Source: Gordonia bronchialis DSM 43247 (GTDB lineage: Bacteria > Actinomycetota > Actinomycetes > Mycobacteriales > Mycobacteriaceae). Taken from it: DNA of 64,000 nucleotides. The translations under genes and the position numbers were made by a program. The notes beneath the pieces were generated by a model. It was not told the DNA's origin. It saw only the letters and a list, made by a program, of their open reading frames with translations, and did no database searches. The stretch lies in contig NC_013441.1 of the NCBI RefSeq assembly GCF_000024785.1, positions 4,216,001-4,280,000 of the forward strand, in the 5' to 3' direction. This document shows positions 1-64,000 of this stretch, piece by piece (within the stretch, counting starts at the first letter, position 1; each line of letters starts with the position of its first letter).

Positions 1-337
1 GGCCAAGGCCCTCCCCGAAGAGGTCAACGGCTACTTCGCCGAGATGGGCCGACTGGCTGTGAAACTCGCCCACAACGCCCGGGAGGTCCTCGAGACCCAG
101 GACCCCGAGGCCGCCGTCCACCTGCAGGAGGACGACGACGCGATGGACGATCTGCACCGGCACCTGTTCACCGTCCTGATGGACCGCGAATGGAGTCACG
201 GCGTGGCCGCGGCCGTCGACGTCACTCTTCTCGGCCGCTACTACGAGCGCTTCGCCGATCACGCCGTCCTCATCGGTCGGCGCGTGGTTTTCCAGGCGAC
301 AGGTAAGACGCCGGAGCAGTTCCAGCAGGTTTCCTAG
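1..337 (+). CDS. phoU: PhoU-family phosphate regulator, C-terminal part
   Basis: About 111 C-terminal residues are visible; the start lies before the window. PhoU (PhoY in mycobacteria) links the Pst transporter to the SenX3-RegX3 type two-component system and represses phosphate-starvation genes when phosphate is ample. The visible part is the second three-helix PhoU repeat, including a [15 protein letters not shown] stretch that matches the metal-binding E/DxxxD signature. It is convergent with the pstSCAB operon, as phoY2 is close to phoT in M. tuberculosis. A strong hairpin follows the stop codon. Identification is firm; only the length is unknown. Confidence 0.93.
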
Positions 338-350
338 TCCCCCACATCAC

Positions 351-389
351 ACCGCCGGCCGAGATGCTGTGTGCATCTCGGCCGGCGGT
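351..389. terminator. Hairpin terminator after phoU
   Basis: A perfect 17-bp inverted repeat (351-367 paired with 373-389) with a 5-nt loop starts 13 bases after the phoU stop. There is no long T run, which is common for high-GC actinobacterial terminators. Confidence 0.75.
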
Positions 390-448
390 TGTGGTGGCAC
401 ACTTGGCGAGATTTTTCCCTCGGCTCATCTGCCGTTAGGTTTGCGAAT

Positions 449-592
449 ATGGGTCTCCACCATCCCACCGAGCCCGATGTGCGGGCCGTCGTCGAGCATG
501 ACGAAGCCGCACATCGCCGCCAGATCCTGACCTACCTGGCCATCACCACGGCGCTTGCCGCGCTCGTGGTGCTCCTGCTCCTCGGTCTCTGA
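449..592 (+). CDS. Small single-pass membrane protein (47 aa)
   Basis: I do not recognise this as a named protein. It has a charged, His/Glu-rich N-terminal half and one hydrophobic helix at about residues 27-46, so it should sit in the membrane with a short cytosolic head. The start is chosen at ATG 449 and not at an upstream ATG (371) that falls inside the terminator hairpin. A TAGGTT -10-like hexamer (436-441) lies 7 nt before ATG 449, which suggests a leaderless transcript. It converges on pstB with a 9-bp gap. Small proteins of this kind are often seen next to pst/pho genes in Corynebacteriales, but no role can be assigned. Confidence 0.6.
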   Translation: MGLHHPTEPDVRAVVEHDEAAHRRQILTYLAITTALAALVVLLLLGL

Positions 593-601
593 GCGCGAGC
601 A

Positions 602-1378
602 TCAGCCGAAGCGACCGGAGATGTAATCCTCGGTCTCGCGCTTGAGCGGGTTGGAGAACATGGTCTCCGTGTCGTTGATCTCGACGAGCTGCCCGGGCTG
701 GCCTATGCCCTCGAGATTGAAGAACGCGGTCTGGTCACTCACGCGCGCGGCCTGCTGCATGTTGTGGGTGACGATGACGATCGTGTATTCCTTCTTGAGC
801 TCGCCCATCAGGTCTTCGATGGCCAGCGTCGAGATCGGGTCGAGCGCCGAGCACGGCTCGTCCATCAACAGCACATCCGGCGACACCGCGATCGCCCGGG
901 CGATGCACAGGCGCTGTTGCTGGCCACCGGAGAGACCGCCGCCCGGCTTGTCGAGGCGGTCCTTGACCTCTTCCCACAGGTTGGCACCGCGGAGGCTGAG
1001 TTCGGCGGTCTCGTCGAGCTGCGCCTTGTTGCGCACGCCCTGCAGTTTGAGGCCGGCGACGACGTTGTCGCGGATCGACATCGTCGGGAACGGGTTGGGG
1101 CGCTGGAACACCATGCCGATGGTCGAGCGCACGCTGACCGGGTCGACGCCCTTGCCGTAGATGTCCTCGCCGTCGAGCAGCACGCTACCGGTGGCGTAGG
1201 CGCCGGGGGTGACCTCGTGCATGCGGTTGAGCGTGCGCAGCACCGTCGACTTACCGCAGCCCGACGGGCCGATGAAGGCGGTGATGCAGCGCGGCGGGAC
1301 CTCGAGGGTCACGTCCTTGACGGCGTGGAAGCTGCCGTAATGGATGTTCAGGTCTTTGATGTCGAGACGCTTGGCCAT
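602..1378 (-). CDS. pstB: Phosphate ABC transporter ATP-binding protein PstB
   Basis: This 258-residue ATPase powers high-affinity phosphate import with PstS, PstC and PstA. It shows the full ABC set in order: Walker [10 protein letters not shown] near residue 37, a Q-loop followed by RPNPFP typical of PstB, signature LSGGQQQR, Walker B VLLMDEP with SALDP after it, and the switch histidine in [11 protein letters not shown]. It is the last gene of pstSCAB, 63 bp after pstA, and converges on a small membrane-protein gene. Length and motifs match the family closely. Confidence 0.97.
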
Positions 1379-1441
1379 GGTGGGGTTCCGATCTGTGTTG
1401 TCCGCTCCCCGCGGCGTGGGCGGGGCCGGGCCGCGAAGGGG

Positions 1442-2395
1442 TCAGAGGGTCTTGGTGGGCGCGGGCGCGGAGGACTTCCGCAAGGTCTTGGAGATGTGGA
1501 CGGCGAACCCGACCAGCTTGGGCAGGAACTTCGCGCCGAAGTAGACGAGCGCGACGAGGATCACCAGCGTCAGTGCGGCCCCCCACACCTTGTCGAAGGC
1601 GCTGGGACCGTTGTTGTACTGCTGCACCATCATCAGCGGAAGCGACTGCTGGTTGCCTTCGAAGGGATTCCAGTTCATCGCACGGGTGGAGCCGACGAGG
1701 ATCAGCACCGGGGCCGACTCACCCATCACGCGCGCGATCGCGAGCATGACGCCGGTGATGATGCCCGACAATGCGGTCGGCAGAACCACCCGCGCGATGG
1801 TCTTCCACTTCGGGATGCCCAACGCATACGACGCCTCGCGCAGATCCTGCGGGACGATCTTCAGCATCTCCTCGGTGGCCCGAACCACCAGCGGAACCAT
1901 CAGCAGCACCAGGGCGATCGCGACGACGAACCCCGACCGGGGCAGACCCAGGGTGGTCCGCCAGACCGCGTAGACGAACAGCGCCGCGACGATCGACGGC
2001 ACGCCGGAGAGGATGTCGACCATGAAGGTGGTCGCCCTTCCCAGCCATGAGCGGCCGGTGCTGTATTCGACCAGGTAGATCGCCACCATGATGCCGAGCG
2101 GGATGGAGATCACCGCGGCCAGCGCGGTCTGGATGAGCGTGCCGACGATAGCGTTGAACGCGCCGCCCTTGATCTCCGGCGAACCCCACCAGTCGGGATC
2201 GAGGATGGGGCCGATGCCGTTCTGCACCAGGGTGATGACCAGCCAGAACAGCGGTACGAGCGCGATGACGAAGGCGGCGACGGCCAGTCCGCGCACGGCG
2301 ACGTCGGAGAACCGCCGGCGACCGGCGATCGGCTGAAAACCGGATGGCCGCTTCTTGACCGGCTCGACTGAGTGAGAATCGGTGATTGCGGTCAT
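1442..2395 (-). CDS. pstA: Phosphate ABC transporter permease PstA
   Basis: Integral membrane subunit of the Pst phosphate importer, 317 residues, with about six hydrophobic segments and the binding-protein-dependent permease EAA-type loop around ASYALGIPKWKTIARVVLP. The start is ATG 2395: it follows the pstC stop by one base and has a GGAAGGAAG ribosome-binding site inside the end of pstC. A 9-codon upstream extension is possible but lacks such a site. Translation is probably coupled to pstC. Confidence 0.95.
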   Translation of the reverse strand: MTAITDSHSVEPVKKRPSGFQPIAGRRRFSDVAVRGLAVAAFVIALVPLFWLVITLVQNGIGPILDPDWWGSPEIKGGAFNAIVGTLIQTALAAVISIPLGIMVAIYLVEYSTGRSWLGRATTFMVDILSGVPSIVAALFVYAVWRTTLGLPRSGFVVAIALVLLMVPLVVRATEEMLKIVPQDLREASYALGIPKWKTIARVVLPTALSGIITGVMLAIARVMGESAPVLILVGSTRAMNWNPFEGNQQSLPLMMVQQYNNGPSAFDKVWGAALTLVILVALVYFGAKFLPKLVGFAVHISKTLRKSSAPAPTKTL

Positions 2396-2396
2396 G

Positions 2397-3431
2397 TCAC
2401 TTCTTCCTTCCGACGACCGCACGGGCCGCGGCGTTGACGATGAAGGTCAGCACGAAGAGAGTGAGACCCGCGGAGATGTAGGCGCCGGTTTTGGCGGGTG
2501 AATCGAACTCCGCCGCATTGTTGGCGATCTTGGTCGCGAACGTCTCGCCGCTCTCCATCAGGTTGAAATTCATCGGGCCGACGGTCGAGATGATGAGCAG
2601 CAGCGCCATCGTCTCACCGAGCGCGCGACCGAGACCGAGCATCGCACCGCTGATGTAGCCGGAGAATCCGAACGGCATCACCGCGAGCTTGACCACCTCG
2701 AACTTGGTGGCACCCAACGCAAGTGCGGCCTCCCGATGCCCCTTCGGGGTCTGCATGAACACCTCGCGGGTGACCGCGGTGATGATCGGCAGGATCATCA
2801 CCGCCAGCACGATGCTCGCGGTCAGGAGCGTGCCGCCGGTGGACATGTTGGCCACCTGGGTCGGCTGCTGGAAGAACGGCAGGAATCCGAGGTTGCCGAC
2901 CAGCCATTCGTTGACCGGGACCAGCGCCGGACCGAGGACCAGGATGCCCCAGAGGCCGTAGACGATGGACGGCACCGCGGCGAGCAGGTCGACGGTGTAG
3001 GTGATGGGTCCGACGAGCCGCTTGGGTGCGTATTCGGTGAGGAAGATCGTGATGCCGAGGGCGATGGGCATCGCGAGCAACAGCGCGATGACCGAGACGA
3101 CGACCGTGGCGTAGAACAGCTGCGGGATGCCGAAGGTCAGTTCGGTACCCGAGGTCACCCACGGACCGGTGTAGGTGAAGAAGTTGGCGGTGTTCTTCGC
3201 CAGCGACGGGATCGCCTGGGCCAGAAGGAAGATGGCGATCAGGGCGATGACCAGCGTGATCAGGAACCCTGAGCCGACGGCAAGGGATCGGAAGACACGG
3301 TCGGCGATCTGGTGACGGGCCCCACCGTGCAGGCTGCTCGAACCCGGTTCGCCAGGCGCGGCGGGGGCACCGTCCGGCGTCTCACCGGGCGGGATGGTGC
3401 CGCTCTGTTCCTGGCCTGCTGTGGAGGTCAT
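2397..3431 (-). CDS. pstC: Phosphate ABC transporter permease PstC
   Basis: Second membrane subunit of the Pst importer, 344 residues. A hydrophilic Gly/Pro-rich N-terminus precedes about six transmembrane segments and a permease loop of the form HREAALALGATKFEVVKLAVMP. I chose ATG 3431, which has an AGAAGGA ribosome-binding site 3-9 bases upstream; a start 19 codons further up has none. It is separated from pstS by 141 bp holding a stable hairpin that probably sets the PstS to PstC ratio. Confidence 0.95.
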   Translation of the reverse strand: MTSTAGQEQSGTIPPGETPDGAPAAPGEPGSSSLHGGARHQIADRVFRSLAVGSGFLITLVIALIAIFLLAQAIPSLAKNTANFFTYTGPWVTSGTELTFGIPQLFYATVVVSVIALLLAMPIALGITIFLTEYAPKRLVGPITYTVDLLAAVPSIVYGLWGILVLGPALVPVNEWLVGNLGFLPFFQQPTQVANMSTGGTLLTASIVLAVMILPIITAVTREVFMQTPKGHREAALALGATKFEVVKLAVMPFGFSGYISGAMLGLGRALGETMALLLIISTVGPMNFNLMESGETFATKIANNAAEFDSPAKTGAYISAGLTLFVLTFIVNAAARAVVGRKK

Positions 3432-3515
3432 GCGTCCTTCTGTTTCGGCTCTGGTCACTTTGGCCACTTCCCGCGGTCTCGTGGACACGCCAATCTCGTT
3501 TCAGTGTGTCAACCA

Positions 3516-3557
3516 CGAGCGCGGAACCGCAAACGACTCCAGGCGGTTCCGCGCTCG
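3516..3557 (-). terminator. Intercistronic hairpin between pstS and pstC
   Basis: A perfect 15-bp stem (3516-3530 with 3543-3557) and a 12-nt loop lie just after the pstS stop. Placed between a binding-protein gene and its permeases, it is best read as a partial terminator or mRNA stabiliser that keeps pstS expression above pstCAB. Confidence 0.65.
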
Positions 3558-3572
3558 GGATCGAGGTGGCTA

Positions 3573-4649
3573 TCAGGCGTTGCCGCCGCTGCCGGCCAGC
3601 GCGTCGACGGTGCCCTGGACGGTGGTCTTGAAGCCCTGCGGGAGCGGCACGTAACCGATCTCGGCGAGGCCGTTCTGACCGTCGGACAGGATCTTGGTGA
3701 AGGCTTCCTTCAGCGTGGTGCTGGTGGCCTCATCCGAGTAGCCGGTCGAGCAGACGATCTCGTAGGTGGTCAGCAGCAGCGGGTAGGCACCCGGGGTCTT
3801 CGAGGCGAAGAGCGCGTCGATGTCGACCACGAGGTCCTTGCTGCCCGGCGTCTTGAACTTGACGGCGTCGAGCGCCTTGCCGGCCGAGTCGGCGTTCAGC
3901 TCAACCGCACCGGCGCCGAAATCGATTGCGGCGGTACCGAGCTGGTTCTCGGTGACGAAACCCCACTCGACGTAGGTGATGGAACCGGGGGTCTTCTTCA
4001 CGGTGTCGCCGACGCCGGTCGACTTGGCGGCCGCCGAGCCGCCCTTGCCCTTGAAGCTCTTGTCGTGCTCGTAGGGCCAGGCCTGCGGGGCCGAGGCCGA
4101 GAGGAACCGCTGGAAGTTGTCGGTGGTGCCCGACGAGTCGCTGCGGTGCACCGGGACGATGTTGGTCGACGGGAGGTTCACACCCGGGTTGAGTGCGGCG
4201 ATCTCCGGCGCGTTCCACTTGGTGATGCGCGAGTCGAAGATGCCGGCGAGGACCGTCGGGTTCAGCTTCAGGTTCTCCACGCCGCTCAGGTTGTAGGCGA
4301 TCGCGACGGGACCGGCCACCAGCGGGATGTGCCAGGCATCGTTGCCGTTGCAGCGCTGCTTGGCCGCGGCGGCCTCGTCGGGCTTGAGTGCCGAGTCGGA
4401 GCCGGCGAAGTCGACGTCACCGCTGTTGAACTTCTTGATGCCGTCGCCGGAGCCGCTGCCGGTGTAGTCGAGCACGATGTCGGTGTTGTCGGCGAGCAGG
4501 TTGGAGAAGTGCTCGATCGCCTTCTGCTGGGCGGTCGACCCCTCGCCGCTGATGGTCTTGGTTTCGTCGCTACCACAGGCCGTCATGACCAGGGCCAGGG
4601 CCGCCAGGCCCGAGACCGCAGCAAGGGCAGGTTTCCGATTCATGTTCAC
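3573..4649 (-). CDS. pstS: Phosphate-binding lipoprotein PstS
   Basis: Periplasmic-side, lipid-anchored phosphate receptor that delivers phosphate to PstC/PstA. The N-terminus has a short basic region, a hydrophobic core and a lipobox LVMTAC, so Cys near residue 25 should be acylated. The mature part has the family's phosphate-binding signatures: GEGST near the N-terminus, DYTGSGSGDG, FAGSD and the HRSDSSGTT loop. The start is ambiguous between GTG 4649, which has the better-spaced AAGG ribosome-binding site, and ATG 4643 two codons later. It heads the pstSCAB operon behind a PHO-box-like triple repeat. Confidence 0.96.
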   Translation of the reverse strand: MNMNRKPALAAVSGLAALALVMTACGSDETKTISGEGSTAQQKAIEHFSNLLADNTDIVLDYTGSGSGDGIKKFNSGDVDFAGSDSALKPDEAAAAKQRCNGNDAWHIPLVAGPVAIAYNLSGVENLKLNPTVLAGIFDSRITKWNAPEIAALNPGVNLPSTNIVPVHRSDSSGTTDNFQRFLSASAPQAWPYEHDKSFKGKGGSAAAKSTGVGDTVKKTPGSITYVEWGFVTENQLGTAAIDFGAGAVELNADSAGKALDAVKFKTPGSKDLVVDIDALFASKTPGAYPLLLTTYEIVCSTGYSDEATSTTLKEAFTKILSDGQNGLAEIGYVPLPQGFKTTVQGTVDALAGSGGNA

Positions 4650-4730
4650 CGCAGGGATTGCCTTTCATCCAGGAATCACACTCGTCGGGCGCACCGGTGA
4701 GCCCGGAGTGTCCGAATTGAAGTTAGGGGC

Positions 4731-4763
4731 CAGCGGTGGACTGATAGTCGACAGCAGGTGAAC
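4731..4763 (-). promoter_or_regulatory. PHO-box-like triple direct repeat upstream of pstS
   Basis: On the minus strand three contiguous 11-nt units read GTTCACCTGCT, GTCGACTATCA and GTCCACCGCTG. This matches the actinobacterial PHO-box layout (11-nt direct repeats beginning GTTCACC) bound by PhoP/RegX3-type regulators. It lies about 80-115 bp before the pstS start. Confidence 0.65.
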
Positions 4764-4844
4764 GAGAGATGAATTGGGCAAGCCATCTCCACGGTGGGCA
4801 CGTGCGGTGGTTCACACGCCACAGCGTTACCGACGATCCAGACA

Positions 4845-4863
4845 TAAGGTAAGCCTTGGTATA
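4845..4863. promoter_or_regulatory. Probable IdeR/DtxR iron box upstream of the acyltransferase gene
   Basis: TAAGGTAAGCCTTGGTATA matches 15 of 19 positions of the iron-box consensus TWAGGTWAGSCTWACCTWA, with a perfect left half and centre. It ends 14 bp before ATG 4878, where a repressor would block transcription or initiation. Confidence 0.6.
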
Positions 4864-4877
4864 GCTGCGAAGCTCTC

Positions 4878-6149
4878 ATGACCACCATTCATCGCTCCCG
4901 CCAGACGACCGGCCCGGTGCGTGTCGCACCTGTCGACATCGCGCACAGCAGGCACCGGTCGGCCTTCGTCCTCGGTCCGGTCCCGATACCCGACGCCGAG
5001 GTGGCCACCGATCGCATCCGTCGGCTGGCCGCGGTCGGCCCCGCTGCGCGCATCGGGTTGCGACCGTCGACCGTCCACGACCGATGGATCTTCGATCCCG
5101 CCGGACTCGACGACGCCGTCTCGTCGGCGCCTCAGATCGACGATCACTCCGAGCTGCTGCGCATCGCGCGCGAGGCGCCCGGCGAGCAGTTGCGCGTCGT
5201 GCTCGCCGGTGACCATCTGGCCTTGGACTACGACCACGGGCTCGGGGACACCGCACTGCTCAACGTCATCGCCGAGGTCCTGATGGGCGTCCGCGATCCC
5301 GCCGATCCCGATCTGTGGCGCGGCCATCGCCTCGTGGTCCCTCGCCGGGGCCGTCGCCACCCTGGCCGCCGACCCGCGCCGGCTGATTGCGCTAGCCCGA
5401 TTCCATCGACGCCGGCCTCCCCCGCCGCCTGTCGCGGCCACGCGGCCGATCCCGCCGATCCCGCCGATCCGCCCGATAGTGCAGACCGCGCGGATCGCCC
5501 GCGACCACTGCGCCGCGCTACGCGCCGCACGCGACCGCAACCTGCCCGGGGTGAGCATGTTCGCGCTCACCACCGTGCGCTGGTCTCCGCGCTCGCCGAG
5601 GCCGGAATCACCCTCAACCCGATGGTCACGCTGCCCTTCGATGCCCGCGGCTACCTCCCGTCCGGGGTCACCACTCTCGCGAACTTCTCCGCGGGACTCG
5701 TCTTCGACGTGCGGCCCTCGACCTCGCCACGCGAACTGCAATCCGAGCTGTCCACGTCAGCGCGGATGGGCAGGCCGGCGGCGAACCTGCTTGTCACGAC
5801 CGTCAAAGCTCGCCGACGTCTCCGCGAAACCGGTACGCTCGATCACCCACCCGGCCTGCCGTGCGGCGATATCCGGGTCGCCGACCTGCTGCACTCGAGC
5901 GTCGGTGTCATCGGCGGGCCCGACAGCCGCTGGCAATTCACCGACGCCGAGCGCGCGACGGTCGTGGGCGCCGCCGACCCGCCATCACCGTCGGGCATCA
6001 CCGTCACCTCGGCCATGGTGGCCGGCGGCATCATCCTCTCGGCGACCCTGCGCGACGACGTCTTCGAGGCCGACGTGGTCGGCACTGCACTCGATCGTGT
6101 CGCGTTCCACGTCGAGCGGCTCGTCGGCGCTCGTCCGCAGTCTGCATGA
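4878..6149 (+). CDS. Condensation-fold (PapA-like) acyltransferase, two compensating frameshifts
   Basis: The open frame is 423 codons. Its N-terminal third has DYDHGLGDTALL near residue 116, which fits the position of the HHxxxDG motif in condensation/acyltransferase-fold enzymes, but the first His is replaced (DYDHGLGD). Such enzymes move acyl groups onto alcohol or amine acceptors. Between about 5300 and 5570 the frame encodes an odd Asp/Pro/Arg stretch, while the +1 frame gives normal protein containing IARDHCAALRAARDRNLPG. The original frame resumes at about 5575 (VSALAEAGITLNPMVTLPF). This looks like a one-base gain followed by a one-base loss, real or from sequencing. It stands alone behind an iron box and precedes the glycosyltransferase operon. 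The substrate is unknown. Confidence 0.5.
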   Translation: MTTIHRSRQTTGPVRVAPVDIAHSRHRSAFVLGPVPIPDAEVATDRIRRLAAVGPAARIGLRPSTVHDRWIFDPAGLDDAVSSAPQIDDHSELLRIAREAPGEQLRVVLAGDHLALDYDHGLGDTALLNVIAEVLMGVRDPADPDLWRGHRLVVPRRGRRHPGRRPAPADCASPIPSTPASPAACRGHAADPADPADPPDSADRADRPRPLRRATRRTRPQPARGEHVRAHHRALVSALAEAGITLNPMVTLPFDARGYLPSGVTTLANFSAGLVFDVRPSTSPRELQSELSTSARMGRPAANLLVTTVKARRRLRETGTLDHPPGLPCGDIRVADLLHSSVGVIGGPDSRWQFTDAERATVVGAADPPSPSGITVTSAMVAGGIILSATLRDDVFEADVVGTALDRVAFHVERLVGARPQSA

Positions 6150-6195
6150 TCATCACCGCGTGATCTGAACCACAAGCGCACCCGGCGTGCATACT

Positions 6196-6214
6196 TTGGT
6201 TAGCCTTTCCTAAT
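6196..6214. promoter_or_regulatory. IdeR/DtxR iron box upstream of the glycosyltransferase operon
   Basis: TTTGGTTAGCCTTTCCTAA matches 17 of 19 positions of the IdeR consensus TWAGGTWAGSCTWACCTWA. A further half-site, GGGTTAGGCT, follows at 6222-6231. The box is 72 bp upstream of the first start codon of the operon at 6286. Confidence 0.75.
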
Positions 6215-6285
6215 GTCACTGGGTTAGGCTGCAGGCTGCATACCCGCCCCGACACCGCTGTGTCACCGCCCGGAAGATTCGCCTG

Positions 6286-7255
6286 TTGTCCCCGACATCC
6301 CTTCCCGCGACCGCACATTCCGCGTCGACGAACCGCACCGCCGTGTCGCTGACCGTGGTCGTCTGCTGCTACACCGACCGGCGCCGGCCGCTGCTCGACC
6401 GCGCAATCGCCTCGGCCCGTACGCAACTCGGCAACACCGACCGACTGATCGTCGTCGTCGACCACAACCCGGATCTGCTCGCCGACCTCACCGCCACGTA
6501 CCGCAGCGCCCCCGAGGTCACCGTGGTGCCCAATGTCGGCGTCCAGGGGTTGTCCGACGCCCGCAACAGTGGAGTCGCCGAAGCCTCCGGTGACGTGGTG
6601 GTCTTCGTCGACGACGATGCCGCCCTGCGGCCCGACGCCCTCGAGGCCCTGCGACGCCGCTTCGTCGACGAGGACGTGAGCTGCGTCGGCGGCGCGGTCG
6701 AGGCGGAGTGGGCGGCCGGCCGCCCACCCGCCTGGTTCCCCGACGAGTTCGGCTGGGTGGTGGGCTGTGACTACCGCGGCATCGCCGACAACGGTGCCGA
6801 TATCCGCAATCCGATCGGGGCGGCAATGGCGGTGCGGCGCAACTACATCCACGAGATCGGGGGGTTCTCACCGCATCTCGGCCGGCGCGGAACCTTCCCG
6901 GCCGGCTGCGAGGAAACACTGATGGGCATCTCGCTACGCGAGCACCATCCGGGAACCCGGATCGTGCGTGATACCGATTTCGCAGTGCGGCACAGTGTTC
7001 CGTCCGACCGCGCCCGGCTTCGCTACTTTCTCCGCCGGTGCTATCAGGAAGGCCGCTCCAAGGCCGTGCTGTCGCGCCTGACGACCACCGGCAACGCACT
7101 GGCCAGCGAGCGCCTCTACACCACGCGGGTCCTGCCCAGCGGCGTCTGGCGGCATCGCCGGAAACGGCCGGGTCATCGCCCTGAGCGCCGGATTCCTCGT
7201 CACCTGCACCGGATTCGCGGCCGGACGACTCACGGTCGGAAAGGACCTCGCATGA
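6286..7255 (+). pseudogene. GT2 family glycosyltransferase, frameshifted near its C-terminus
   Basis: GT-A fold glycosyltransferase of family 2: a VSLTVVVCCYTDRR nucleotide-binding start, an SDARNSG segment, the DDD metal motif in VVFVDDDAAL and an acceptor-side CEETLMG. Proteins like this transfer sugars from nucleotide sugars on the cytosolic face. At about 7140 the reading frame fails. Restoring one G in TGGCGGCATC gives VWRGIAGNG and continues to a TGA at 7253-7255 that overlaps the next ATG (ATGA). As written, the frame instead runs on into the downstream membrane protein and makes a false 551-residue fusion. The start is a TTG (6286) with GGAAG upstream. First gene of the iron-boxed operon. 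Confidence 0.7.
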
Positions 7256-7941
7256 ACCGACTGGGCACCCTCATCGGTGCGCGTCAGACCGCACGCATCA
7301 GTGCCCTGACGTTGCTGGTGTACTTCGCCGCCGAGTGGGTCGTATCGGCCACCTGGCGTGGACATTACGGCTATCGTGATGTCACCGTCGGACCGCTCGG
7401 CGTCCCGTTCTGCGGTCCGAGCGGCACCTGGCCGTGCAGTGCGCTGTCACCGGTGATGAACGTCGCACTGGTCATCACCGGACTCGCGATCGCCGCGCTG
7501 GCCTGCGCGTGGATGGCACGGACCCGCACCGCCTGGCCGCATGCGCTCATGCTGGTGATCGCCGGTGCCGGCTTCGCCGCCGCGGGCATCATCACCGAGA
7601 AGATCGATTACCCACTGCACTCGCTCACCATGAACGTGTTCGGGGTGCTCGGTGCGCTCGGTTGCGTTCTGATCGGAGTGTCGTCGACGACGCGCCTGCA
7701 CTCGACGGTGCGTTTGGTCCTGACGGCCGGTGGAATCCTGTCGACCATCGGATACTTCTGCTACACAGCAGGTTTCACCGGCCTGCTCGGGGCGGGCGGA
7801 ACGCAACGCCTCATCATCTACCCGATCCTCATCGCCCTGCTGATCGCCGGCCTCAGCGGCGGCACCGCCTCCGACCCCGCGGCACCGGCGCCCGGGGACA
7901 CGTCGCGTGATTCACGTGACGAGCGCACCGTAGCGGCATGA
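7252..7941 (+). CDS. DUF998-type multi-pass membrane protein
   Basis: A 229-residue protein with about six hydrophobic helices; the ATG overlaps the stop of the frame-corrected glycosyltransferase (ATGA), and its own TGA overlaps the start of the GH16 gene. The FAAEWVVSATWRGHYGYRDVTVGPLG region and the membrane topology resemble DUF998 proteins, whose biochemical role is unknown. A soluble, charged tail of about 20 residues ends it. Its position inside a glycosyltransferase/hydrolase operon suggests work on an exported or membrane-bound glycoconjugate, but that is inference. Confidence 0.6.
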   Translation: MNRLGTLIGARQTARISALTLLVYFAAEWVVSATWRGHYGYRDVTVGPLGVPFCGPSGTWPCSALSPVMNVALVITGLAIAALACAWMARTRTAWPHALMLVIAGAGFAAAGIITEKIDYPLHSLTMNVFGVLGALGCVLIGVSSTTRLHSTVRLVLTAGGILSTIGYFCYTAGFTGLLGAGGTQRLIIYPILIALLIAGLSGGTASDPAAPAPGDTSRDSRDERTVAA

Positions 7942-8753
7942 ATCCGCGTTCGCTCCGCGACGCGCTACGCATCGCGGTGATCACCGCGATCCTCGCCGCG
8001 TCTTCGGCGTGCACCTTCTCCCCCGGCAGCGCCGCGGGAGATCCCTACGGGCCTGCCTTCGTCGACGAATTCGACGGCCCGGCACGGCCGGTCGGACGTC
8101 CGTGGGTTCACGACCGGGGTGCGGGGGGCTGGGGTAACAACGAAACCCAGCTCTACACTGACGATCTCGCCAACTCACGGATCGACGGGCAAGGTCATCT
8201 GGCGATCACCGCGCGGCGATCGGGGAACACCGTGACCTCGGCGCGGCTCACCACCCACCACACCATGTCAATCACCTACGGTCGGGTCAGTGCCCGGATC
8301 TCGATGCCCGCCGGGCAGGGACTGCACTCGGCGTTCTGGATGCTCGGCGACAACGTCGACGACGTCCAATGGCCCACATCCGGCGAGATCGACATCATCG
8401 AGACCATCAACCACGGCCGCGCGTACCACACGGGAATCCATCTGCCGCAGGCTTCTTCGGTGCGCGGCCAGACGCTGTCGGCGTCGGCGCCGTTCGGTAC
8501 GCCGCTGGCCGGACAGTTCCACGTGTACTGGGTGAACAAGACGCCGGGCCGGATCGAAACGGGCATCGACGACCGGACCCTGTTCGTCGCCACGCCGGCC
8601 GACCACGCCCCGGACGCGCGCTGGGTCTTCGATCAGCCGTTCCATCTCCTGCTCACACTCGCCGTCGGCGGCAACTGGCCGGGACCGACGGATTCGACCA
8701 CGCCGGCATCGGCGACCATGCTCATAGATTGGGTTCGGGTGATCAAACTGTGA
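7938..8753 (+). CDS. GH16 family glycoside hydrolase, predicted lipoprotein
   Basis: The 271-residue protein starts with a signal peptide and a lipobox-like ILAASSAC, so it is probably anchored outside the membrane. The GH16 catalytic signature is intact: GEIDIIETIN provides the ExDxxE nucleophile and acid/base pair at about residue 150. GH16 enzymes cleave or transglycosylate beta-1,3/1,4-glucans and related polymers. Overlaps of 4 bp with both neighbours (ATGA, then GTGA) tie it tightly to the glycosyltransferases, so its substrate may be the product of this operon or a wall glucan trimmed during export. Confidence 0.8.
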   Translation: MNPRSLRDALRIAVITAILAASSACTFSPGSAAGDPYGPAFVDEFDGPARPVGRPWVHDRGAGGWGNNETQLYTDDLANSRIDGQGHLAITARRSGNTVTSARLTTHHTMSITYGRVSARISMPAGQGLHSAFWMLGDNVDDVQWPTSGEIDIIETINHGRAYHTGIHLPQASSVRGQTLSASAPFGTPLAGQFHVYWVNKTPGRIETGIDDRTLFVATPADHAPDARWVFDQPFHLLLTLAVGGNWPGPTDSTTPASATMLIDWVRVIKL

Positions 8754-10030
8754 ACGCACCAACTGCTCCGCTGTCCCTCCCGCCGGCGATGCCGATCGAC
8801 GGCGTTCCCGAATGGACGGGCGCCACCTGGGTCGGGATGCTCGACGTCGGTGCTGTGGGGGCCGGCGCTGACCCGGAGGTCCTGTGTGCCCCCGAGCAGA
8901 TCGATGGCTATCGCCGGGCGCGGGTGCTGCTGCGTGCCGGTCTCACCCCGCTCGAGTTCGTCGACGTCGAGGTGGTCGACGGACTGATCCGGGTGCCCAT
9001 CCCGGAACTCTTAGTGCCACAAGATCATTCCGACGTCGAGCAACCGCCGATCTCGGTGGTCGTGTGCACCCACGAGCGTCCCGAGCAGCTCCGGGTGGCG
9101 CTCGCCTCACTCCGCACGGTCGACTACCCCGACTTCGAGGTGATCGTCGTCGACAACGCGCCGCAGGGACCGGCCACCGCCGACGTGGTCGAGGAGATCG
9201 ACGATCCGCGGTTCCGTCGCGTGGTGGAGCCGGTCGCCGGGTTGTCGTCGGCGCGCAACCGCGGACTCACCGCCGCCCGGCACCAGATCGTCGCCTTCAC
9301 CGACGATGACGTCGTCGCCGATCCCGGCTGGTTGCGCGGTCTCGCACGCGGATTCGCCCGCGACACCGACGTCGCCTGCGTCTGCGGCATGGTCCCGAGC
9401 GGCGAACTGCGCACCCGGCCCCAGGCGTACTTCGACTGGCGGGTGTCCTGGGCGGACACCATGAGCACCCGGGTGTACTCCCTCGACGACCCGCCGCATG
9501 ACTTGCCGCTCTTCCCCTTTCAGATCGGCGCCTACGGTACCGGAGCCAACTTCGCCGTCCGCCGCGAAACGATCCGGCGCCTCGGCGGCTTCGACGAGGC
9601 GTTGGGTGCGGGTACCCGAACGCGCGGGGGAGAGGACATCGACATGTTCTTCCGTGTCCTGACAGCCGGATACGCGCTGGCCAACGAGCCGTCGTCGATC
9701 ATCTGGCACCGCCATCGCAGCGACACCGACGCGCTGCTGGTGCAGGCACGCGGCTATGGCCTGGGCCTCGGCGCCCGGCTGACCAAGGTCGCGGTCAACC
9801 GACAGCATCGTCGGCTGGCGTTCTCGGTGCTGCGACGCCGTGCCCGCGCCGTCGCCCGGGCCAGTGCCGACTACGGCGCGATCACCAAGCCGCCCAGGGA
9901 GTTCGCCGAGGAGATGTCGTCGGCGGTCGGACGCATCGAGGTGTTCTCCGTGCTCGGTGGCCCGGTCGCGCTGGCGCGTGAGCGGATGCGCGGGCGCCGC
10001 GCCACCCCCCTACCCGGAGCATCCACATGA
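8750..10030 (+). CDS. GT2 family glycosyltransferase
   Basis: A 426-residue enzyme with an N-terminal extension of about 100 residues followed by a GT2 domain: ISVVVCTHERPEQL, VIVVDNAP, GLSSARNRGL, the metal motif FTDDDVVAD, and an acceptor-side GGEDIDMFFR. The start is GTG 8750, overlapping the GH16 stop as GTGA; a much longer upstream frame exists only as a shadow of GH16. Its stop overlaps the next ATG. It is the second and intact glycosyltransferase of the operon and presumably adds a sugar to a lipid or polymer intermediate; donor and acceptor are unknown. Confidence 0.75.
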   Translation: MNAPTAPLSLPPAMPIDGVPEWTGATWVGMLDVGAVGAGADPEVLCAPEQIDGYRRARVLLRAGLTPLEFVDVEVVDGLIRVPIPELLVPQDHSDVEQPPISVVVCTHERPEQLRVALASLRTVDYPDFEVIVVDNAPQGPATADVVEEIDDPRFRRVVEPVAGLSSARNRGLTAARHQIVAFTDDDVVADPGWLRGLARGFARDTDVACVCGMVPSGELRTRPQAYFDWRVSWADTMSTRVYSLDDPPHDLPLFPFQIGAYGTGANFAVRRETIRRLGGFDEALGAGTRTRGGEDIDMFFRVLTAGYALANEPSSIIWHRHRSDTDALLVQARGYGLGLGARLTKVAVNRQHRRLAFSVLRRRARAVARASADYGAITKPPREFAEEMSSAVGRIEVFSVLGGPVALARERMRGRRATPLPGAST

Positions 10031-11310
10031 GTGCGGTGATCGATGCCGCCGCCGACACGCATCCGGTCGCCACGCCGCCACGGTCGCGCGGGCCGGTACG
10101 CCGACAGCCCGTGTCGATGCCCGACGTCGCACTCGTCGCGGGACTCACCGGACTGGCCGCCACTGCCCCGCTGCCGGCCGTGCTCCGGGCACTTCTGGTG
10201 GGCGCCTTCGTGTTCGTCGGGCCCGGCGCCGCCTTCTGCGCGTGGGTTCGTCTACCGCGCGCGGCCCGAGCGGCCGCCGTTCCGACCCTGGGCATGTCGG
10301 CGATGACGCTCGTCTCGCTGACCGCGATGTGGTCCTATCGCTGGTCCACCACCGGCATCCTGGTGCTGTCCGCGCTGGCCGTGATCGCCGCGAGTCTCGG
10401 GCACTATCAGTGGCGATCGGGGTGGCCGAATCCACGCACGTGGGGACGAACCGCCTGGTCGGTGGTGCGCGACACCGTCGCCGCGCCCGGGATCAACGCG
10501 GCCACCCTACTCCTGTTCGCGGCGCTGATCTGCTGGGCGGCAGCGATTCCCGGCCTGCCCGGCGTCGACGCGAGCTTCTACGGTCTGTTGTTCAGTGGGC
10601 GCGCCATCCTGTTGATCCCGGCGATGGCGCTGACCACGGCCGCCTTCGTCGTGGCGACGGTGAGCGGGCGCACCGCGGCCGCCGCCGCAGCCGTCGGGGT
10701 CGCCATCGTGGTGGCCCGGGTGACCACCTGGCTGGGCACCGAGATCCCGGTCTACGACTGGACGTACAAGCATCTCGCCGTGGTCGACTACATCCTGGCC
10801 CATGACCTGATCGCGCCAAACGGCACCGACATCTACGCCCAATGGCCCGCGTTCTTCGTCACCGCCGCCTGGTTCTGCGAGGTCACCGGCCTGCCGGTGA
10901 CGACGCTGGCACATGTGTTCGCCCCGATCATCCACATCCTCATCGCCATCGTCGTCTACTCGGCCGCGCGCGTGATCGGGTTGTCGGCACGTGTCGCGGT
11001 GGCCGCCGCGTTCATCGTGGAGACCGTGAACTGGGTTGGGCAGGACTACTTCTCGCCGCAGGCGTGGTCGCTGGTGATCGCCTACGGCCTGATCACCCTG
11101 CTGCTGGCCTCACGTGGTGCGCCGCGCACCGCGGCCGTCGCCATCATCCCGTTCGCGGCGATCGTGCCGACCCATCAGCTCACGCCGTTCTGCTCGCGGT
11201 GTTCTGCTCACGGCGACCGCTCGTCGCCGTCGATCCCGAGCTGCCGGCGCAACGTCTCGACACGATCATCCGGCAACTCGAACTGCACGGCCGACGCGCG
11301 GGTCTGCTGA
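10027..11310 (+). pseudogene. GT-C-like polytopic membrane protein, truncated at a junction near 11185
   Basis: A cytosolic N-terminus is followed by eight or more hydrophobic helices. The stretch DWTYKHLAVVDYILAHDLIAPNG and later FSPQAWSLVIAYGLI resemble polytopic GT-C-type glycosyltransferases or glycan-assembly proteins of actinobacteria. After THQLTPF (about 11190) the membrane character stops abruptly and the frame runs 40 more codons through the adenylation-domain gene in the wrong frame. Family members are usually considerably longer, so the C-terminal part seems lost. The ATG overlaps the upstream glycosyltransferase stop. See the separate entry on the junction. Confidence 0.6.
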
Positions 11311-13553
11311 TCTCCGACGCCGAGCACCTGCGCGAGTCACACGCGGTGGCCGACACCCACGGACTCGAGGTCGTGACCATCACCGAGGGCATCGGCCTGA
11401 TCGACGGGACCGAGACACCCGCCACACCTTCGACTGTGTCGGTGGCACATCGTGTTCGGGAGAACGCGCCGGCGGACCCCGGTTTGGCGGTAACCAGTAT
11501 CCAGTTCACCTCGGGATCGACCGGCACCCCAAAAGGCGTTCTGCACCCGAACACGATGTGGCTGTGCGACGCGGAGTTGATCCGCGACGGGTTCGGGGCG
11601 CGTCCCGGGCGGCGAATCGCATTGTCTGCCGATCAGCTTCGGCGCGGGACTCAATGTGTTGATCGGCTCGCTGCTCGCCGGTGCGGATGTGCTCGCCGTC
11701 GATCCCCGACAACACGATCCGACGGCCGTCCTCGACAAACTCGCCGCCCACGACATCGACGTGGCATTCATGACGCCCGCACTGCTCCGCGCGCTCACCA
11801 CGGCACGGTCACACGACCGTGGCGCCGCTCATCGCGCGTGGTCGGTCATCGAGCGGATCATCACCACCGGCGAGCCTCTTACCGGTGAGATCGCCGCTGC
11901 GACACTCTCGCCCCGCAGGCCACCGTCACCAACTGGGTCGGGTCGTCGGAGACCTCGGCGATCAGCTATCACGACGTGCGCGCCGCGACGCCCCGGTCGC
12001 CGGGGAATCTGCCGGCCGGGATTCCCGCGCCGCACAAGATCATCACGATCGACGACGACGGACGGGTCCTGGTGTCGTCGCGTCACCTCGCTCTCGGCTA
12101 CCTCGACCCCGCCGCGGATGCCGGGCGCTTCATCCGCGACGCCGACGGTCTCACCACCTTCCGTACCGGTGATCGTGGCGCGTGGGAGGGCCCCGGTCTA
12201 ATTTTGCACGGCCGGATGGACGATGCGGTCAAGGTCCGCGGTTATCTGGTTGAGCCGTCGGAGATCCGCGAGGCCCTGCTGCGTTCCGGTGATCTCGCCG
12301 ACGCGGCGGTCATCACCCGCGTGTCCGATTCGGGTGCAACCGAACTCGTTGCCTATGTGGTGCCGGACGGACGGGTCCGCACCCCACCGACATCGGTGAT
12401 CCGCGCGCGCCTGCGTGCGAGTCTGCCCAGCTGGATGGTGCCCGCCCACATCGTGGAGTTGACCGCGCTCCCCCGTACCGGGCGAGGCAAACTCGACCGG
12501 GATGCGCTGCCCGACCCTCCGGCGCGCCGGCCGCAACCGCCCGTCGATGCCTTGGAGAGCGCGCTCGCCGAGGTGTGGGCGTCGGCGCTGCGACTGGATT
12601 CGGTGGGACGCAACGAGAATGTGTACGCGCTCGGCGCCGACTCGCTCACCGTCGCCCAGATCCTGGCCGACGTCACCCGGTCCACCGGTGTGCGCCTCAC
12701 CGAGGCGGAAGCGGCCGCCGCACCCACCGTCGCCGAGATGGCGGCCACCATCGAGAGCAGGAGGGTCCGCGCACAGCGCGCGCGCCTGTCCCCGACAACG
12801 GTAAGACTCCATGATGGGGCGAAACTCAGTGGTGGCGAGGGTGTTCCGGTGTTCTGCTTCACCGGGGCCGGCGCCTCGGCGTTGACCTTTGTGCCCTTTG
12901 CCCACCAGATGGCGGGCACCGCGGGCATCGGCGCCATCCACGCGTTCACTCCCAACGGGCTGGACAATCGCGGACTCCCCGACTGGACGGTGGCCGCGGC
13001 CGCCCGCCGTCATCTGCGCGATCTGCGACGCATCGCGCCGAACGGCCCGTACGTCCTCGTCGGGCATTCACTCGGTGGTTTCATCGCCCTCGAAGCCGCC
13101 CGCCGGCTGCGTGCCGACGGCGGCGACGTCCGGCTCGTCGTCGCGGTGGACACCTTTGTGCCCGCACGCATCCGAGGGGAGGTGCGCCGCACCGACCCGG
13201 CGGTCACCATGACCCCGGAACGCCCGCCGCTGCCCCGACGCGAACTCTGGCGACGACGCCTGCTGGTCCCGTTCGCCGGTCTCTACCGCTCACCCGCCCG
13301 GGCCGCGCAGGCCATGGAGGAGATCGGTGTGCGGGTGGGCCGGTTGCACCGGCCGAAGCCTTACGACGGTCCAGTGCTCCTCGTGCAGGGCAGTGACAAC
13401 GTCGACGACCCCCACTTCTGGGAGACCACCATCGCCCGAGGCGAATTCACCGTCGCCCGAGTCGATTCCGATCACGTCTCCATCGTGCGCGAACCCCACA
13501 TCAACGAGGTGGTATCCCTCATCCGCGACCACCTGCATCCACTCGCCGGTTGA
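11186..13553 (+). pseudogene. NRPS-like adenylation-carrier-thioesterase protein, N-terminus missing, two frameshifts
   Basis: Domains in order: an adenylation (AMP-ligase) domain from about 11186 to 12510, with core motif TSGSTGTPKGV and a C-terminal subdomain GRMDDAVKVRGYLVEP ending PRTGRGKLDRDAL; a carrier domain with the phosphopantetheine serine in GADSLTVAQIL near 12640; and a thioesterase with GHSLGG near 13065 and an FCFTGAG oxyanion region. It would activate an amino or carboxylic acid, load it on the carrier and release it. The first 80-100 residues are absent. The frame shifts +1 near 11620 (LPISFGAGLN resumes) and back near 11900 (APQATVTNWVGSSETS resumes). An intact frame from 11976 still covers the end of the A domain, the carrier and the thioesterase. 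Confidence 0.65.
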
Positions 13554-13601
13554 GCCGACTCGAGCCACCCCCATGGCCGAGCGAGCCACCCACCCCCGGG
13601 C

Positions 13602-14621
13602 TCACGGCCGGACGGTCGCCACCACACCCCGGTGGTCGGAGCCGGGAAGATCGACGGCGACGAAGCTCGTCGGGACCGGGCCCGCGCGGGTGAGCACACG
13701 ATCGAGGGCGAGCATCGGGGAAATGGTCCGGTCGGCCGGATAGGTCGCGACGATGCCGGTGCCGAGATGCTCTGCGGCATCGGTGAGTTGCGGAGATCCC
13801 GGACTCGACGATCCGGACAGCAGATCACGGAACCTGCGGTGATCGTAGGTCGAATTGAAATCGGCACCGATGATCAGCGGCAATTGTTCGGCGCGTAGAG
13901 CACCGGCGAGACGCCGAAGTTCCAGATCCCATTTCCAGGCGGGCTCCGGGTACGGCGGGATCGGGTGCAGGACGTAGAGCGCGCGACGTCCCACACCCGG
14001 AACATCGGCCACCGCACGCAGATTCGCATGCTCCATCCCGGCGAGCGCGTGCCGATCCGTCAGCGGGAAACGCGAATAGATGCCGGCGCCGCTGCCACCG
14101 TCCCGCGGATCGAGGTAGACGAACGGCAGCCGGGCACGCAGACCTGAGCGGTCGATCCGGCCGACGGCGTCCGGGGTCAGTTCGACGACGGTCAGCACAT
14201 CGATCCGGCGGTCGGCGACCGTGCGGGCCAGATCGGCGGTATCCGCCTGTCCGAGATAGATGTTGGCCTGCATGACACGTAGATCGGAATCGGCCACCAC
14301 CTCGTCGGCTCCCACGAACAGGGGGAGCTGGGTGGCGATCCCCGCCACGACGACGACCAGTGCGACCGCTGCCGAATACACTCGCCGCGCGGCGCCCAGG
14401 ACGACCAGCCCGACCATCGCGCCCAGAACGAACACCGGGGTGAACGAAGCCAGCCGCGACAGCGTCGAGCTGACCAGCCCCGAGACATGCGCTACGACAC
14501 CGAGTATCCCGGCACCCACCAGTCCCCAGCCGCCGAGCATCACCACGGTCCGCACCACCCGGTGACCATCCCAGCGTCGCGCGGCGCGTGCGGTCCCCGC
14601 ACGAACAGTGTTGTCGGACAA
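13602..14621 (-). CDS. Endonuclease/exonuclease/phosphatase family protein with membrane anchor
   Basis: About 340 residues: an N-terminal portion with three hydrophobic helices, then an EEP domain with QANIYLG, a catalytic VVELTPD, GADFNSTYDHRRF and the terminal GSDHRGVVATV histidine motif. EEP enzymes hydrolyse phosphodiesters in nucleic acids or phospholipids using a divalent metal; with this membrane anchor the active domain probably faces outside. The start is uncertain: I use TTG 14621, four bases after the mshD stop; GTG codons near the first helix are alternatives. An uninterrupted upstream frame through mshD is a shadow. Confidence 0.75.
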   Translation of the reverse strand: MSDNTVRAGTARAARRWDGHRVVRTVVMLGGWGLVGAGILGVVAHVSGLVSSTLSRLASFTPVFVLGAMVGLVVLGAARRVYSAAVALVVVVAGIATQLPLFVGADEVVADSDLRVMQANIYLGQADTADLARTVADRRIDVLTVVELTPDAVGRIDRSGLRARLPFVYLDPRDGGSGAGIYSRFPLTDRHALAGMEHANLRAVADVPGVGRRALYVLHPIPPYPEPAWKWDLELRRLAGALRAEQLPLIIGADFNSTYDHRRFRDLLSGSSSPGSPQLTDAAEHLGTGIVATYPADRTISPMLALDRVLTRAGPVPTSFVAVDLPGSDHRGVVATVRP

Positions 14622-14625
14622 CGCG

Positions 14626-15552
14626 TCAGTCGCCCTCGGGCCTACCGTAGGCGACGTCGATGGCGTAGCGGCCGAAGCCGAGCCGCTCATAGGTGTGCAA
14701 CGCCGCGGTGTTGTCACCCTCGACGTAGAGATTGACCTCGGAGCGTCCGGTGGCGGCAAGATGATGCAGACCTGCGAGAGTGAGTAGCCGGCCCAGCCCG
14801 CGACCCTGTGCGGCCGGATCGACGCCGACGATGTACACCTCGCCCAGCTCGGTGTCGTGTTGCTTGGTCCAGTGGAATCCCAGCAGCCGTTCGGGATTCG
14901 CCGCGTCGAAGGCGAGAAACAGACCCTCGGGGTCGAACCACGCGGCCCCGACCCGTTCCGCGATCTGCTCGGCTCCCCAGCCGCCCTGCTCCGGATGCCA
15001 GTCGAAGGCGGCGTTGTTGACCCGCAGGATCTCCGCATCGTCGGCCGAACCGGCATAGGTGCGCAGCCGCACCGAGTCGTCGACGATCAGCTCGGGCAAC
15101 GCCGGCGCCCCGGTTCCGAGACCGCGCCGCAGCTGCAGCAGTTCGCGTCGTCGGACCAATCCCATCGACGCTGCGAGCGCCTGCGCGCCGGGCAGATCGC
15201 CGTGCGCCCACACCCGCGCGTCACCGGCGCGTTCGGCTTCGCCGAATGCGGTGGTCAGCAGTGCCCGTCCGTGTCCACGACGACGCAGCTGCGGATCCAC
15301 CACGGCCTCGATCATGGCCGGCTCGTCCCCGCGCCCGGGACTGATGTTGGCATACCCGGCGGCGGAGATGACGTGCCGGACGCCGCTGCCCGCTGCCGCG
15401 TCGATCGCGGCCACCGCCTGCTCGGACAGTGGCGAGATCCCGTCGGCCGCAGCAGCACCGTCCACCATCAGTCGGGCACGGGCGACGTCGTGCTCGCCCA
15501 GCGAATCGGTGACGGTGATGTCCGGGTGATCAGTTCCCGTTGGCGCTGGCAC
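14626..15552 (-). CDS. mshD: Mycothiol synthase MshD
   Basis: Transfers an acetyl group from acetyl-CoA to Cys-GlcN-Ins, the last step of mycothiol synthesis. The 308-residue length matches the M. tuberculosis enzyme (315), and two GNAT halves are visible: an N-terminal one with [16 protein letters not shown] and a C-terminal one with [17 protein letters not shown] chose GTG 15552, with AGGAG just upstream, so the gene overlaps the end of glnR by 23 bp; M. tuberculosis has the same glnR-mshD order. The ATG much further upstream would run deep into glnR and is rejected. Confidence 0.93.
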
Positions 15553-16342
15553 TGAACTCCTCGTCGAAGGGGTCGGATTTGGGCAGGTCGGCGAAGTCGT
15601 CGGCAGCGTCGTCGAACTCGTCGTCGACGGCCGGCGAATCCCCCAGGGCGGCATCCGATCCCGCCGACCGTCCGCGACTGGGGCGGACCGCCTTGTAGCC
15701 GACGTTACGCACGGTACCGATCAACGACTCGTGCTCGCTGCCCAGTTTGGCCCGCAGGCGACGTACGTGGACGTCGACGGTGCGGGTGCCGCCGAAGAAG
15801 TCGTAACCCCAGACCTCTTGAAGCAGTTGAGCTCTGGTGAACACGCGCCCGGCATTCTGGGCGAGGTACTTCAAGAGCTCGAACTCCTTGTAGGTGAGAT
15901 CGAGCGGGCGTCCGCGCAGCCGGGCGGTGTAGGTTCCCTCGTCGATGACCAGCTCACCGAGGGGCACCTTGCCCGACGCCTCCTCGGTACTCACCCCGCG
16001 CGTGCGCGCCAGCAGCAGCCGCAGCCGGGCATCGAGTTCGGCCGGTCCGGTTCCGGGCAGCAGGAACTCGTCGATCCCCCAGTCGGCGTTGACGGCGACC
16101 AGGCCGCCTTCGGTGAGCACCGCGGCGACCGGCGCGGCCGACCCGGTGCTGCCCAGCAACCGGCACAGTCCGCGGGCGGCGGCCAGATCGGTGCGGGCAT
16201 CGACGATCGCGACGTCGGAGTTACCGGCCTCCATCAGCGAGGACACCTCGGTGGGTGCGACCCGGACCGTGTGCGCCAGCAGAGACAATGACGGTAGTAC
16301 CGATTCCGGATTGGGGTCCGCCGTCAGCAACAGGAGATCCAT
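15530..16342 (-). CDS. glnR: OmpR-type transcriptional regulator GlnR
   Basis: Global nitrogen regulator of actinobacteria. The receiver-like N-terminal domain has the conserved aspartate in VAIVDARTD (about residue 48) but is an atypical orphan receiver. The winged-helix domain (about 125-225) includes [17 protein letters not shown] and [18 protein letters not shown], nearly identical to M. tuberculosis GlnR (Rv0818). An acidic tail of about 45 residues ends it. The start is ATG 16342 with GGAG five bases upstream; upstream in-frame codons lie in the lmeA promoter region. Divergent from lmeA. Confidence 0.93.
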
Positions 16343-16530
16343 GGTCACTCCGATCTTCCTCTGTGTCCCCACCCAGGGCTGCCCGGTATCCACGGTGGAC
16401 GAGATACTCCTCGTTGAGCGCCTCACGTGTGAGCAGCCCCTCGCGTGGGAGCAGCCATTGTCGCGCACACCCCGGCTCTTGTTTACGACGGCTTACCAAC
16501 GTGTGCGCGATAGGTGACAGAATAGCGCCA

Positions 16531-17469
16531 ATGGCGGGGTTCGCAGTTAACAAGGCAGGCACAGAGGTGTCCGAATCGGGTCCGGAGCGTTCGTCGCAGG
16601 GGGATTCCCGACGGGGCCGGCGGAACCGCCGCGGCATCGTTCTCGCGGTCGTCGTGGTCGTCGTTGTCGCTGCGGTGGCCGCCCTGGTCGACACCGGACT
16701 GGCCGTCCGGGGCGAATACCAGATGTCCCGGGCGATCGCCGCCTCACCGCGGGTGACCTTCGATCCCGAGGTGACGCTCAAGGGATTTCCGTTCACCACC
16801 CATGCTCGCGCCGGCGAGTTCGACGGCGCCGTCATCGCCGCTCGGGACGTCACTCTGGACGGCTGCGCGGGCAGAGGCGGCTGCCGGGGCGAACTCGGCG
16901 CCACCCTCGGCGCGTTCAGCGTCGGCGACGGATGGCGATTCCAGCCGGGTGATGTTGTGCACACCGCGTCGGTATCGGCCTACACCAAGCTCGATGCCAT
17001 CGCGATGGCCCGCTATCTCGGCATCACCGATCTCACCGTCAGCACCCCGGCGCCGGACGGCAAGGCCGGTGGCGGCGGCCCCCAGGACGGGGCACCCAGC
17101 CGGGAATCGGGCGTGGTGTTCACCGGCACCGTCGCCCTTCCCCCGTCTGCGGGCGACGACCCGCATAACCCGCCGTCGGCGTCGTCCTATGAGGGTCCCA
17201 AGGTCAAGGTCAGTGTGGCCGTGGACCTCGCCATCGTCGACGGACGGCTACAGGTGCGGGCCACCCGCTACTACACCGGGCCGGAACGGCACGAGGACGA
17301 CGACGTTCCGGCGGAGATGCGCACGGCTGTCCTCGACCGATTCAGCACGGTACTGCCCACCATCCCGCTCCCGTGGGGTCTGGTTCCGCAGCGCGCGGCC
17401 AGCCTCGGCGGCGACATCCGGCTGCTCGCCGACACCGGGCCCACCGACCTGGTTCTCGACGAGTTCTGA
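16531..17469 (+). CDS. lmeA: LmeA family phospholipid-binding protein (DUF2993)
   Basis: A 312-residue protein with a basic N-terminus, one transmembrane or signal helix at about residues 36-54 and an extracytoplasmic DUF2993 domain. In mycobacteria LmeA (Rv0817c/MSMEG_5785) binds phospholipids and is needed for mannan elongation of lipomannan. The position next to glnR and before the sulfurtransferase genes is the same as in M. tuberculosis. ATG 16531 lies 7 nt after a CAGAAT hexamer, so the transcript may be leaderless. A Gly-rich insertion (about residues 172-185) is peculiar to this copy. Confidence 0.85.
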   Translation: MAGFAVNKAGTEVSESGPERSSQGDSRRGRRNRRGIVLAVVVVVVVAAVAALVDTGLAVRGEYQMSRAIAASPRVTFDPEVTLKGFPFTTHARAGEFDGAVIAARDVTLDGCAGRGGCRGELGATLGAFSVGDGWRFQPGDVVHTASVSAYTKLDAIAMARYLGITDLTVSTPAPDGKAGGGGPQDGAPSRESGVVFTGTVALPPSAGDDPHNPPSASSYEGPKVKVSVAVDLAIVDGRLQVRATRYYTGPERHEDDDVPAEMRTAVLDRFSTVLPTIPLPWGLVPQRAASLGGDIRLLADTGPTDLVLDEF

Positions 17470-17486
17470 GCGGTATCGGCAGAACA

Positions 17487-17505
17487 GGCCCGGGCTTTTC
17501 GGGCC
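17487..17505 (+). terminator. Short terminator hairpin after lmeA
   Basis: GGCCCG (17487-17492) pairs with CGGGCC (17500-17505) around a GGCTTTT loop, 17 bases after the lmeA stop. Short, so only moderately convincing. Confidence 0.45.
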
Positions 17506-17533
17506 ACCGGCGGGCTGTTGTACCCTCGTGGGC

Positions 17534-17623
17534 ATGCAACAGCGCCGTGAGTTCCTGCTCACCCGCCGCCGGGCGATCGACTTCTGTCGCGTCGCCGATT
17601 GTTGCTGTCGCCCGCACCTCTAG
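17534..17623 (+). CDS. Polycysteine leader peptide (29 aa) of the sulfurtransferase operon
   Basis: A 29-codon frame ends in CRVADCCCRPHL, with three consecutive cysteine codons. Leaderless polycysteine short ORFs upstream of the cysA/sseC-type operon are known in mycobacteria to act as cysteine-responsive attenuators; stalling at the Cys codons changes expression of the genes downstream. Here TACCCT (17521-17526) sits exactly 7 nt before ATG 17534, so transcription should start on the ATG. The following 190 nt before the sulfurtransferase gene provide space for the regulatory structure. Confidence 0.8.
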   Translation: MQQRREFLLTRRRAIDFCRVADCCCRPHL

Positions 17624-17816
17624 ACGGTGTTCGGGTCATTTCTCCAACTGGCACCACACCGTCGATGACGACCGGATCGTCATCACACGTCTGAGACCCT
17701 CTGCGTCTGACGACTGTGTGCCGACATCGCGTCGTTCATCTTCCCCCGAGGCGAGATCTCCTCATCCTCATCCACCAACGATTCACCCCATCCACACATC
17801 TGGGAAGGACCCCACC
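17624..17816 (+). promoter_or_regulatory. Leader region between polycysteine peptide and cysA
   Basis: No gene seen. A 7-bp hairpin (GATGACG at 17664-17670 with CGTCATC at 17678-17684) is followed by pyrimidine-rich sequence and a GGAAGGA ribosome-binding site for the sulfurtransferase. Presumed site of cysteine-dependent control; the actual alternative structures were not folded. Confidence 0.45.
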
Positions 17817-18656
17817 ATGGCACGTTCCGACGTCCTGGTCAGCGCCGATTGGGCTGAGCAGAACCTCAACACCGATGGCGTCGTCTTCGTCGAGGTCGAC
17901 GAAGACACCAGCGCCTACGACGGCGGCCACATCGCCGGCGCCGTCAAGCTCGACTGGAAGACCGACCTGCAGGATCCGGTCCGACGCGACTTCGTCGACG
18001 CCGAGCAGTTCTCCAAGCTGCTCTCCGAGCGCGGCATCGCCAACGACGACACCGTTGTTCTCTACGGCGGCAACAACAACTGGTTCGCGGCCTACGCGTA
18101 CTGGTACTTCAAGCTGTACGGCCACAACGACGTCAAGCTGCTCGACGGTGGCCGCAAGAAGTGGGAGCTCGACGGACGTCCGCTGTCCACCGACGCGGTC
18201 AGCCGCCCGGCCACCAGCTACAAGGCGGGCGAGCCCGACAACACCATCCGCGCATTCCGCGACGAGGTCGTCGCCGACATCGGCGTCAAGAACCTCGTCG
18301 ACGTGCGCAGCCCTGACGAGTTCTCCGGCAAGATCCTCGCGCCGGCGCACCTTCCGCAGGAGCAGAGCCAGCGTCCCGGCCACATCCCCGGCGCCATCAA
18401 CGTGCCGTGGAGCAAGGCCGCCAACGAGGACGGCACCTTCAAGAGCGACGAGGAGCTCAAGGAGCTCTACACCGAGGCCGGCCTCGACGGGTCCAAGGAC
18501 ACCATCGCCTACTGCCGCATCGGTGAGCGCTCGAGCCACACCTGGTTCGTGCTCAAGGAATTGCTCGGCCAGCAGAACGTCAAGAACTACGACGGCAGCT
18601 GGACCGAATACGGCTCGCTGATCGGTGTCCCGATCGAACTCGGAGAAGGAAAGTAA
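17817..18656 (+). CDS. cysA2: Thiosulfate sulfurtransferase (two-domain rhodanese)
   Basis: A 279-residue two-domain rhodanese that transfers sulfane sulfur from thiosulfate to thiophilic acceptors. The N-terminal domain is catalytically inactive; the C-terminal domain carries the active-site cysteine at residue 233 in the loop AYCRIGERSSHTW. Motifs GHIAGAVKLDW and GHIPGAINVPW mark the repeated folds. The order polycysteine ORF, rhodanese, SseC matches Rv0815c-Rv0814c in M. tuberculosis. A good GGAAGGA ribosome-binding site precedes ATG 17817. Confidence 0.93.
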   Translation: MARSDVLVSADWAEQNLNTDGVVFVEVDEDTSAYDGGHIAGAVKLDWKTDLQDPVRRDFVDAEQFSKLLSERGIANDDTVVLYGGNNNWFAAYAYWYFKLYGHNDVKLLDGGRKKWELDGRPLSTDAVSRPATSYKAGEPDNTIRAFRDEVVADIGVKNLVDVRSPDEFSGKILAPAHLPQEQSQRPGHIPGAINVPWSKAANEDGTFKSDEELKELYTEAGLDGSKDTIAYCRIGERSSHTWFVLKELLGQQNVKNYDGSWTEYGSLIGVPIELGEGK

Positions 18657-18662
18657 TTCACT

Positions 18663-18968
18663 ATGTGTGCTGCACCCAAACAGGGACAGAAGCTGCCTGC
18701 GGGCGTCGACGTGGAGAAGGAGACCGTCCTGACCGGACAGGTCACCGACGGCTCGGGTAACCCCGTGGCCGGCGCCTTCGTGCGTCTGCTCGACTCGACC
18801 GGCGAGTTCACCGCCGAGGTCGTCGCGAGTCCCACCGGCGACTTCCGGTTCTTCGCCGCACCGGGCACCTGGACGCTGCGTGCGCTCAGCTCGGTCGGCA
18901 ACGGCGAGAAGACGATCAACCCCGACGGCCCGGGCGTGCACGAGCACGACATCACCGTCAGCAAGTAG
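18663..18968 (+). CDS. sseC: SseC-like DUF1416 protein
   Basis: A 101-residue protein close to mycobacterial SseC: it begins MCAAPKQG and contains VTGQ-type, AFVRLLDSTGEFTAEVV and GDFRFFAAPG segments. The fold is probably a small carboxypeptidase-regulatory-like beta sandwich. It is six bases after the rhodanese stop and is co-transcribed with it; a role in sulfur transfer is inferred from that constant association, as no activity is established. Cys2 is the only cysteine and is conserved. A strong terminator follows. Confidence 0.85.
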   Translation: MCAAPKQGQKLPAGVDVEKETVLTGQVTDGSGNPVAGAFVRLLDSTGEFTAEVVASPTGDFRFFAAPGTWTLRALSSVGNGEKTINPDGPGVHEHDITVSK

Positions 18969-18982
18969 TCGTCACGACAACA

Positions 18983-19012
18983 GGGCCCGGTCACCGCAAG
19001 GTGACCGGGCCC
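18983..19012 (+). terminator. Terminator hairpin after sseC
   Basis: A perfect 13-bp GC-rich stem (18983-18995 with 19000-19012) closed by a GCAA tetraloop of the GNRA type, 14 bases after the sseC stop. Confidence 0.85.
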
Positions 19013-19016
19013 TCGT

Positions 19017-19100
19017 CGTCGATCGTCCCCCCGAACACGTTCACCGTGGGCCCGGTTTCGTCGATCGTGCACCGGATTTCGTTGATCGTGCACCGGCCGT
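19017..19100 (+). repeat. Four tandem 21-bp intergenic repeat units
   Basis: Units start at 19017, 19038, 19059 and 19080, each exactly 21 nt and beginning CGTYGATCGT or CGTTCACCGT, with GCACCGG in the second half. Units 3 and 4 are closest to each other. A second set of the same family occurs in the opposite orientation at 21857-21919. The block fills the gap between two convergent genes. Confidence 0.7.
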
Positions 19101-19104
19101 CGGT

Positions 19105-19554
19105 TCAGCCGCGCTCCGCGATCGCGGCCAGCCGCTCGATGGATGCGGCAAGTTTCTCGGCCGTGGTTGCCCGCGCGCGTTCGAGCCGCGACGGATCGTG
19201 CAGATCGGTCCAGTCGTAGGTGTGGACGACCACGGTTCCATCGCCGTCGGGCTCGAGCTCCCAACGCCACAGGTGTCCCACGGGCTCACGTCCGGGTTCG
19301 GCCGGACGCCAGGCGATGAGGCGGCCCTCGGCGAATTCGACGACGTGGTTCTCCCGGATCGCACCCTTCTTGGTCAGTCGCATCGAGAACACCTGCCCGG
19401 TGCCGGTGATCCGCTGGCCGTCGTCGGCGTGCGCGAGGTTGTCGTTGCCGTCCCATTCGGGCTGCCGTGCCGGATCGGCGATCAGCTCGAAGACGGACTC
19501 TGCAGGTGCGGCGATCCGCCGTGACGCCGACACGATGCGCGATGACTCAGCCAT
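19105..19554 (-). CDS. SRPBCC family (START-like) protein
   Basis: A 149-residue polyketide cyclase/dehydrase-type SRPBCC fold: it starts with the usual ASRRIAAPAESVFELIADPARQPEWDG and ends with a long amphipathic helix (LERARATTAEKLAASIERLAAIAE). The fold makes a deep hydrophobic pocket for lipids or aromatic ligands; the ligand is unknown. I chose ATG 19554, where similarity to the family begins; an upstream 38-codon extension is low-complexity. It converges on the sulfurtransferase operon with the 21-bp repeats between. Confidence 0.8.
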   Translation of the reverse strand: MAESSRIVSASRRIAAPAESVFELIADPARQPEWDGNDNLAHADDGQRITGTGQVFSMRLTKKGAIRENHVVEFAEGRLIAWRPAEPGREPVGHLWRWELEPDGDGTVVVHTYDWTDLHDPSRLERARATTAEKLAASIERLAAIAERG

Positions 19555-19668
19555 CCGCCCATCATCGCTCAGCAGGCAGCGCCGGGGCCAGGACCGAGCG
19601 AAGAGACCAGGACCATGCGGCGGAGGCCGATGCGCGAAGGGTCGACGGCCGGCGGTAGAATCGTCCAC

Positions 19669-19767
19669 GTGGTGCTCTTCTTCGAAATTCTCCTGGTGCT
19701 GGCGGCGGTGCTGATCACCTGGTTCGCCGTGTACGTGCTCTACCGACTGGTCACCGACGAGTCGTGA
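19669..19767 (+). CDS. Leaderless membrane miniprotein (32 aa)
   Basis: The 32-codon frame starts at GTG 19669 (or GTG 19672) and is almost entirely one hydrophobic helix ([21 protein letters not shown]) with a short acidic tail. A TAGAAT -10 element (19656-19661) is 7 nt upstream, the classic spacing for a leaderless transcript. Its TGA overlaps the GTG of the nitrobindin-like gene (GTGA), so the two are translationally coupled. Function unknown; possibly a membrane tether or just a coupling leader. Confidence 0.65.
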
Positions 19768-20441
19768 GCGGCGACCCCGGCTCCGAAGCCGGTGGCAGCG
19801 ACCCTGACGTGACCGGACCCCGACGGTCCGGCGATGAGGCGATCAATCAGGCCGACGCCCGCGCCGCCGAGTCCGGCAGCCGCGAACGCAACGTCCCCAC
19901 CTGGGAAGACCTGCCCCTTCCGGCCGACACCGCCAACCTCCGGCTGGGCGCTGATCTCCATCCCGGTCTCCTGGCGCTGTTGCCGATGGTCGGTGTCTGG
20001 CGCGGCGAGGGTGAGGGCCACAATCCACACACCGGTGAGGACTATCACTTCGCGCAGCAGATCGTCGTCAGCCACGACGGTCAGAATTTCCTCAGCTGGG
20101 AATCACGGTCCTGGGTGATCGACGACGACGCCAACTTCGTCCGCCCGGATCTGCGCGAGACCGGTTTCTGGCGGATCACCGAAGACGACAGCATCGAATT
20201 CCTCCTCGCCCATGCCGAGGGCTGGATCGAGCTCTTCTACGGCCGCCCGCTCAACCAGACGTCGTGGAACCTGACCACCGATGTCGTCATCCGCAGCGAG
20301 ACCGGACGCCACGCCGGCGGTGCCAAACGGCTGTACGGCCTCGTCGAGGACGGGGACTTCGCCTACGTCGAGGAGCGCGTCGACCCCGACGGTGAGCTCG
20401 TCCCACGCCTGTCGGCCAAGCTGCGCCGCCACGTGGGCTGA
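19764..20441 (+). CDS. Nitrobindin-like FABP-family heme protein
   Basis: A 225-residue protein like Rv0813c of M. tuberculosis. After a disordered, acidic N-terminus of about 60 residues comes the ten-stranded beta barrel with the family motif GVWRGEGEG (near residue 77). Nitrobindins bind ferric heme and may handle NO or peroxynitrite. A His (in SETGRHAGG) near residue 180 is a candidate heme ligand. GTG 19764 overlaps the miniprotein stop. The same family lies next to sseC in mycobacteria. Confidence 0.85.
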
Positions 20442-20454
20442 GTATCGGGCACGC

Positions 20455-21447
20455 TCACGCGCGGCGTCGGCAACCGACGCGCAACCGCCGCCGGTCCGAC
20501 CATGCAAGGTACAGATTGCGCTTCGGCAGCGCGCTGTAGACCACGGTGCCCAGCATGATCACCACCGAACCGTAGTGGGTGGCCGTTCCCGGACGCCCGG
20601 GCCAGCCGGGATGGATCGTGCCCGACGCCGATCGGTACGGCGCGCGGCCGGGGGAACCGCCCTCGCGCCGGCCCACCACCGAGAACACCTGGCCGGTGTT
20701 GGCGGTGACCGACACCGGGAAGCTCACCTGCGATCCCGGCGCGAGCTCGGTCACCGAACGCGTGTGACCATCCTTGTGCAGCACGGCCATCCACTCGGTT
20801 CCGGTGTTGCGCATGGTGATCGACGATCCGCCGGTGCGGTACTGGAAGGACAGACCGTCGGCGTCGGCATCGCGGTGATCCTGATGGGTGTACCCGCCGT
20901 TCCAGTCCGCACTCCACGGTGTCAGGTAGTGCTGATCGAGAAACTCGCGGCGGGTCGGCACCGGCAGCGTGCTCGGCATCGACCGGCCGTCGGACATCCA
21001 CACCACACCGAACACCCTGGGCGAGCCGTGAACTCGGGCGCCCTGAACGTAGCAGAGCAGGTCGACGGCCGGCAGTTGCGCCGAGGTACCCGGGGCGAGG
21101 ATCTCCAGACCCAGCGGGACCTCGGTCCCGAGCGTCAGTAGCGCCACCACCTCGTCGCCGCGGTTATGGATCGTCGCCGCACCGTCGTCGACGCTGTGGA
21201 AGATGCCCGCTGCGTGCGGGTCGCCGAAGGTGAAGTCCGGTGTGCGACGACTCCCGAAGTCCGCATGCCCCGGGCGCCAGTACCTGCCACCGGGATCGAT
21301 GTCCTCGAAATCTGCTGGTGCGCAGGAACTCTGCGGCAAGTCGAGTTCGGCGGTCGCGGGCGCGACGACGTCGACGGCCGGCTCCGTCCGCCCGATCCAC
21401 GACACCGGCCGGTGAACGGTGGCCCGCTGTGTCGCTGGGGTACTCAT
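20455..21447 (-). CDS. Unrecognised 330-residue protein
   Basis: I do not recognise a family. There is no signal peptide or membrane helix. The sequence is rich in Gly, Thr, Trp and Val in alternating patterns (ATIHNRGDEVVALLTLGTEV; SITMRNTGTEWMAVLHKDG), which looks like two related beta-sandwich halves of about 110 residues each, and it ends in a very basic tail (RRRLRVGCRRRA). The start is ATG 21447 with AGGAGA upstream. It stands alone: convergent with the nitrobindin gene and 480 bp from the mce4 operon end. Confidence 0.6.
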   Translation of the reverse strand: MSTPATQRATVHRPVSWIGRTEPAVDVVAPATAELDLPQSSCAPADFEDIDPGGRYWRPGHADFGSRRTPDFTFGDPHAAGIFHSVDDGAATIHNRGDEVVALLTLGTEVPLGLEILAPGTSAQLPAVDLLCYVQGARVHGSPRVFGVVWMSDGRSMPSTLPVPTRREFLDQHYLTPWSADWNGGYTHQDHRDADADGLSFQYRTGGSSITMRNTGTEWMAVLHKDGHTRSVTELAPGSQVSFPVSVTANTGQVFSVVGRREGGSPGRAPYRSASGTIHPGWPGRPGTATHYGSVVIMLGTVVYSALPKRNLYLAWSDRRRLRVGCRRRA

Positions 21448-21611
21448 CGCTGTCTCCTCTGTCGAAGCGGCTGATGTACACGATTTCACTCGTCTTCGAC
21501 GCCGAACTCACGAGTAGTGCACTACGCGAACCGCACCCTCGGACCACCCGAACACCGACTGGGATCGCAGACCGCAATCGCAGACCGGGATTACCGGGCC
21601 CCGACATGGAA

Positions 21612-21672
21612 CGACCCCCGCACCGCCCCGGATGGGGCCCGGCCGACCGGACGGGTCGGGGTGCGGGGGTCG
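21612..21672 (-). terminator. Inverted repeat, probable mce4 operon terminator
   Basis: CGACCCCCGCAC (21612-21623) pairs perfectly with GTGCGGGGGTCG (21661-21672); the 37-nt interior can form further GC-rich pairs. It lies about 250 bp after the last mce4-operon gene. Confidence 0.5.
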
Positions 21673-21856
21673 GGTGACCATCGGGTATTCGCAGGCGCCG
21701 GGTGTGTCCACCACGGTGCGACACGAATGCCACACGGTCAGCGTCTAACGGATGGTCACCTCACGTGTCCGTATGTCAATCAACTTCAGACCACCTCCTT
21801 CCTTGTGTACCTGCGAACCTACGCCGGGTGTCCAGAGACGGGCAACGGATTTTCTG

Positions 21857-21919
21857 CACCGGGTTTCCCACCGGACGATCCGGGACGCACGATCAACGAC
21901 TTCGGGCGCACGGTCAACG
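21857..21919 (-). repeat. Second cluster of 21-bp intergenic repeats
   Basis: On the minus strand two clear units (21919-21899 and 21898-21878) start CGTTGACCGT and CGTTGATCGT, and a degenerate third (21877-21857) starts CGTCCGGTGG. They match the 19017-19100 repeats in length and 5' half and begin 8 bases after the stop of the last mce4-operon gene. Confidence 0.6.
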
Positions 21920-21927
21920 GCACGTGG

Positions 21928-22599
21928 TCACGGGGTCGGGACGGGAGCGCCGGTCTGCGGTGCGGGTAGCGCCGGCGGTACCGAACCGGTCGGTGACTGC
22001 GAGGTGGGCAGGCCGGGAACAGGTTTCGCGCCCGGTGGCACACTGCCGCCGACGTCGATCTTGCTGCGGAACGACTCGTCGGTGATCACGTCGATCCCAT
22101 TGACGAGCCAGCGGTCCCCCGACCGCTCCATGCTGTAGGTCAGGCGGCTCGGGTTGATGCTGACCATTTCCTTGTTCCCGTTGCGGGTGACGGACTGATT
22201 GATGAACAGCAGCACCGTTGCCGTGTCGCGCGTGTTGGTGACCACGCCGGCGTCCTGGATCGTGACCTCGGAGACGATGTCCTGCTTGCGTACCTCGGCG
22301 GCGAGACTCGCATCGGTGACGGTCTTGTCGTACTCCGGCTTCGCCGCCCCGGTCAGGATGTTCATCGACCGGTCGATGTGGTCGCTCACGTTCTTCGCGT
22401 TGTAGCCGAACATGTCGACCGCGTACTCCTTGGCCGCCGCGAGTGACGACTCGCGCGCCGATTCCGTCGCCCGGCCATCCCAGTAGCGGTAGCCGAGGAA
22501 CCCGGCCGCGACCGCGGACCCGAGCAACAGCACCACCAGCACCGACCCGATCAGCACCGGGCCCATCGACCGGCGCGTCGTGCCGTCACGGCCGCCCAT
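21928..22599 (-). CDS. Mce-associated membrane protein (Mas)
   Basis: A 223-residue protein with one transmembrane helix (about residues 13-37) and an extracytoplasmic domain with the usual Mce-associated pattern: a helix around AAKEYAVDMFGYNAKNVSDHID, then beta strands ending VNGIDVITDE. These proteins stabilise the Mce transporter complex. The ATG overlaps the stop of the upstream paralogue (TGATG), and the pair follows mceF as Rv3493c-Rv3492c do in M. tuberculosis. A Pro-rich tail ends the protein. Confidence 0.85.
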   Translation of the reverse strand: MGGRDGTTRRSMGPVLIGSVLVVLLLGSAVAAGFLGYRYWDGRATESARESSLAAAKEYAVDMFGYNAKNVSDHIDRSMNILTGAAKPEYDKTVTDASLAAEVRKQDIVSEVTIQDAGVVTNTRDTATVLLFINQSVTRNGNKEMVSINPSRLTYSMERSGDRWLVNGIDVITDESFRSKIDVGGSVPPGAKPVPGLPTSQSPTGSVPPALPAPQTGAPVPTP

Positions 22600-23633
22600 C
22601 ACGCCACCCACTCGAAGTTCGTGACCTTGAGGTCACCGTTGATCCGGGTCATGTCCACCCGCCAGCGGAAGGTCTGCACCTGCGTCGGGATCTTCCCGTC
22701 CAGCGATCGCTGCTCCCAGCCGAACACCATGATCACCGAGCCCTCGTCGGGTTCGGCCTTCGTCACGGCCTCGGACAGGATCGACGTCTTGGTCTCGACG
22801 TTGGTGTCGCGGACCAGTCCGACCGCCTGCTGCGTGGAATCCTGCAGCTGCTGTTTGACGCGACCGCTGGTGTCCTCCTGCACGGTCTTGAGCACCTGGT
22901 CGACGTTGGACGGGTTCATGCTGGTCATGTTCACGATGAACTGCGACGCGAACGACGAGTACTCACTGCGCAGTTCGTCGAGGTCCTGCTGCCGGTTGAT
23001 CCCGATCGCGAAGACCGCCGCGGCGACCGCGAACGCGATGGTCGCGATGACGGCGACGACGGCCAGCGCGATCCGGCGGGTGGAGCGTCCCGACGATCCG
23101 CGGTAGCGCACCCGTCGGCTGCGGGGGACGTCGCCGGTGGCCACCCGGGCCCGACGACGCTCCCGGTAGCTGATCGTCCGTTCGACGTCGGCGGGGTCGG
23201 GTTCGATCGTCGTGGTCGCCTCGACGCCGGATTCGTGTGCGGGATTCGCCGGGGTCTTGGTCAGGACCACCGTCGTCGGCCCATCCTGCGCGGGGAGCGC
23301 CGCGTCGTCGACGCCGGTCCACTCCTCGTCGCCGCTGTCGGGAACCCCGGTGCCGGAGGCGGGTTGATCGGTCTCGCTCTCGGCCGGGTCGCTCTGGGTC
23401 GGGGCCGACGACGCCGGGGAGGGTCGACGTACCGGCTTGCCGACCGCACGGCCGCCACGCCGCATCGGTGCGGTGCGCACCGGCCGGGTCCGGGCACGCG
23501 AGCCCCGCGATGCGGCCGGATTCTCGGCAGCCGAGTCATCAGCGGTCGGGTTCTCAGCGGTCGGGTTCTCAGCGGTCGGGTTCTCAGCGGTCGGGTTCTC
23601 AGCGGTCGGATTCTCGTCGGTCTTCGGGGTCAT
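22599..23633 (-). CDS. Mce-associated membrane protein with repeat-rich N-terminus
   Basis: A 344-residue Mas paralogue. The first about 180 residues are disordered, beginning with five tandem ENPTA pentapeptides and continuing basic and Pro-rich; then one transmembrane helix (LAVVAVIATIAFAVAAAVFAIG) and the Mas domain ending FRWRVDMTRINGDLKVTNFEWV. The ATG overlaps the mceF stop. The long cytosolic tail is unusual and could be an interaction or phosphorylation segment. Confidence 0.85.
   Translation of the reverse strand: MTPKTDENPTAENPTAENPTAENPTAENPTADDSAAENPAASRGSRARTRPVRTAPMRRGGRAVGKPVRRPSPASSAPTQSDPAESETDQPASGTGVPDSGDEEWTGVDDAALPAQDGPTTVVLTKTPANPAHESGVEATTTIEPDPADVERTISYRERRRARVATGDVPRSRRVRYRGSSGRSTRRIALAVVAVIATIAFAVAAAVFAIGINRQQDLDELRSEYSSFASQFIVNMTSMNPSNVDQVLKTVQEDTSGRVKQQLQDSTQQAVGLVRDTNVETKTSILSEAVTKAEPDEGSVIMVFGWEQRSLDGKIPTQVQTFRWRVDMTRINGDLKVTNFEWVA
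23541..23615 (-). repeat. Five 15-bp in-frame repeats encoding ENPTA
   Basis: Tandem 15-nt units inside the Mce-associated gene encode residues 7-31. The repeat length is a multiple of three, so copy-number change would alter the tail length but keep the frame. Confidence 0.85.
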
Positions 23634-25060
23634 TTGCCCACCGTCCCGGTGATCAGGGACTGCCATGAACCACCTTGTCCTTGCGATTTGGTCCCGGTGC
23701 CGGCGTTGTAGGTCTTGCCGTCGGGACCGATGAAGTCGCCGGAAACCGGATCGTATGTGGTCGCGTACACCGCGGGCTCCGGGCTGTAGCTCGACGGGGT
23801 ACCCGGCGTCACGTTACCCGAGCGCTGTGCCTCCCATTTGAGGCCGAACGGCAGCCCGTGCTGGAACGGGTCGACGGAGCCGGGTAACGGCTTGTACCCG
23901 GTCCGGCACTCGGCAGGCGTCGGGGCACGACGTCCGGGGAACTCCACACACGGGTAGTTGCGGGCACCGCGGACGGCCATGTTGGAGTTCTGCGGCACCC
24001 GGCACAGCATGCCTGGTGGCAGTTCACGGGCGTTCTGCGCCGACGGGAAGCGCCACTGATCGGCCGGCAGGAAGCCGATGTTGCACGGCGGACGGTCCTG
24101 GAAGCCGAGCGAGAAGTTGACGTTGGGTCCGTAGCGGACACTGCCCGAGTTCAATGCGGTGATCAGCGCGGCGATCAGGCGCGGATAGATGACCAAGATC
24201 TGGCGCATGTTGGGCAGATACACCGCCTGCGTCTTCGCGACCACCCCGAGGTTGGAGACCAGCATCGGCCACGACTCGTTCATCGAGGCGAACAGTTGCT
24301 CGCTGTCGGACACCGTCGTCGGACCCTTGTCGAGGATGTCGGTGATCTCCGGTCTATTAGCCCGCAACTGGTCGGTGAAGGCGGTGACGTCCCGGGTCCA
24401 GGCACGAATGTCGTCGGCGGTGCGTGACTGTGTCGCCAGCAGCTGACCGCCCTGGTCGACGAGACTGATGGTGGTGTCGGTGTTCTTGTTGGCCTCGTCG
24501 ACGAACAGCGCCATCGAGTCCAGAAGTCGTTGCAGCGCTTCGCCGGTGCCGTTGAACGCGGTGAACGCCTCATCCATCAGCGAGCGCAGCTTGGTGTCAC
24601 CGACCTTTTGCAGGAGCGCATCGGCCTGATCGAGCATCGACGAGATCTCTACCGGCACATCCCGACTGGAGACCTGCGAACCGTCGTGCAGAGTGGCACC
24701 CTCCCCGCCGCCGGGCGGCGGTGTGAATTCGACGAACTGCTCGCCGATCGCCGAGACGCTGCGTACCGACGCCTTGGCGGACTCGGGGATCTGGGCACTG
24801 TTGTCGATGGTGAGTTCGGCCTGCACTCCCTCGTCGGTGAGCCGGACGGCCTTCACCTTGCCCACGTTGACGCCACGGAAGCTCACGTTGGCGTTCTCGT
24901 AGAGTCCGCCGCTGCTGGGCAGGTTGAGTTCGACGCGGTAGCTGCCCACGCCGAACATGGACGGCACGCGGATGTAGTAGATCGCCATCGCGACCATGGC
25001 GATCACCGTGACGATGGCGAAGATGATGAGCTGGATGCGTACGAAGCGGGTGATCTTCAT
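23630..25060 (-). CDS. mce4F: Mce4 family protein MceF
   Basis: The 476-residue last MCE subunit of the steroid importer. An N-terminal transmembrane anchor (residues about 8-28) is followed by the MlaD/MCE beta domain (GGLYENANVSFRGVNVGKVKAV), a long helical region that builds the tunnel, and a Cys- and Pro-containing tail. It overlaps mceE by one base (TGATG) and the first Mas gene by ATGA. Operon order and the context of cholesterol genes identify the system as Mce4. Confidence 0.92.
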   Translation of the reverse strand: MKITRFVRIQLIIFAIVTVIAMVAMAIYYIRVPSMFGVGSYRVELNLPSSGGLYENANVSFRGVNVGKVKAVRLTDEGVQAELTIDNSAQIPESAKASVRSVSAIGEQFVEFTPPPGGGEGATLHDGSQVSSRDVPVEISSMLDQADALLQKVGDTKLRSLMDEAFTAFNGTGEALQRLLDSMALFVDEANKNTDTTISLVDQGGQLLATQSRTADDIRAWTRDVTAFTDQLRANRPEITDILDKGPTTVSDSEQLFASMNESWPMLVSNLGVVAKTQAVYLPNMRQILVIYPRLIAALITALNSGSVRYGPNVNFSLGFQDRPPCNIGFLPADQWRFPSAQNARELPPGMLCRVPQNSNMAVRGARNYPCVEFPGRRAPTPAECRTGYKPLPGSVDPFQHGLPFGLKWEAQRSGNVTPGTPSSYSPEPAVYATTYDPVSGDFIGPDGKTYNAGTGTKSQGQGGSWQSLITGTVGK

Positions 25061-26361
25061 CAGTTCTCGCCTCCCGGAACCGTCGGCGCCGGCGTGCGGG
25101 TCGCACCCGCGGGCAGCATCCCCGGCGCGGGTACCGGTTCGTCGGTGTCCCTGGGCCGTTCGCCGCCCAGCTGCAGCGGACCGATGAACGGATCGAGTCC
25201 TCGGGCCGCAGCGCCGGCCCGACGCCCCAGCACGCCTTCGGGTCCGGTCAGTCCGATGCTGGCGAACATGCTCTTGTTGAGCCGGGCGAAGGTGAGGTCG
25301 AGGACGAGGTCGGAGTTGACGTAGTCACCCTTGACGATCTTGCCGATGGTGGGCTCGTAGAACGGGAATGTGAGCAGGATGTTGAGCGACTGCGACAGCG
25401 CCGGTCCGGTCGCCGCGAGCTGCTGGAGTGCGGGCCGCAATCCGCGGACGAAGCTGCGGATGTCGTCGCTGTTGGCGGTCAGGATGTCGTTGGTGGTCCG
25501 GGACACCTTGTCCACGGCGGCAAGCGAATCGGTCAGGTGTTTACGCTGATCGACCAGCAACTGCAGGATCCGCGGGCCGTCACTCAACGCCTTCTCGATG
25601 GTCGGCGACTGCTGATTCATCGTCGCCGACAACCGGTCGAGTCCCTCGGTGGCCCGGATGATGTTGTCCTTCTGGGTGTTCAGGTCGCCGACGAGGGTGT
25701 TGAGCCGCGGGATGAGCGCCCTGATCGCGTCCTGATGGCCGGAGAAAACCTGATCCATCTCGTGCACGATGTCACCGAACTGGCTCAGTCCCCCGCCGTT
25801 GAGCACCACCGACAACGAGCTCAGCACCTGTTCGGTGGACGGATAGGTACACAACGCAACCTGTTGCGCGGCATTGATGTCCGGCACCGTCGGGGCATCC
25901 GGGGCGGCGATGTTCTGCTGCTCGGGACACTTCGTCAGCGGAATCCGCTCACCGGCGTGCATCATCGTGCCGCTGGGATGTTCGGGTTGCACGATCTGCA
26001 GATGCATCGACCCCAGCGCACTGGTCATGCCGACCATCACATGCGATCCCTCCGGCACCATGGTGCCGCGGTTGAGGCGCATGGTGATCAGCGCATTCCA
26101 GTCTTCGACCTCGATGTCGCCGATGCTGCCGACGGTCGCGTCATCCATCAGGATGGGTGCGTTGTTGACCAGCCCGGCCGCCGTCGGGATCACCGCCGTG
26201 ATCTCGTAGGAGCCCCCACCGGTTCCCTCGGCCCCCGGGACGGGCAGCGAGTTGGGTCCGTCGAACGAACACCCGGCGAGCAGGACCGTCGCCGCGACGG
26301 CGATCGACGCGAACCACTTGTGCCGCATACTATTTCGGGTTTGGCTTGCCCACCATCTCAT
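25060..26361 (-). CDS. mce4E: Mce4 family lipoprotein MceE
   Basis: The 433-residue lipoprotein MCE subunit (LprN-like). A hydrophobic signal ends in the lipobox VLLAGCS, then the MCE domain (AAGLVNNAPILMDDATVGSI) and helical tunnel region. ATG 26361 overlaps the mceD stop (ATGA). A second ATG at 26328 would give a more standard signal peptide but has no ribosome-binding site. Four further cysteines in the mature part suggest disulfides. Confidence 0.92.
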   Translation of the reverse strand: MRWWASQTRNSMRHKWFASIAVAATVLLAGCSFDGPNSLPVPGAEGTGGGSYEITAVIPTAAGLVNNAPILMDDATVGSIGDIEVEDWNALITMRLNRGTMVPEGSHVMVGMTSALGSMHLQIVQPEHPSGTMMHAGERIPLTKCPEQQNIAAPDAPTVPDINAAQQVALCTYPSTEQVLSSLSVVLNGGGLSQFGDIVHEMDQVFSGHQDAIRALIPRLNTLVGDLNTQKDNIIRATEGLDRLSATMNQQSPTIEKALSDGPRILQLLVDQRKHLTDSLAAVDKVSRTTNDILTANSDDIRSFVRGLRPALQQLAATGPALSQSLNILLTFPFYEPTIGKIVKGDYVNSDLVLDLTFARLNKSMFASIGLTGPEGVLGRRAGAAARGLDPFIGPLQLGGERPRDTDEPVPAPGMLPAGATRTPAPTVPGGEN

Positions 26362-27617
26362 CGCTGGGCCTCCCACGGGACAAGGAGATTCTTCAGCGGT
26401 GTGTTGCCGTTGTCGCGCCGGGTCTCGTCGTCGATGCGTTGCTGGTTGCCGCGTGCGCGGGCCCGCACGTCGGCGTTCTGGTAGACGATCTGATCGCGGT
26501 TGGCGTTCTTGCCCTGCACCGGATTGGCGAGGAACGGCGGATAGTTCATGGAGATCGTGGACAGGATCGGCGCGAGGACGTCAACGCAGTGATCGACATC
26601 GGCGCCGGAGAAGCCGGGACGATTGTTGGCGTCCATGGTGCCGCACAGCAGGGTGATCAGGTTGGTGCCCATGCCGAGGCCGAACACACCCGACAACGAC
26701 CCGGACAGCGGGTTGTAGATGTTGTAGGTGTTGGCCAGCTGGCTGGGCGCCGAGTGCAGCAGTCCGCGCAGTTGTTCGTCCTTGTCGGCGACGATCCGCA
26801 GGGTCGTGGCCAGCCGCTGACTCGATTCGGTGATCGCGGCGCCGTTGCGTTCGATGAAGGTGCGAACCTCCGTCATGGCGTCCGACACCCCGTGCAACGC
26901 GTCGTTCAGTTCGGTGGTGTTCTGCGCCAGAATCGAACTCACCGAGGCGATCCGGCCATTGAACTGCACCAGCTGCTCGTGACTCTGGGAGAGTGCGTCG
27001 GTCAGCTTTTGGAGGTTCTGGATGGTCGCGAACAGATCTCCGCGCCCGGCGGCCAGGGTGCCGAGCACATCGGACATCTGGGTGATCGAGTTGTTGATCG
27101 CGGCGCCGTTGCCGGCCAGGTTGGCGTCGAAGGTGTTGATCGCCGCCACGGCCGCACCGTCGTTGTCGGCCTGCGGGCCAACCGCTTTGGTCAGCCGCGT
27201 CAGCTGCTTCTTGATGTCGTCCCACTCCATCGGCACGGCGGTGCGTTCCATCGGGATGGTCGCGCCATCGGCCATCTCCCCGCCCTTGGAGTAGACCGGG
27301 GTGAGCTGGACGAACCGCCCCGACACCAGGCTCTGCGCGACGATCACCGCCATCGCATCCGACGGGATGGGAACGTTCTTGTCGACCTGCAGGACCACCT
27401 TCACATCACCGCGACGGGGCGTGATCTCGTCGACCTTGCCGACGTTGACGCCGAGGACCCGTACCGGGTCGCCCTTGTAGAGGCTGGTGACCGAAGCGAA
27501 GTAGGCGGTGAAGGTCTTGGTGGTGGCGCGGGTGAACACGGTGTAGCCCACGACGATCAGCGCAACCGCGAGCACCGCCGCCAGGCCGGCCAGGATGAGA
27601 CGACGTCCCATGGTCAT
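26358..27617 (-). CDS. mce4D: Mce4 family protein MceD
   Basis: A 419-residue MCE subunit: transmembrane anchor at residues about 6-26, MCE domain with LYKGDPVRVLGVNVGKVDEI, then the helical needle region and a polar C-terminus. ATG 27617 is chosen because AGGAGG lies six bases upstream; a longer frame upstream overlaps mceC and is not needed. Part of the continuous yrbE4A-to-mas operon. Confidence 0.92.
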   Translation of the reverse strand: MTMGRRLILAGLAAVLAVALIVVGYTVFTRATTKTFTAYFASVTSLYKGDPVRVLGVNVGKVDEITPRRGDVKVVLQVDKNVPIPSDAMAVIVAQSLVSGRFVQLTPVYSKGGEMADGATIPMERTAVPMEWDDIKKQLTRLTKAVGPQADNDGAAVAAINTFDANLAGNGAAINNSITQMSDVLGTLAAGRGDLFATIQNLQKLTDALSQSHEQLVQFNGRIASVSSILAQNTTELNDALHGVSDAMTEVRTFIERNGAAITESSQRLATTLRIVADKDEQLRGLLHSAPSQLANTYNIYNPLSGSLSGVFGLGMGTNLITLLCGTMDANNRPGFSGADVDHCVDVLAPILSTISMNYPPFLANPVQGKNANRDQIVYQNADVRARARGNQQRIDDETRRDNGNTPLKNLLVPWEAQR

Positions 27618-27619
27618 GG

Positions 27620-28837
27620 TCAGCCTCCTGGACTCGGTGTGGGTGACGGATAGGTCGGTGCGGGCGCGGGCGGGCGTGGCGGGTCCGATCCGGCCGGTGG
27701 GGCGGCGCTCCACGCGTTGGGCAGCAACGGGAATCCGGAGTTCATGATCGCCTTCCACAACTGCGGGTACTTGCCCTGCAGCGCAGACATGAAGGCGGCC
27801 GTGTAGTCACCGAAGGTGCTGACGCCGACCAGTGAGTCGAAGTTGGGTCCCGAGGCGACGGCCTCGCCGAGTGCGTTGGCGTAGGGGCCCATACGATCGA
27901 TGGTGGCCTTGAGGTCACGTTCCTTGTCGGACAGGATCGTCATCAGCCGGTTGAGTTTCTCCAGGCTCGGCTTGAGCTGCTCGTTGTTCTCGGCGATGAA
28001 GCCGTTGAGCTGCGTGGTCACGTCCCGCAAGCCCGAGATCAGCTGTTGCAGAGCAAATCTACGCGCCTGCACCTCGCCGACGAGCGTGTTGGCATCGAGC
28101 AGGAGTTGGTTGATCTGCTGGTTGCGGTCCCCGACCACGCGGCTCACCTGATTCGCCTTGGACAGCAACGCGCGCAAGGCGTTGTCGCGGTCGGCAACCG
28201 TCTTGGACAGTCGGGCGACGCCGTTCACGGCGCCCTGCACCTGCGTCGGCGTGGACTGGAAGGTCACCGTCAGGGTCTGCAGGGCCTCATTGAGCTGATC
28301 GGTGTCGGTCTCCGACAACGTCGACGTGGCCCCCTCCAGCGCGTCCTGCAACGAGTAGGGAGAAATGGTCTGCGACACCGGAATCGAGCCGCCGGGCTTG
28401 ATCCGCCCGCCCGGATGCGGGATCACCGTCAGGTTGCGCCGGCCGAGGACGGTCTCGGTCTTGATCGCGGCCTGGGACTGATCGCCGATCTCGACGGTGT
28501 CGGCCATCCGGAAATCGACCCGGACCTTGGTGCCCTGGTCGGTGTCGGCGAGCGCGATCTTCTCGACGGTTCCGACGTTCACCCCCGACACCGAGACGAT
28601 GTCGCCCTTCACCAATCCACCGGCGTCGTCGAAGTAGGCGCTGTAGGTGCTGATCGGCGACAGGTAGGGCAGCTTGTCCATCTGCATCGCGGTGATCACC
28701 ACGAGCGCGGTGACGACCAGTCCTATGACCCCGATCTGCACCCGGCCACGGCCGCCGCGTTTGGCCTCACGGGCCACGTCGGCCTCGTCGGATCCGCTTC
28801 TGCGGCTGGCGAACAGCCCTCCGAACGGCAAGCTCAT
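27620..28837 (-). CDS. mce4C: Mce4 family protein MceC
   Basis: A 405-residue MCE subunit: a basic cytosolic segment of about 35 residues, transmembrane helix, MCE domain (GGLVKGDIVSVSGVNVGTVEKI), helical region and a Pro-rich C-terminal tail (PPRPPAPAPTYPSPTPSPGG) typical of MceC. ATG 28837 overlaps the mceB stop (ATGA). Confidence 0.92.
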   Translation of the reverse strand: MSLPFGGLFASRRSGSDEADVAREAKRGGRGRVQIGVIGLVVTALVVITAMQMDKLPYLSPISTYSAYFDDAGGLVKGDIVSVSGVNVGTVEKIALADTDQGTKVRVDFRMADTVEIGDQSQAAIKTETVLGRRNLTVIPHPGGRIKPGGSIPVSQTISPYSLQDALEGATSTLSETDTDQLNEALQTLTVTFQSTPTQVQGAVNGVARLSKTVADRDNALRALLSKANQVSRVVGDRNQQINQLLLDANTLVGEVQARRFALQQLISGLRDVTTQLNGFIAENNEQLKPSLEKLNRLMTILSDKERDLKATIDRMGPYANALGEAVASGPNFDSLVGVSTFGDYTAAFMSALQGKYPQLWKAIMNSGFPLLPNAWSAAPPAGSDPPRPPAPAPTYPSPTPSPGG

Positions 28838-29907
28838 GACGCACACCGCCCGCCGGCCCGCGTGGTCTTACCCATCACGTCGTTGGAGGTGAAGAACACC
28901 TGCTGTCCGCCGGGTCCGGGCAGCAGCAGCCGGATCCGGCAGAAGTACAGCTGCAGCCAGCCACCGTAGCTACCCAGGTTGGACAGCTTGAGATAGTCGT
29001 TGGGCAGCCGCGAGATGAGCTGGCGGATATACGGTTCGGCGTTGAGCAGGTTCTGCGACGTGGTCCCGGTCGCGCTGATCGTCTGTTTCAGATCCGAGCG
29101 GGTGGTACTGAGCAGGTCGGCCAGCCCGTTGGTGACCCGGGAGGTCTGGGTGATGGCCGATCCGATGGTCCCGCGCTGCTCGGCGAGTCCGCTGACGAGC
29201 TGTTGCAGCAGGTTCACACTGCTGTCGAGGCCCGCGCGGTCACCGTCGATGGTGCCCAGGGTGGCGTTCAGATTATCGATGACCTGTCCGATCAGCTGAT
29301 CGCGGTCGGCGATCGCGTTGGTGAACTGCGCTGTGTTGCTGAGCAATTCGGTCAGCGCCGCGGTCTGGCCGTCGCCCTGGAAGACCTTGATGAGCGACGC
29401 GGTGAGATCGTTGGCCTCGTCGGCGTTCAGCGTGCGGAACAGCGGCTTGAACCCGCCGACGAGTTTGTCGAGATCGAGCGCCGGTTCGGTCTGGGCGATC
29501 GGGATGCGCCCACCGTCGGAGAGCGTGTCGCTGACATCACCGGTGCCGCGTTCGAGTTCCAGATAGCGGTCGCCGGTCAGGTTCTCGTAACGGATGAGCG
29601 CACGTACCGACTTCGGCAGCGGATACTTGCGGTCGACGGTGAAGTCGACCTCGGCCTCGTTGTCCCGGTTGAGCGAGACGCCGTCGACGGAGCCCACCTC
29701 CACGCCGGCGATCTTGACCTTGCTGCCCGACTTCATGGCCGACGCACTGGTGAACACCGCGGTGTAGTCGTTCGACGAGCCCGACCGGTAGCGGCTGAAC
29801 ACGACGACGAGGGCGGCGAACACCAACAACATGACGACGGTGAAGGCGCCGAGTTTGATCAGGGTCGCGCGAAACGCGCGGGCACGGTTATCCACGGGGC
29901 GGCTCAC
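28834..29907 (-). CDS. mce4B: Mce4 family protein MceB
   Basis: A 357-residue MCE subunit with transmembrane anchor (residues about 16-37), MCE domain (SAMKSGSKVKIAGVEVGSVDGV) and a helical tunnel region. The start GTG 29907 overlaps the end of mceA by 20 bp; GTG 29895 is an alternative, as neither has a strong ribosome-binding site. The C-terminus shows the usual FCR and GPGG segments. Confidence 0.9.
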   Translation of the reverse strand: MSRPVDNRARAFRATLIKLGAFTVVMLLVFAALVVVFSRYRSGSSNDYTAVFTSASAMKSGSKVKIAGVEVGSVDGVSLNRDNEAEVDFTVDRKYPLPKSVRALIRYENLTGDRYLELERGTGDVSDTLSDGGRIPIAQTEPALDLDKLVGGFKPLFRTLNADEANDLTASLIKVFQGDGQTAALTELLSNTAQFTNAIADRDQLIGQVIDNLNATLGTIDGDRAGLDSSVNLLQQLVSGLAEQRGTIGSAITQTSRVTNGLADLLSTTRSDLKQTISATGTTSQNLLNAEPYIRQLISRLPNDYLKLSNLGSYGGWLQLYFCRIRLLLPGPGGQQVFFTSNDVMGKTTRAGGRCAS

Positions 29908-31066
29908 CGAACAATAGCTGGAAGAGCTTCTGCGAGTTCACCTTCGGCGTCGTCCTCGGCTGGTACGGGTAGTTGGCGTTGTCGCTCACATAGAACTTGA
30001 CGTGTTCGGTGGACGACGGATTACCCAGTCCTGCCTCACACGTCGGGGGTCCGTAGGCGCGGACCTGCGGCAGATCGTACGGGTACTGATACGGGTCCTT
30101 GCCGGGCAAGATGCTCGCGTCGAGCATGAGGGTGCCGTTGTTGCCGCCGAGGTAGGGTTCGGCGACCTGCGCGGCCGACGCGGTGGAGGTGATGAAGCAT
30201 TTGATGCCGGGCGCGTTGTAGCCGAGCAACTGTGCGACGGGCCCGATGTCGGTGAGCGCCGAGATGAGCGTCCGCTTGGTCGGTGCGATCACGCCGTCGA
30301 TGGTGTTCGCCATCCCGGTGGTGTTGATCAGCAGCGCATCGAGGTTGGTGGACTTGTCCACCAGCGTGTTGCCGACGGTGGTGAAGTTGTCGACGGTCCG
30401 CAGCAGGTCGGGCATCGAGTCGGCGTACACGTTGGTGACGGTGGCCCCCTCGCGGAACAGCCGGTTCAGCTCGGGCAGGTGCGGATTGGTCTTGCCCAGC
30501 AGACCCGAGAGCTGATCGAGCGCGACGCCGATGCGGGCACCCTGGCCGGACAGTGCGGTGTTGATGGCACCCAGCGTCGCGTTCAGTTTCTCCGGCTGCA
30601 GTTGGGCGAGCACGGAGACCAGCTGCTGGTAGACGGTGTTGAGTTCCACCACCACCCGGTCGGCGGTGATCTCGGCACCGGCGCTCAGATGCCCCTGCGG
30701 ACCCTGCGGCGGGATGTCCAGACTGACCGCCTTGGCACCGAAGATGGTGTTGGACTTGATGTCCGCGGTCACGTTGCCCGGGATCTTGGACATCGAGGCG
30801 TCGTCGATGTCGAGGGTGAGCACGGCATGACCGTCGCGTTCACTGATCTTCTGGACCCGGCCGACCTCGACGCCCCGCAGCTTGACCTTGGCGTCGGGAT
30901 TCATCACGAGACCGGCGCGCGGCGCCACCAGGGTCACCTGCTGAGTGCCGCTGAACCAACCCAGGAACTGCGCTGTCGCACCGATGATCAGGGCCAGCAG
31001 CAGGCCGACCATCACCACTGCTGCCGTCCGTCGCACCGCCCGGGTGCGCTCCTGTCTCCGAGACAT
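29888..31066 (-). CDS. mce4A: Mce4 family protein MceA
   Basis: The 392-residue first MCE subunit. A transmembrane anchor (residues about 16-38) precedes the MCE domain (RAGLVMNPDAKVKLRGVEVGRVQKI). The helical region and Cys-containing end (GPPTCEAG) fit MceA proteins. In mycobacteria Mce4A is needed for cholesterol import. It follows yrbE4B by three bases. Confidence 0.93.
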   Translation of the reverse strand: MSRRQERTRAVRRTAAVVMVGLLLALIIGATAQFLGWFSGTQQVTLVAPRAGLVMNPDAKVKLRGVEVGRVQKISERDGHAVLTLDIDDASMSKIPGNVTADIKSNTIFGAKAVSLDIPPQGPQGHLSAGAEITADRVVVELNTVYQQLVSVLAQLQPEKLNATLGAINTALSGQGARIGVALDQLSGLLGKTNPHLPELNRLFREGATVTNVYADSMPDLLRTVDNFTTVGNTLVDKSTNLDALLINTTGMANTIDGVIAPTKRTLISALTDIGPVAQLLGYNAPGIKCFITSTASAAQVAEPYLGGNNGTLMLDASILPGKDPYQYPYDLPQVRAYGPPTCEAGLGNPSSTEHVKFYVSDNANYPYQPRTTPKVNSQKLFQLLFGEPPRG

Positions 31067-31069
31067 CGC

Positions 31070-31921
31070 CTACCCCGCCAGATTGAATTTGCCGTCGGCG
31101 CCGTAGATGGCGAGCGAGGTGAGCAGAGTGATGACGACGACGACCACCAGCGAGGCCCGGACCGCGTTGCCGACCGCGACGCCCACGCCGACCGGGCCGC
31201 CCGAGGCGTTGAAGCCGTAGTAGGTGTGGATCAGCATCACCGCGACCGCCATACAGATCGCCTGCACAAACGACCACAGGATGTCCGAGGGGATGAGGAA
31301 GGTGTCGAAGTAGTGGTCGTAGACGCCGGGTGACTGCCCGTAGATGAAGACCGTGGCGAACCGGCTGGCCAGGAAGGACGCCAGCGAGGCCAGCGCGTAG
31401 AGCGGGATGATCGCAATCAGCCCGGCCACGATACGCGTGCTGACCAGGTAGGGGATGGAGGAGATGGCCATTGTCTCCAGCGCGTCGATCTCCTCGCTGA
31501 CCCGCATCGCGCCGAGCTGCGCGGTGGCACCGGCGCCGATGGTCGCGGCCAGCGCGATACCCGAGATGACCGGCACCGCGATGCGCACGTTGATGAATGC
31601 CGAGAAGAAGCCGGTGAGGGCCTCCACACCGATGTTGGCCAGCGAGCTGTAGCCCTGCACGGCGATGGTGCCGCCGGTGAACAGGGTGAGGAAGCCGACG
31701 ACCACCACGGTGCCGCCGATCATCGCCAGCGCACCGGTACCCATCGAGATCTCGGCGATCAGCCGCAGCGTCTCCTTCTTGTACAGACGGAGCGCGCGCG
31801 GGATCGCGACGATGCTGTCCCAGTAGAACAGCGCCTGGTCGCCGACCTGGTCCCAGTCCTCACCCGCGCGTTTGATCGCGACGCGGGCCGTTTGGAAGCG
31901 CGTGGTGAACGGAAGAACCAT
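31070..31921 (-). CDS. yrbE4B: YrbE4B permease subunit of the Mce4 steroid importer
   Basis: A 283-residue MlaE-type permease with an amphipathic N-terminal helix, about five transmembrane segments and the family motif SEEIDALETMAI. Together with YrbE4A it forms the inner-membrane channel; the ATPase (MceG) is encoded elsewhere, as is normal for actinobacterial Mce systems. Three bases separate it from yrbE4A. Confidence 0.94.
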   Translation of the reverse strand: MVLPFTTRFQTARVAIKRAGEDWDQVGDQALFYWDSIVAIPRALRLYKKETLRLIAEISMGTGALAMIGGTVVVVGFLTLFTGGTIAVQGYSSLANIGVEALTGFFSAFINVRIAVPVISGIALAATIGAGATAQLGAMRVSEEIDALETMAISSIPYLVSTRIVAGLIAIIPLYALASLASFLASRFATVFIYGQSPGVYDHYFDTFLIPSDILWSFVQAICMAVAVMLIHTYYGFNASGGPVGVGVAVGNAVRASLVVVVVITLLTSLAIYGADGKFNLAG

Positions 31922-31924
31922 CGC

Positions 31925-32689
31925 TCAGCCCGCCGTTGCCTTGAGACCGACCGCGGTGACCACCACGTTGACCACGAACAGCGCCATGAAGGAGTAGACC
32001 ACCGTTTCATTCACCGCGTCGCCGACGCCCTTGGCGCCGCCCTTGACGTTGAGCCCCTGATAGCAGCCCACCATGCCGGCGAAGAGCCCGAACAGGGCCG
32101 CCTTGACCATCGAGATCATCAGTTCACCGAAGCCGGTCAGCAGGGTGAGGTTGGCGATGAACGCGCCGGGGTTCACGTCCTGCAGATACACCGAGAAGAC
32201 GAAGCCACCGCCGATGCCGATCGTGCAGACGAGGCTGTTCAGCAGCACCGCCACCCCCGTCGAGGCGATGATGCGCGGTACCACCAGCCGATGGATCGGG
32301 TTGATGCCGAGGACCTTCATCGCGTCGATCTCTTCGCGGATCGTCCGGGCGCCGAGGTCGGCGCAGATGGCGGTCGCGCCGGCACCGGCGACGATCAGCA
32401 CGGTGACGATCGGACCGATCTGGGTGATGGTGCCCAGGGCCGCGCCCGCACCGGAGAGATCCTGTGCGCCGATCTCGCGCAGCAGGATGTTGAGGGTGAA
32501 GCTCACCAGGACCGTGAACGGAATGGCGACCAGCAGCGTGGGCACCATGGAGACACGGGCAATCGCCCAGGACTGCTCCACCGTCTCACGCCACTGAAAG
32601 GGGCGATGGAAGAGCTCTCGGGCCGAGTCGACCCCGAGTGCGACGAAATCTCCGATCCCCCCGAGCGGCGTTGCCAGCTTCCCTAGCAC
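31925..32689 (-). CDS. yrbE4A: YrbE4A permease subunit of the Mce4 steroid importer
   Basis: About 254 residues, very close in sequence to M. tuberculosis YrbE4A, including AGAGATAICADLGARTIREEIDAMKVLGI. It is the first MCE-transport gene of the operon and lies downstream of hsd4A, with the KstR box further up. Start: GTG 32689 has GAGGA six bases upstream; GTG 32695 abuts that site and is less likely. Confidence 0.94.
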   Translation of the reverse strand: MLGKLATPLGGIGDFVALGVDSARELFHRPFQWRETVEQSWAIARVSMVPTLLVAIPFTVLVSFTLNILLREIGAQDLSGAGAALGTITQIGPIVTVLIVAGAGATAICADLGARTIREEIDAMKVLGINPIHRLVVPRIIASTGVAVLLNSLVCTIGIGGGFVFSVYLQDVNPGAFIANLTLLTGFGELMISMVKAALFGLFAGMVGCYQGLNVKGGAKGVGDAVNETVVYSFMALFVVNVVVTAVGLKATAG

Positions 32690-32747
32690 CAGCACTCCTC
32701 ACCGTCGGACCACCGCGAAACTATCACGCAGATACCTGCCGGTTAGG

Positions 32748-33638
32748 TCAGTTGACCAACGACGCGGCCGAGAAGCTCCGCCCCGGTTCGCGACTCGCGA
32801 AATAGCTGGTCAGCACTTTGGATAGATCCTCTGGCTGCCACGCGTCACCGTCAGCCGTGAACACCTCGTCGATCGTAGGCGCGGCCATCAACGTCACCTG
32901 AGGACCGTAGACCACGAAGACCTGTCCGGTCACGTCGTCGGCGTCGGGCCCGGCGAGGTAGGTCACCAGACGCACCACGTGGGCGGGGTCCAGCGGATCG
33001 ACGCCGTCGGCCGGCGCCTCCCCGAAGACGTCTGCGGTCATCGCCGTCCGCGCTCTCGGACAGATCGCGTTGGCGCGCACCCCATAGCGCCGTAGCGCGC
33101 GGGACGCCGAGAGGGTGAGGGCGGTGATACCCGCCTTCGCCGCGCCGTAGTTCGCCTGCCCCTCCGGACCGAGCAACCCGGCCTCCGACGACGTGTTGAT
33201 AAGCCGGCCGTAGACCGGGCCGCCGGCCTGCTTGGACGCGGCCCGCCAGTGAGCGGCGGCGTTGCGGTTGAGCAGGAAATGTCCACGCAGGTGGACCCGG
33301 ATGACCAGGTCCCAGTCGTCGTCGGACATGTTGAACAACATCTTGTCGCGCACCACGCCCGCGTTGTTCATCACGATGTCGAGGCCGCCGAGTTTCTCGG
33401 TGGCGGTCGTCATGATCGCGGTTGCGGTGGCGGATTCACCGATATCACCGGGAAGGGCATGCGCCGTCCCGCCGGTCGCGGTGATCTGCTCGATCACGTC
33501 GCTGTCGTCGAGTGCGCGCGGCAGATCGTTGACGATCACCGTCGCGCCCTCCGCGGCCAGGCCGATGGCCTCAGCGCGGCCGAGGCCCGCTCCGGCACCG
33601 GTGACTACGGCGACGCGTCCTTCGAGAGTGTGACCCAC
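32748..33638 (-). CDS. hsd4A: Short-chain dehydrogenase Hsd4A (steroid side-chain beta-oxidation)
   Basis: A 296-residue SDR: Rossmann motif TGAGAGLG, NNAG, and a catalytic NYGAAKAG Tyr-Lys pair. In actinobacterial cholesterol catabolism Hsd4A (Rv3502c) oxidises 17-beta-hydroxysteroids and acts as the beta-hydroxyacyl-CoA dehydrogenase of side-chain degradation. GTG 33638 has a strong GGAGGAAA site. It leads the mce4 operon just behind a perfect KstR palindrome (33664-33677), as in M. tuberculosis. Confidence 0.92.
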   Translation of the reverse strand: MGHTLEGRVAVVTGAGAGLGRAEAIGLAAEGATVIVNDLPRALDDSDVIEQITATGGTAHALPGDIGESATATAIMTTATEKLGGLDIVMNNAGVVRDKMLFNMSDDDWDLVIRVHLRGHFLLNRNAAAHWRAASKQAGGPVYGRLINTSSEAGLLGPEGQANYGAAKAGITALTLSASRALRRYGVRANAICPRARTAMTADVFGEAPADGVDPLDPAHVVRLVTYLAGPDADDVTGQVFVVYGPQVTLMAAPTIDEVFTADGDAWQPEDLSKVLTSYFASREPGRSFSAASLVN

Positions 33639-33663
33639 CGAATTTCCTCCCTGAGCTGAAAAC

Positions 33664-33677
33664 TAGAACCTGTTCTA
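33664..33677. promoter_or_regulatory. KstR operator upstream of hsd4A-mce4
   Basis: TAGAACCTGTTCTA is a perfect palindrome matching the KstR consensus TNNAACNNGTTNNA at all eight fixed positions, 26 bp before the hsd4A start. Confidence 0.92.
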
Positions 33678-33723
33678 GCATGATCCCCGCCCGGATGGAA
33701 ACGAATGCGCGAATCGGCGTCCC

Positions 33724-33918
33724 TCAGTCCTCGTCGATCGACAGTGCCGACTTGGGGCAGTTGGCGACCACCTGGCGCAGTTCCTCTTCGCGCCCTTCGG
33801 GCACCTCGTCTTTGAGAATCACCAGGTAGTCGTCGTCATCCAGGTCAAAGATGTCTGGTGCCATCCCGACACAGATCGCATTCGACTCGCATAGGTCGAA
33901 ATCAGCCTTGATACGCAT
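33724..33918 (-). CDS. fdxD: Single-cluster ferredoxin FdxD
   Basis: A 64-residue acidic ferredoxin with cysteines in LCESNAIC and NCPKSAL, the pattern of a 3Fe-4S ferredoxin (three ligand cysteines). Such ferredoxins feed electrons to P450s or hydroxylases; here steroid-oxidising CYP125 enzymes are candidate partners. It is the homologue of Rv3503c, between hsd4A and chsE4, and sits between two KstR boxes. Confidence 0.9.
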   Translation of the reverse strand: MRIKADFDLCESNAICVGMAPDIFDLDDDDYLVILKDEVPEGREEELRQVVANCPKSALSIDED

Positions 33919-33975
33919 GGCAACCTTCTCCTCATCGACTCACGACCGGTTGACGGGCTGTCGTCAAACAGGTTA

Positions 33976-33989
33976 GAACGTGTTTCAGA
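33976..33989. promoter_or_regulatory. KstR operator between fdxD and chsE4
   Basis: TAGAACGTGTTTCA matches all eight fixed KstR positions in the divergent 131-bp region between fdxD (minus) and chsE4 (plus), so it may control both. Confidence 0.88.
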
Positions 33990-34049
33990 ACTTGACGATA
34001 CCGGGCGCCGGATCGCCTGGCCACAGCCATTGAAGAGTACGGAGTCCCG

Positions 34050-35252
34050 ATGCGCATCGCCTACACCGATCAACAAGCCGAACTGCGGCGAGAACTCCGC
34101 GCCTACTTCTCCGGGCTGATGACCGACGAGCGTCGTGCGGCGTTGCAGGGCGGTGACGGCGAGCTCGGTGAGGGCGACGCCTATCGCGACGTGGTTCGCC
34201 AGATGGGCAGCGACGGGTGGCTCGCACTGGGCTGGCCGACCGAGTTCGGCGGGCAGAACCGCTCGATGATGGACCAGCTCATCTTCACCGACGAGGCCGC
34301 CATCGCCGGCGCACCGGTCCCCTTCTTGACGATCAATTCGGTGGCGCCGACGATCATGCACTACGGCTCCGACGAGCAGAAAGCATTCTTCTTGCCCCGT
34401 ATCGCCACCGGTGAACTGCACTTCTCGATCGGCTACTCCGAGCCGGGCGCGGGTACCGACCTCGCCGCGCTGCGCACCACCGCGGTCCGTGACGGGGACG
34501 ACTTCGTCATCAACGGACAGAAGATGTGGACCTCGCTGGTCGCCTACGCCGACTACATCTGGCTTGCCTGCCGCACCGATCCGTCGACGCTGGAATCCGG
34601 CGGCAAGAAGCACCACGGCATCTCGGTGCTGATCGTGCCGACCTCCGCCGAGGGATTCAGTTACACCCCGGTGCACACGATGTCCGGCGTCGACACCAGC
34701 GCCACCTACTACCAGGATGTGCGGGTCCCGGCGACCGCCGTCGTCGGGGAGGAGGGTCGCGGCTGGGCGCTGGTGACCAATCAGCTCAACAACGAGCGTG
34801 TCGCACTGTGCAGTGCCGCCCCGATCCAGACCGCGCTACGCGAGACCATCGAATGGGCGCAACACACCAAAACCGGTGACGGACAACGTGTCATCGACGC
34901 GCCCTGGGTGCAGGCCAATCTGGCCCGTGTGCACGCCAAGGTGGAGTTTCTCAAACTCATCAACTGGAAGATCGCGTCGGTCGCGGCGTCGGGCGGGTCC
35001 CCGAGTCCGGCCGACGCCTCGGCCACCAAGGTGTTCGGCACCGAATTCGCCACCGAGGCATACCGGTTGCTGATGGAGGTCGTCGGACCGGCCGCGACGC
35101 TGCGTGCCGGTAGCCCCGGCGCCCACCTGCATGGCCGCCTCGAACGTTTCGCCCGTACCTCACTCATCCTCACCTTCGGCGGGGGTACCAACGAGATCCA
35201 GCGCGACATCATCGCGATGCTCGCCCTCGGACTCCCCCACCAGCGCCGCTGA
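34050..35252 (+). CDS. chsE4: Acyl-CoA dehydrogenase ChsE4 (FadE26)
   Basis: The 400-residue alpha subunit of the alpha2beta2 steroid-CoA dehydrogenase that desaturates the C27/C24 side-chain CoA thioester in the first beta-oxidation cycle. It shows FAD-binding YSEPGAGTDLAALRT and the C-terminal FARTSLILTFGGGTNEIQRDIIA. In actinobacteria ChsE4 pairs with ChsE5, encoded by the next gene 28 bp downstream, and provides the catalytic glutamate. Homologue of Rv3504. Confidence 0.93.
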   Translation: MRIAYTDQQAELRRELRAYFSGLMTDERRAALQGGDGELGEGDAYRDVVRQMGSDGWLALGWPTEFGGQNRSMMDQLIFTDEAAIAGAPVPFLTINSVAPTIMHYGSDEQKAFFLPRIATGELHFSIGYSEPGAGTDLAALRTTAVRDGDDFVINGQKMWTSLVAYADYIWLACRTDPSTLESGGKKHHGISVLIVPTSAEGFSYTPVHTMSGVDTSATYYQDVRVPATAVVGEEGRGWALVTNQLNNERVALCSAAPIQTALRETIEWAQHTKTGDGQRVIDAPWVQANLARVHAKVEFLKLINWKIASVAASGGSPSPADASATKVFGTEFATEAYRLLMEVVGPAATLRAGSPGAHLHGRLERFARTSLILTFGGGTNEIQRDIIAMLALGLPHQRR

Positions 35253-35280
35253 CCCACCCCGCCGACCACAGGACCAGATC

Positions 35281-36417
35281 ATGGATTTCACTCTCCCCGA
35301 AACCGCCTCCGACGTCCGGGGTCTCGCCCGCGACATCGCCACCAAGATCAGCACCGACGACCGCATCGCCGAACTCGAACACAACGATGCCCCGCTCGAC
35401 ACCGACCTGTGGCGTGAGCTCGGCGCCGCCGGTCTGCTGGGCCTGGAACTCTCGTCGGCTGTCGCCGGTGATTCCGGCGGTGATCTCACGGCCATCGAGA
35501 ACTGCGGCGTCGCCGAGGAACTCGGCCGGCACCTGGCGCGTGTCCCGTTCGGTCCGCACGCGCTGGCCGCGCTGCCGGTACTCGCCGAGCGCGGCAGAGA
35601 CGAACTGCGCGAGCGCCTCCTCGGCGCCGCGGCGGCCGGCACCATCGTGCTCACCGTTGCCTTCGAGGAGGATCTCGGCGCCGGTGCGACCGAGCCCGGT
35701 GCGACGCTGAGCGCCGACGACGTCCCCGTTCTGCGCGGCGCAAAGGTCAACGTGCCCTATGGAATTGCCGCCGACGTGTTCCTCGTCAACGCGACCGGAC
35801 CGTCCGGCACCGTGGCGGTCGCGGTCTTCGCCGACGACCCGGGTGTCCGCGTCACCCCGACCACCTCCACCGGGCTGGTGCCCACCGCCGAGGTCGACTT
35901 CACCGATGTCCCTGTGAGCGCCGATCGGATCTTGAGTGGCGGCGCGGACACGGTGGCTGACATCTCCGACCGGCTCACCCTCGCGGTGTGCGCCGAACAG
36001 TCCGGAATCGTCTCCCGCGCACTAGAACTCACTGCCGAGTACGCGCGGGAACGCGAACAGTTCGGCCGGGCCATCGGCTCGTTCCAGGCGGTCGCCCAGC
36101 GCCTCGCCGACGGGTACATCGATGCACAGGCACTGTCGCTGACCACCACGCAGGCGGCCTGGCTGCTGGCCAACGCCGGCGCGGACACCGCCGATTCCGA
36201 GCTGCACACCGCCATCGCCACGGCCAAGTTCTGGGCGGCCGAGGCCGGACATCGTGTCGCCCACACCACGGTTCACGTGCATGGTGGCGTCGGGCTGGAC
36301 ACCAGCCATCCGGTCCACCGGTACTTCCTGCGCGCCAAGCAGAACGAGTTCACCGCGGGCAATGTGCCGGCGACCCTACGGACCATCGGGGCGGCGCTGG
36401 CCGCGACGCCCGCCTGA
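35281..36417 (+). CDS. chsE5: Acyl-CoA dehydrogenase ChsE5 (FadE27)
   Basis: The 378-residue partner subunit of ChsE4. The acyl-CoA dehydrogenase fold is clear (AREREQFGRAIGSFQAVAQRLAD; HVHGGVGLDTSHPVHRYFLRAK), but the sequence is more diverged than ChsE4, as expected for the beta subunit of the heterotetramer. ATG 35281 is the start; an upstream frame is a shadow of chsE4. Three bases separate it from fadD17. Homologue of Rv3505. Confidence 0.92.
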   Translation: MDFTLPETASDVRGLARDIATKISTDDRIAELEHNDAPLDTDLWRELGAAGLLGLELSSAVAGDSGGDLTAIENCGVAEELGRHLARVPFGPHALAALPVLAERGRDELRERLLGAAAAGTIVLTVAFEEDLGAGATEPGATLSADDVPVLRGAKVNVPYGIAADVFLVNATGPSGTVAVAVFADDPGVRVTPTTSTGLVPTAEVDFTDVPVSADRILSGGADTVADISDRLTLAVCAEQSGIVSRALELTAEYAREREQFGRAIGSFQAVAQRLADGYIDAQALSLTTTQAAWLLANAGADTADSELHTAIATAKFWAAEAGHRVAHTTVHVHGGVGLDTSHPVHRYFLRAKQNEFTAGNVPATLRTIGAALAATPA

Positions 36418-36420
36418 ACG

Positions 36421-37992
36421 TTGACGACTCCTGAGGTGCGCGGAGCGTCGGCGACCAGCCAACCCCCGTCCCGGCCTCCCCATCCGGAAACCCTTGCCGC
36501 TCTGCTGCTCTCACTGCGGTCCGTTGCTGATCGCGGTGTCCACCACGGTGAGCGGCGCCTCTCCTGGCGCGACCATCTGGCAGCGTCGACCACGCGGGGC
36601 ACCGCGCTGCGCAGCCTGCTCGACGACGATCGCCCGCCGCACGTCGGTGTGCTGATGGAGAACACACTCGAATTCAGCGTGCTGCTGGGCTCGGCCGCTC
36701 TCGGCGCATTCGTCATGGTCGGACTCAACACGACGCGACGCGGGGAGGCGCAGGCCGCCGATATCGCGCGCGCCGACTGTCAGGTGGTGCTCACCCACTC
36801 CGCCACCAGGCATCTGCTCGACGACGTGCCGCTGCCCGGGGTCCGCGTCGTCGACGCCGACACACAGGAGTGGGCCGATCTGATCGACACGGCGCCCGAG
36901 GCGTTCATCGACCCCGGTGACGTCTCGCCCGACGACCTGATGATGCTGATCTTCACCTCCGGCACCACCGGTGATCCCAAAGCGGTCCGTTGCACGCAGC
37001 GCACCTTCGCGACGAGTGGCGCGATGCTCGCCGAGCGGTTCGAGATCTGCGCCGATGACGTCGTCTACCTCTCGATGCCGATGTTCCATTCCAACGCGGT
37101 GATCGCCGGGTGGTCGGTTGCGGTAGCCGGCGGCGCGTCCATCGCTCTGCGCCAGCGGTTCTCGGCGTCACGGTTCCTCCCTGACGTCCGCCGGTTCGGG
37201 GTGACGTTTGCCAATTACGTCGGCAAACCACTGCACTACATCCTCGCCACCGAGGAGGCGCCGGACGACGCCGACAACACCTTGCGGATCATGTACGGCA
37301 ACGAGGCCACCGCGCGCGATCGCGAACGGTTCGCCGCCCGATTCGGTTGCCGGGTGGTCGACGGTTTCGGGTCCACCGAAGGCGGCGTGGCCATCACCCG
37401 CACCCCCGATACCCCGCCGGACGCGCTCGGTCCACTACGGGCACCGACGGCCGTCGTCAACCCAGACACCGGCACACCCGTCGGCGTCGGGGAGATCGGC
37501 GAGATCGTGAATTCGTCTGGTCCCGGCCTGTTCTCGGGCTACTACGGTGACGAGGACGCGACCGCGGACCGGCTACGCGGTGGCGTCTACCACACCGGCG
37601 ACCTCGCCTGGGTCGACGACGCCGGTTACCTCCACTTCGCCGGCCGGCTCGGCGACTGGATGCGCGTCGACGGCGAGAACCTCGGGACCGGGCCCATCGA
37701 ACGGATCCTGCTGCGCCATCCACGGATTCACCAGGTGGCAGTCTTCGGCAGACCAGTCGAGATCGGCGACGAGGTGGAGGCGGTGCTGGTGGCCGACGAT
37801 CTCGACGCCACCGCCTTCGGCGAGTTCCTCAGCGCACAAACCGATCTCGGACCCAAGCAGTGGCCCGCCCGGGTGCGCCTGGTGTCCGAGCTCCCGACTA
37901 CGGCCACCTTCAAGACCGTCAAACGTCACCTTCGCGACACGGACGCCCCACCCACCTGGGTGCGTGACGGCCAGATTTATCGCCACGCCTGA
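36421..37992 (+). CDS. fadD17: Steroid acyl-CoA synthetase FadD17
   Basis: A 523-residue ANL ligase closely matching mycobacterial FadD17 (Rv3506), including SGTTGDPKAV, SMPMFHSNAVIAGW, YVGKPLHYIL, GFGSTEGGVAITRT and GRLGDWMRVDGENLG. It activates steroid side-chain carboxylates as CoA thioesters. The start is uncertain: TTG 36421 follows the chsE5 stop by three bases, and GTG 36436 is the alternative; neither has a clear ribosome-binding site, so coupling to chsE5 is likely. The C-terminal catalytic lysine falls in TFKTVKRHL. Confidence 0.9.
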   Translation: MTTPEVRGASATSQPPSRPPHPETLAALLLSLRSVADRGVHHGERRLSWRDHLAASTTRGTALRSLLDDDRPPHVGVLMENTLEFSVLLGSAALGAFVMVGLNTTRRGEAQAADIARADCQVVLTHSATRHLLDDVPLPGVRVVDADTQEWADLIDTAPEAFIDPGDVSPDDLMMLIFTSGTTGDPKAVRCTQRTFATSGAMLAERFEICADDVVYLSMPMFHSNAVIAGWSVAVAGGASIALRQRFSASRFLPDVRRFGVTFANYVGKPLHYILATEEAPDDADNTLRIMYGNEATARDRERFAARFGCRVVDGFGSTEGGVAITRTPDTPPDALGPLRAPTAVVNPDTGTPVGVGEIGEIVNSSGPGLFSGYYGDEDATADRLRGGVYHTGDLAWVDDAGYLHFAGRLGDWMRVDGENLGTGPIERILLRHPRIHQVAVFGRPVEIGDEVEAVLVADDLDATAFGEFLSAQTDLGPKQWPARVRLVSELPTTATFKTVKRHLRDTDAPPTWVRDGQIYRHA

Positions 37993-38005
37993 TTGCAGGC
38001 GTACC

Positions 38006-38071
38006 GAAAGTACACCGCTGAGCTCCTCGACCTGCACCGGCACATGTCGGCACGTTCAGGGGTGTACTTTC
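38006..38071. terminator. Bidirectional terminator between fadD17 and the flavin oxidoreductase
   Basis: GAAAGTACACC (38006-38016) pairs perfectly with GGTGTACTTTC (38061-38071); the interior adds further pairs. It separates two convergent genes. Confidence 0.7.
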
Positions 38072-38086
38072 TGGATAGATATCCGC

Positions 38087-39223
38087 TCAATCCAGCGTCG
38101 ACCCCAGCCGCTTGACCGCTTCCTCGTATTCGGCGACCATACCGGCGATCATGTCGGCCACCGGGACGATCTCGTTGCAGCGCCCGACGATCTGGCCGGC
38201 GGGCATGGCGACCACGTCAGGGTTGTCCGCCTGGGAGATCCGCGCGTGTGCCTGTGCGACAAGAAGATTCTGCAGCGGCATCGGCAATGGTTCGGGCGCG
38301 CTCTCGGCGTCCCAGGCGTCGGTCCAGCGGGTCTTGAGCAGTCGCGCGGGTTTGCCCGAGTAGATGCGGCGACGCACCGTGTCGCGCGATGTCGCCTTCA
38401 GTAGCGCCTGTTGGACGGTCGAGGGCCCCTGCACGCCCTCCGCCTTGCCGAGCTGATATTCGGCAGCGGTCAACCAGTAGGTACCCATCCACACGCCCTG
38501 CGCACCGAGAGCGATGGCTGCCGCAATCTGCCGACCACTGCCGACGCCACCGGCGGCCAGCACGGGCGCGGAATCGCCGACGGCGTCGACGAGTTCGGGC
38601 CACAGGATCATGGAGGTGACCTCGCCGGTGTGGCCGCCGCCCTCGTAGCCCTGCGCGATGACGATGTCCACGCCGGCCTGCACATGGTGCAGCGCATGTT
38701 CTTTCGCCCCGGCCAACGCCGCGACCAACACACCGTTGTCGTGCGCGGTGGCGATCACATCGTCGGGCGGTGATCCCAGGGCATTCGCGATCAGCTTGAT
38801 CTGACCGTACTCTCGGGTGTGCTCCATCGCGACGTCGACGTGCGAGCGCGCGACGGAATGCAGCCAGCCGAGCACGCCCGCGTCGACGCGATCGCCGTCC
38901 GGCAACGGTGGCACACCGAGGTCGTCGAGCGTCCGCTCCACAAAGGCCCGGTGCTCGGGCGGGATCATCGAGTCGAGATCCACCTTGCTTCCCTCGGTGG
39001 GGATCTTGGCAGGCATCACGACGTCGACGCCGAAGGGCTTGCCGTCGGTGTTCTCGTGCATCCATTCCAGGACCGCGTCGAGTTCTTCGGTCTCGTTGAA
39101 CCGCACACACCCGAGGACCCCGAGCCCACCGGCCCGGCTGATGGCCGCAGCCACATGCTGGCTCGGTGTGAACCCGAAGATGGGGTAGTCGATGCCGAAA
39201 CGGTCGGCCAGTTCGGTACGCAT
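38087..39223 (-). CDS. NPD-type flavin oxidoreductase (nitronate monooxygenase family)
   Basis: A 378-residue FMN TIM-barrel protein of the 2-nitropropane dioxygenase family: [13 protein letters not shown] near the N-terminus, [13 protein letters not shown] and the phosphate-binding [27 protein letters not shown]. It is one base after fadD19 and probably co-transcribed under KstR. It resembles Rv1533-type members more than IpdC, the NPD-family ring-degradation enzyme, so I do not call it ipdC. Its substrate may be an enoyl or nitronate-like intermediate; unknown. Confidence 0.8.
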
Positions 39224-39224
39224 G

Positions 39225-40868
39225 TCAGCTCTTTCCCGGCGCGGGCTGCGCCTCGTCGGCGGGACGTTCCTGGGTCACCGTGACACCCCAGCGGTAATCG
39301 GGTTTGCCCGCCGGGGACCGTTTGATCTCGTCGACGAACCACACACTGCGCGGACACTTGTAGCCGGCAAGTTCCTTGCGGACGACGTCACCGAGATCCG
39401 TCAACGACGGTCGTGCGCCGTCACGCGTCGCGATGACCGCCGCGACCCGCTGACCCCAGCGCTCGTCGGGTACCCCGACGACCACGGTGTCGAAGACGTC
39501 AGGATGCGCCTTGAGTGCGCCCTCCACCTCTTCCGGGAACACCTTCTCCCCACCGGTGTTGATCGACACCGATCCTCGCCCGAGCATCGTGATCGTGCCG
39601 TCGGCCTCGATCTGCGCGAAATCGCCTGGCAGGGAATAACGCACGCCGCCGAACTCGCGGAACGTCTTGGCCGACTTCTCCGGATCGTTGTGGTAGCGCA
39701 GCGGGATGTGCCCGGTACGCGCCAACATCCCGATCTCGCCACTGCCCGGCTCGATGCGGGTGCCGTCCGCACGCAGGACGTGGGTTTCGCTGTCCGCCTT
39801 GACCCGTGGGCCGCCGGTATGAGGTGCCCCCTTGGCCACCACACCCAGTCCCCCGAAGCCGGTTTCCGACGATCCGATGGCGTCGATGACGATGGCGTTC
39901 GGGAACCGGTCCAGGAATTGCTCTTTCACGCTCGGCGAGAACAGTGCGGCCGACGACGCGACCGTCACCACGCTGCTCAGATCCAGCTCGCCGGCGTCGG
40001 CGAGGGCCTCGATCATGGGGCGTCCCATCGCATCTCCGGTGATGAAGATGACGTTGACACCGTGCCGCGCGACCGCCTCCCACGCGGCGCGTCCGCTGAA
40101 TTCGGGGTATACCACGGCTTTGCCGCCGGCGAACAGCGACTGGAAGATCGCCCACTGCGAGCCGCCGTGGATGAACGGCGGAATCGGGAAACGCACCAAC
40201 TGGCCGCCGGCGGCGCCATCGCGGGCGAGCTTCCACTCGTCGGTGACGGGTTCGCTGTTGAACCAGTCGATTCCGCCACCGAGCACCCGCCAGATGTCCT
40301 CCTGCCGCCACACCACGCCCTTGGGTTTACCCGTGGTTCCGCCGGTGTAGAGCATGTAGAGATCGTCCGAGGACCGCGCCTCGAAGTCGCGTTCGGCGGG
40401 TGCTCCGGCAATCGCGTCCTCGAAGCCGATCGCATCGGAGTGGCCCGCACATCGCAGGTCGGCGTCGGAGTCGTCGTCGATCACGATCCTGGCGCGCAGG
40501 TCGGGTGCATTCGGCAACGTGTTACACACTCGCTCGCAGTACTGCCGCTCGTGGATGAGCACCGACATCCCCGAGTCGGTCAAGATGTGCTCCAGCTCGG
40601 ATTCCACGTAGCGGTAGTTGACGTTCACCATGACCGCGCGGGCCTTGAAGATGGCGACCATCGCCTCGACCGCTTCGATGGTGTTCCGGCTGTACAGGCC
40701 CACCCTGTCGCCGGGTTGCACACCGAGGCCGCGCAGCGTGTGGGCGAGCGCGTTGGACCTCGCCTCGAGGTCGGCGTAGGTGCGCGTCGTCGCGCCGGAC
40801 TCCAGTGCCACGCGTTCGGGCATCAAGTCGACCGCATGCTCGATGAGGTCGGCAATCGTGTAGGCCAT
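39225..40868 (-). CDS. fadD19: Steroid-CoA ligase FadD19
   Basis: A 547-residue ANL ligase, same length as FadD19 of M. tuberculosis (Rv3515c). Motifs: [51 protein letters not shown], with the catalytic lysine in [10 protein letters not shown]. FadD19 activates C26/C24 steroid carboxylates and is essential for C24-branched sterol side chains. It is divergent from echA19 with a KstR box between. An apparent 910-codon frame upstream is an echA19 shadow; ATG 40868 is the start. Confidence 0.93.
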
Positions 40869-40879
40869 GGCATCAAAAT

Positions 40880-40893
40880 TAGAACGTGTTATC
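40880..40893. promoter_or_regulatory. KstR operator between fadD19 and echA19
   Basis: TAGAACGTGTTATC matches seven of eight fixed positions of TNNAACNNGTTNNA, 12 bp before fadD19 and 45 bp before echA19. Confidence 0.8.
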
Positions 40894-40937
40894 GTTTTGG
40901 GCAAGCAGCAATCACCACGGATTCCCAGGGGACGACG

Positions 40938-41759
40938 ATGACCACTCTCACCGACTCCGCGAGCGCCACCGAGAAGGCACCCGAATGCCTCGTGGAGAAG
41001 CGCGGACACATCCTGATCGTCACGATGAACCGGCCCGAGGCACGCAATGCGCTCTCCGCCGAGATGATGCGGATCATGGTCGAGGCGTGGGATCAGGTGG
41101 ACTCCGACCCCGACATCCGCGTCGCCATCCTCACCGGCGCGGGTGGCGCGTTCTGCGCCGGCATGGATCTCAAGTCGATGGCCAAGAACTCCCCCGGCGA
41201 CACCGTCGATGCCGGCACGTGGAATCCCGCGTCGCTGCCGGCCCTGCTCAAGGGCCGTCGGCTCACCAAACCGCTGATCGCCGCGGTCGAGGGTCCGGCC
41301 ATCGCCGGCGGCACCGAGATCCTGCAGGGCACCGACATTCGGGTGGCCGGCGAGAGCGCCAAATTCGGTGTCGCCGAGGCCCGTTGGGGCCTGTTCCCGC
41401 TCGGTGGCAGCGCCGTCCGGCTCCCCCGGCAGATCCCGTACACCATCGCTGCCGACCTGTTGCTCACCGGACGCCACATCACCGCGGCCGAAGCGAAGGA
41501 GTACGGCCTCATCGGATACGTCGTCCCCGACGGCACCGCACTCGACAAGGCGATCACCATCGCCGAGTCCATAGCCGCCAACGGTCCGCTTGCCGTGCAG
41601 GCCATCCTGAAGACCATGCGCGACACCGAGGGCCTGCACGAACTCGACGCCTTCGAGATCGAGTCGAAGCTCGGCATCGCCGTGTTCAAGAGCGAGGACG
41701 CCAAGGTCGGTCCAAAGGCGTTCGCCAACAAGGAAAAGCCCGTCTTCACCGGCGAATAG
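40938..41759 (+). CDS. echA19: Steroid enoyl-CoA hydratase EchA19
   Basis: A 273-residue crotonase-fold hydratase: [13 protein letters not shown], the oxyanion-hole [13 protein letters not shown] and [11 protein letters not shown]. EchA19 (Rv3516) hydrates the side-chain enoyl-CoA of cholesterol metabolites. The start is ATG 40938 with GGGGACGA upstream; a long upstream frame is a fadD19 shadow. It is followed after 10 bp by a luciferase-like gene, so the two may share a transcript. Confidence 0.93.
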
Positions 41760-41769
41760 TCGTCTCATC

Positions 41770-42771
41770 ATGGAGATCTGGACCGCGTTGTTCGGTCCTC
41801 TCGACGCACCCGCCCGCACCGTGGCCCTGCACGAGGCCGGAGTCAACGGCGTCTTCACCTTCGAAGGTCCGCACGACGTCTTCACCCCCCTCGTACTGGC
41901 GGCCGGCTCCGCACCGGTCCGGCTGCTCACGAATGTGGCGATCGCGTTCCCGCGCAACCCGATCCACGTCGCACATCAGGCCAACGATCTCGCGCTGATC
42001 TCCGGCGGCCGGTTCACCCTCGGCCTCGGCACCCAGATCCGGCCGCAGATCGAGAAACGATTCGGCGCGCAGTTCGATCACCCGGTGGATCGGATGATCG
42101 AGTTCGTGGGAGCTCTGCGGGCCATCTTCGACTGCTGGCAGAACGGCACCCGGCTCGACGTCGACGGCCGCTTCTACCGGCACCGGCTCATGACCCCCGC
42201 TTTCAACCCGGGCCCCGATCCGTATGGGCCGCCGCCCATCCACGTCGGCGCATTGGGTCCGCGACTGACCCGGGCGGTGGCCACCCACTGCGACGGATTG
42301 CTGGTCATGCCGTTCACCACCGACCGTTTCGTGCGGGAGTCGGTGCTACCCCTCGTCGACGCCGGACTCGCCGCCGCACACCGCACCCGGGCCGAGTTCA
42401 CCATCACCCCGGAGATCATCGTGGCCACCGGCCGCGACGAGGCCGAGTACACCGCCGGACTCGATGCCGCCCGGCGGCTGCTGTCCTTCTATGGCTCCAC
42501 CCCTGCCTACCGGCCGGTCCTGGATCTGCACGGTTACGGCGAGCTGCAGCCCGAACTCAACGGCCTGTCCAAACAGGGACGCTGGCAGGATATGGCGGGC
42601 CTCATCGACGACGCGCCCCTGGACCTCATCGTCGCGCACGGCACCCCGCAACGGGTGGCCGCGACCATCACCGCCCGCACCGCAGGGATCTCCGACCGCG
42701 TGGCGCTCTATCAACCGTTCCCGATGGCCGATGCAAGCCTTGCCGAGGTCTGCGCGTCGCTGAACCCCTGA
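41770..42771 (+). CDS. LLM-class F420-dependent oxidoreductase
   Basis: A 333-residue luciferase-like TIM barrel of the F420-dependent type, with the family's GGRFTLGLGTQIRPQIEKRFG segment and an N-terminal strand MEIWTALFGPLDAP. These enzymes use the deazaflavin F420 for hydride transfer. Located 10 bp after echA19, so probably part of the KstR regulon. A second LLM protein and a Ddn-like protein nearby make F420 chemistry a theme in this cluster; no substrate can be named. Confidence 0.82.
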   Translation: MEIWTALFGPLDAPARTVALHEAGVNGVFTFEGPHDVFTPLVLAAGSAPVRLLTNVAIAFPRNPIHVAHQANDLALISGGRFTLGLGTQIRPQIEKRFGAQFDHPVDRMIEFVGALRAIFDCWQNGTRLDVDGRFYRHRLMTPAFNPGPDPYGPPPIHVGALGPRLTRAVATHCDGLLVMPFTTDRFVRESVLPLVDAGLAAAHRTRAEFTITPEIIVATGRDEAEYTAGLDAARRLLSFYGSTPAYRPVLDLHGYGELQPELNGLSKQGRWQDMAGLIDDAPLDLIVAHGTPQRVAATITARTAGISDRVALYQPFPMADASLAEVCASLNP

Positions 42772-42823
42772 TCGCCCGCGCGGCGTCGCACGCCTATCAC
42801 CCGCCGGGCGGGTGTCCGATTCT

Positions 42824-42838
42824 GTACCCAGGGGGTAC
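42824..42838. promoter_or_regulatory. Palindrome GTACCC-AGG-GGGTAC upstream of the P450 gene
   Basis: A 15-bp sequence with perfect 6-bp arms, about 90 bp upstream of the P450 start. Its TACCC/GGGTA arms resemble CsoR/RcnR-family operators, but no such regulator is in the window. A CATAAT -10-like hexamer lies at 42858-42863. Confidence 0.4.
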
Positions 42839-42927
42839 GACTTGGGCAAACGTCCGGCATAATGGTTGCCGGTCTCGGCTCGGCGCGAGGCTGCGAGACT
42901 CGGGGTGACGACGACGGGGGTCGACAA

Positions 42928-44403
42928 GTGGTTCGCAAGTCGATGCCGACCCTCCGCGCTCGTTGGATCCGCAACAGCTGGTCCGGGCATCAATTCCCGC
43001 ATCCCGGTAAGCGCAGACCGTTCATCGGCGACCTCGGCGTCTCCGACCCGCGCAACCCGATTCTGAGCGTGCTCGCACTGGGTACCCAATTTGGCGGCAT
43101 CTACGAGCTGAAGGTCTTCCGACAGAAGTTCGTCTTCGTGGCATCGGCGGAACTGACCGCCGAACTCTGCGACGAGACCCGCTTCTGCAAAACCCTGCCG
43201 CCGGCCATCGCGGCACTACGCGACTACGGCGGCGACGGTCTGTTCACCGCGTACACCACCGAACCGAACTGGCAACTCGCCCACGATCTGCTCATGCCCG
43301 CGTTCACCAAACCCGCCATGCGCAGCTATCACCGCATCATGCTGGACACGGCTGCCGAACTATTCGCCTACTGGGACGCGATACCCGGCGGGCGGGTCGA
43401 TGTCACCCGCGACATGACCAAGCTGACCATGGAGACGCTGAGCCGGGCCGCGTTCAGCCGCGACTTCGGCTCGTTCACCACCCCGCGCCCGCACCCGTTC
43501 GTGCAGTCGATGATCACCGCCCTGCGGACCTCACGCCGCAAGGGCGCGTTACGGACCGCCCCCGGCGGCCGGCTCTACGGGCGCTACCTGGCACACCGCG
43601 CGGCGCCGGTGACCGATTACGCCTACGAGATGGTCGACGAGATGATCGCCGACCGGGTGGACGGTCCTCATCGCGACGACCTCCTCGGCATCATGCTCAA
43701 GGTGCGCCACCCGGAGACCGGTGAACGGCTCTCGCGTCTCAACATGCGCTATCAGATCCTCACCTTTCTGGTGGCCGGGCACGAAACCACTTCCGGCGCA
43801 CTGTCGTTTACGCTCTATTTCCTGTCGCAGAATCCCGAGTGCCTGCGACGGGCGCAGCGGGAGGCCGACGAGATCCTCGGCACCGATCCCGATGCCGAAC
43901 CGACCTTCGAGCAGGTGTCGAAATTCCGCTACATCCGTCGCTGCCTCGACGAGTCACTGCGCCTGTGGCCCACCGTGCCAGCCTTCTCCCGACGGCCCGT
44001 CGCCGACACCGTCCTGGCGGGCAAATACCCTATGCGCAGCCAGGATTGGGCGCTCATCATGCTCGGGCAGGTACACCGCGATCCGGCCGTATGGGAGAAC
44101 CCCGAGACCTTCGACCCGGATCGCTTTCTCCCCGAAGAGATCAGGAAGCGGCCCGCGCACAGCTACAAACCGTTCGGCACCGGGATGCGGGCCTGCATCG
44201 GACGGCAGTTCGCGCTGCACGAGTCGGTACTGGTGCTCGCGCGCCTCGTGCATCGCTACGACATCACCCCCGACGCCGACTACCGGCTCGACGTCACCGA
44301 GCGTCTCACCATGGCGCCCAAGAACTTTCACATCAATCTGACTCCCCGCCGGGCTACACCAGCGTCCCGAGCATGCGGATCTGCGCCGGGTCACGCGCGG
44401 TGA
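42928..44403 (+). CDS. Cytochrome P450, CYP102-like heme domain
   Basis: About 491 residues with full P450 landmarks: I-helix LVAGHETTSG, K-helix ESLR, FDPDRFLPEE and the heme-cysteine loop PFGTGMRACIGRQ. The heme loop and the about 470-residue core resemble the heme domain of fatty-acid-hydroxylating CYP102 enzymes, not the shorter steroid P450s CYP125/CYP142, and no reductase domain is attached. GTG 42928 has GGGGG seven bases upstream; ATG 42943 is the alternative. Its 3' end overlaps the convergent LLM gene by 50 bp. Confidence 0.85.
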   Translation: MVRKSMPTLRARWIRNSWSGHQFPHPGKRRPFIGDLGVSDPRNPILSVLALGTQFGGIYELKVFRQKFVFVASAELTAELCDETRFCKTLPPAIAALRDYGGDGLFTAYTTEPNWQLAHDLLMPAFTKPAMRSYHRIMLDTAAELFAYWDAIPGGRVDVTRDMTKLTMETLSRAAFSRDFGSFTTPRPHPFVQSMITALRTSRRKGALRTAPGGRLYGRYLAHRAAPVTDYAYEMVDEMIADRVDGPHRDDLLGIMLKVRHPETGERLSRLNMRYQILTFLVAGHETTSGALSFTLYFLSQNPECLRRAQREADEILGTDPDAEPTFEQVSKFRYIRRCLDESLRLWPTVPAFSRRPVADTVLAGKYPMRSQDWALIMLGQVHRDPAVWENPETFDPDRFLPEEIRKRPAHSYKPFGTGMRACIGRQFALHESVLVLARLVHRYDITPDADYRLDVTERLTMAPKNFHINLTPRRATPASRACGSAPGHAR

Positions 44404-45391
44404 CCATCAGCATGGTGACCCCGGCCGCCTCCCACTGCTTGATCTGCTGACGCACTTCGTCCTCGGTGCCGACGATCATCGTCTCGCGCACCATGTCGTC
44501 GGGCACCGCGGCCAGCGCCGCCTCCTTGTCGCCGGACATGTACTTGGCCACGACCTCGCCGACGACCTCGCCGTAGCCCATCCGGCGGTACAGCTCGGCG
44601 TGAAAGTTCTTCTCCTTGGCGCCCATTCCGCCGACATAGAGTGCCGTCGACGGCCGGTAGGCGTCGAGGACGGCGCCGACGTCGTCGGTGACGACCACCT
44701 GCGCCGTGGCGGCCACCTCGAAATCCGCACGGGTCCGTCGCGCCCCGGGACGCGCGAATCCCTCGTCGAGCCAGGCGTTGTACTGATCGGCCAGTCGCAG
44801 GCTGAAGAAGATCGCGAGCCAGCCGTCGGCGATCTCGGCGGTCTGCGCAACGTTTTTCGGTCCCTCCGCGCCGAGCCAGATCGGGACGTCGGAGCGCAGC
44901 GGATGGGTGATCGGCTTGAGCGCCTTGCCCAGTCCGGTCGCGCCCGGGCCGTCCGCAGGAAAGGGCAACGGGTAGTGCGGGCCGTCGTTGGTAACCCGAC
45001 TCTCGCGCGCCAGGACGTCGCGCACCACCTGCACGTACTCACGAGTGCGGGCCAGCGGCTTCCCGAAGGGCTGCCCGTACCAGCCCTCCACCACCTGCGG
45101 TCCGGAGACGCCGAGCCCGATGATGTGCCGGCCGCCGGAGAGATGGTCGAGGGTCAAGGCGGCCATCGCCAGTGACGTTGGTGGCCGCGCCGAGAGTTGG
45201 GCGACGGCCGTTCCGAGCCGCACCGACGACGTCGCCGCGCCCCACCAGGCGAGCGGGGTGTAGACATCTGATCCCCACGCCTCCGCGGTGAAGACGGCGT
45301 CGAAGCCGCTCTCCTCGGCAGCGGCGACGAGATCTGGCGCGTTGGCGATGGGTCCGGCACCCCAGTAGCCGAGTTGTAGTCCGAGCTTCAC
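44354..45391 (-). CDS. LLM-class F420-dependent oxidoreductase (Rv3520c-like)
   Basis: A 345-residue luciferase-like protein, same length and position as Rv3520c next to Rv3521 in M. tuberculosis. It has KLGLQLGYWGAGP, an N-terminal FDAVFTAEAWGSDVYTPLAW and the GGRHIIGLGVSGPQVVEGWYG segment. F420 is the expected cofactor. GTG 45391 has GGAGG upstream and is where the family similarity begins; the longer frame crosses into the KstR region. Divergent from the DUF35 gene with a perfect KstR box between. Confidence 0.85.
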   Translation of the reverse strand: MKLGLQLGYWGAGPIANAPDLVAAAEESGFDAVFTAEAWGSDVYTPLAWWGAATSSVRLGTAVAQLSARPPTSLAMAALTLDHLSGGRHIIGLGVSGPQVVEGWYGQPFGKPLARTREYVQVVRDVLARESRVTNDGPHYPLPFPADGPGATGLGKALKPITHPLRSDVPIWLGAEGPKNVAQTAEIADGWLAIFFSLRLADQYNAWLDEGFARPGARRTRADFEVAATAQVVVTDDVGAVLDAYRPSTALYVGGMGAKEKNFHAELYRRMGYGEVVGEVVAKYMSGDKEAALAAVPDDMVRETMIVGTEDEVRQQIKQWEAAGVTMLMVTARDPAQIRMLGTLV

Positions 45392-45460
45392 GATCCTCCA
45401 GAAGATCCTGCTCGCCGCACCCTGTCGGCGAGTCCGTGACGTGCATCTTGTGCCCAATTC

Positions 45461-45474
45461 TAGAACGTGTTCTA
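45461..45474. promoter_or_regulatory. KstR operator between the LLM gene and the DUF35-ltp4-ltp3 operon
   Basis: TAGAACGTGTTCTA matches all eight fixed KstR positions and is a near-perfect palindrome. It lies 9 bp before GTG 45484 of the DUF35 gene. Confidence 0.92.
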
Positions 45475-45483
45475 CTCGATGGT

Positions 45484-46515
45484 GTGAGCATCAGTGCAAC
45501 CACCTCGCCTGGCCACGCGTCGCCAGTGGCCGCCGTCGCGGAACCCGAAGCCCCGATCCTGACCGCCCCGCTGACCAACTCCTTCGACTACACCCGGTCG
45601 CTGGGCCCGGTGCTCAGCCAGTTCGCGCTCGCCTTGCGCGACGGTCGGATCGTCGGCTCGGCGAACAGCGACGGTACGGTGTCCGTCCCGCCCGTGGAGT
45701 TCGATCCGACGACCGGGGCACCGACGTCCGAGCTGGTCGACGTCGCCACCACCGGAACCGTCACCACCTGGTCGTGGCAGCCGGAACCGGTTGCGGCACA
45801 ACCACTCGACCGTCCATTCGCCTGGGCGCTGATCCGACTCGACGGCGCCGACACGGCGATCCTGCACGCCGTCGCGGTCGATTCCGCCGACGCCATGAAC
45901 ACCGGGATGCGCGTGCACGCCGTCTGGTCCGCCGCCCGCACCGGCCGCATCGACGACATCGCCCATTTCGCACCCGGGGACACCGCGCAGACCGCTCCGG
46001 ACAACACCGCCGAGAACTCCGAGGACACCGACGTCATCATCACCACCCCGATCACCACCGAGATCATTCACTCGGCCAACGAGGAGGAATCGGTCTACCT
46101 CGAAGGTCTCAAGGCGGGCAAGCTGATCGGCAGCCGGATCGGCTCGGGAGTCGACGCCGGGCGCGTCTACTTCCCGCCGCGCGCGGTGAGTCCCGCCGAC
46201 GGCTCGCGCAGTGTCGAACGCGTTGAGCTGCCCGACACCGGAATCGTCACCACCTTCTGCATCGTCAACGTCCCGTTCCGTGGCCAGCAGATCAAACCGC
46301 CCTACGTCGCCGCCTACGTCCTGCTCGACGGTGCCGACATCCCCTTCCTGCATCTCATCCTCGACTGCGAGGCCGCCGATGTCCGAATGGGCATGCGGGT
46401 CAAAGCCGTCTGGGCTCCCGAAGACGAGTGGGAGTACTCCATCGGCAACATCAGCCACTTCGCGCCGACCGGCGAGGACGACGCCGACTACGAGACCTAT
46501 AAGGATCACCTCTGA
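45484..46515 (+). CDS. Tandem DUF35 OB-fold protein (Rv3521-like)
   Basis: A 343-residue protein with two DUF35-type OB folds (about residues 30-150 and 200-330). Each has a TGTVTTWSW / TGIVTTFCI strand and a GMRV(H/K)AVW end, and neither keeps the zinc-ribbon cysteines. DUF35 partners bind thiolase-like aldolases (as ChsH2 does with Ltp2) and activate them. It is directly upstream of ltp4 and ltp3 with a 1-bp overlap, so it is probably their subunit. GTG 45484 starts just after the KstR box. Confidence 0.85.
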   Translation: MSISATTSPGHASPVAAVAEPEAPILTAPLTNSFDYTRSLGPVLSQFALALRDGRIVGSANSDGTVSVPPVEFDPTTGAPTSELVDVATTGTVTTWSWQPEPVAAQPLDRPFAWALIRLDGADTAILHAVAVDSADAMNTGMRVHAVWSAARTGRIDDIAHFAPGDTAQTAPDNTAENSEDTDVIITTPITTEIIHSANEEESVYLEGLKAGKLIGSRIGSGVDAGRVYFPPRAVSPADGSRSVERVELPDTGIVTTFCIVNVPFRGQQIKPPYVAAYVLLDGADIPFLHLILDCEAADVRMGMRVKAVWAPEDEWEYSIGNISHFAPTGEDDADYETYKDHL

Positions 46516-47564
46516 TGACCGGATCCTCGACCGCACTGCCGCGCATCGCGATCATCGGGTTCGCGCACAGCCCCAACGTCGTCGGCACCCACGGCACCAC
46601 CAACGGCGTCGAGATGCTGATCCCGTGCTTCGACAAGCTCTACGCCGAACTCGGCATCACCCGCACCGACATCGAGTTCTGGTGCAGCGGATCGTCGGAT
46701 TACCTTGCCGGTCGCGCCTTCTCCTTCATCTCCGCGATCGATTCCATCGGCGCGATGCCGCCGATCAACGAGTCACATGTGGAGATGGACGGTGCATGGG
46801 CCCTGTATGAGGCGTGGGTCAAGATCGCCACCGGCGAGGTCGATCTGGCACTGGCCTACGGCTTCGGCAAAGCGACTGCAGGCTACTCGGATCTGACACT
46901 CGCGTTGCAGACCGATCCGTACACGGTGGCCCCGCTGTGGCCGGATGCCGCCTCACTCGCCGCATTGCAGGCGCGCGCCGGTCTCGATGCCGGCGTCTGG
47001 ACCGAGGCGGACATGGCCGCCGTCGCCGCCCGCACGACCGGCACGTCGGCAGATGAGCTGCTTAGCGCCGACTACGTCGCGAATCCGCTACGCGCACATG
47101 ACATCGCGCCCTACACCGACGCCGCCGCAGCAGTGGTGATCGCCAGTGAACGCAAGGCCCGCGAACTCGTCGCCAACCCTGCCTTCGTCACCGGTTGGGA
47201 CCATCGCATCGACACCCCCAACTTCGGGGCACGCGACCTCACCGTCTCACCGTCGACGACCCTGGCCGGTGACACCGCCTTCGGTGAGGCCAGTCGGGCC
47301 GTCGACGTGGCCGAGATCAACGCCGCCTTCACTCACCAGGAGCTGATCGTCCGCAACGCACTGCGTCTTCCGGACACGGTGCGTATCAATCCATCCGGGG
47401 GTTCACTGACCGGCAACTCCCTGTTCTCGGCGGGTCTGCAGCGGATCGGATACGCCGCACACGAGATCCTCACCGGCAACGCCGGTACCGCCGTCGCACA
47501 TGCGACCAGCGGACCGCTGCTGCAACAGAACATGGTCGTCACACTCGCGGGAGAAGACAACTGA
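46515..47564 (+). CDS. ltp4: Thiolase-fold lipid-transfer/aldolase protein Ltp4
   Basis: A 349-residue thiolase-superfamily protein (Rv3522-like), related to SCP-x thiolases but used as retro-aldolase partners in steroid side-chain removal. It keeps a Cys in the nucleophile region (FWCSGSSDYLAGRAF) and a C-terminal NPSGGSLTGNSLFSAG loop. The ATG overlaps the DUF35 stop and its stop overlaps ltp3 (both TGATG), so the three products are likely made in fixed ratio and form a complex. Confidence 0.87.
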   Translation: MTGSSTALPRIAIIGFAHSPNVVGTHGTTNGVEMLIPCFDKLYAELGITRTDIEFWCSGSSDYLAGRAFSFISAIDSIGAMPPINESHVEMDGAWALYEAWVKIATGEVDLALAYGFGKATAGYSDLTLALQTDPYTVAPLWPDAASLAALQARAGLDAGVWTEADMAAVAARTTGTSADELLSADYVANPLRAHDIAPYTDAAAAVVIASERKARELVANPAFVTGWDHRIDTPNFGARDLTVSPSTTLAGDTAFGEASRAVDVAEINAAFTHQELIVRNALRLPDTVRINPSGGSLTGNSLFSAGLQRIGYAAHEILTGNAGTAVAHATSGPLLQQNMVVTLAGEDN

Positions 47565-48742
47565 TGGCACACCGTAATCGCGCGGCAGTCCTGGGTACCG
47601 GACAGACCAAGTACGTCGCCAAACGGCACGACGTGACGATGGCCGGCATGTGCCGCGAGGCCATCGACGCCGCCCTCGCCGATGCCAAGGTCGGCATGGA
47701 CGACATCGACGCCATCGTCATCGGCAAGGCACCGGATCTGTTCGAGGGCACCATGATGCCCGAACTGGCGATGGCCGAGGCGATCGGCGCCGTCGGAAAA
47801 CGTCTGATCCGCGTCCACACTGCCGGCTCGGTCGGCGGGTCGACGGCCAACGTGGCCGCATCACTCGTCTTCGCCGGAGTCCACAAGCGTGTGCTGGCCG
47901 TGGCCTGGGAGAAGCAGTCCGAATCGAATGCCATGTGGGCGTTGTCGATTCCCGTTCCCTTCACCAAGCCCGTCGGCGCGGGGGCGGGCGGCTTCTTCGC
48001 CCCGCATGTGCGCTCCTACATCCGCCAGTCGGGGGCGCCCGATCACATCGGCGCGATCGTCGCCGCCAAGGACCGACGCAACGGCGCCCGGAACCCGCTC
48101 GCCCACCTGCACCAGCCGGACCAGACGGTGGAGAAGGTGATGAGCTCCCAGATGCTGTGGGACCCCATCCGATTCGACGAAACCTGCCCGTCGTCGGACG
48201 GGGCGTGCGCGGTGGTCATCGGCGACGAGCAGACCGCCGACGACGCGGTGGCCGCCGGCGACCCGGTGGCATGGGTACACGCCACCGCCATGCGCACCGA
48301 ACCCCTCTCCTTCGCTCACCGCAACGTGGTCAGCCCGCAGGCCGGACGCGATGCCGCGGCAGCACTTTGGAAGGCCGGTGGCGTCAGCAACCCGCTCGAC
48401 GAGATCGACGCCGCCGAGGTCTACGTGCCGTTCTCCTGGTTCGAACCGATGTGGCTGGAGAACCTCGGCTTCGCACCGGAGGGTGAGGGGTGGAAGCTCA
48501 CCGAGGCCGGCGAGACCGAGATCGGTGGGCGTATCCCGTTCAACGCCTCCGGCGGTGTGTTGTCGTCGAATCCGATCGGTGCGTCGGGCATGATCCGCTT
48601 CGCGGAGGCGGCGATTCAGGTGATGGGCAAGGGTGGCGATCACCAGGTCCCCGACGCCCGCAAAGCCCTCGGTCACGCCTATGGTGGTGGCTCACAATAC
48701 TTCTCGATGTGGCTGGTGGGCGCGGACAAGCCGCAGCACTGA
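47564..48742 (+). CDS. ltp3: Thiolase-fold lipid-transfer/aldolase protein Ltp3
   Basis: A 392-residue thiolase-like protein (Rv3523-like). The usual nucleophilic cysteine loop reads HTAGSVGGSTA with no Cys, which fits a retro-aldolase and not a thiolase; the C-terminal NASGGVLSSNPIGASG loop is conserved. It probably forms a heteromer with Ltp4 and the DUF35 protein to release C3 or C2 units from the side chain. Last gene of the KstR-boxed operon, followed by a hairpin repeat. Confidence 0.87.
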   Translation: MAHRNRAAVLGTGQTKYVAKRHDVTMAGMCREAIDAALADAKVGMDDIDAIVIGKAPDLFEGTMMPELAMAEAIGAVGKRLIRVHTAGSVGGSTANVAASLVFAGVHKRVLAVAWEKQSESNAMWALSIPVPFTKPVGAGAGGFFAPHVRSYIRQSGAPDHIGAIVAAKDRRNGARNPLAHLHQPDQTVEKVMSSQMLWDPIRFDETCPSSDGACAVVIGDEQTADDAVAAGDPVAWVHATAMRTEPLSFAHRNVVSPQAGRDAAAALWKAGGVSNPLDEIDAAEVYVPFSWFEPMWLENLGFAPEGEGWKLTEAGETEIGGRIPFNASGGVLSSNPIGASGMIRFAEAAIQVMGKGGDHQVPDARKALGHAYGGGSQYFSMWLVGADKPQH

Positions 48743-48758
48743 CCGTCGTCGCCGATGC

Positions 48759-48869
48759 GAAAGTGGGGGAAGGTTTTCCTTCCCCCACTCTTGGTCCCAT
48801 GCCGGAGTAGTTTCTCGGGGACAGAACCAAACGTAGGGGAAGGATTTCCTTCCCCTACTTTCAGCCCAC
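48759..48869. repeat. 110-bp double-hairpin repeat, left copy
   Basis: Two hairpins, 48762-48789 (12-bp stem AGTGGGGGAAGG, TTTT loop) and 48833-48858 (11-bp stem GTAGGGGAAGG, ATTT loop), joined by about 43 nt containing CTTGGTCCCAT and TTTCTCGGGGA. A diverged direct copy is at 49918-50027. The first hairpin, 20 bp after ltp3, can also serve as its terminator. Confidence 0.8.
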
Positions 48870-48929
48870 GGGTCCGCACCCTGTGGACAACGCCCCGACG
48901 ACGAGCCACGCAGGCCGCATGATCGGGTG

Positions 48930-49919
48930 ATGACCGATCCCGACGAGTTCGACTTCACCCGAAGCCATGCCGCAGACCGCCTGATCCTGCGCCGCGAGGT
49001 GCTGCCGACGGGCGTCAGCGACGCGGAGATCCGACGGAGCCTGCACGACAACGCCATCGAACGAATCTGGTGGGGCTCGTATGTCCCGGCCACCGGGGCC
49101 GACAATTCGATTGCGCGCCGTGCGCAGCTGTATGTGGAAAAGGTGCACGCGGCGATCCGCACCGGCGGGCGCACCCGCCATCCGAGCCACCAGTCGGCCG
49201 CTGCTCTCCTAACCATTCCTCTGCTGCAACCGGATTGGTCGACGGTGCACTTCACCTCGACGAAGTCGGGGCGCAAGTCACCCGGCCTGACCATCCATCA
49301 GGCACCGCTCCCCGACGATCATCTCGTCGACGTCGACGACGGTCTGGTGATAACCGGCATCGGACGTACCGTCTGCGACGAGGCACTGAAAGGGACCCTG
49401 CGCCAGGCGGTCTGTGCGCTCGATTCAGGGCGCTACCAGGCCCGACTACGCAACATCGAGGTCGACCTCGAGGCGATCGCGTCGACGATGGGTGGCCGGC
49501 ACGGAATCGACAGGTTGCGCACCGCCATCCCACTGTCCACCGATCTGTCCGAGAGCATCGGCGAATCGTTGAGTCGCTGCGTCATTGCCGAAGTCGGGCT
49601 GCCGACTCCAGAGTTGCAGGTCGTGGTCGTCGTCGACGATGGTTCGGTGAAGCGCTGCGATTTCGGGTGGCGTGACGAGAACGGCAAGGTACTCGTCGTC
49701 GGCGAATTCGATGGTCGGTTCAAGTACCACCGGGAATCGGCGGCCTCCGGAGAACGGCTCGCCGAGGACGTCATCTATGCCGAGAAGCTCCGCGAGGATG
49801 CCATCCGCGACTGCGACATCATCGTCGTGCGATGGACGTGGAGTGAGCTCCAGGATCCGCAGAAGTTCGCTGCCAAGATCCGACGGGCGTTGCGCCGCGC
49901 CGGCATCGTCGCCGCCTGA
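48930..49919 (+). CDS. Uncharacterised protein with PD-(D/E)XK-like C-terminal domain
   Basis: A 329-residue protein of a family common in actinobacteria. The N-terminal region (about 1-90: IRRSLHDNAIERIWWGSYVP) resembles the AbiEi-type winged-helix start of antitoxin-like proteins. The C-terminal part has CDFGWRDENGKVLVVGEFDGRFKYHRE, a good fit to the D-x(n)-ExK-like core of PD-(D/E)XK/DUF559 nucleases, followed by AEKLREDAIRD and VVRWTW. Activity is unproven. It has no steroid link and sits between two 110-bp direct repeats, so it looks inserted between ltp3 and the next gene. ATG 48930 chosen; GTG 48927 possible. Confidence 0.65.
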   Translation: MTDPDEFDFTRSHAADRLILRREVLPTGVSDAEIRRSLHDNAIERIWWGSYVPATGADNSIARRAQLYVEKVHAAIRTGGRTRHPSHQSAAALLTIPLLQPDWSTVHFTSTKSGRKSPGLTIHQAPLPDDHLVDVDDGLVITGIGRTVCDEALKGTLRQAVCALDSGRYQARLRNIEVDLEAIASTMGGRHGIDRLRTAIPLSTDLSESIGESLSRCVIAEVGLPTPELQVVVVVDDGSVKRCDFGWRDENGKVLVVGEFDGRFKYHRESAASGERLAEDVIYAEKLREDAIRDCDIIVVRWTWSELQDPQKFAAKIRRALRRAGIVAA

Positions 49920-50027
49920 AATTGGGGGAAGAATTTCATCCCCTGGTCTTGGTTCCATCCCCGAAGAATTTCTCGAGGATGAAGCCAGACCTCGGGGAAG
50001 GTTTTCCTTCCCCTACTTTCAGCCCAC
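49918..50027. repeat. 110-bp double-hairpin repeat, right copy
   Basis: Direct copy of 48759-48869: GGGGGAAG hairpin (weak, 49924-49943), TCTTGGTTCCAT, TTTCTCGAGGA, then a hairpin GGGGAAGG-TTTT-CCTTCCCC (49994-50013) and the shared end TACTTTCAGCCCAC. It overlaps the stop codons of both flanking genes. Confidence 0.8.
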
Positions 50028-50576
50028 CGCCGGACGCGTCTCCGGCAGCGCACAGGCCGCTCCGTCGGACATCCCGGTCGGCCGCACCCCGAGTCCCTGG
50101 TTGAGCCGGGCGCGCTGGTTCTCCCAGGCGATGGTGGCGGCGAGTTCGGTGATCTGCTTCTTCGAAAGATGTTGAGCGAGTTCATCTCGGATGCGGGCGA
50201 GGTCGTCGGCGACGGCGGGTGTGGCGGTCATCGCCGCGGCGAAGGCGAGTACCAGCTTCTCGAGATCGTCGTAGGCGGCGCTGTCGGCGAAGACCGGTAG
50301 ATCACGCATCTGGGCCTCGGTGACACCGGAACTGCGTGCGAGTGCCGACCCGATGTCGAGACAGAATTCGCAACCCACCAGACCGGCGGTCTTGAGTTCG
50401 GCCAGCTCCTTGAGTTTGGGGTCCAGCGCGTTGCTGAACAACAACGCCGATTCGTAGACCCCGGTGCCCACCAGCACCTGAGGCCGTCGGCCGAGCCAGC
50501 CGACGAGATCGCTCCGATGTCGTCGCGCCGACCCGAACGCCCGCACGAACCCCCGAGTCCGATCCACTACTCGCAT
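50019..50576 (-). CDS. Carboxymuconolactone decarboxylase/AhpD family protein
   Basis: A 185-residue CMD-family protein: LKELAELKTAGLVGCEFCLDIGSALARSSG carries the CxxC redox pair (GCEFCLD) that in AhpD-like proteins acts as a peroxidase or alkylhydroperoxide reductase site, and KKQITELAATIAWENQRAR ends the helical domain. ATG 50576 chosen by GGTGGAG upstream; the longer frame is unsupported. Its terminal codons come from the right copy of the hairpin repeat. A hairpin separates it from the NTF2-like gene, so it may have its own promoter. Confidence 0.8.
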   Translation of the reverse strand: MRVVDRTRGFVRAFGSARRHRSDLVGWLGRRPQVLVGTGVYESALLFSNALDPKLKELAELKTAGLVGCEFCLDIGSALARSSGVTEAQMRDLPVFADSAAYDDLEKLVLAFAAAMTATPAVADDLARIRDELAQHLSKKQITELAATIAWENQRARLNQGLGVRPTGMSDGAACALPETRPAVG

Positions 50577-50617
50577 CGCTCCACCTTTGCAGCCCACGGA
50601 ATGGAGCGGAAACACGT

Positions 50618-50679
50618 CCACCCCACCTGACCTGTCCCACCCTTCTCCGAGAGAGGGGCGAAAACAAGGGGTGGGGTGG
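50618..50679 (-). terminator. Inverted repeat after the cyp125-NTF2 pair
   Basis: CCACCCCACC (50618-50627) pairs with GGTGGGGTGG (50670-50679), and imperfect pairing extends outwards to about 50608 and 50689. It lies just after the stop of the NTF2-like gene. Confidence 0.6.
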
Positions 50680-50695
50680 ATTCGTGTCCGGCCTC

Positions 50696-51145
50696 TCAGG
50701 CCCGGCGCACCGAGTTGATCGTCGCCTCGACCTCCCAGAACGCCCGCAGCGCAACGAGTTTGCCGTCGTCGTCGGCTCGATAGGTGAACACGCCACGGGC
50801 TTGCGAGACATGCCCGGCGATGTGCGTCACGATCTTGCCGATGTAGGCGACCTCGTTTCCGCAGATGATCTCCTCGTCGAAGACGAACTCGATGCTCTCG
50901 GTGGTGGCGATCGATTTGTCCCAGAAATCGGCGATCTCGGCGTGGCCGTGAAAACCCTTGCCCTCCGGGTCGAACATCGACGGCCCGACCGGATCCTCCA
51001 CCGACCCCTCAGCGGCGAAGTTCTCGACCCAGGACTGCTTGTCACGCGAGGCGACGAACTCGCGCGAACGCCGCCCGGCCACAACGGCCGGATGGTTGTC
51101 GCGGTCGATGTTCAGATACGCGGGTGTGTCACTGGTGGCAGTCAC
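50696..51145 (-). CDS. NTF2-like (SnoaL/ketosteroid-isomerase fold) protein
   Basis: A 149-residue cone-fold protein: SREFVASRDKQSWVENFAAEGSVEDPVG at the start, a GHAEIADFWDKSI helix and a C-terminal LRAFWEVEATI strand. This fold includes delta-5-3-ketosteroid isomerases, and the acidic residues EDPVG and EFVFDEE could line a pocket. It is 6 bp after cyp125, so co-transcription and a steroid or steroid-CoA ligand are plausible but unproven. Start GTG 51145. Confidence 0.78.
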   Translation of the reverse strand: MTATSDTPAYLNIDRDNHPAVVAGRRSREFVASRDKQSWVENFAAEGSVEDPVGPSMFDPEGKGFHGHAEIADFWDKSIATTESIEFVFDEEIICGNEVAYIGKIVTHIAGHVSQARGVFTYRADDDGKLVALRAFWEVEATINSVRRA

Positions 51146-51151
51146 ACTCGA

Positions 51152-52462
51152 TCACTTCGTCCCGTAGTCGACGCGGAGCTCCTTGACGCCGTTGATCCAC
51201 CCGTGCCGCAGACGACGCGGGGCGTCGAGCTTGGTGATGTCGGGCACGATGTCGGCCAGGGCGTTGAACATCAGGTTGATCTCCATCCGCGCGAGGTTGG
51301 CGCCGACGCAGAAGTGTGCACCGTTGCCCCCGAAGCCGACATGCGGGTTGGGGTCGCGCAGGATGTTGAAACTGAACGGATCGTCGAAGACTTCCTCGTC
51401 GTAATTGGCTGAGCCATAGAACATTCCGACTCGTTCGCCTGCCTTGATGTCGACGCCGCCGACCTGCGTGTCGTTCTTGGCGGTGCGCTGGAAGCAGTTG
51501 ACCGGGGTCGCCCACCGGACGATCTCGTCCACCGCCGTCGCCGGCCGCTCCTTCTTGAACAGCTCCCACTGATCGGGGTGATCGAGGAAGGCATTCATGC
51601 CGTGGCTGATGGCATTTCGCGTCGTCTCGTTGCCGGCGACGGTCAGCAGGATGAAGAAGAAGCCGAACTCGGTCTCGTCGAGGGACTGCCCGTCGATGTC
51701 CGCGTTCACCAGGGTGGACACGATGTCGTCGACCGGACACTTCCGACGTTCCTCGGCCATGGTGTAGCCGTAACCGAGGATCTCTGCCGAGGCCATCTGC
51801 GGGTCCTCGCCGAACTCGGGATCGTCGTAGTTCATCATGTTGTTCGACCAGTCGAACAGCTTGCCGCGGTCGGCTTCCGGCACCCCGAGCAGGTCGGCGA
51901 TGGCCAGCAGCGGAAGGTCGACGGCCACGTCGTGGACGAAGTCGCCGGATCCCTTGTCGGCAGCGGCACGCACGATGGTGCGGGCCGCGTCGTCGAGCTT
52001 GTCTTCGAGGGCCTGCACCGCGCGCGGGGTGAAGGCCTTGGAGACGAGCTTGCGCAGACGGGTGTGCTCCGGCGGGTCGTGGTTGATCAGCAACGCCTTG
52101 GTGACGTCGAGCTGGTCCTGGGTCATCTCGTCGTCGAAGCGCATGATGACGCCGTTGGTCGCGGTCGCCCAGTCGGCATTGTTCTTGGAGATCTCCCGGA
52201 TGTGCTGATGCTTGGAGATCACCCAGTAGCCGCCGTCGTGGAACCCGCCTCCCTTGCCGGGCTCCTGCGCGTTCCACCAGACCGGGGCGGTCTGGCGCAA
52301 CTGCGCGAACTCCTGAACCGGGATACCCCGCTCCAGCAGGTCGGGGTTGGTGAAATCCCACCCGTCCTGCTGCATGAACGGGCACTTCGCGACACTGTCC
52401 GAAGTGCTCGTACCCGCCGCTGCCGATTCGCTACCGATCGGGGCGCTCTGGGCCTGGGTCAC
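51152..52462 (-). CDS. cyp125: Steroid C26/C27-monooxygenase CYP125
   Basis: A 436-residue P450 very similar to CYP125A1 (Rv3545c), which oxidises the terminal methyl of cholesterol or cholestenone to the carboxylate that FadD enzymes then activate. Landmarks: AGNETTRNA in the I helix, K-helix ERPATAVDEIVRW and heme loop FGGNGAHFCVGANLAR. A KstR box lies 35 bp upstream of ATG 52462. The igr partners found downstream of cyp125 in M. tuberculosis are not here; an NTF2-like gene follows. Confidence 0.95.
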   Translation of the reverse strand: MTQAQSAPIGSESAAAGTSTSDSVAKCPFMQQDGWDFTNPDLLERGIPVQEFAQLRQTAPVWWNAQEPGKGGGFHDGGYWVISKHQHIREISKNNADWATATNGVIMRFDDEMTQDQLDVTKALLINHDPPEHTRLRKLVSKAFTPRAVQALEDKLDDAARTIVRAAADKGSGDFVHDVAVDLPLLAIADLLGVPEADRGKLFDWSNNMMNYDDPEFGEDPQMASAEILGYGYTMAEERRKCPVDDIVSTLVNADIDGQSLDETEFGFFFILLTVAGNETTRNAISHGMNAFLDHPDQWELFKKERPATAVDEIVRWATPVNCFQRTAKNDTQVGGVDIKAGERVGMFYGSANYDEEVFDDPFSFNILRDPNPHVGFGGNGAHFCVGANLARMEINLMFNALADIVPDITKLDAPRRLRHGWINGVKELRVDYGTK

Positions 52463-52496
52463 GTCACACCACCTCGCTGTGAGAACTCACTGAGAC

Positions 52497-52510
52497 TAGA
52501 ACCTGTTTCA
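52497..52510. promoter_or_regulatory. KstR operator upstream of cyp125
   Basis: TAGAACCTGTTTCA matches all eight fixed positions of the KstR consensus. Confidence 0.9.
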
Positions 52511-52542
52511 AATCTCATTAGAGCACATTGTGACGCGAATGA

Positions 52543-53952
<1,410 letters not shown>

Positions 53953-53954
53953 GG

Positions 53955-54464
53955 ATGGGCAAACCCCACCTCGATCCCGAGAACCGTCCCGCGCAACTGG
54001 ATTCACCCGTGGTGGCCGCGCTCATCAAGTGGGGCTCGCGGGCAAACACGGCACTCTACAAAGCCACCGGCGGCCGGCTGGGCGGCACGTGGCGAGTCGG
54101 CGCCGCGGCACGCAATCCGGTGCCTGTCGCGCTGCTCACCACCATCGGGCGCAAGAGCGGAAAGCCGCGCACGGCACCGCTGCTCTACCTGCGCCGCGGT
54201 GACGACTTCGTGGTCGTCGCGTCTCAGGGCGGCAGCGCCACACATCCCGCGTGGTACCTGAATCTGCGGGACAACCCGGACGTCAGCATCCAGGTCGGCA
54301 AGGACACCTACGAGTTGCGGGCCCGTACCGCAACGGATTCCGAGCGCGCACAGATCTGGCCGGAACTCGTGGATCACTACCCCGACTTCGACACCTACGC
54401 CGCCTGGACCGATCAGGGACCCACCAAACGCATCATCCCGGTGGTGATCTGCGAGCCGCGCTGA
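53955..54464 (+). CDS. Deazaflavin (F420)-dependent nitroreductase, Ddn family
   Basis: A 169-residue split-beta-barrel protein of the Ddn family (Rv3547, the pretomanid-activating enzyme, holds the same place after fadA5). The F420-contact region TTIGRKSGKPRTAPLLYL and VVVASQGGSATHPAWYLNL are clear. Natural substrates of the family are quinones. Two bases after fadA5, so probably co-transcribed. Confidence 0.87.
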   Translation: MGKPHLDPENRPAQLDSPVVAALIKWGSRANTALYKATGGRLGGTWRVGAAARNPVPVALLTTIGRKSGKPRTAPLLYLRRGDDFVVVASQGGSATHPAWYLNLRDNPDVSIQVGKDTYELRARTATDSERAQIWPELVDHYPDFDTYAAWTDQGPTKRIIPVVICEPR

Positions 54465-54483
54465 CGGATCGCATCCCGCCGGG

Positions 54484-55098
54484 TCAGGTTCCTCCACGGC
54501 CGATCTGACGGATCGCCGATCCTGTCCACACGTCGAGGAATCGTCGGAGCCCGGCACCGGTTCGTGGTGGTGTGCCCGGATCGATCACCATCGACTGCAC
54601 TGTGCGCAGCACGATCTCGGCAACCGCGTCGAGCTCGGCCTCGCCGTAACCCGCACCCGCCCAGTCGACGTCCATGCGCTCCACCATGGAGCGGGCGAAT
54701 CGTCGACCCAGATCTGAGGTCATCTCGCCGAGCACCGGCAGACTGATGTGTTCGGGCTGCAGTAGCAGGCCGACGTAACTGTCCTCGTGCAGTTCTTCGA
54801 GCACGGCGGCAATTCCCTCGATGAGCGCGGCGTCGGGTGCCGTCATGCCGCGCAGTCGCTGCGCCATGCGGTCGAGCAGGTCGTCGACGGCCCCGAGTGC
54901 AGTGGCGGCCAGCAGCTCATCGGTACCGGCGAAGTACCGGTACACGGTCTGCCGGGTGACGCCGAGTTCGCGGGCGACGTCGGCAAGGCTGGTGGATGAA
55001 CCACGACGGTCGATTGTCGACCTCGTCGCGGCCAGGATCCGCGCCACTGCCTCGTCGTCGTTGACCGGGACCCGGCCACCCCATCCGTGCGTACGCAT
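54484..55098 (-). CDS. TetR-family regulator
   Basis: A 204-residue repressor: the helix-turn-helix STSLADVARELGVTRQTVYRYFAG is at about residues 34-57, followed by a helical ligand domain. It is not KstR (its recognition helix differs) and I cannot name it. It is divergent from a CYP125-like P450 with an ACCATAC/GTATGGT inverted repeat between them, so it most likely represses that P450 and itself in response to a steroid or lipid ligand. ATG 55098 has GAGGAA six bases upstream. Confidence 0.85.
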   Translation of the reverse strand: MRTHGWGGRVPVNDDEAVARILAATRSTIDRRGSSTSLADVARELGVTRQTVYRYFAGTDELLAATALGAVDDLLDRMAQRLRGMTAPDAALIEGIAAVLEELHEDSYVGLLLQPEHISLPVLGEMTSDLGRRFARSMVERMDVDWAGAGYGEAELDAVAEIVLRTVQSMVIDPGTPPRTGAGLRRFLDVWTGSAIRQIGRGGT

Positions 55099-55193
55099 CA
55101 GCGTTCCTCGTGCACCACTACCCCCAACGGCCCCATGGCTGAAAACCCTACGACACCGGCACGAGGCAGGCGGCATCCTCGCGCCCCACGTCG

Positions 55194-55222
55194 ACCATAC
55201 GGATCAACCAAGGGTGTATGGT
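55194..55222. promoter_or_regulatory. Inverted repeat, candidate TetR operator
   Basis: ACCATAC (55194-55200) and GTATGGT (55216-55222) are perfect arms with a 15-bp spacer in the intergenic region between the TetR gene and the P450, 43 bp before ATG 55265. Confidence 0.55.
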
Positions 55223-55264
55223 GTGGTGACAACGACCACAGTGGCGGATGGAAGGCAGCGACAG

Positions 55265-56503
55265 ATGACAGCTCCCACCAGGGCATGCCCCTTTCCGCAC
55301 GGCTTCGACTTCACCGACCCCGACCTCATCGAGCGCGGCATGCCGATCAGCGAGTTCGCCGAGTTACGACGGACCGCGCCGGTGTGGTGGAACGCCCAGG
55401 AGCCCGGCACCGGCGGCGGTTTTCACGACGGCGGGTACTGGGTGATCTCCAAACACGCCCACATCCGCGAGATCTCGAAGAACAGCGGACTGTGGTCGAC
55501 CAACGCCAACGGAGCGATCATCCGCCTGCCGGAGTACGTGACCCCCGATCAGATCGAGTTCACCAAGGCGCTGCTGATCAACCACGACCCGCCCGAGCAC
55601 ACGCGATTGCGCAAGATCGTGTCGCGCATCTTCACGCCGCGAGCCGTGAACTCCCTGCACGACCGACTCCGCGACAGCGCCGCCCGCATCGTCACCGAGG
55701 CCGCAGAGAAGGGGGCGGGCAACTTCGTCGACGACGTCGCGATACACCTACCCCTGCAGGCGATCCTCGACCTGATCGGTGTACCCGAGCCCGATCGTCC
55801 GCGCATCCATGAGCTCGTCGACGCCATCATCAACAGCGACGACCCCGACCAAGCCATCGACCCGACCACCGCCAATGCCGAACTGCTCGGTTATGCCTAC
55901 GCGATGGCCGAGGATCGGCGCGCCAATCCCACCGACGATGTCACCACCACGTTGGTGCAGGCCGACATCGACGGGGAGTCGCTCAGCGAGATCGAGTTCG
56001 GCTTCTTCGTCATCCTGCTCATCACCGCGGGTAACGAGACCACCCGCAACGCAACAACACACGGCATGAATGCGTTCTTCGACCGGCCCGATCAATGGGA
56101 ACTCTACAAACGCGAACGGCCCGCCACCGCCGTCGACGAGATCCTGCGCTGGGCGACACCGGTCCACGCATTCCAGCGAACGGCGTTGTCCGACACCGTG
56201 GTCGGCGATGTCGAGATCACCAGGGGACAGCGCGTCGGCCTGTTTTACAGTTCGGCCAACTACGACGAAGACGTCTTCGACGACCCCTTCACCTTCGACA
56301 TCTCCCGAGACCCCAATCCGCACTTGGCCTTCGGTGGAAACGGTGCACACTTCTGCATCGGCGCCAATCTCGCGCGCCTCGAACTGAAACTGATCTTCGA
56401 CGCCATCGCCGACAATCTGCCGGACATCTCGCGGGTCAGCGAGATGCGTCGGGTCCGTTCCGGGTGGCTCAACGGGGTGAAAGAACTCGGCGTGCGCTAC
56501 TGA
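55265..56503 (+). CDS. Second CYP125-like cytochrome P450
   Basis: A 412-residue P450 that is a clear paralogue of the CYP125 at 51152-52462: shared APVWWNAQEPG.GGGFHDGGYWVISKH, ITAGNETTRNA and FGGNGAHFCIGANLAR. It lacks the 23-residue N-terminal extension of the first copy. CYP125 enzymes hydroxylate sterol side-chain termini. It has no KstR box but a TetR gene and operator upstream, so it may respond to a different sterol. Confidence 0.9.
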   Translation: MTAPTRACPFPHGFDFTDPDLIERGMPISEFAELRRTAPVWWNAQEPGTGGGFHDGGYWVISKHAHIREISKNSGLWSTNANGAIIRLPEYVTPDQIEFTKALLINHDPPEHTRLRKIVSRIFTPRAVNSLHDRLRDSAARIVTEAAEKGAGNFVDDVAIHLPLQAILDLIGVPEPDRPRIHELVDAIINSDDPDQAIDPTTANAELLGYAYAMAEDRRANPTDDVTTTLVQADIDGESLSEIEFGFFVILLITAGNETTRNATTHGMNAFFDRPDQWELYKRERPATAVDEILRWATPVHAFQRTALSDTVVGDVEITRGQRVGLFYSSANYDEDVFDDPFTFDISRDPNPHLAFGGNGAHFCIGANLARLELKLIFDAIADNLPDISRVSEMRRVRSGWLNGVKELGVRY

Positions 56504-56574
56504 TTCGTCACACGTGTCACCCGACCGACCGACGGTGCGCCGCCGCCCGATCGGGATCGTGGTTTGATCGTCGG

Positions 56575-57714
56575 ATGTTCGGGATTCTCGCGCCGTGCCG
56601 CCATACCTTGGACGCCGACCTGGCCGATCAGTGGCGCGCTCATCTCTGCGGACTCTGTCTTTCGCTGCGCGACAACCATGGCCAGGCGACACGACTGACC
56701 ACCAACACCGACGCGGTCATGGTGTCGGTGCTCCTCGCCGCCCAACGTGCGGAATCCCCGGTGTCGGCCCGGGCAGGACGTTGCCCGCTGCGAGGTATGC
56801 AGTCGGCCGACGTGGTGGTCGCCGAGGACCCCGGAATCCGGCTCGCCACCACCGCGTCGCTGACTCTCGCGGCCGGGAAGGCCTACGACACCGTCGCCGA
56901 GCAGAAGTCGGGGCTGGCGGCGCCGTCGCGTTCACGCCGCATGATCGCCCGACACCTCGGTGGTCGTCTGCGCGCCGGTGCCGCCGCCGACACGACCGTC
57001 GCGGACGTCCTGGGCGTCGACGGCATCCTGCTTCGGCTGTCCCGCCAGCATGTCGTCGAGACGCAGTCCGCCGGCCTCGATGAGCTGACCCGCGCGTCGG
57101 CGGAAGCGGCCGCCGCGGTCTTCGCCTCCGCAGCCGACCTCGCCGGCGCAGATCAGAATCGGAATACCCTGGCCGCCATGGGTTTCGACTTCGGTCGCGT
57201 CGCACATCTGATTAACGCCATCGACGATCTGGATGACGACCGGCGCAGCGGCTCATTCAACCCACTGGACGCGACCGGCACCACGGTCGCCGCCGCGCTG
57301 GCCGACTGCCGACGACTCGTGTCGGCCATCCGCCGCCGCTACGACACGCTGGCTCTCCACGACGACCGGCTGCTCCGTGCGGTCCTTCTCGACGGCTTGA
57401 CTCATGCAGTCTCGCGCCGGACCCCGAATCACGGTCGCTGCGGCGGCCATCGAACACAGGCACGCCAGCCCGTCATCTGGCCCGGACAGCGGCCACCGGA
57501 CTTCCCCACCAACTGGCCCTACCCGCCACCGTTTCAGCCGAATCGACGACTGCACCAACGACTTCTGCGGTTCGCGGGAGTCGCCTGCACGGGCCGGGCA
57601 TGCTGCGCCGACCACTGGAATCACTGCTCGGACAAATGGAAATCACCAGTGTGCGACGCCAACACGTGTGACAACTGCGACGATTGCTGCGACTGTTGCG
57701 ATTGCTTCAACTGA
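56575..57714 (+). CDS. DUF5685 family protein with cysteine-rich tail
   Basis: A 379-residue protein starting MFGILAPCRHTLDADLADQWRAHLCGLCLSL, the DUF5685 opening with its conserved CGLC, followed by helices with DFGRVAHLINAIDDLDDD, an acidic motif typical of the family. The last about 45 residues hold a dozen cysteines in CC and CxxC pairs (ending CDDCCDCCDCFN), which should bind metal or form disulfides. The family has no established function. ATG 56575 lies 6 nt after a TTTGAT hexamer, so the mRNA may be leaderless. Convergent with the acyl-CoA synthetase gene, 6 bp gap. Confidence 0.75.
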   Translation: MFGILAPCRHTLDADLADQWRAHLCGLCLSLRDNHGQATRLTTNTDAVMVSVLLAAQRAESPVSARAGRCPLRGMQSADVVVAEDPGIRLATTASLTLAAGKAYDTVAEQKSGLAAPSRSRRMIARHLGGRLRAGAAADTTVADVLGVDGILLRLSRQHVVETQSAGLDELTRASAEAAAAVFASAADLAGADQNRNTLAAMGFDFGRVAHLINAIDDLDDDRRSGSFNPLDATGTTVAAALADCRRLVSAIRRRYDTLALHDDRLLRAVLLDGLTHAVSRRTPNHGRCGGHRTQARQPVIWPGQRPPDFPTNWPYPPPFQPNRRLHQRLLRFAGVACTGRACCADHWNHCSDKWKSPVCDANTCDNCDDCCDCCDCFN

Positions 57715-57720
57715 CGGTAC

Positions 57721-59361
57721 TCAGCCGACGCCGCGGTCGCTGCCCTCCCAGTACTGTGCCCGCAGCGCCTTCTTGTCCGGTTTGCCCAGCGCGGTCAACG
57801 GTAAGGCGTCGGTGAAGATGACCTGTTTGGGTGACTGGACCGAACCCTTGCGCTCCTTGACGGCCTCCTGGATCTCGGCGGCGATCGTCGCCTTCGCCGC
57901 ATCGTCGGCCGCGACGTCGGATCGCAGCACGACGACCGCGGTCACCATCTCACCCCACTTCTCGTCAGGTACTCCGATGACGCCGACCTGACCGACCGAC
58001 GGATGTTCGGCGACAACGTCTTCCACCTCACGAGGGAAGACATTGAAACCACCGGTGACGATCATGTCCTTGGTGCGGTCGACGATGTACCAGAATCCGT
58101 CCGCGTCTTCGCGAGCCACGTCGCCGGTGCGTAGCCAACCGTCGCGGAAGGTCTCGGCGGTCTGCTCGGGCAATCCGAGGTACCCGCCTGCGAGAAGTGG
58201 TCCGGCGACGCAGATCTCGCCGGGTTCGCCCGGTTCGACCGGTTTGTCGTCGGGACCGAGCAGAGCGGTCCGCAGGAACGCCGACGGGCGGCCGCAACTG
58301 CTGAGCCGACGCTGGTCCTCACCTTTGCGCGGGTGGGCGTCCTTGGGCAGGTAGCTGATCACCATCGGCGCCTCGGACTGTCCGTAGTACTGCGCGAAGA
58401 TGGGTCCGAAGCGGTCGATCGCCTCGGCGAGACGAACCGGATTGATCGGTGACGCACCGTAATACACGGTCTCCAGTGACGAGAGGTCACGCGTCCGCGA
58501 ATCCGGGTGGTCCATCAGGGCGTACAGCATCGACGGCACCAGCATGGTGGCGGTGATCTTCTGCTCCTCGATGGTACGCAGCACCTCGGCGGGATCGAAC
58601 TTCGCGAGCACCACCATCGACCCGCCCTTCATCAGGGTCGGGATGAAGAAGGCGGCACCCGCGTGTGAGAGCGGGGTGCAGAGCAGGAATCGCGGATGTT
58701 GCGGCCATTCCCATTCGGCGAGCTGGATCTGGGTCATGGTGGCCATGGCACGCGCGGTACCGATGACTCCCTTGGGTTTCCCGGTGGTACCACCGGTGTA
58801 GGTGATCGACACGACGTGTTCGGGCGGCAGCTGCGCCGCCACAAGCGGTTTGGGTGCATACGTGTCGGCCTCGGCGATGATGTCGCGTCCGTGCGCCGCC
58901 AACGCCTCCGGCACCGGCCCCAGCGTGAGGATCTGCTTGAGACCGTCGACGCGGTCGAGGAGCGCGACGGCACGTTCCACGAACATCGGCACCGGGTCGA
59001 TCACCAGCGTCGTGACCCCGGCGTCGGAGAGGACGTAGGCGTGGTCGTCGAGGGAGCCGAGCGGGTGCAGCGCGGTACGCCGCCACCCCTGCGTCTGCCC
59101 GGCCCCGATGACGAACAGCACCTCCGGACGGTTGAGGGCGAGCAGCCCCACCGCGGTACCCGTGCCCGCGCCGACCGCCTCGAAGGCCTGGATGTAGCGG
59201 CTCACCGCCGCGGCCATCTCACCGCCGGTCATCTCGGTGTCGCCGAGCACGAGTACCTTGCGATCCGCGTGACGGCGAAGTGCGGCGACCATCAGGTCGC
59301 CCATGTGGGTTCCCCCGCGGAGATGGTCGAAGTCGGTGGCCTGCTGCGCAACGTCGGTCAT
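57721..59361 (-). CDS. Acyl-CoA synthetase (FadD family)
   Basis: A 546-residue ANL ligase: [46 protein letters not shown] and the catalytic lysine in ALGKPDKKAL. It differs from FadD3, FadD17 and FadD19 and looks closer to FadD8-type members. A KstR-like box (59372-59385) is 10 bp upstream of ATG 59361, so it belongs to the steroid response; the acid it activates is unknown. Confidence 0.85.
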   Translation of the reverse strand: MTDVAQQATDFDHLRGGTHMGDLMVAALRRHADRKVLVLGDTEMTGGEMAAAVSRYIQAFEAVGAGTGTAVGLLALNRPEVLFVIGAGQTQGWRRTALHPLGSLDDHAYVLSDAGVTTLVIDPVPMFVERAVALLDRVDGLKQILTLGPVPEALAAHGRDIIAEADTYAPKPLVAAQLPPEHVVSITYTGGTTGKPKGVIGTARAMATMTQIQLAEWEWPQHPRFLLCTPLSHAGAAFFIPTLMKGGSMVVLAKFDPAEVLRTIEEQKITATMLVPSMLYALMDHPDSRTRDLSSLETVYYGASPINPVRLAEAIDRFGPIFAQYYGQSEAPMVISYLPKDAHPRKGEDQRRLSSCGRPSAFLRTALLGPDDKPVEPGEPGEICVAGPLLAGGYLGLPEQTAETFRDGWLRTGDVAREDADGFWYIVDRTKDMIVTGGFNVFPREVEDVVAEHPSVGQVGVIGVPDEKWGEMVTAVVVLRSDVAADDAAKATIAAEIQEAVKERKGSVQSPKQVIFTDALPLTALGKPDKKALRAQYWEGSDRGVG

Positions 59362-59371
59362 GCAACCAGAC

Positions 59372-59385
59372 TAGGACGTGTTTCA
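59372..59385. promoter_or_regulatory. KstR-like box upstream of the acyl-CoA synthetase
   Basis: TAGGACGTGTTTCA, seven of eight fixed KstR positions (GAC in place of AAC). Confidence 0.65.
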
Positions 59386-59449
59386 ACTCCAGGGAAGTCA
59401 ATCGATCGGAAACCGCGTTCACATGCACATACCGCGTCCGACACCAAAG

Positions 59450-59463
59450 TGGAACGTGTTGCA
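59450..59463. promoter_or_regulatory. KstR box upstream of the GNAT gene
   Basis: TGGAACGTGTTGCA, all eight fixed KstR positions, 78 bp before ATG 59542 in the divergent region. Confidence 0.75.
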
Positions 59464-59541
59464 TTTTCGACACTCACCGGCACTGCGGTGCAGTGCGGCG
59501 TAGCGGGGCGGCACCGGCGCACGTCCATTAGGATCGTCCTC

Positions 59542-60198
59542 ATGACTGATCTTGACCAGGCAACCACCCGTCGTGACATCGCCGACGCCCTACTCACCGC
59601 GCTCGAGCGCCGTCACGAGGTGCTCGACGCCATCGTCGACGCCGAGAATCACGACGAAGCCGTCGCGGCGATCGTCGACTTGCTGGGCAAGTCGCAGCTC
59701 GGTGCCCGGGCCATTCTCGACATGAAGCTCGATCAGCTCACCAAGGACGAGCGTCGCAAGAATCAGGCCGAACTCGACGACCTGAACTCGGCGTTGACCT
59801 TCACCCTGAGCGAGCGCCCGGCCAGCAGCGGCGACAACCTGGAACTGCGGCCCTTCTCCTCCGACGCCGACGCCGATCTGTTCAAGGTGCGCACCGAGGA
59901 GCTCGGCGTCGCCGGCGACGGATCCGGCCGGCCCGCCGGTGACCTCAGCGACGAGATCACCAAGGCGACGAGCCGCGTGGACAACGAGGAAGCCGTCTGG
60001 CTCGTGGCCGAGGAAGGTTCCGCCAAGGTCGGTTTCGTCTTCGGCGAACTCACCGACGGCGAGGTGGACGTCCGGATCTGGATACATCCCGAGCACCGCA
60101 AACACGGTTATGGCACTGCGGCGCTACGCAAGTCACGCTCGGAGATGGCAGCCTACTTCCCGGGCGTCCCGATGGTGGTCCGCGCTCCGGGCGCCTGA
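59542..60198 (+). CDS. GyrA-like coiled-coil fused to a GNAT acetyltransferase
   Basis: A 218-residue protein. Residues about 11-88 (ADALLTALERRHEVLDAIV...AIVDLLGKSQLGARAILDMKL...RRKNQAELDDL) follow the helical coiled-coil region of DNA gyrase subunit A, including the hallmark AQAILDM-type segment. Residues about 100-215 are a GNAT domain with VDVRIWIHPEHRKHGYGTAAL as the acetyl-CoA loop. The gyrase part lacks the catalytic Tyr and DNA-gate domain. ATG 59542 is 7 nt after a TAGGAT -10 element, so the transcript is probably leaderless, and a KstR box lies upstream. Function unknown. Confidence 0.75.
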   Translation: MTDLDQATTRRDIADALLTALERRHEVLDAIVDAENHDEAVAAIVDLLGKSQLGARAILDMKLDQLTKDERRKNQAELDDLNSALTFTLSERPASSGDNLELRPFSSDADADLFKVRTEELGVAGDGSGRPAGDLSDEITKATSRVDNEEAVWLVAEEGSAKVGFVFGELTDGEVDVRIWIHPEHRKHGYGTAALRKSRSEMAAYFPGVPMVVRAPGA

Positions 60199-60207
60199 CG
60201 GCGAACG

Positions 60208-60597
60208 TCAGTCCCGTAGCCGGCGCGGCACCCCGAACCGCGCGACGATCGCCCGGATGCGGTCGTCCTCGTCGATGACGAAGGTCTCCGACACCGGAGC
60301 CGCGAGTCCCAGCGGTTTGGGGTGCACGTGCACGAAATACCGCGTGGTGACGGTGTGCCCGTCGACCTCGGCCTCGAAACCGCTGATGCGGTGGATGAGC
60401 CGGAACTGCGGTCCACGGGCGAGACTCCGCGCGATGTGCGGCCCGTTGCGTCCGGTCTTGATACCGAATTCCACACGGGTGCAATCCGGATGCAGGGACA
60501 CGTCACCGGATCGATGGCTGACGAGCGCATCGACGTAGGCTTTGGCCGCCGCAATCCGGGCGGTCGCCACCGGGTCCTGGGCGCGGTCGTCGGTCAC
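60208..60597 (-). CDS. Small NTF2-like protein
   Basis: A 129-residue protein with an initial helix (ATARIAAAKAYVDALVS), then strands such as RVEFGIKTG, FEAEVDGHTVTTRYFVHV and ETFVIDEDDRIRAIVARFG, a pattern compatible with an NTF2/DUF8021-like cone fold. GTG 60597 overlaps the stop of the upstream SDR (GTGA), so it is co-translated with a steroid dehydrogenase. It may hold a steroid-CoA or modify one; no catalytic residues can be assigned. Confidence 0.65.
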   Translation of the reverse strand: MTDDRAQDPVATARIAAAKAYVDALVSHRSGDVSLHPDCTRVEFGIKTGRNGPHIARSLARGPQFRLIHRISGFEAEVDGHTVTTRYFVHVHPKPLGLAAPVSETFVIDEDDRIRAIVARFGVPRRLRD

Positions 60598-61493
60598 CGC
60601 GCTCCGTACACGGGCACGGGTTCGGGGGTCTTGGCCAGCAACTCCTCGACGACGGCGCCGAGTTCCGCAGGCTCCCAACGACTTCTCTTGTCCCGCTCCA
60701 CGCTGCGCTGCCACCCGTCGAGCGCGGTGATACGTCCGCCCTCGACCTCGAAGACCCGGCCGGTGACAGCCGACGACTCAGGCGAGCCCAGCCAGACGAC
60801 GAGCGGTGAGATGTTGGCCGGGTTCATCGCGTCGAAGGAACCGTCGGCGGGTGCAGCCATCTGGGCGGCCATCGCGTCGCCGGCCCCCATCGTCATCTGA
60901 GTGCGCGCCGCCGGAGCGATCGCGTTGGCGGTGACGCCATAGCCGCGGAGTTCGGCTGCGGCCTGGATGGTGAGGCCGAGGATGCCGGCCTTGGCGGCCA
61001 CATAATTGCCCTGACCGACCGAACCGAACAGTCCCGCACCGGAACTCGTGTTGACGATGCGCCCGTCGGGCTGCCGTCCGGCCTTGGATTCGCTGCGCCA
61101 GTACGCGCCGGCGTGCCGCAGCGTCACGAAATGCCCTTTGAGGTGCACGCGCACCACGGAGTCCCACTCATCTTCCGAGAGTGACACCAGCATCCGATCG
61201 CGGACGAATCCGGCGTTGTTGACCAGGATGTCGAGCCGGCCGAATTCGGCGACGGCGGCCTCGACCATGGCAGCGCCGTGATCCCAGTCGGCGACGTCGC
61301 CGACCGATGCCACCGACGAGCCGCCACTCGCACGGATCTCCTCGACCACCGCATTGGCCGCCTCTGCGGCGTAGTCGTTGACCACCACCGCGGCCCCGTC
61401 GGCCGCCAGGGCCAGCGCGTGCGCCCGGCCGATGCCCTGTCCGGCACCGGTGACGATCGCGACTCGACCCTCGTTCAGCTTGTCTCCCACCAC
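60594..61493 (-). CDS. Short-chain dehydrogenase, Rv3548c-like
   Basis: A 299-residue SDR with TGAGQGIGRAHALALA, NNAGFVRDRM and catalytic NYVAAKAG; its length and C-terminal extension resemble Hsd4A-type MFE-2 dehydrogenases. In M. tuberculosis Rv3548c holds the same place beside Rv3549c and echA20 in the HIP (C/D-ring) regulon. GTG 61493 or 61490 is the start, with AAAGGAAA upstream. It follows the other SDR by seven bases. Confidence 0.85.
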   Translation of the reverse strand: MVGDKLNEGRVAIVTGAGQGIGRAHALALAADGAAVVVNDYAAEAANAVVEEIRASGGSSVASVGDVADWDHGAAMVEAAVAEFGRLDILVNNAGFVRDRMLVSLSEDEWDSVVRVHLKGHFVTLRHAGAYWRSESKAGRQPDGRIVNTSSGAGLFGSVGQGNYVAAKAGILGLTIQAAAELRGYGVTANAIAPAARTQMTMGAGDAMAAQMAAPADGSFDAMNPANISPLVVWLGSPESSAVTGRVFEVEGGRITALDGWQRSVERDKRSRWEPAELGAVVEELLAKTPEPVPVYGAR

Positions 61494-61500
61494 TTTCCTT

Positions 61501-62304
61501 TCACCCAGTGCTCACGGATTGCTCGTTGTTGACCGTCGCCGCGTCGAGGAAGGCCGGTCGTTCTCCCCCACCATGCACCGTCAGCGTCGACCCGGTGATG
61601 TAGCCCGCCAACGGTGACAAGAGGAATGACACCGCATTGCCGACGTCGGCCCCGGTGGCCATCCGACCCATCGGGATGGTGGCCCCCACGGCGGCCACGC
61701 CGGCGTCGTCGCCGTAGTGCAGATGCGACTGCTCGGTGACCACCGGCCCGGCGACCACCGAGTTCACCCGCACCCGCGGCGCCCATTCGACGGCCAGTGA
61801 CGACATCGCGTTGTCGAGTCCGGCCTTGGCCGCTCCATAGGCGGAGGTACCCGGCGACGGGCGATGCCCGCTGACGCTGGACACATTGACGATCGCGCCA
61901 CCGCTGTCCTGTTGCTGCATCGCGGCGTTGGCATGGCGGGCCACCGACATCGGTGCCAGGAGATTCAGTTCGACGATCTTGCCGGTGAATCGCGCCGATG
62001 CGTCTGCGGCCAGCACGAACGGTGATCCGCCGGCGTTGTTGACCACCCCGTCGAGGCGCCCGTGTCGCTCGACGATCTCCGCGATCATCGCCTCGACGGC
62101 GGCGTCGTCGCGGACGTCGCACGAGATGAACTCGACGGCGCGCAGGTCGTCGACGACGTTGTCGGGCGTGCGGCCGCAGATCACCGGCCTCGCGCCGAGC
62201 GCGATCAGCGTCCTGGTGATGCCGGCGCCGACCCCTCGTGCACCACCGGTCACCAGGACCACCCGCTTCGTCAGGCCGAGTTCGGCCTGTGACTGCCTGT
62301 CCAT
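61501..62304 (-). CDS. Short-chain dehydrogenase, Rv3549c-like
   Basis: A 267-residue SDR: VVLVTGGARGVGAGI, NNAGGSPF, catalytic SAYGAAKAGLDNAM. Homologue of Rv3549c by neighbourhood and size. ATG 62304 is chosen because the longer frame crosses the KstR2 operator. Divergent from echA20, sharing the operator, so it is probably induced by HIP-CoA during steroid ring degradation. Confidence 0.85.
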   Translation of the reverse strand: MDRQSQAELGLTKRVVLVTGGARGVGAGITRTLIALGARPVICGRTPDNVVDDLRAVEFISCDVRDDAAVEAMIAEIVERHGRLDGVVNNAGGSPFVLAADASARFTGKIVELNLLAPMSVARHANAAMQQQDSGGAIVNVSSVSGHRPSPGTSAYGAAKAGLDNAMSSLAVEWAPRVRVNSVVAGPVVTEQSHLHYGDDAGVAAVGATIPMGRMATGADVGNAVSFLLSPLAGYITGSTLTVHGGGERPAFLDAATVNNEQSVSTG

Positions 62305-62324
62305 GGGTGATACCCTACCAAACA

Positions 62325-62338
62325 ACCAAGCACTTGCT
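62325..62338. promoter_or_regulatory. KstR2 operator between the SDR and echA20
   Basis: ACCAAGCACTTGCT matches the KstR2 consensus ANCAAGNNCTTGNT at every fixed position and sits in the 77-bp divergent region. Confidence 0.92.
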
Positions 62339-62381
62339 TGGTTGAATCTGGATCGCGCTGCGATCGACGAGAGGAGCACGG

Positions 62382-63155
62382 GTGCCGATCACCACCACAC
62401 GCACCGCATCGGGGATCGTGACGGTGACCGTCGACTATCCCCCGGTGAACGCATTGCCTTCGGCGGCGTGGTTCGAGCTGGCCGACGCGATCACCGCCGC
62501 CGGCGAGGACACCGAGACCCACGTCGTGGTCTTGTGCGCCGAGGGGCGCGGCTTCAACGCCGGCGTCGACATCAAGGAGATGCAGGCCACCGAGGGTTTC
62601 GACGCCCTCATCGGTGCCAATCGCGGGTGCGCTGCGGCCTTCTCTGCGGTGTACGACTGCGCCGTGCCGGTCATCGTGGCCGTCAACGGTTTCTGCGTCG
62701 GCGGTGGCATCGGGCTGGTCGGCAACGCCGACGTCATCGTGGCCTCCGACGACGCCGTCTTCGGTCTGCCCGAGGTGGACCGGGGCGCACTCGGTGCGGC
62801 CACCCACCTCGCCCGACTGGTGCCACAGCACATGATGCGCACGCTGTACTACACGGCGCAGAACGTTACCGCCCAGCAACTCGAACACTTCGGCTCGGTC
62901 TACCGCGTGGTGCCACGAGAACAGTTGCGCGACACCGCGATGGAGGTCGCCGAACAGATCGCCGCCAAGGACACCCGCGTGATCCGCGCGGCCAAGGAGG
63001 CCATCAACCACATCGACCCCGTCGACGTGAAGGCCAGTTACCGCCTCGAGCAGGGATTCACCTTCGAACTCAATCTCGCCGGGGTGTCCGACGAACACCG
63101 CGACGCCTTTGTCGCCACCGGAAAACCCGTCAACTCCGCCGGAGGCCGTGCCTGA
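62382..63155 (+). CDS. echA20: Ring-opening hydrolase EchA20
   Basis: A 257-residue crotonase-fold protein: VDYPPVNALPSAAW, EGRGFNAGVDIKEM and FCVGGGIGLVGNADVIVAS. EchA20 (Rv3550) hydrolyses a C-ring intermediate of HIP degradation prior to the IpdAB step. GTG 62382 has GAGAGGAG upstream. One base after its stop begins the ipdA ATG, matching the M. tuberculosis order. Confidence 0.93.
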   Translation: MPITTTRTASGIVTVTVDYPPVNALPSAAWFELADAITAAGEDTETHVVVLCAEGRGFNAGVDIKEMQATEGFDALIGANRGCAAAFSAVYDCAVPVIVAVNGFCVGGGIGLVGNADVIVASDDAVFGLPEVDRGALGAATHLARLVPQHMMRTLYYTAQNVTAQQLEHFGSVYRVVPREQLRDTAMEVAEQIAAKDTRVIRAAKEAINHIDPVDVKASYRLEQGFTFELNLAGVSDEHRDAFVATGKPVNSAGGRA

Positions 63156-63156
63156 C

Positions 63157-64000
63157 ATGACAACCGACAAGACCAGCACTCTCGACGACGTCATCGCCGA
63201 ACTGCACGACGGCATGACGATCGGCATCGGCGGCTGGGGTTCACGCCGCAAGCCGATGGCCCTCGTCCGCGCCCTCGCCCGCTCCGACGTCAGGGATCTC
63301 ACCGTGGTCACCTACGGTGGACCGGATCTCGGACTCCTCTGTGCCGCAGGCAAAGTGAAACGCGCCTACTACGGGTTCGTCTCGCTGGATTCGGCGCCGT
63401 TCTACGACCCGTGGTTCGCCAACGCCCGCACCACCGGCGCCATCGAGGTCCGTGAGATGGACGAGGGCATGGTGAAGTGCGGCCTCGAGGCCGCTGCCGC
63501 CCGGCTCCCCTTCCTGCCGATCCGCGCCGGCCTCGGGTCCGACGTCCTCTCCTTCTGGGAGGGCGAGTTGAAGACTGTCGAATCCCCGTATCCGGACACC
63601 GACGGTCGCACGCAAACCCTGGTGGCGATGCCGGCACTGCGTCTCGACGCGGCATTCGTGCACCTCGATCTCGCCGATAGCCGTGGTAACGCGGCATACA
63701 CCGGCGTCGACCCCTACTTCGACGACCTGTACTGCGCTGCGGCCGACCGCCGCTATCTGGAGACCGACCAGCTGGTCTCCACCGAGGTGCTGGTGAAAAC
63801 CGTTCCCCATCAACGACTTCTGCTGAATCGAATGAACGTCGATCGGGTTGTGCACACACCCAACGGGGCGCACTTCACGTTTGCCGGCGAGTACACACGC
63901 GACGAGCGTTTCCAACAGTTCTATGTGGCCTCGGCCAAGGAGCCGGATACGTGGAAGACCTTCTCTGAGCGCTTCCTGCAGGTCGACGAGGAAACGTATC
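63157..64000 (+). CDS. ipdA: CoA-transferase-like COCHEA-CoA hydrolase subunit IpdA, partial
   Basis: The first 281 residues of the alpha subunit; the gene runs off the window. IpdA and IpdB form a heterodimer of CoA-transferase fold that hydrolyses the last carbocyclic ring in cholesterol C/D-ring breakdown. DGMTIGIGGWGSRRKPMALVRA and the TYGGPDLGLLC loop are characteristic. Homologue of Rv3551; ipdB is expected next. Confidence 0.93.
   Translation, partial: MTTDKTSTLDDVIAELHDGMTIGIGGWGSRRKPMALVRALARSDVRDLTVVTYGGPDLGLLCAAGKVKRAYYGFVSLDSAPFYDPWFANARTTGAIEVREMDEGMVKCGLEAAAARLPFLPIRAGLGSDVLSFWEGELKTVESPYPDTDGRTQTLVAMPALRLDAAFVHLDLADSRGNAAYTGVDPYFDDLYCAAADRRYLETDQLVSTEVLVKTVPHQRLLLNRMNVDRVVHTPNGAHFTFAGEYTRDERFQQFYVASAKEPDTWKTFSERFLQVDEETY

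Follow-up and report, generated by a model that had tools for sequence, protein, structure and literature searches.

An apparently degraded Gordonia bronchialis copy of a putative iron-regulated locus for an acyl-decorated, lipid-linked glycan

Genes and iron boxes of the locus

Within the window (that is, the whole 64,000-nucleotide stretch of Gordonia bronchialis DSM 43247 DNA that was analysed), a run of plus-strand genes begins with a broken condensation-fold acyltransferase-like gene (4878–6149) and a first GT2 enzyme, GT2a (6286–7255; PF00535, 1.6e-19), whose open frame is fused to that of the following gene by a frame change. A DUF998 membrane protein (7252–7941; PF06197, 30.5 bits against a cut-off of 30; 51–58% identity in 6 Gordonia loci), a GH16 glycoside hydrolase (7938–8753; PF00722, 1.9e-13) with an N-terminus that, judged by eye, resembles a lipoprotein signal, a second GT2 enzyme, GT2b (8750–10030; PF00535, 6.3e-25; 61–70% identity in 10 Gordonia loci), and the first 388 residues of a GT-C glycosyltransferase (10027–11190; the best relative has 709 residues) come next. 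Beyond an approximate, unstranded junction attributed to deletion (11188–11194) lie an adenylation (A)-domain remnant (11191–11910), recognized from Pfam AMP-binding pieces and homology to relatives, and the end of the A domain with a carrier domain and a thioesterase (11907–13553; PF13193, PF00550 and PF00975; 59–61% identity to the loci G038, G055 and G056). An Exo_endo_phos-family membrane protein (PF03372), a neighbour common to loci of the AHBA type (described below), follows on the minus strand from 13602 to approximately 14570.

Four-base-pair overlaps at 7252–7255 (ATGA), 7938–7941, 8750–8753 (GTGA) and 10027–10030 join GT2a, the DUF998 gene, GH16, GT2b and GT-C, as an earlier note on this DNA had described; the GTGA overlap suggests a GTG start for GT2b. 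The open reading frames listed in that note between 4878 and 13553 agree with ours, and Pfam confirms both GT2 enzymes, DUF998, GH16 and pieces of the A, carrier (T) and thioesterase (TE) domains, but what had been called an A-T-TE protein is a remnant.

The window’s condensation-fold and GT-C proteins gave no Pfam matches at E ≤ 0.01, and PDB sequence searches with the GT-C, condensation-fold and flippase parts returned nothing. Both fold assignments come solely from models of relatives. The model of the Mycolicibacterium neoaurum condensation-fold protein (pLDDT 88.2) had 306 Foldseek matches at E ≤ 0.001, of which the best 50 were mostly condensation-type domains (query TM up to 0.66), and the HxxxD/E motif of the condensation superfamily is present, with invariant HG.G columns. 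The model of the Gordonia insulae GT-C protein (pLDDT 90.6) has a GT-C membrane fold and matches OST, AftA, ArnT and PglB at E ≤ 0.001, with modest similarity (query TM 0.35–0.43 across 13 matches at that threshold). The two assignments made earlier are thus supported by way of relatives, but the window’s GT-C copy is truncated and its condensation-fold gene broken.

Two candidate IdeR boxes, to which no strand was assigned, accompany these genes. Box 1 (4845–4863; TAAGGTAAGCCTTGGTATA) lies 15 bp upstream of the condensation-fold gene and is divergent from pstS; it matches the degenerate consensus TWAGGTWAGSCTWACCTWA at 15/19 positions, its right half being a poor match; box 2 (6195–6213; TTTGGTTAGCCTTTCCTAA) precedes GT2a and matches the same consensus at 17/19. 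Both scores are those reported in the earlier note, which had placed the second box at 6196–6214. Against the strict form TTAGGTTAGGCTAACCTAA, box 2 alone passes at ≤3 mismatches, with 0 expected; PMC8464063 gives the consensus as TTAGGTTAGSCTAACCTAA. No site reached 15/19 in any of 60 versions of the window generated by a first-order Markov model, and second-order versions of other loci yielded 5 sites in 9.28 Mb (0.011 per 20 kb). The whole genome holds eight sites with ≤3 mismatches, box 2 included, two of the other seven preceding an AMP-binding enzyme and a periplasmic binding protein, and it encodes two DtxR-family regulators (PF01325, above cut-off).

Frame changes, junction and class of the window copy

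Ungapped comparison of reading frames with 159 matching proteins of relatives, drawn from seven loci, made frame changes visible that gapped comparison bridges. In the condensation-fold gene, the frame that matches the relatives goes from 3 to 1 and back to 3, with changes at about 5330–5341 and about 5577 that leave approximately 78 codons out of frame; the A domain changes frame at about 11624 and again at about 11905. The weakest of these cases is GT2a, where a change at about 7161–7169 is suggested by a C-terminal end that matches frame 2 over 19–22 residues only (22–37 bits), together with the ATGA overlap. GT-C homology extends to residue 388 and gives way directly, at about 11190, to homology with the middle of the A domain, while the GT-C reading frame runs on to 11310 without homology. 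Second-frame matches outside the cluster (c13, c25, c26, c43, c49 and c99) were upstream, overlapping or antisense and hence were set aside, leaving one case (c101, 33706–33659) not explicable in that way.

The interval that relatives hold between GT-C and A-T-TE contains a third GT2 (GT2c), a flippase and, in one class, aryl genes; the genes absent from the window are those that sit there in loci of the G040 type, that is, in the interval that appears to have been deleted. In the first 30 kb of the window we found neither a flippase nor a third GT2 nor any gene for aryl synthesis, and in its genome no AHBA synthase at E ≤ 1e-20; this genome has one GT-C match and, at E ≤ 1e-60, one A-T-TE match. 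We read the cluster as a decaying copy in which four genes have been broken by a deletion and frame changes, and the locus is probably inactive in this genome. It is improbable that the cluster is intact and that errors of sequencing or assembly account for the junction and the frame changes: the changes in the condensation-fold gene and the A domain are indeed paired, with the frame restored and the flanking parts well conserved, but the source assembly has 2 contigs and is 100% complete, five frame changes and a junction fall within about 8 kb against the single unexplained case elsewhere in the regions compared, and neither an AHBA synthase nor a second A-T-TE was found elsewhere in the genome. 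As the copy appears to be broken, the idea that the cluster makes its product in this genome fails, and the odd gene set is best understood as that of a remnant.

The class of the copy can still be read. Taken piecewise, the A-domain specificity code is GANMITWAI, an AHBA-class code; the code from automatic alignment is wrong because of the frame changes. The window shares DUF998, the Exo_endo_phos gene and box 2 with AHBA-type loci, and G038, G055 and G056 lack all three (the Exo_endo_phos neighbour is present in G040, G050, G017, G053 and G001). Together, the code and these features point to a decayed AHBA-type locus.

Relatives of the locus and the distribution of boxes

Among 59 Gordonia genomes, the source genome included, 25 match GT-C at E ≤ 0.001, and 10 of the 58 others do so at E < 1e-100. 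All 10 of these loci adjoin pstS, and the GT-C match is stop-free in nine, the tenth (G053, Gordonia sputi NBRC 100414) having one TGA. Wider searches found GT-C in 61 of 401 genomes across the family (E ≤ 1e-30) and in 45 of 396 genomes in the genus of G402 (E ≤ 1e-60). The 15 loci with names comprise one from G. sputi, seven from Mycobacterium or Mycolicibacterium and seven from Rhodococcus; Mycolicibacterium carries the same system.

Gordonia and Mycobacterium loci additionally have GT2c, a flippase-like protein and A-T-TE. The last two are separate in G040 (477 and 887 residues) and fused in M. neoaurum (1290 residues) and G038 (1443 residues); among the 120 listed of 163 homologues, at least 73 cover at least 89% of the fused protein. 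The flippase-like part resembles Polysacc_synt below the Pfam cut-off (2.9e-5 and 8.6e-6). A reading of the N-terminal ~550 residues of the relatives’ NRPS as a condensation domain was dropped, Pfam showing AMP-binding onwards only and the N-terminus being Polysacc_synt-like; by Pfam, the intact flippase-like and A-T-TE protein has no C domain, and thus not the C-A-T module of NRPS siderophores. One alternative product would be a soluble aryl metallophore, small and secreted, with the sugar as a decoration. The IdeR boxes would fit, as would the resemblance, under the cut-off in family scans, of A, T and TE to siderophore NRPSs like EntF and MxcG, but a lone A-T-TE without a condensation domain would not, and the flippase-like part, GT-C fold and GH16 point instead to a lipid-linked glycan; we consider a soluble product quite unlikely.

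One class of locus adds a PobA-like hydroxylase, a DhnA-type aldolase and an AHBA-synthase-like enzyme, the synthase and aldolase occurring as a pair in five Gordonia and four Mycobacterium core loci. For the AHBA-type genes and the hydroxylase, broader subfamily models pass their cut-offs and specific ones score below (424 bits against 750 for the BagC/FevH NCBIfam model, 222 against 500 for BagB/FevI and 446 against 539 for TIGR02360); the hydroxylase matches p-hydroxybenzoate hydroxylase chains at 8e-109. An AHBA synthase was found in seven of the 28 genomes that were searched in full; it is absent from G000, G038, G055, G056 and G021. In many Rhodococcus loci, an amino acid:[carrier protein] ligase (NF005479, 437 bits, cut-off 357) replaces A-T-TE. 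Searches of an open-access paper library gave no account of this gene set.

The earlier note had named a lack of conserved boxes in orthologous loci as one finding that would speak against it, and the boxes are conserved: a box of ≥15/19 occurs in 10/10 orthologous Gordonia loci, with a counterpart of box 1 (15–16/19) before the condensation-fold gene in seven and a box before GT2a, the position of box 2, in six. Across 74 tabulated loci, the window included, a box of ≥15 was present in 26 of the 28 with A-T-TE (all but G307 and G452) versus 6 of the 46 without, counts that are not independent events because the loci are related to one another; in Mycobacterium the figures were 18/20 and 1/7. 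Outside Gordonia, the stretch examined around a core locus was in most cases ≤20 kb. Three of the six boxed loci without A-T-TE (G027, G021 and the one Mycobacterium case, G667) are cut by contig ends, with A-T-TE located on other contigs; G017 has aryl genes in the locus and its A-T-TE about 1 Mb away, behind a 14/19 site; and G219 and G321 have one stray site each, away from core genes.

In A-T-TE loci, 53 of 56 boxes fall between 120 bp inside and 400 bp upstream of the predicted start of a marker gene, and boxes before GT2a, the PobA-like gene and the aldolase gene recur in Gordonia and Mycobacterium. No box occurs in the clusters of Rhodococcus loci with the ligase. The core is boxless in G272, G587 and G597, and each has elsewhere an A-T-TE whose match is preceded within 400 bp by a 15/19 site; a PKS-like gene lies next to this A-T-TE in two of them (G272 and G597), so that it may be a paralogue. 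Boxes track A-T-TE, not the sugar genes, and their conservation gives regulation of the locus by iron good support at the level of sequence, with IdeR as the presumed binding protein. A remodelling of surface or capsular polysaccharide under iron starvation, for adhesion or biofilm and with an acyl group unrelated to iron binding, is an alternative of some plausibility that we nevertheless think unlikely. Sugar genes predominate, an unsystematic look noticed no siderophore-uptake gene among the genes annotated or listed, and AHBA synthase is missing from 21 of the 28 A-T-TE genomes tested; but the sugar core without A-T-TE is boxless in Rhodococcus and most other loci, and the PobA-like and aldolase genes are themselves preceded by boxes.

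A-domain substrate and proposed product

The position that we take, from GrsA numbering and motif mapping, to be 235, where Asp would bind the α-amino group, is occupied by Gly or Ala in 27/27 relatives and, read piecewise, by Gly in the window, unlike in enzymes that activate α-amino acids. AHBA-class A domains share the code GAN[MLSA][IV]TW[AS][IL] (eight loci), Gordonia without AHBA genes have GGNLITWAI or AANLITWAI (three) and 13 of 16 Mycobacterium without them have AANCVTWGI. We do not propose one substrate for all A-T-TE proteins, given this different code and an AHBA synthase in only 7/28 genomes; that count also means that most of them need another substrate. The aminoacylated product suggested earlier is less likely than an arylated one: the aspartate is replaced in all the relatives read, and loci of the window’s class carry AHBA-like genes.

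Our best reading is of an IdeR-repressed locus that would attach an aryl acid to a lipid-linked glycan, perhaps as a tethered chelator; IdeR binding, substrate, order of steps and chelation are all deduced from protein families and gene order. In intact relatives, iron-loaded IdeR on the boxes would keep the operons off until iron is low. The GT2 enzymes may then assemble an oligosaccharide on a lipid, and the third GT2 could supply the GT-C enzyme with a polyprenyl-phosphate sugar; the flippase-like part would carry the product across the membrane, and GH16 would trim the glycan. In one class, the aldolase and AHBA-synthase-like enzyme would form 3-amino-4-hydroxybenzoate, which the PobA-like hydroxylase could, on chemical grounds, convert to an aminocatechol; A-T-TE would load the aryl acid onto its own carrier domain, from which either the thioesterase or the condensation-fold enzyme would transfer it to the glycan. 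The window copy would derive from this AHBA class and have been disabled by deletion and frame changes.

With modest confidence, we favour the view that the window carries the degraded version of a gene cluster that, when intact, would respond to iron and make a lipid-linked glycan decorated with acyl groups. As a general account, the earlier proposal (a surface product with acyl and sugar groups, or a non-classical metallophore) has not been bettered, but such a product would not be made here, with four genes apparently broken and the flippase, third GT2 and aryl genes not found in the first 30 kb. A speculative extension, which we put forward as rather doubtful, is that the intact relatives produce a siderophore that is polymeric or tethered to the cell: an IdeR-controlled glycan that in the AHBA class would bear 3-amino-4,5-dihydroxybenzoyl (aminocatechol) groups, with a flippase-A-T-TE protein both loading these groups and linking activation of the aryl acid to export of the glycan.

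Parts of this scheme have known counterparts. An adjacent DhnA-type aldolase and DHQS-II-like putative AHBA synthase, as in one intact-locus class, resemble those of the 3,4-AHBA pathways of bagremycin, ferroverdin and grixazone; here, however, the scores of the specific models stay under their cut-offs, the genes adjoin a sugar cluster that has IdeR boxes, and the window’s genome lacks the pair. The GT2 enzymes, flippase-like protein, glycoside hydrolase and GT-C fold resemble Wzx-type polysaccharide export loci, except that the flippase-like protein is often fused to A-T-TE and that no Wzy or co-polymerase was noticed. Dlt D-alanylation of teichoic acids, which uses the MBOAT protein DltB, decorates a surface polymer with an acid activated by an adenylating enzyme and a carrier; the locus would share that logic, but with a condensation-fold transferase instead of DltB, a single chain that combines A, carrier and TE, and an A domain without the α-amino aspartate. 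Like IdeR/DtxR siderophore loci, it has 19-bp boxes before several operons (box sequence as given in PMC8464063); unlike them, it has no modular NRPS assembly line, glycan genes predominate and no uptake gene was noticed.

The amino acid:[carrier protein] ligases are linked to this family through the Rhodococcus version of the same sugar core, where a ligase stands in place of A-T-TE and the clusters lack an iron box. A sugar core that comes either with A-T-TE and iron boxes or with a ligase and no boxes offers a context in which the role of those ligases could be tested. If the proposed reading is true, some actinobacteria would meet iron starvation by altering the chemistry of a surface polymer, and not only by releasing a diffusible siderophore.

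The phosphate operon and the first iron box

The pst phosphate operon (window 602-4649) is divergent from the cluster, an arrangement that is the same in all ten of the close Gordonia loci, and the first predicted iron box (4845-4863; 15/19) therefore lies in an intergenic region that is common to this box and pstS.

Possible gene damage at other sites

Because the GT-C match of Gordonia sputi (L043:10581-12889) holds one TGA, the locus of this genome may be damaged as well. In the window itself, the match to a protein of another Gordonia (G056) departs from the frame over a short stretch (33659-33706) and then comes back, a possible double frame change in either the window genome or the G056 genome.

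Loci of Rhodococcus and Mycobacterium

The sugar core of the cluster also occurs in L104 (744-1673) and other Rhodococcus loci, where the adenylation-carrier-thioesterase (A-T-TE) protein is replaced by an amino acid:carrier-protein ligase, a two-domain hydrolase and a protein resembling acyl-CoA dehydrogenases. A box scan of L104 and the other ligase-bearing Rhodococcus loci found no iron box at the cluster. Several Mycobacterium loci hold a protein of approximately 520-580 residues (for example, L133:3473-5041); similar proteins in the oriented sequences of G629 (1395-3140) and G457 (2424-4079) are each preceded by a 16/19 predicted iron box.

A-T-TE proteins encoded outside the core locus

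Three Mycobacterium genomes encode a relative of the A-T-TE protein at some other site than the core locus (L212, 8880-11539; L213; L214), with a 15/19 predicted iron box upstream in each and an adjoining 2089-residue PKS-like gene in L212 and L214. Gordonia insulae encodes a flippase-A-T-TE protein of 1362 residues (L215:7418-11654) approximately 1 Mb from its core locus, and a 14/19 predicted iron-box site lies approximately 130 bp ahead of the called start.
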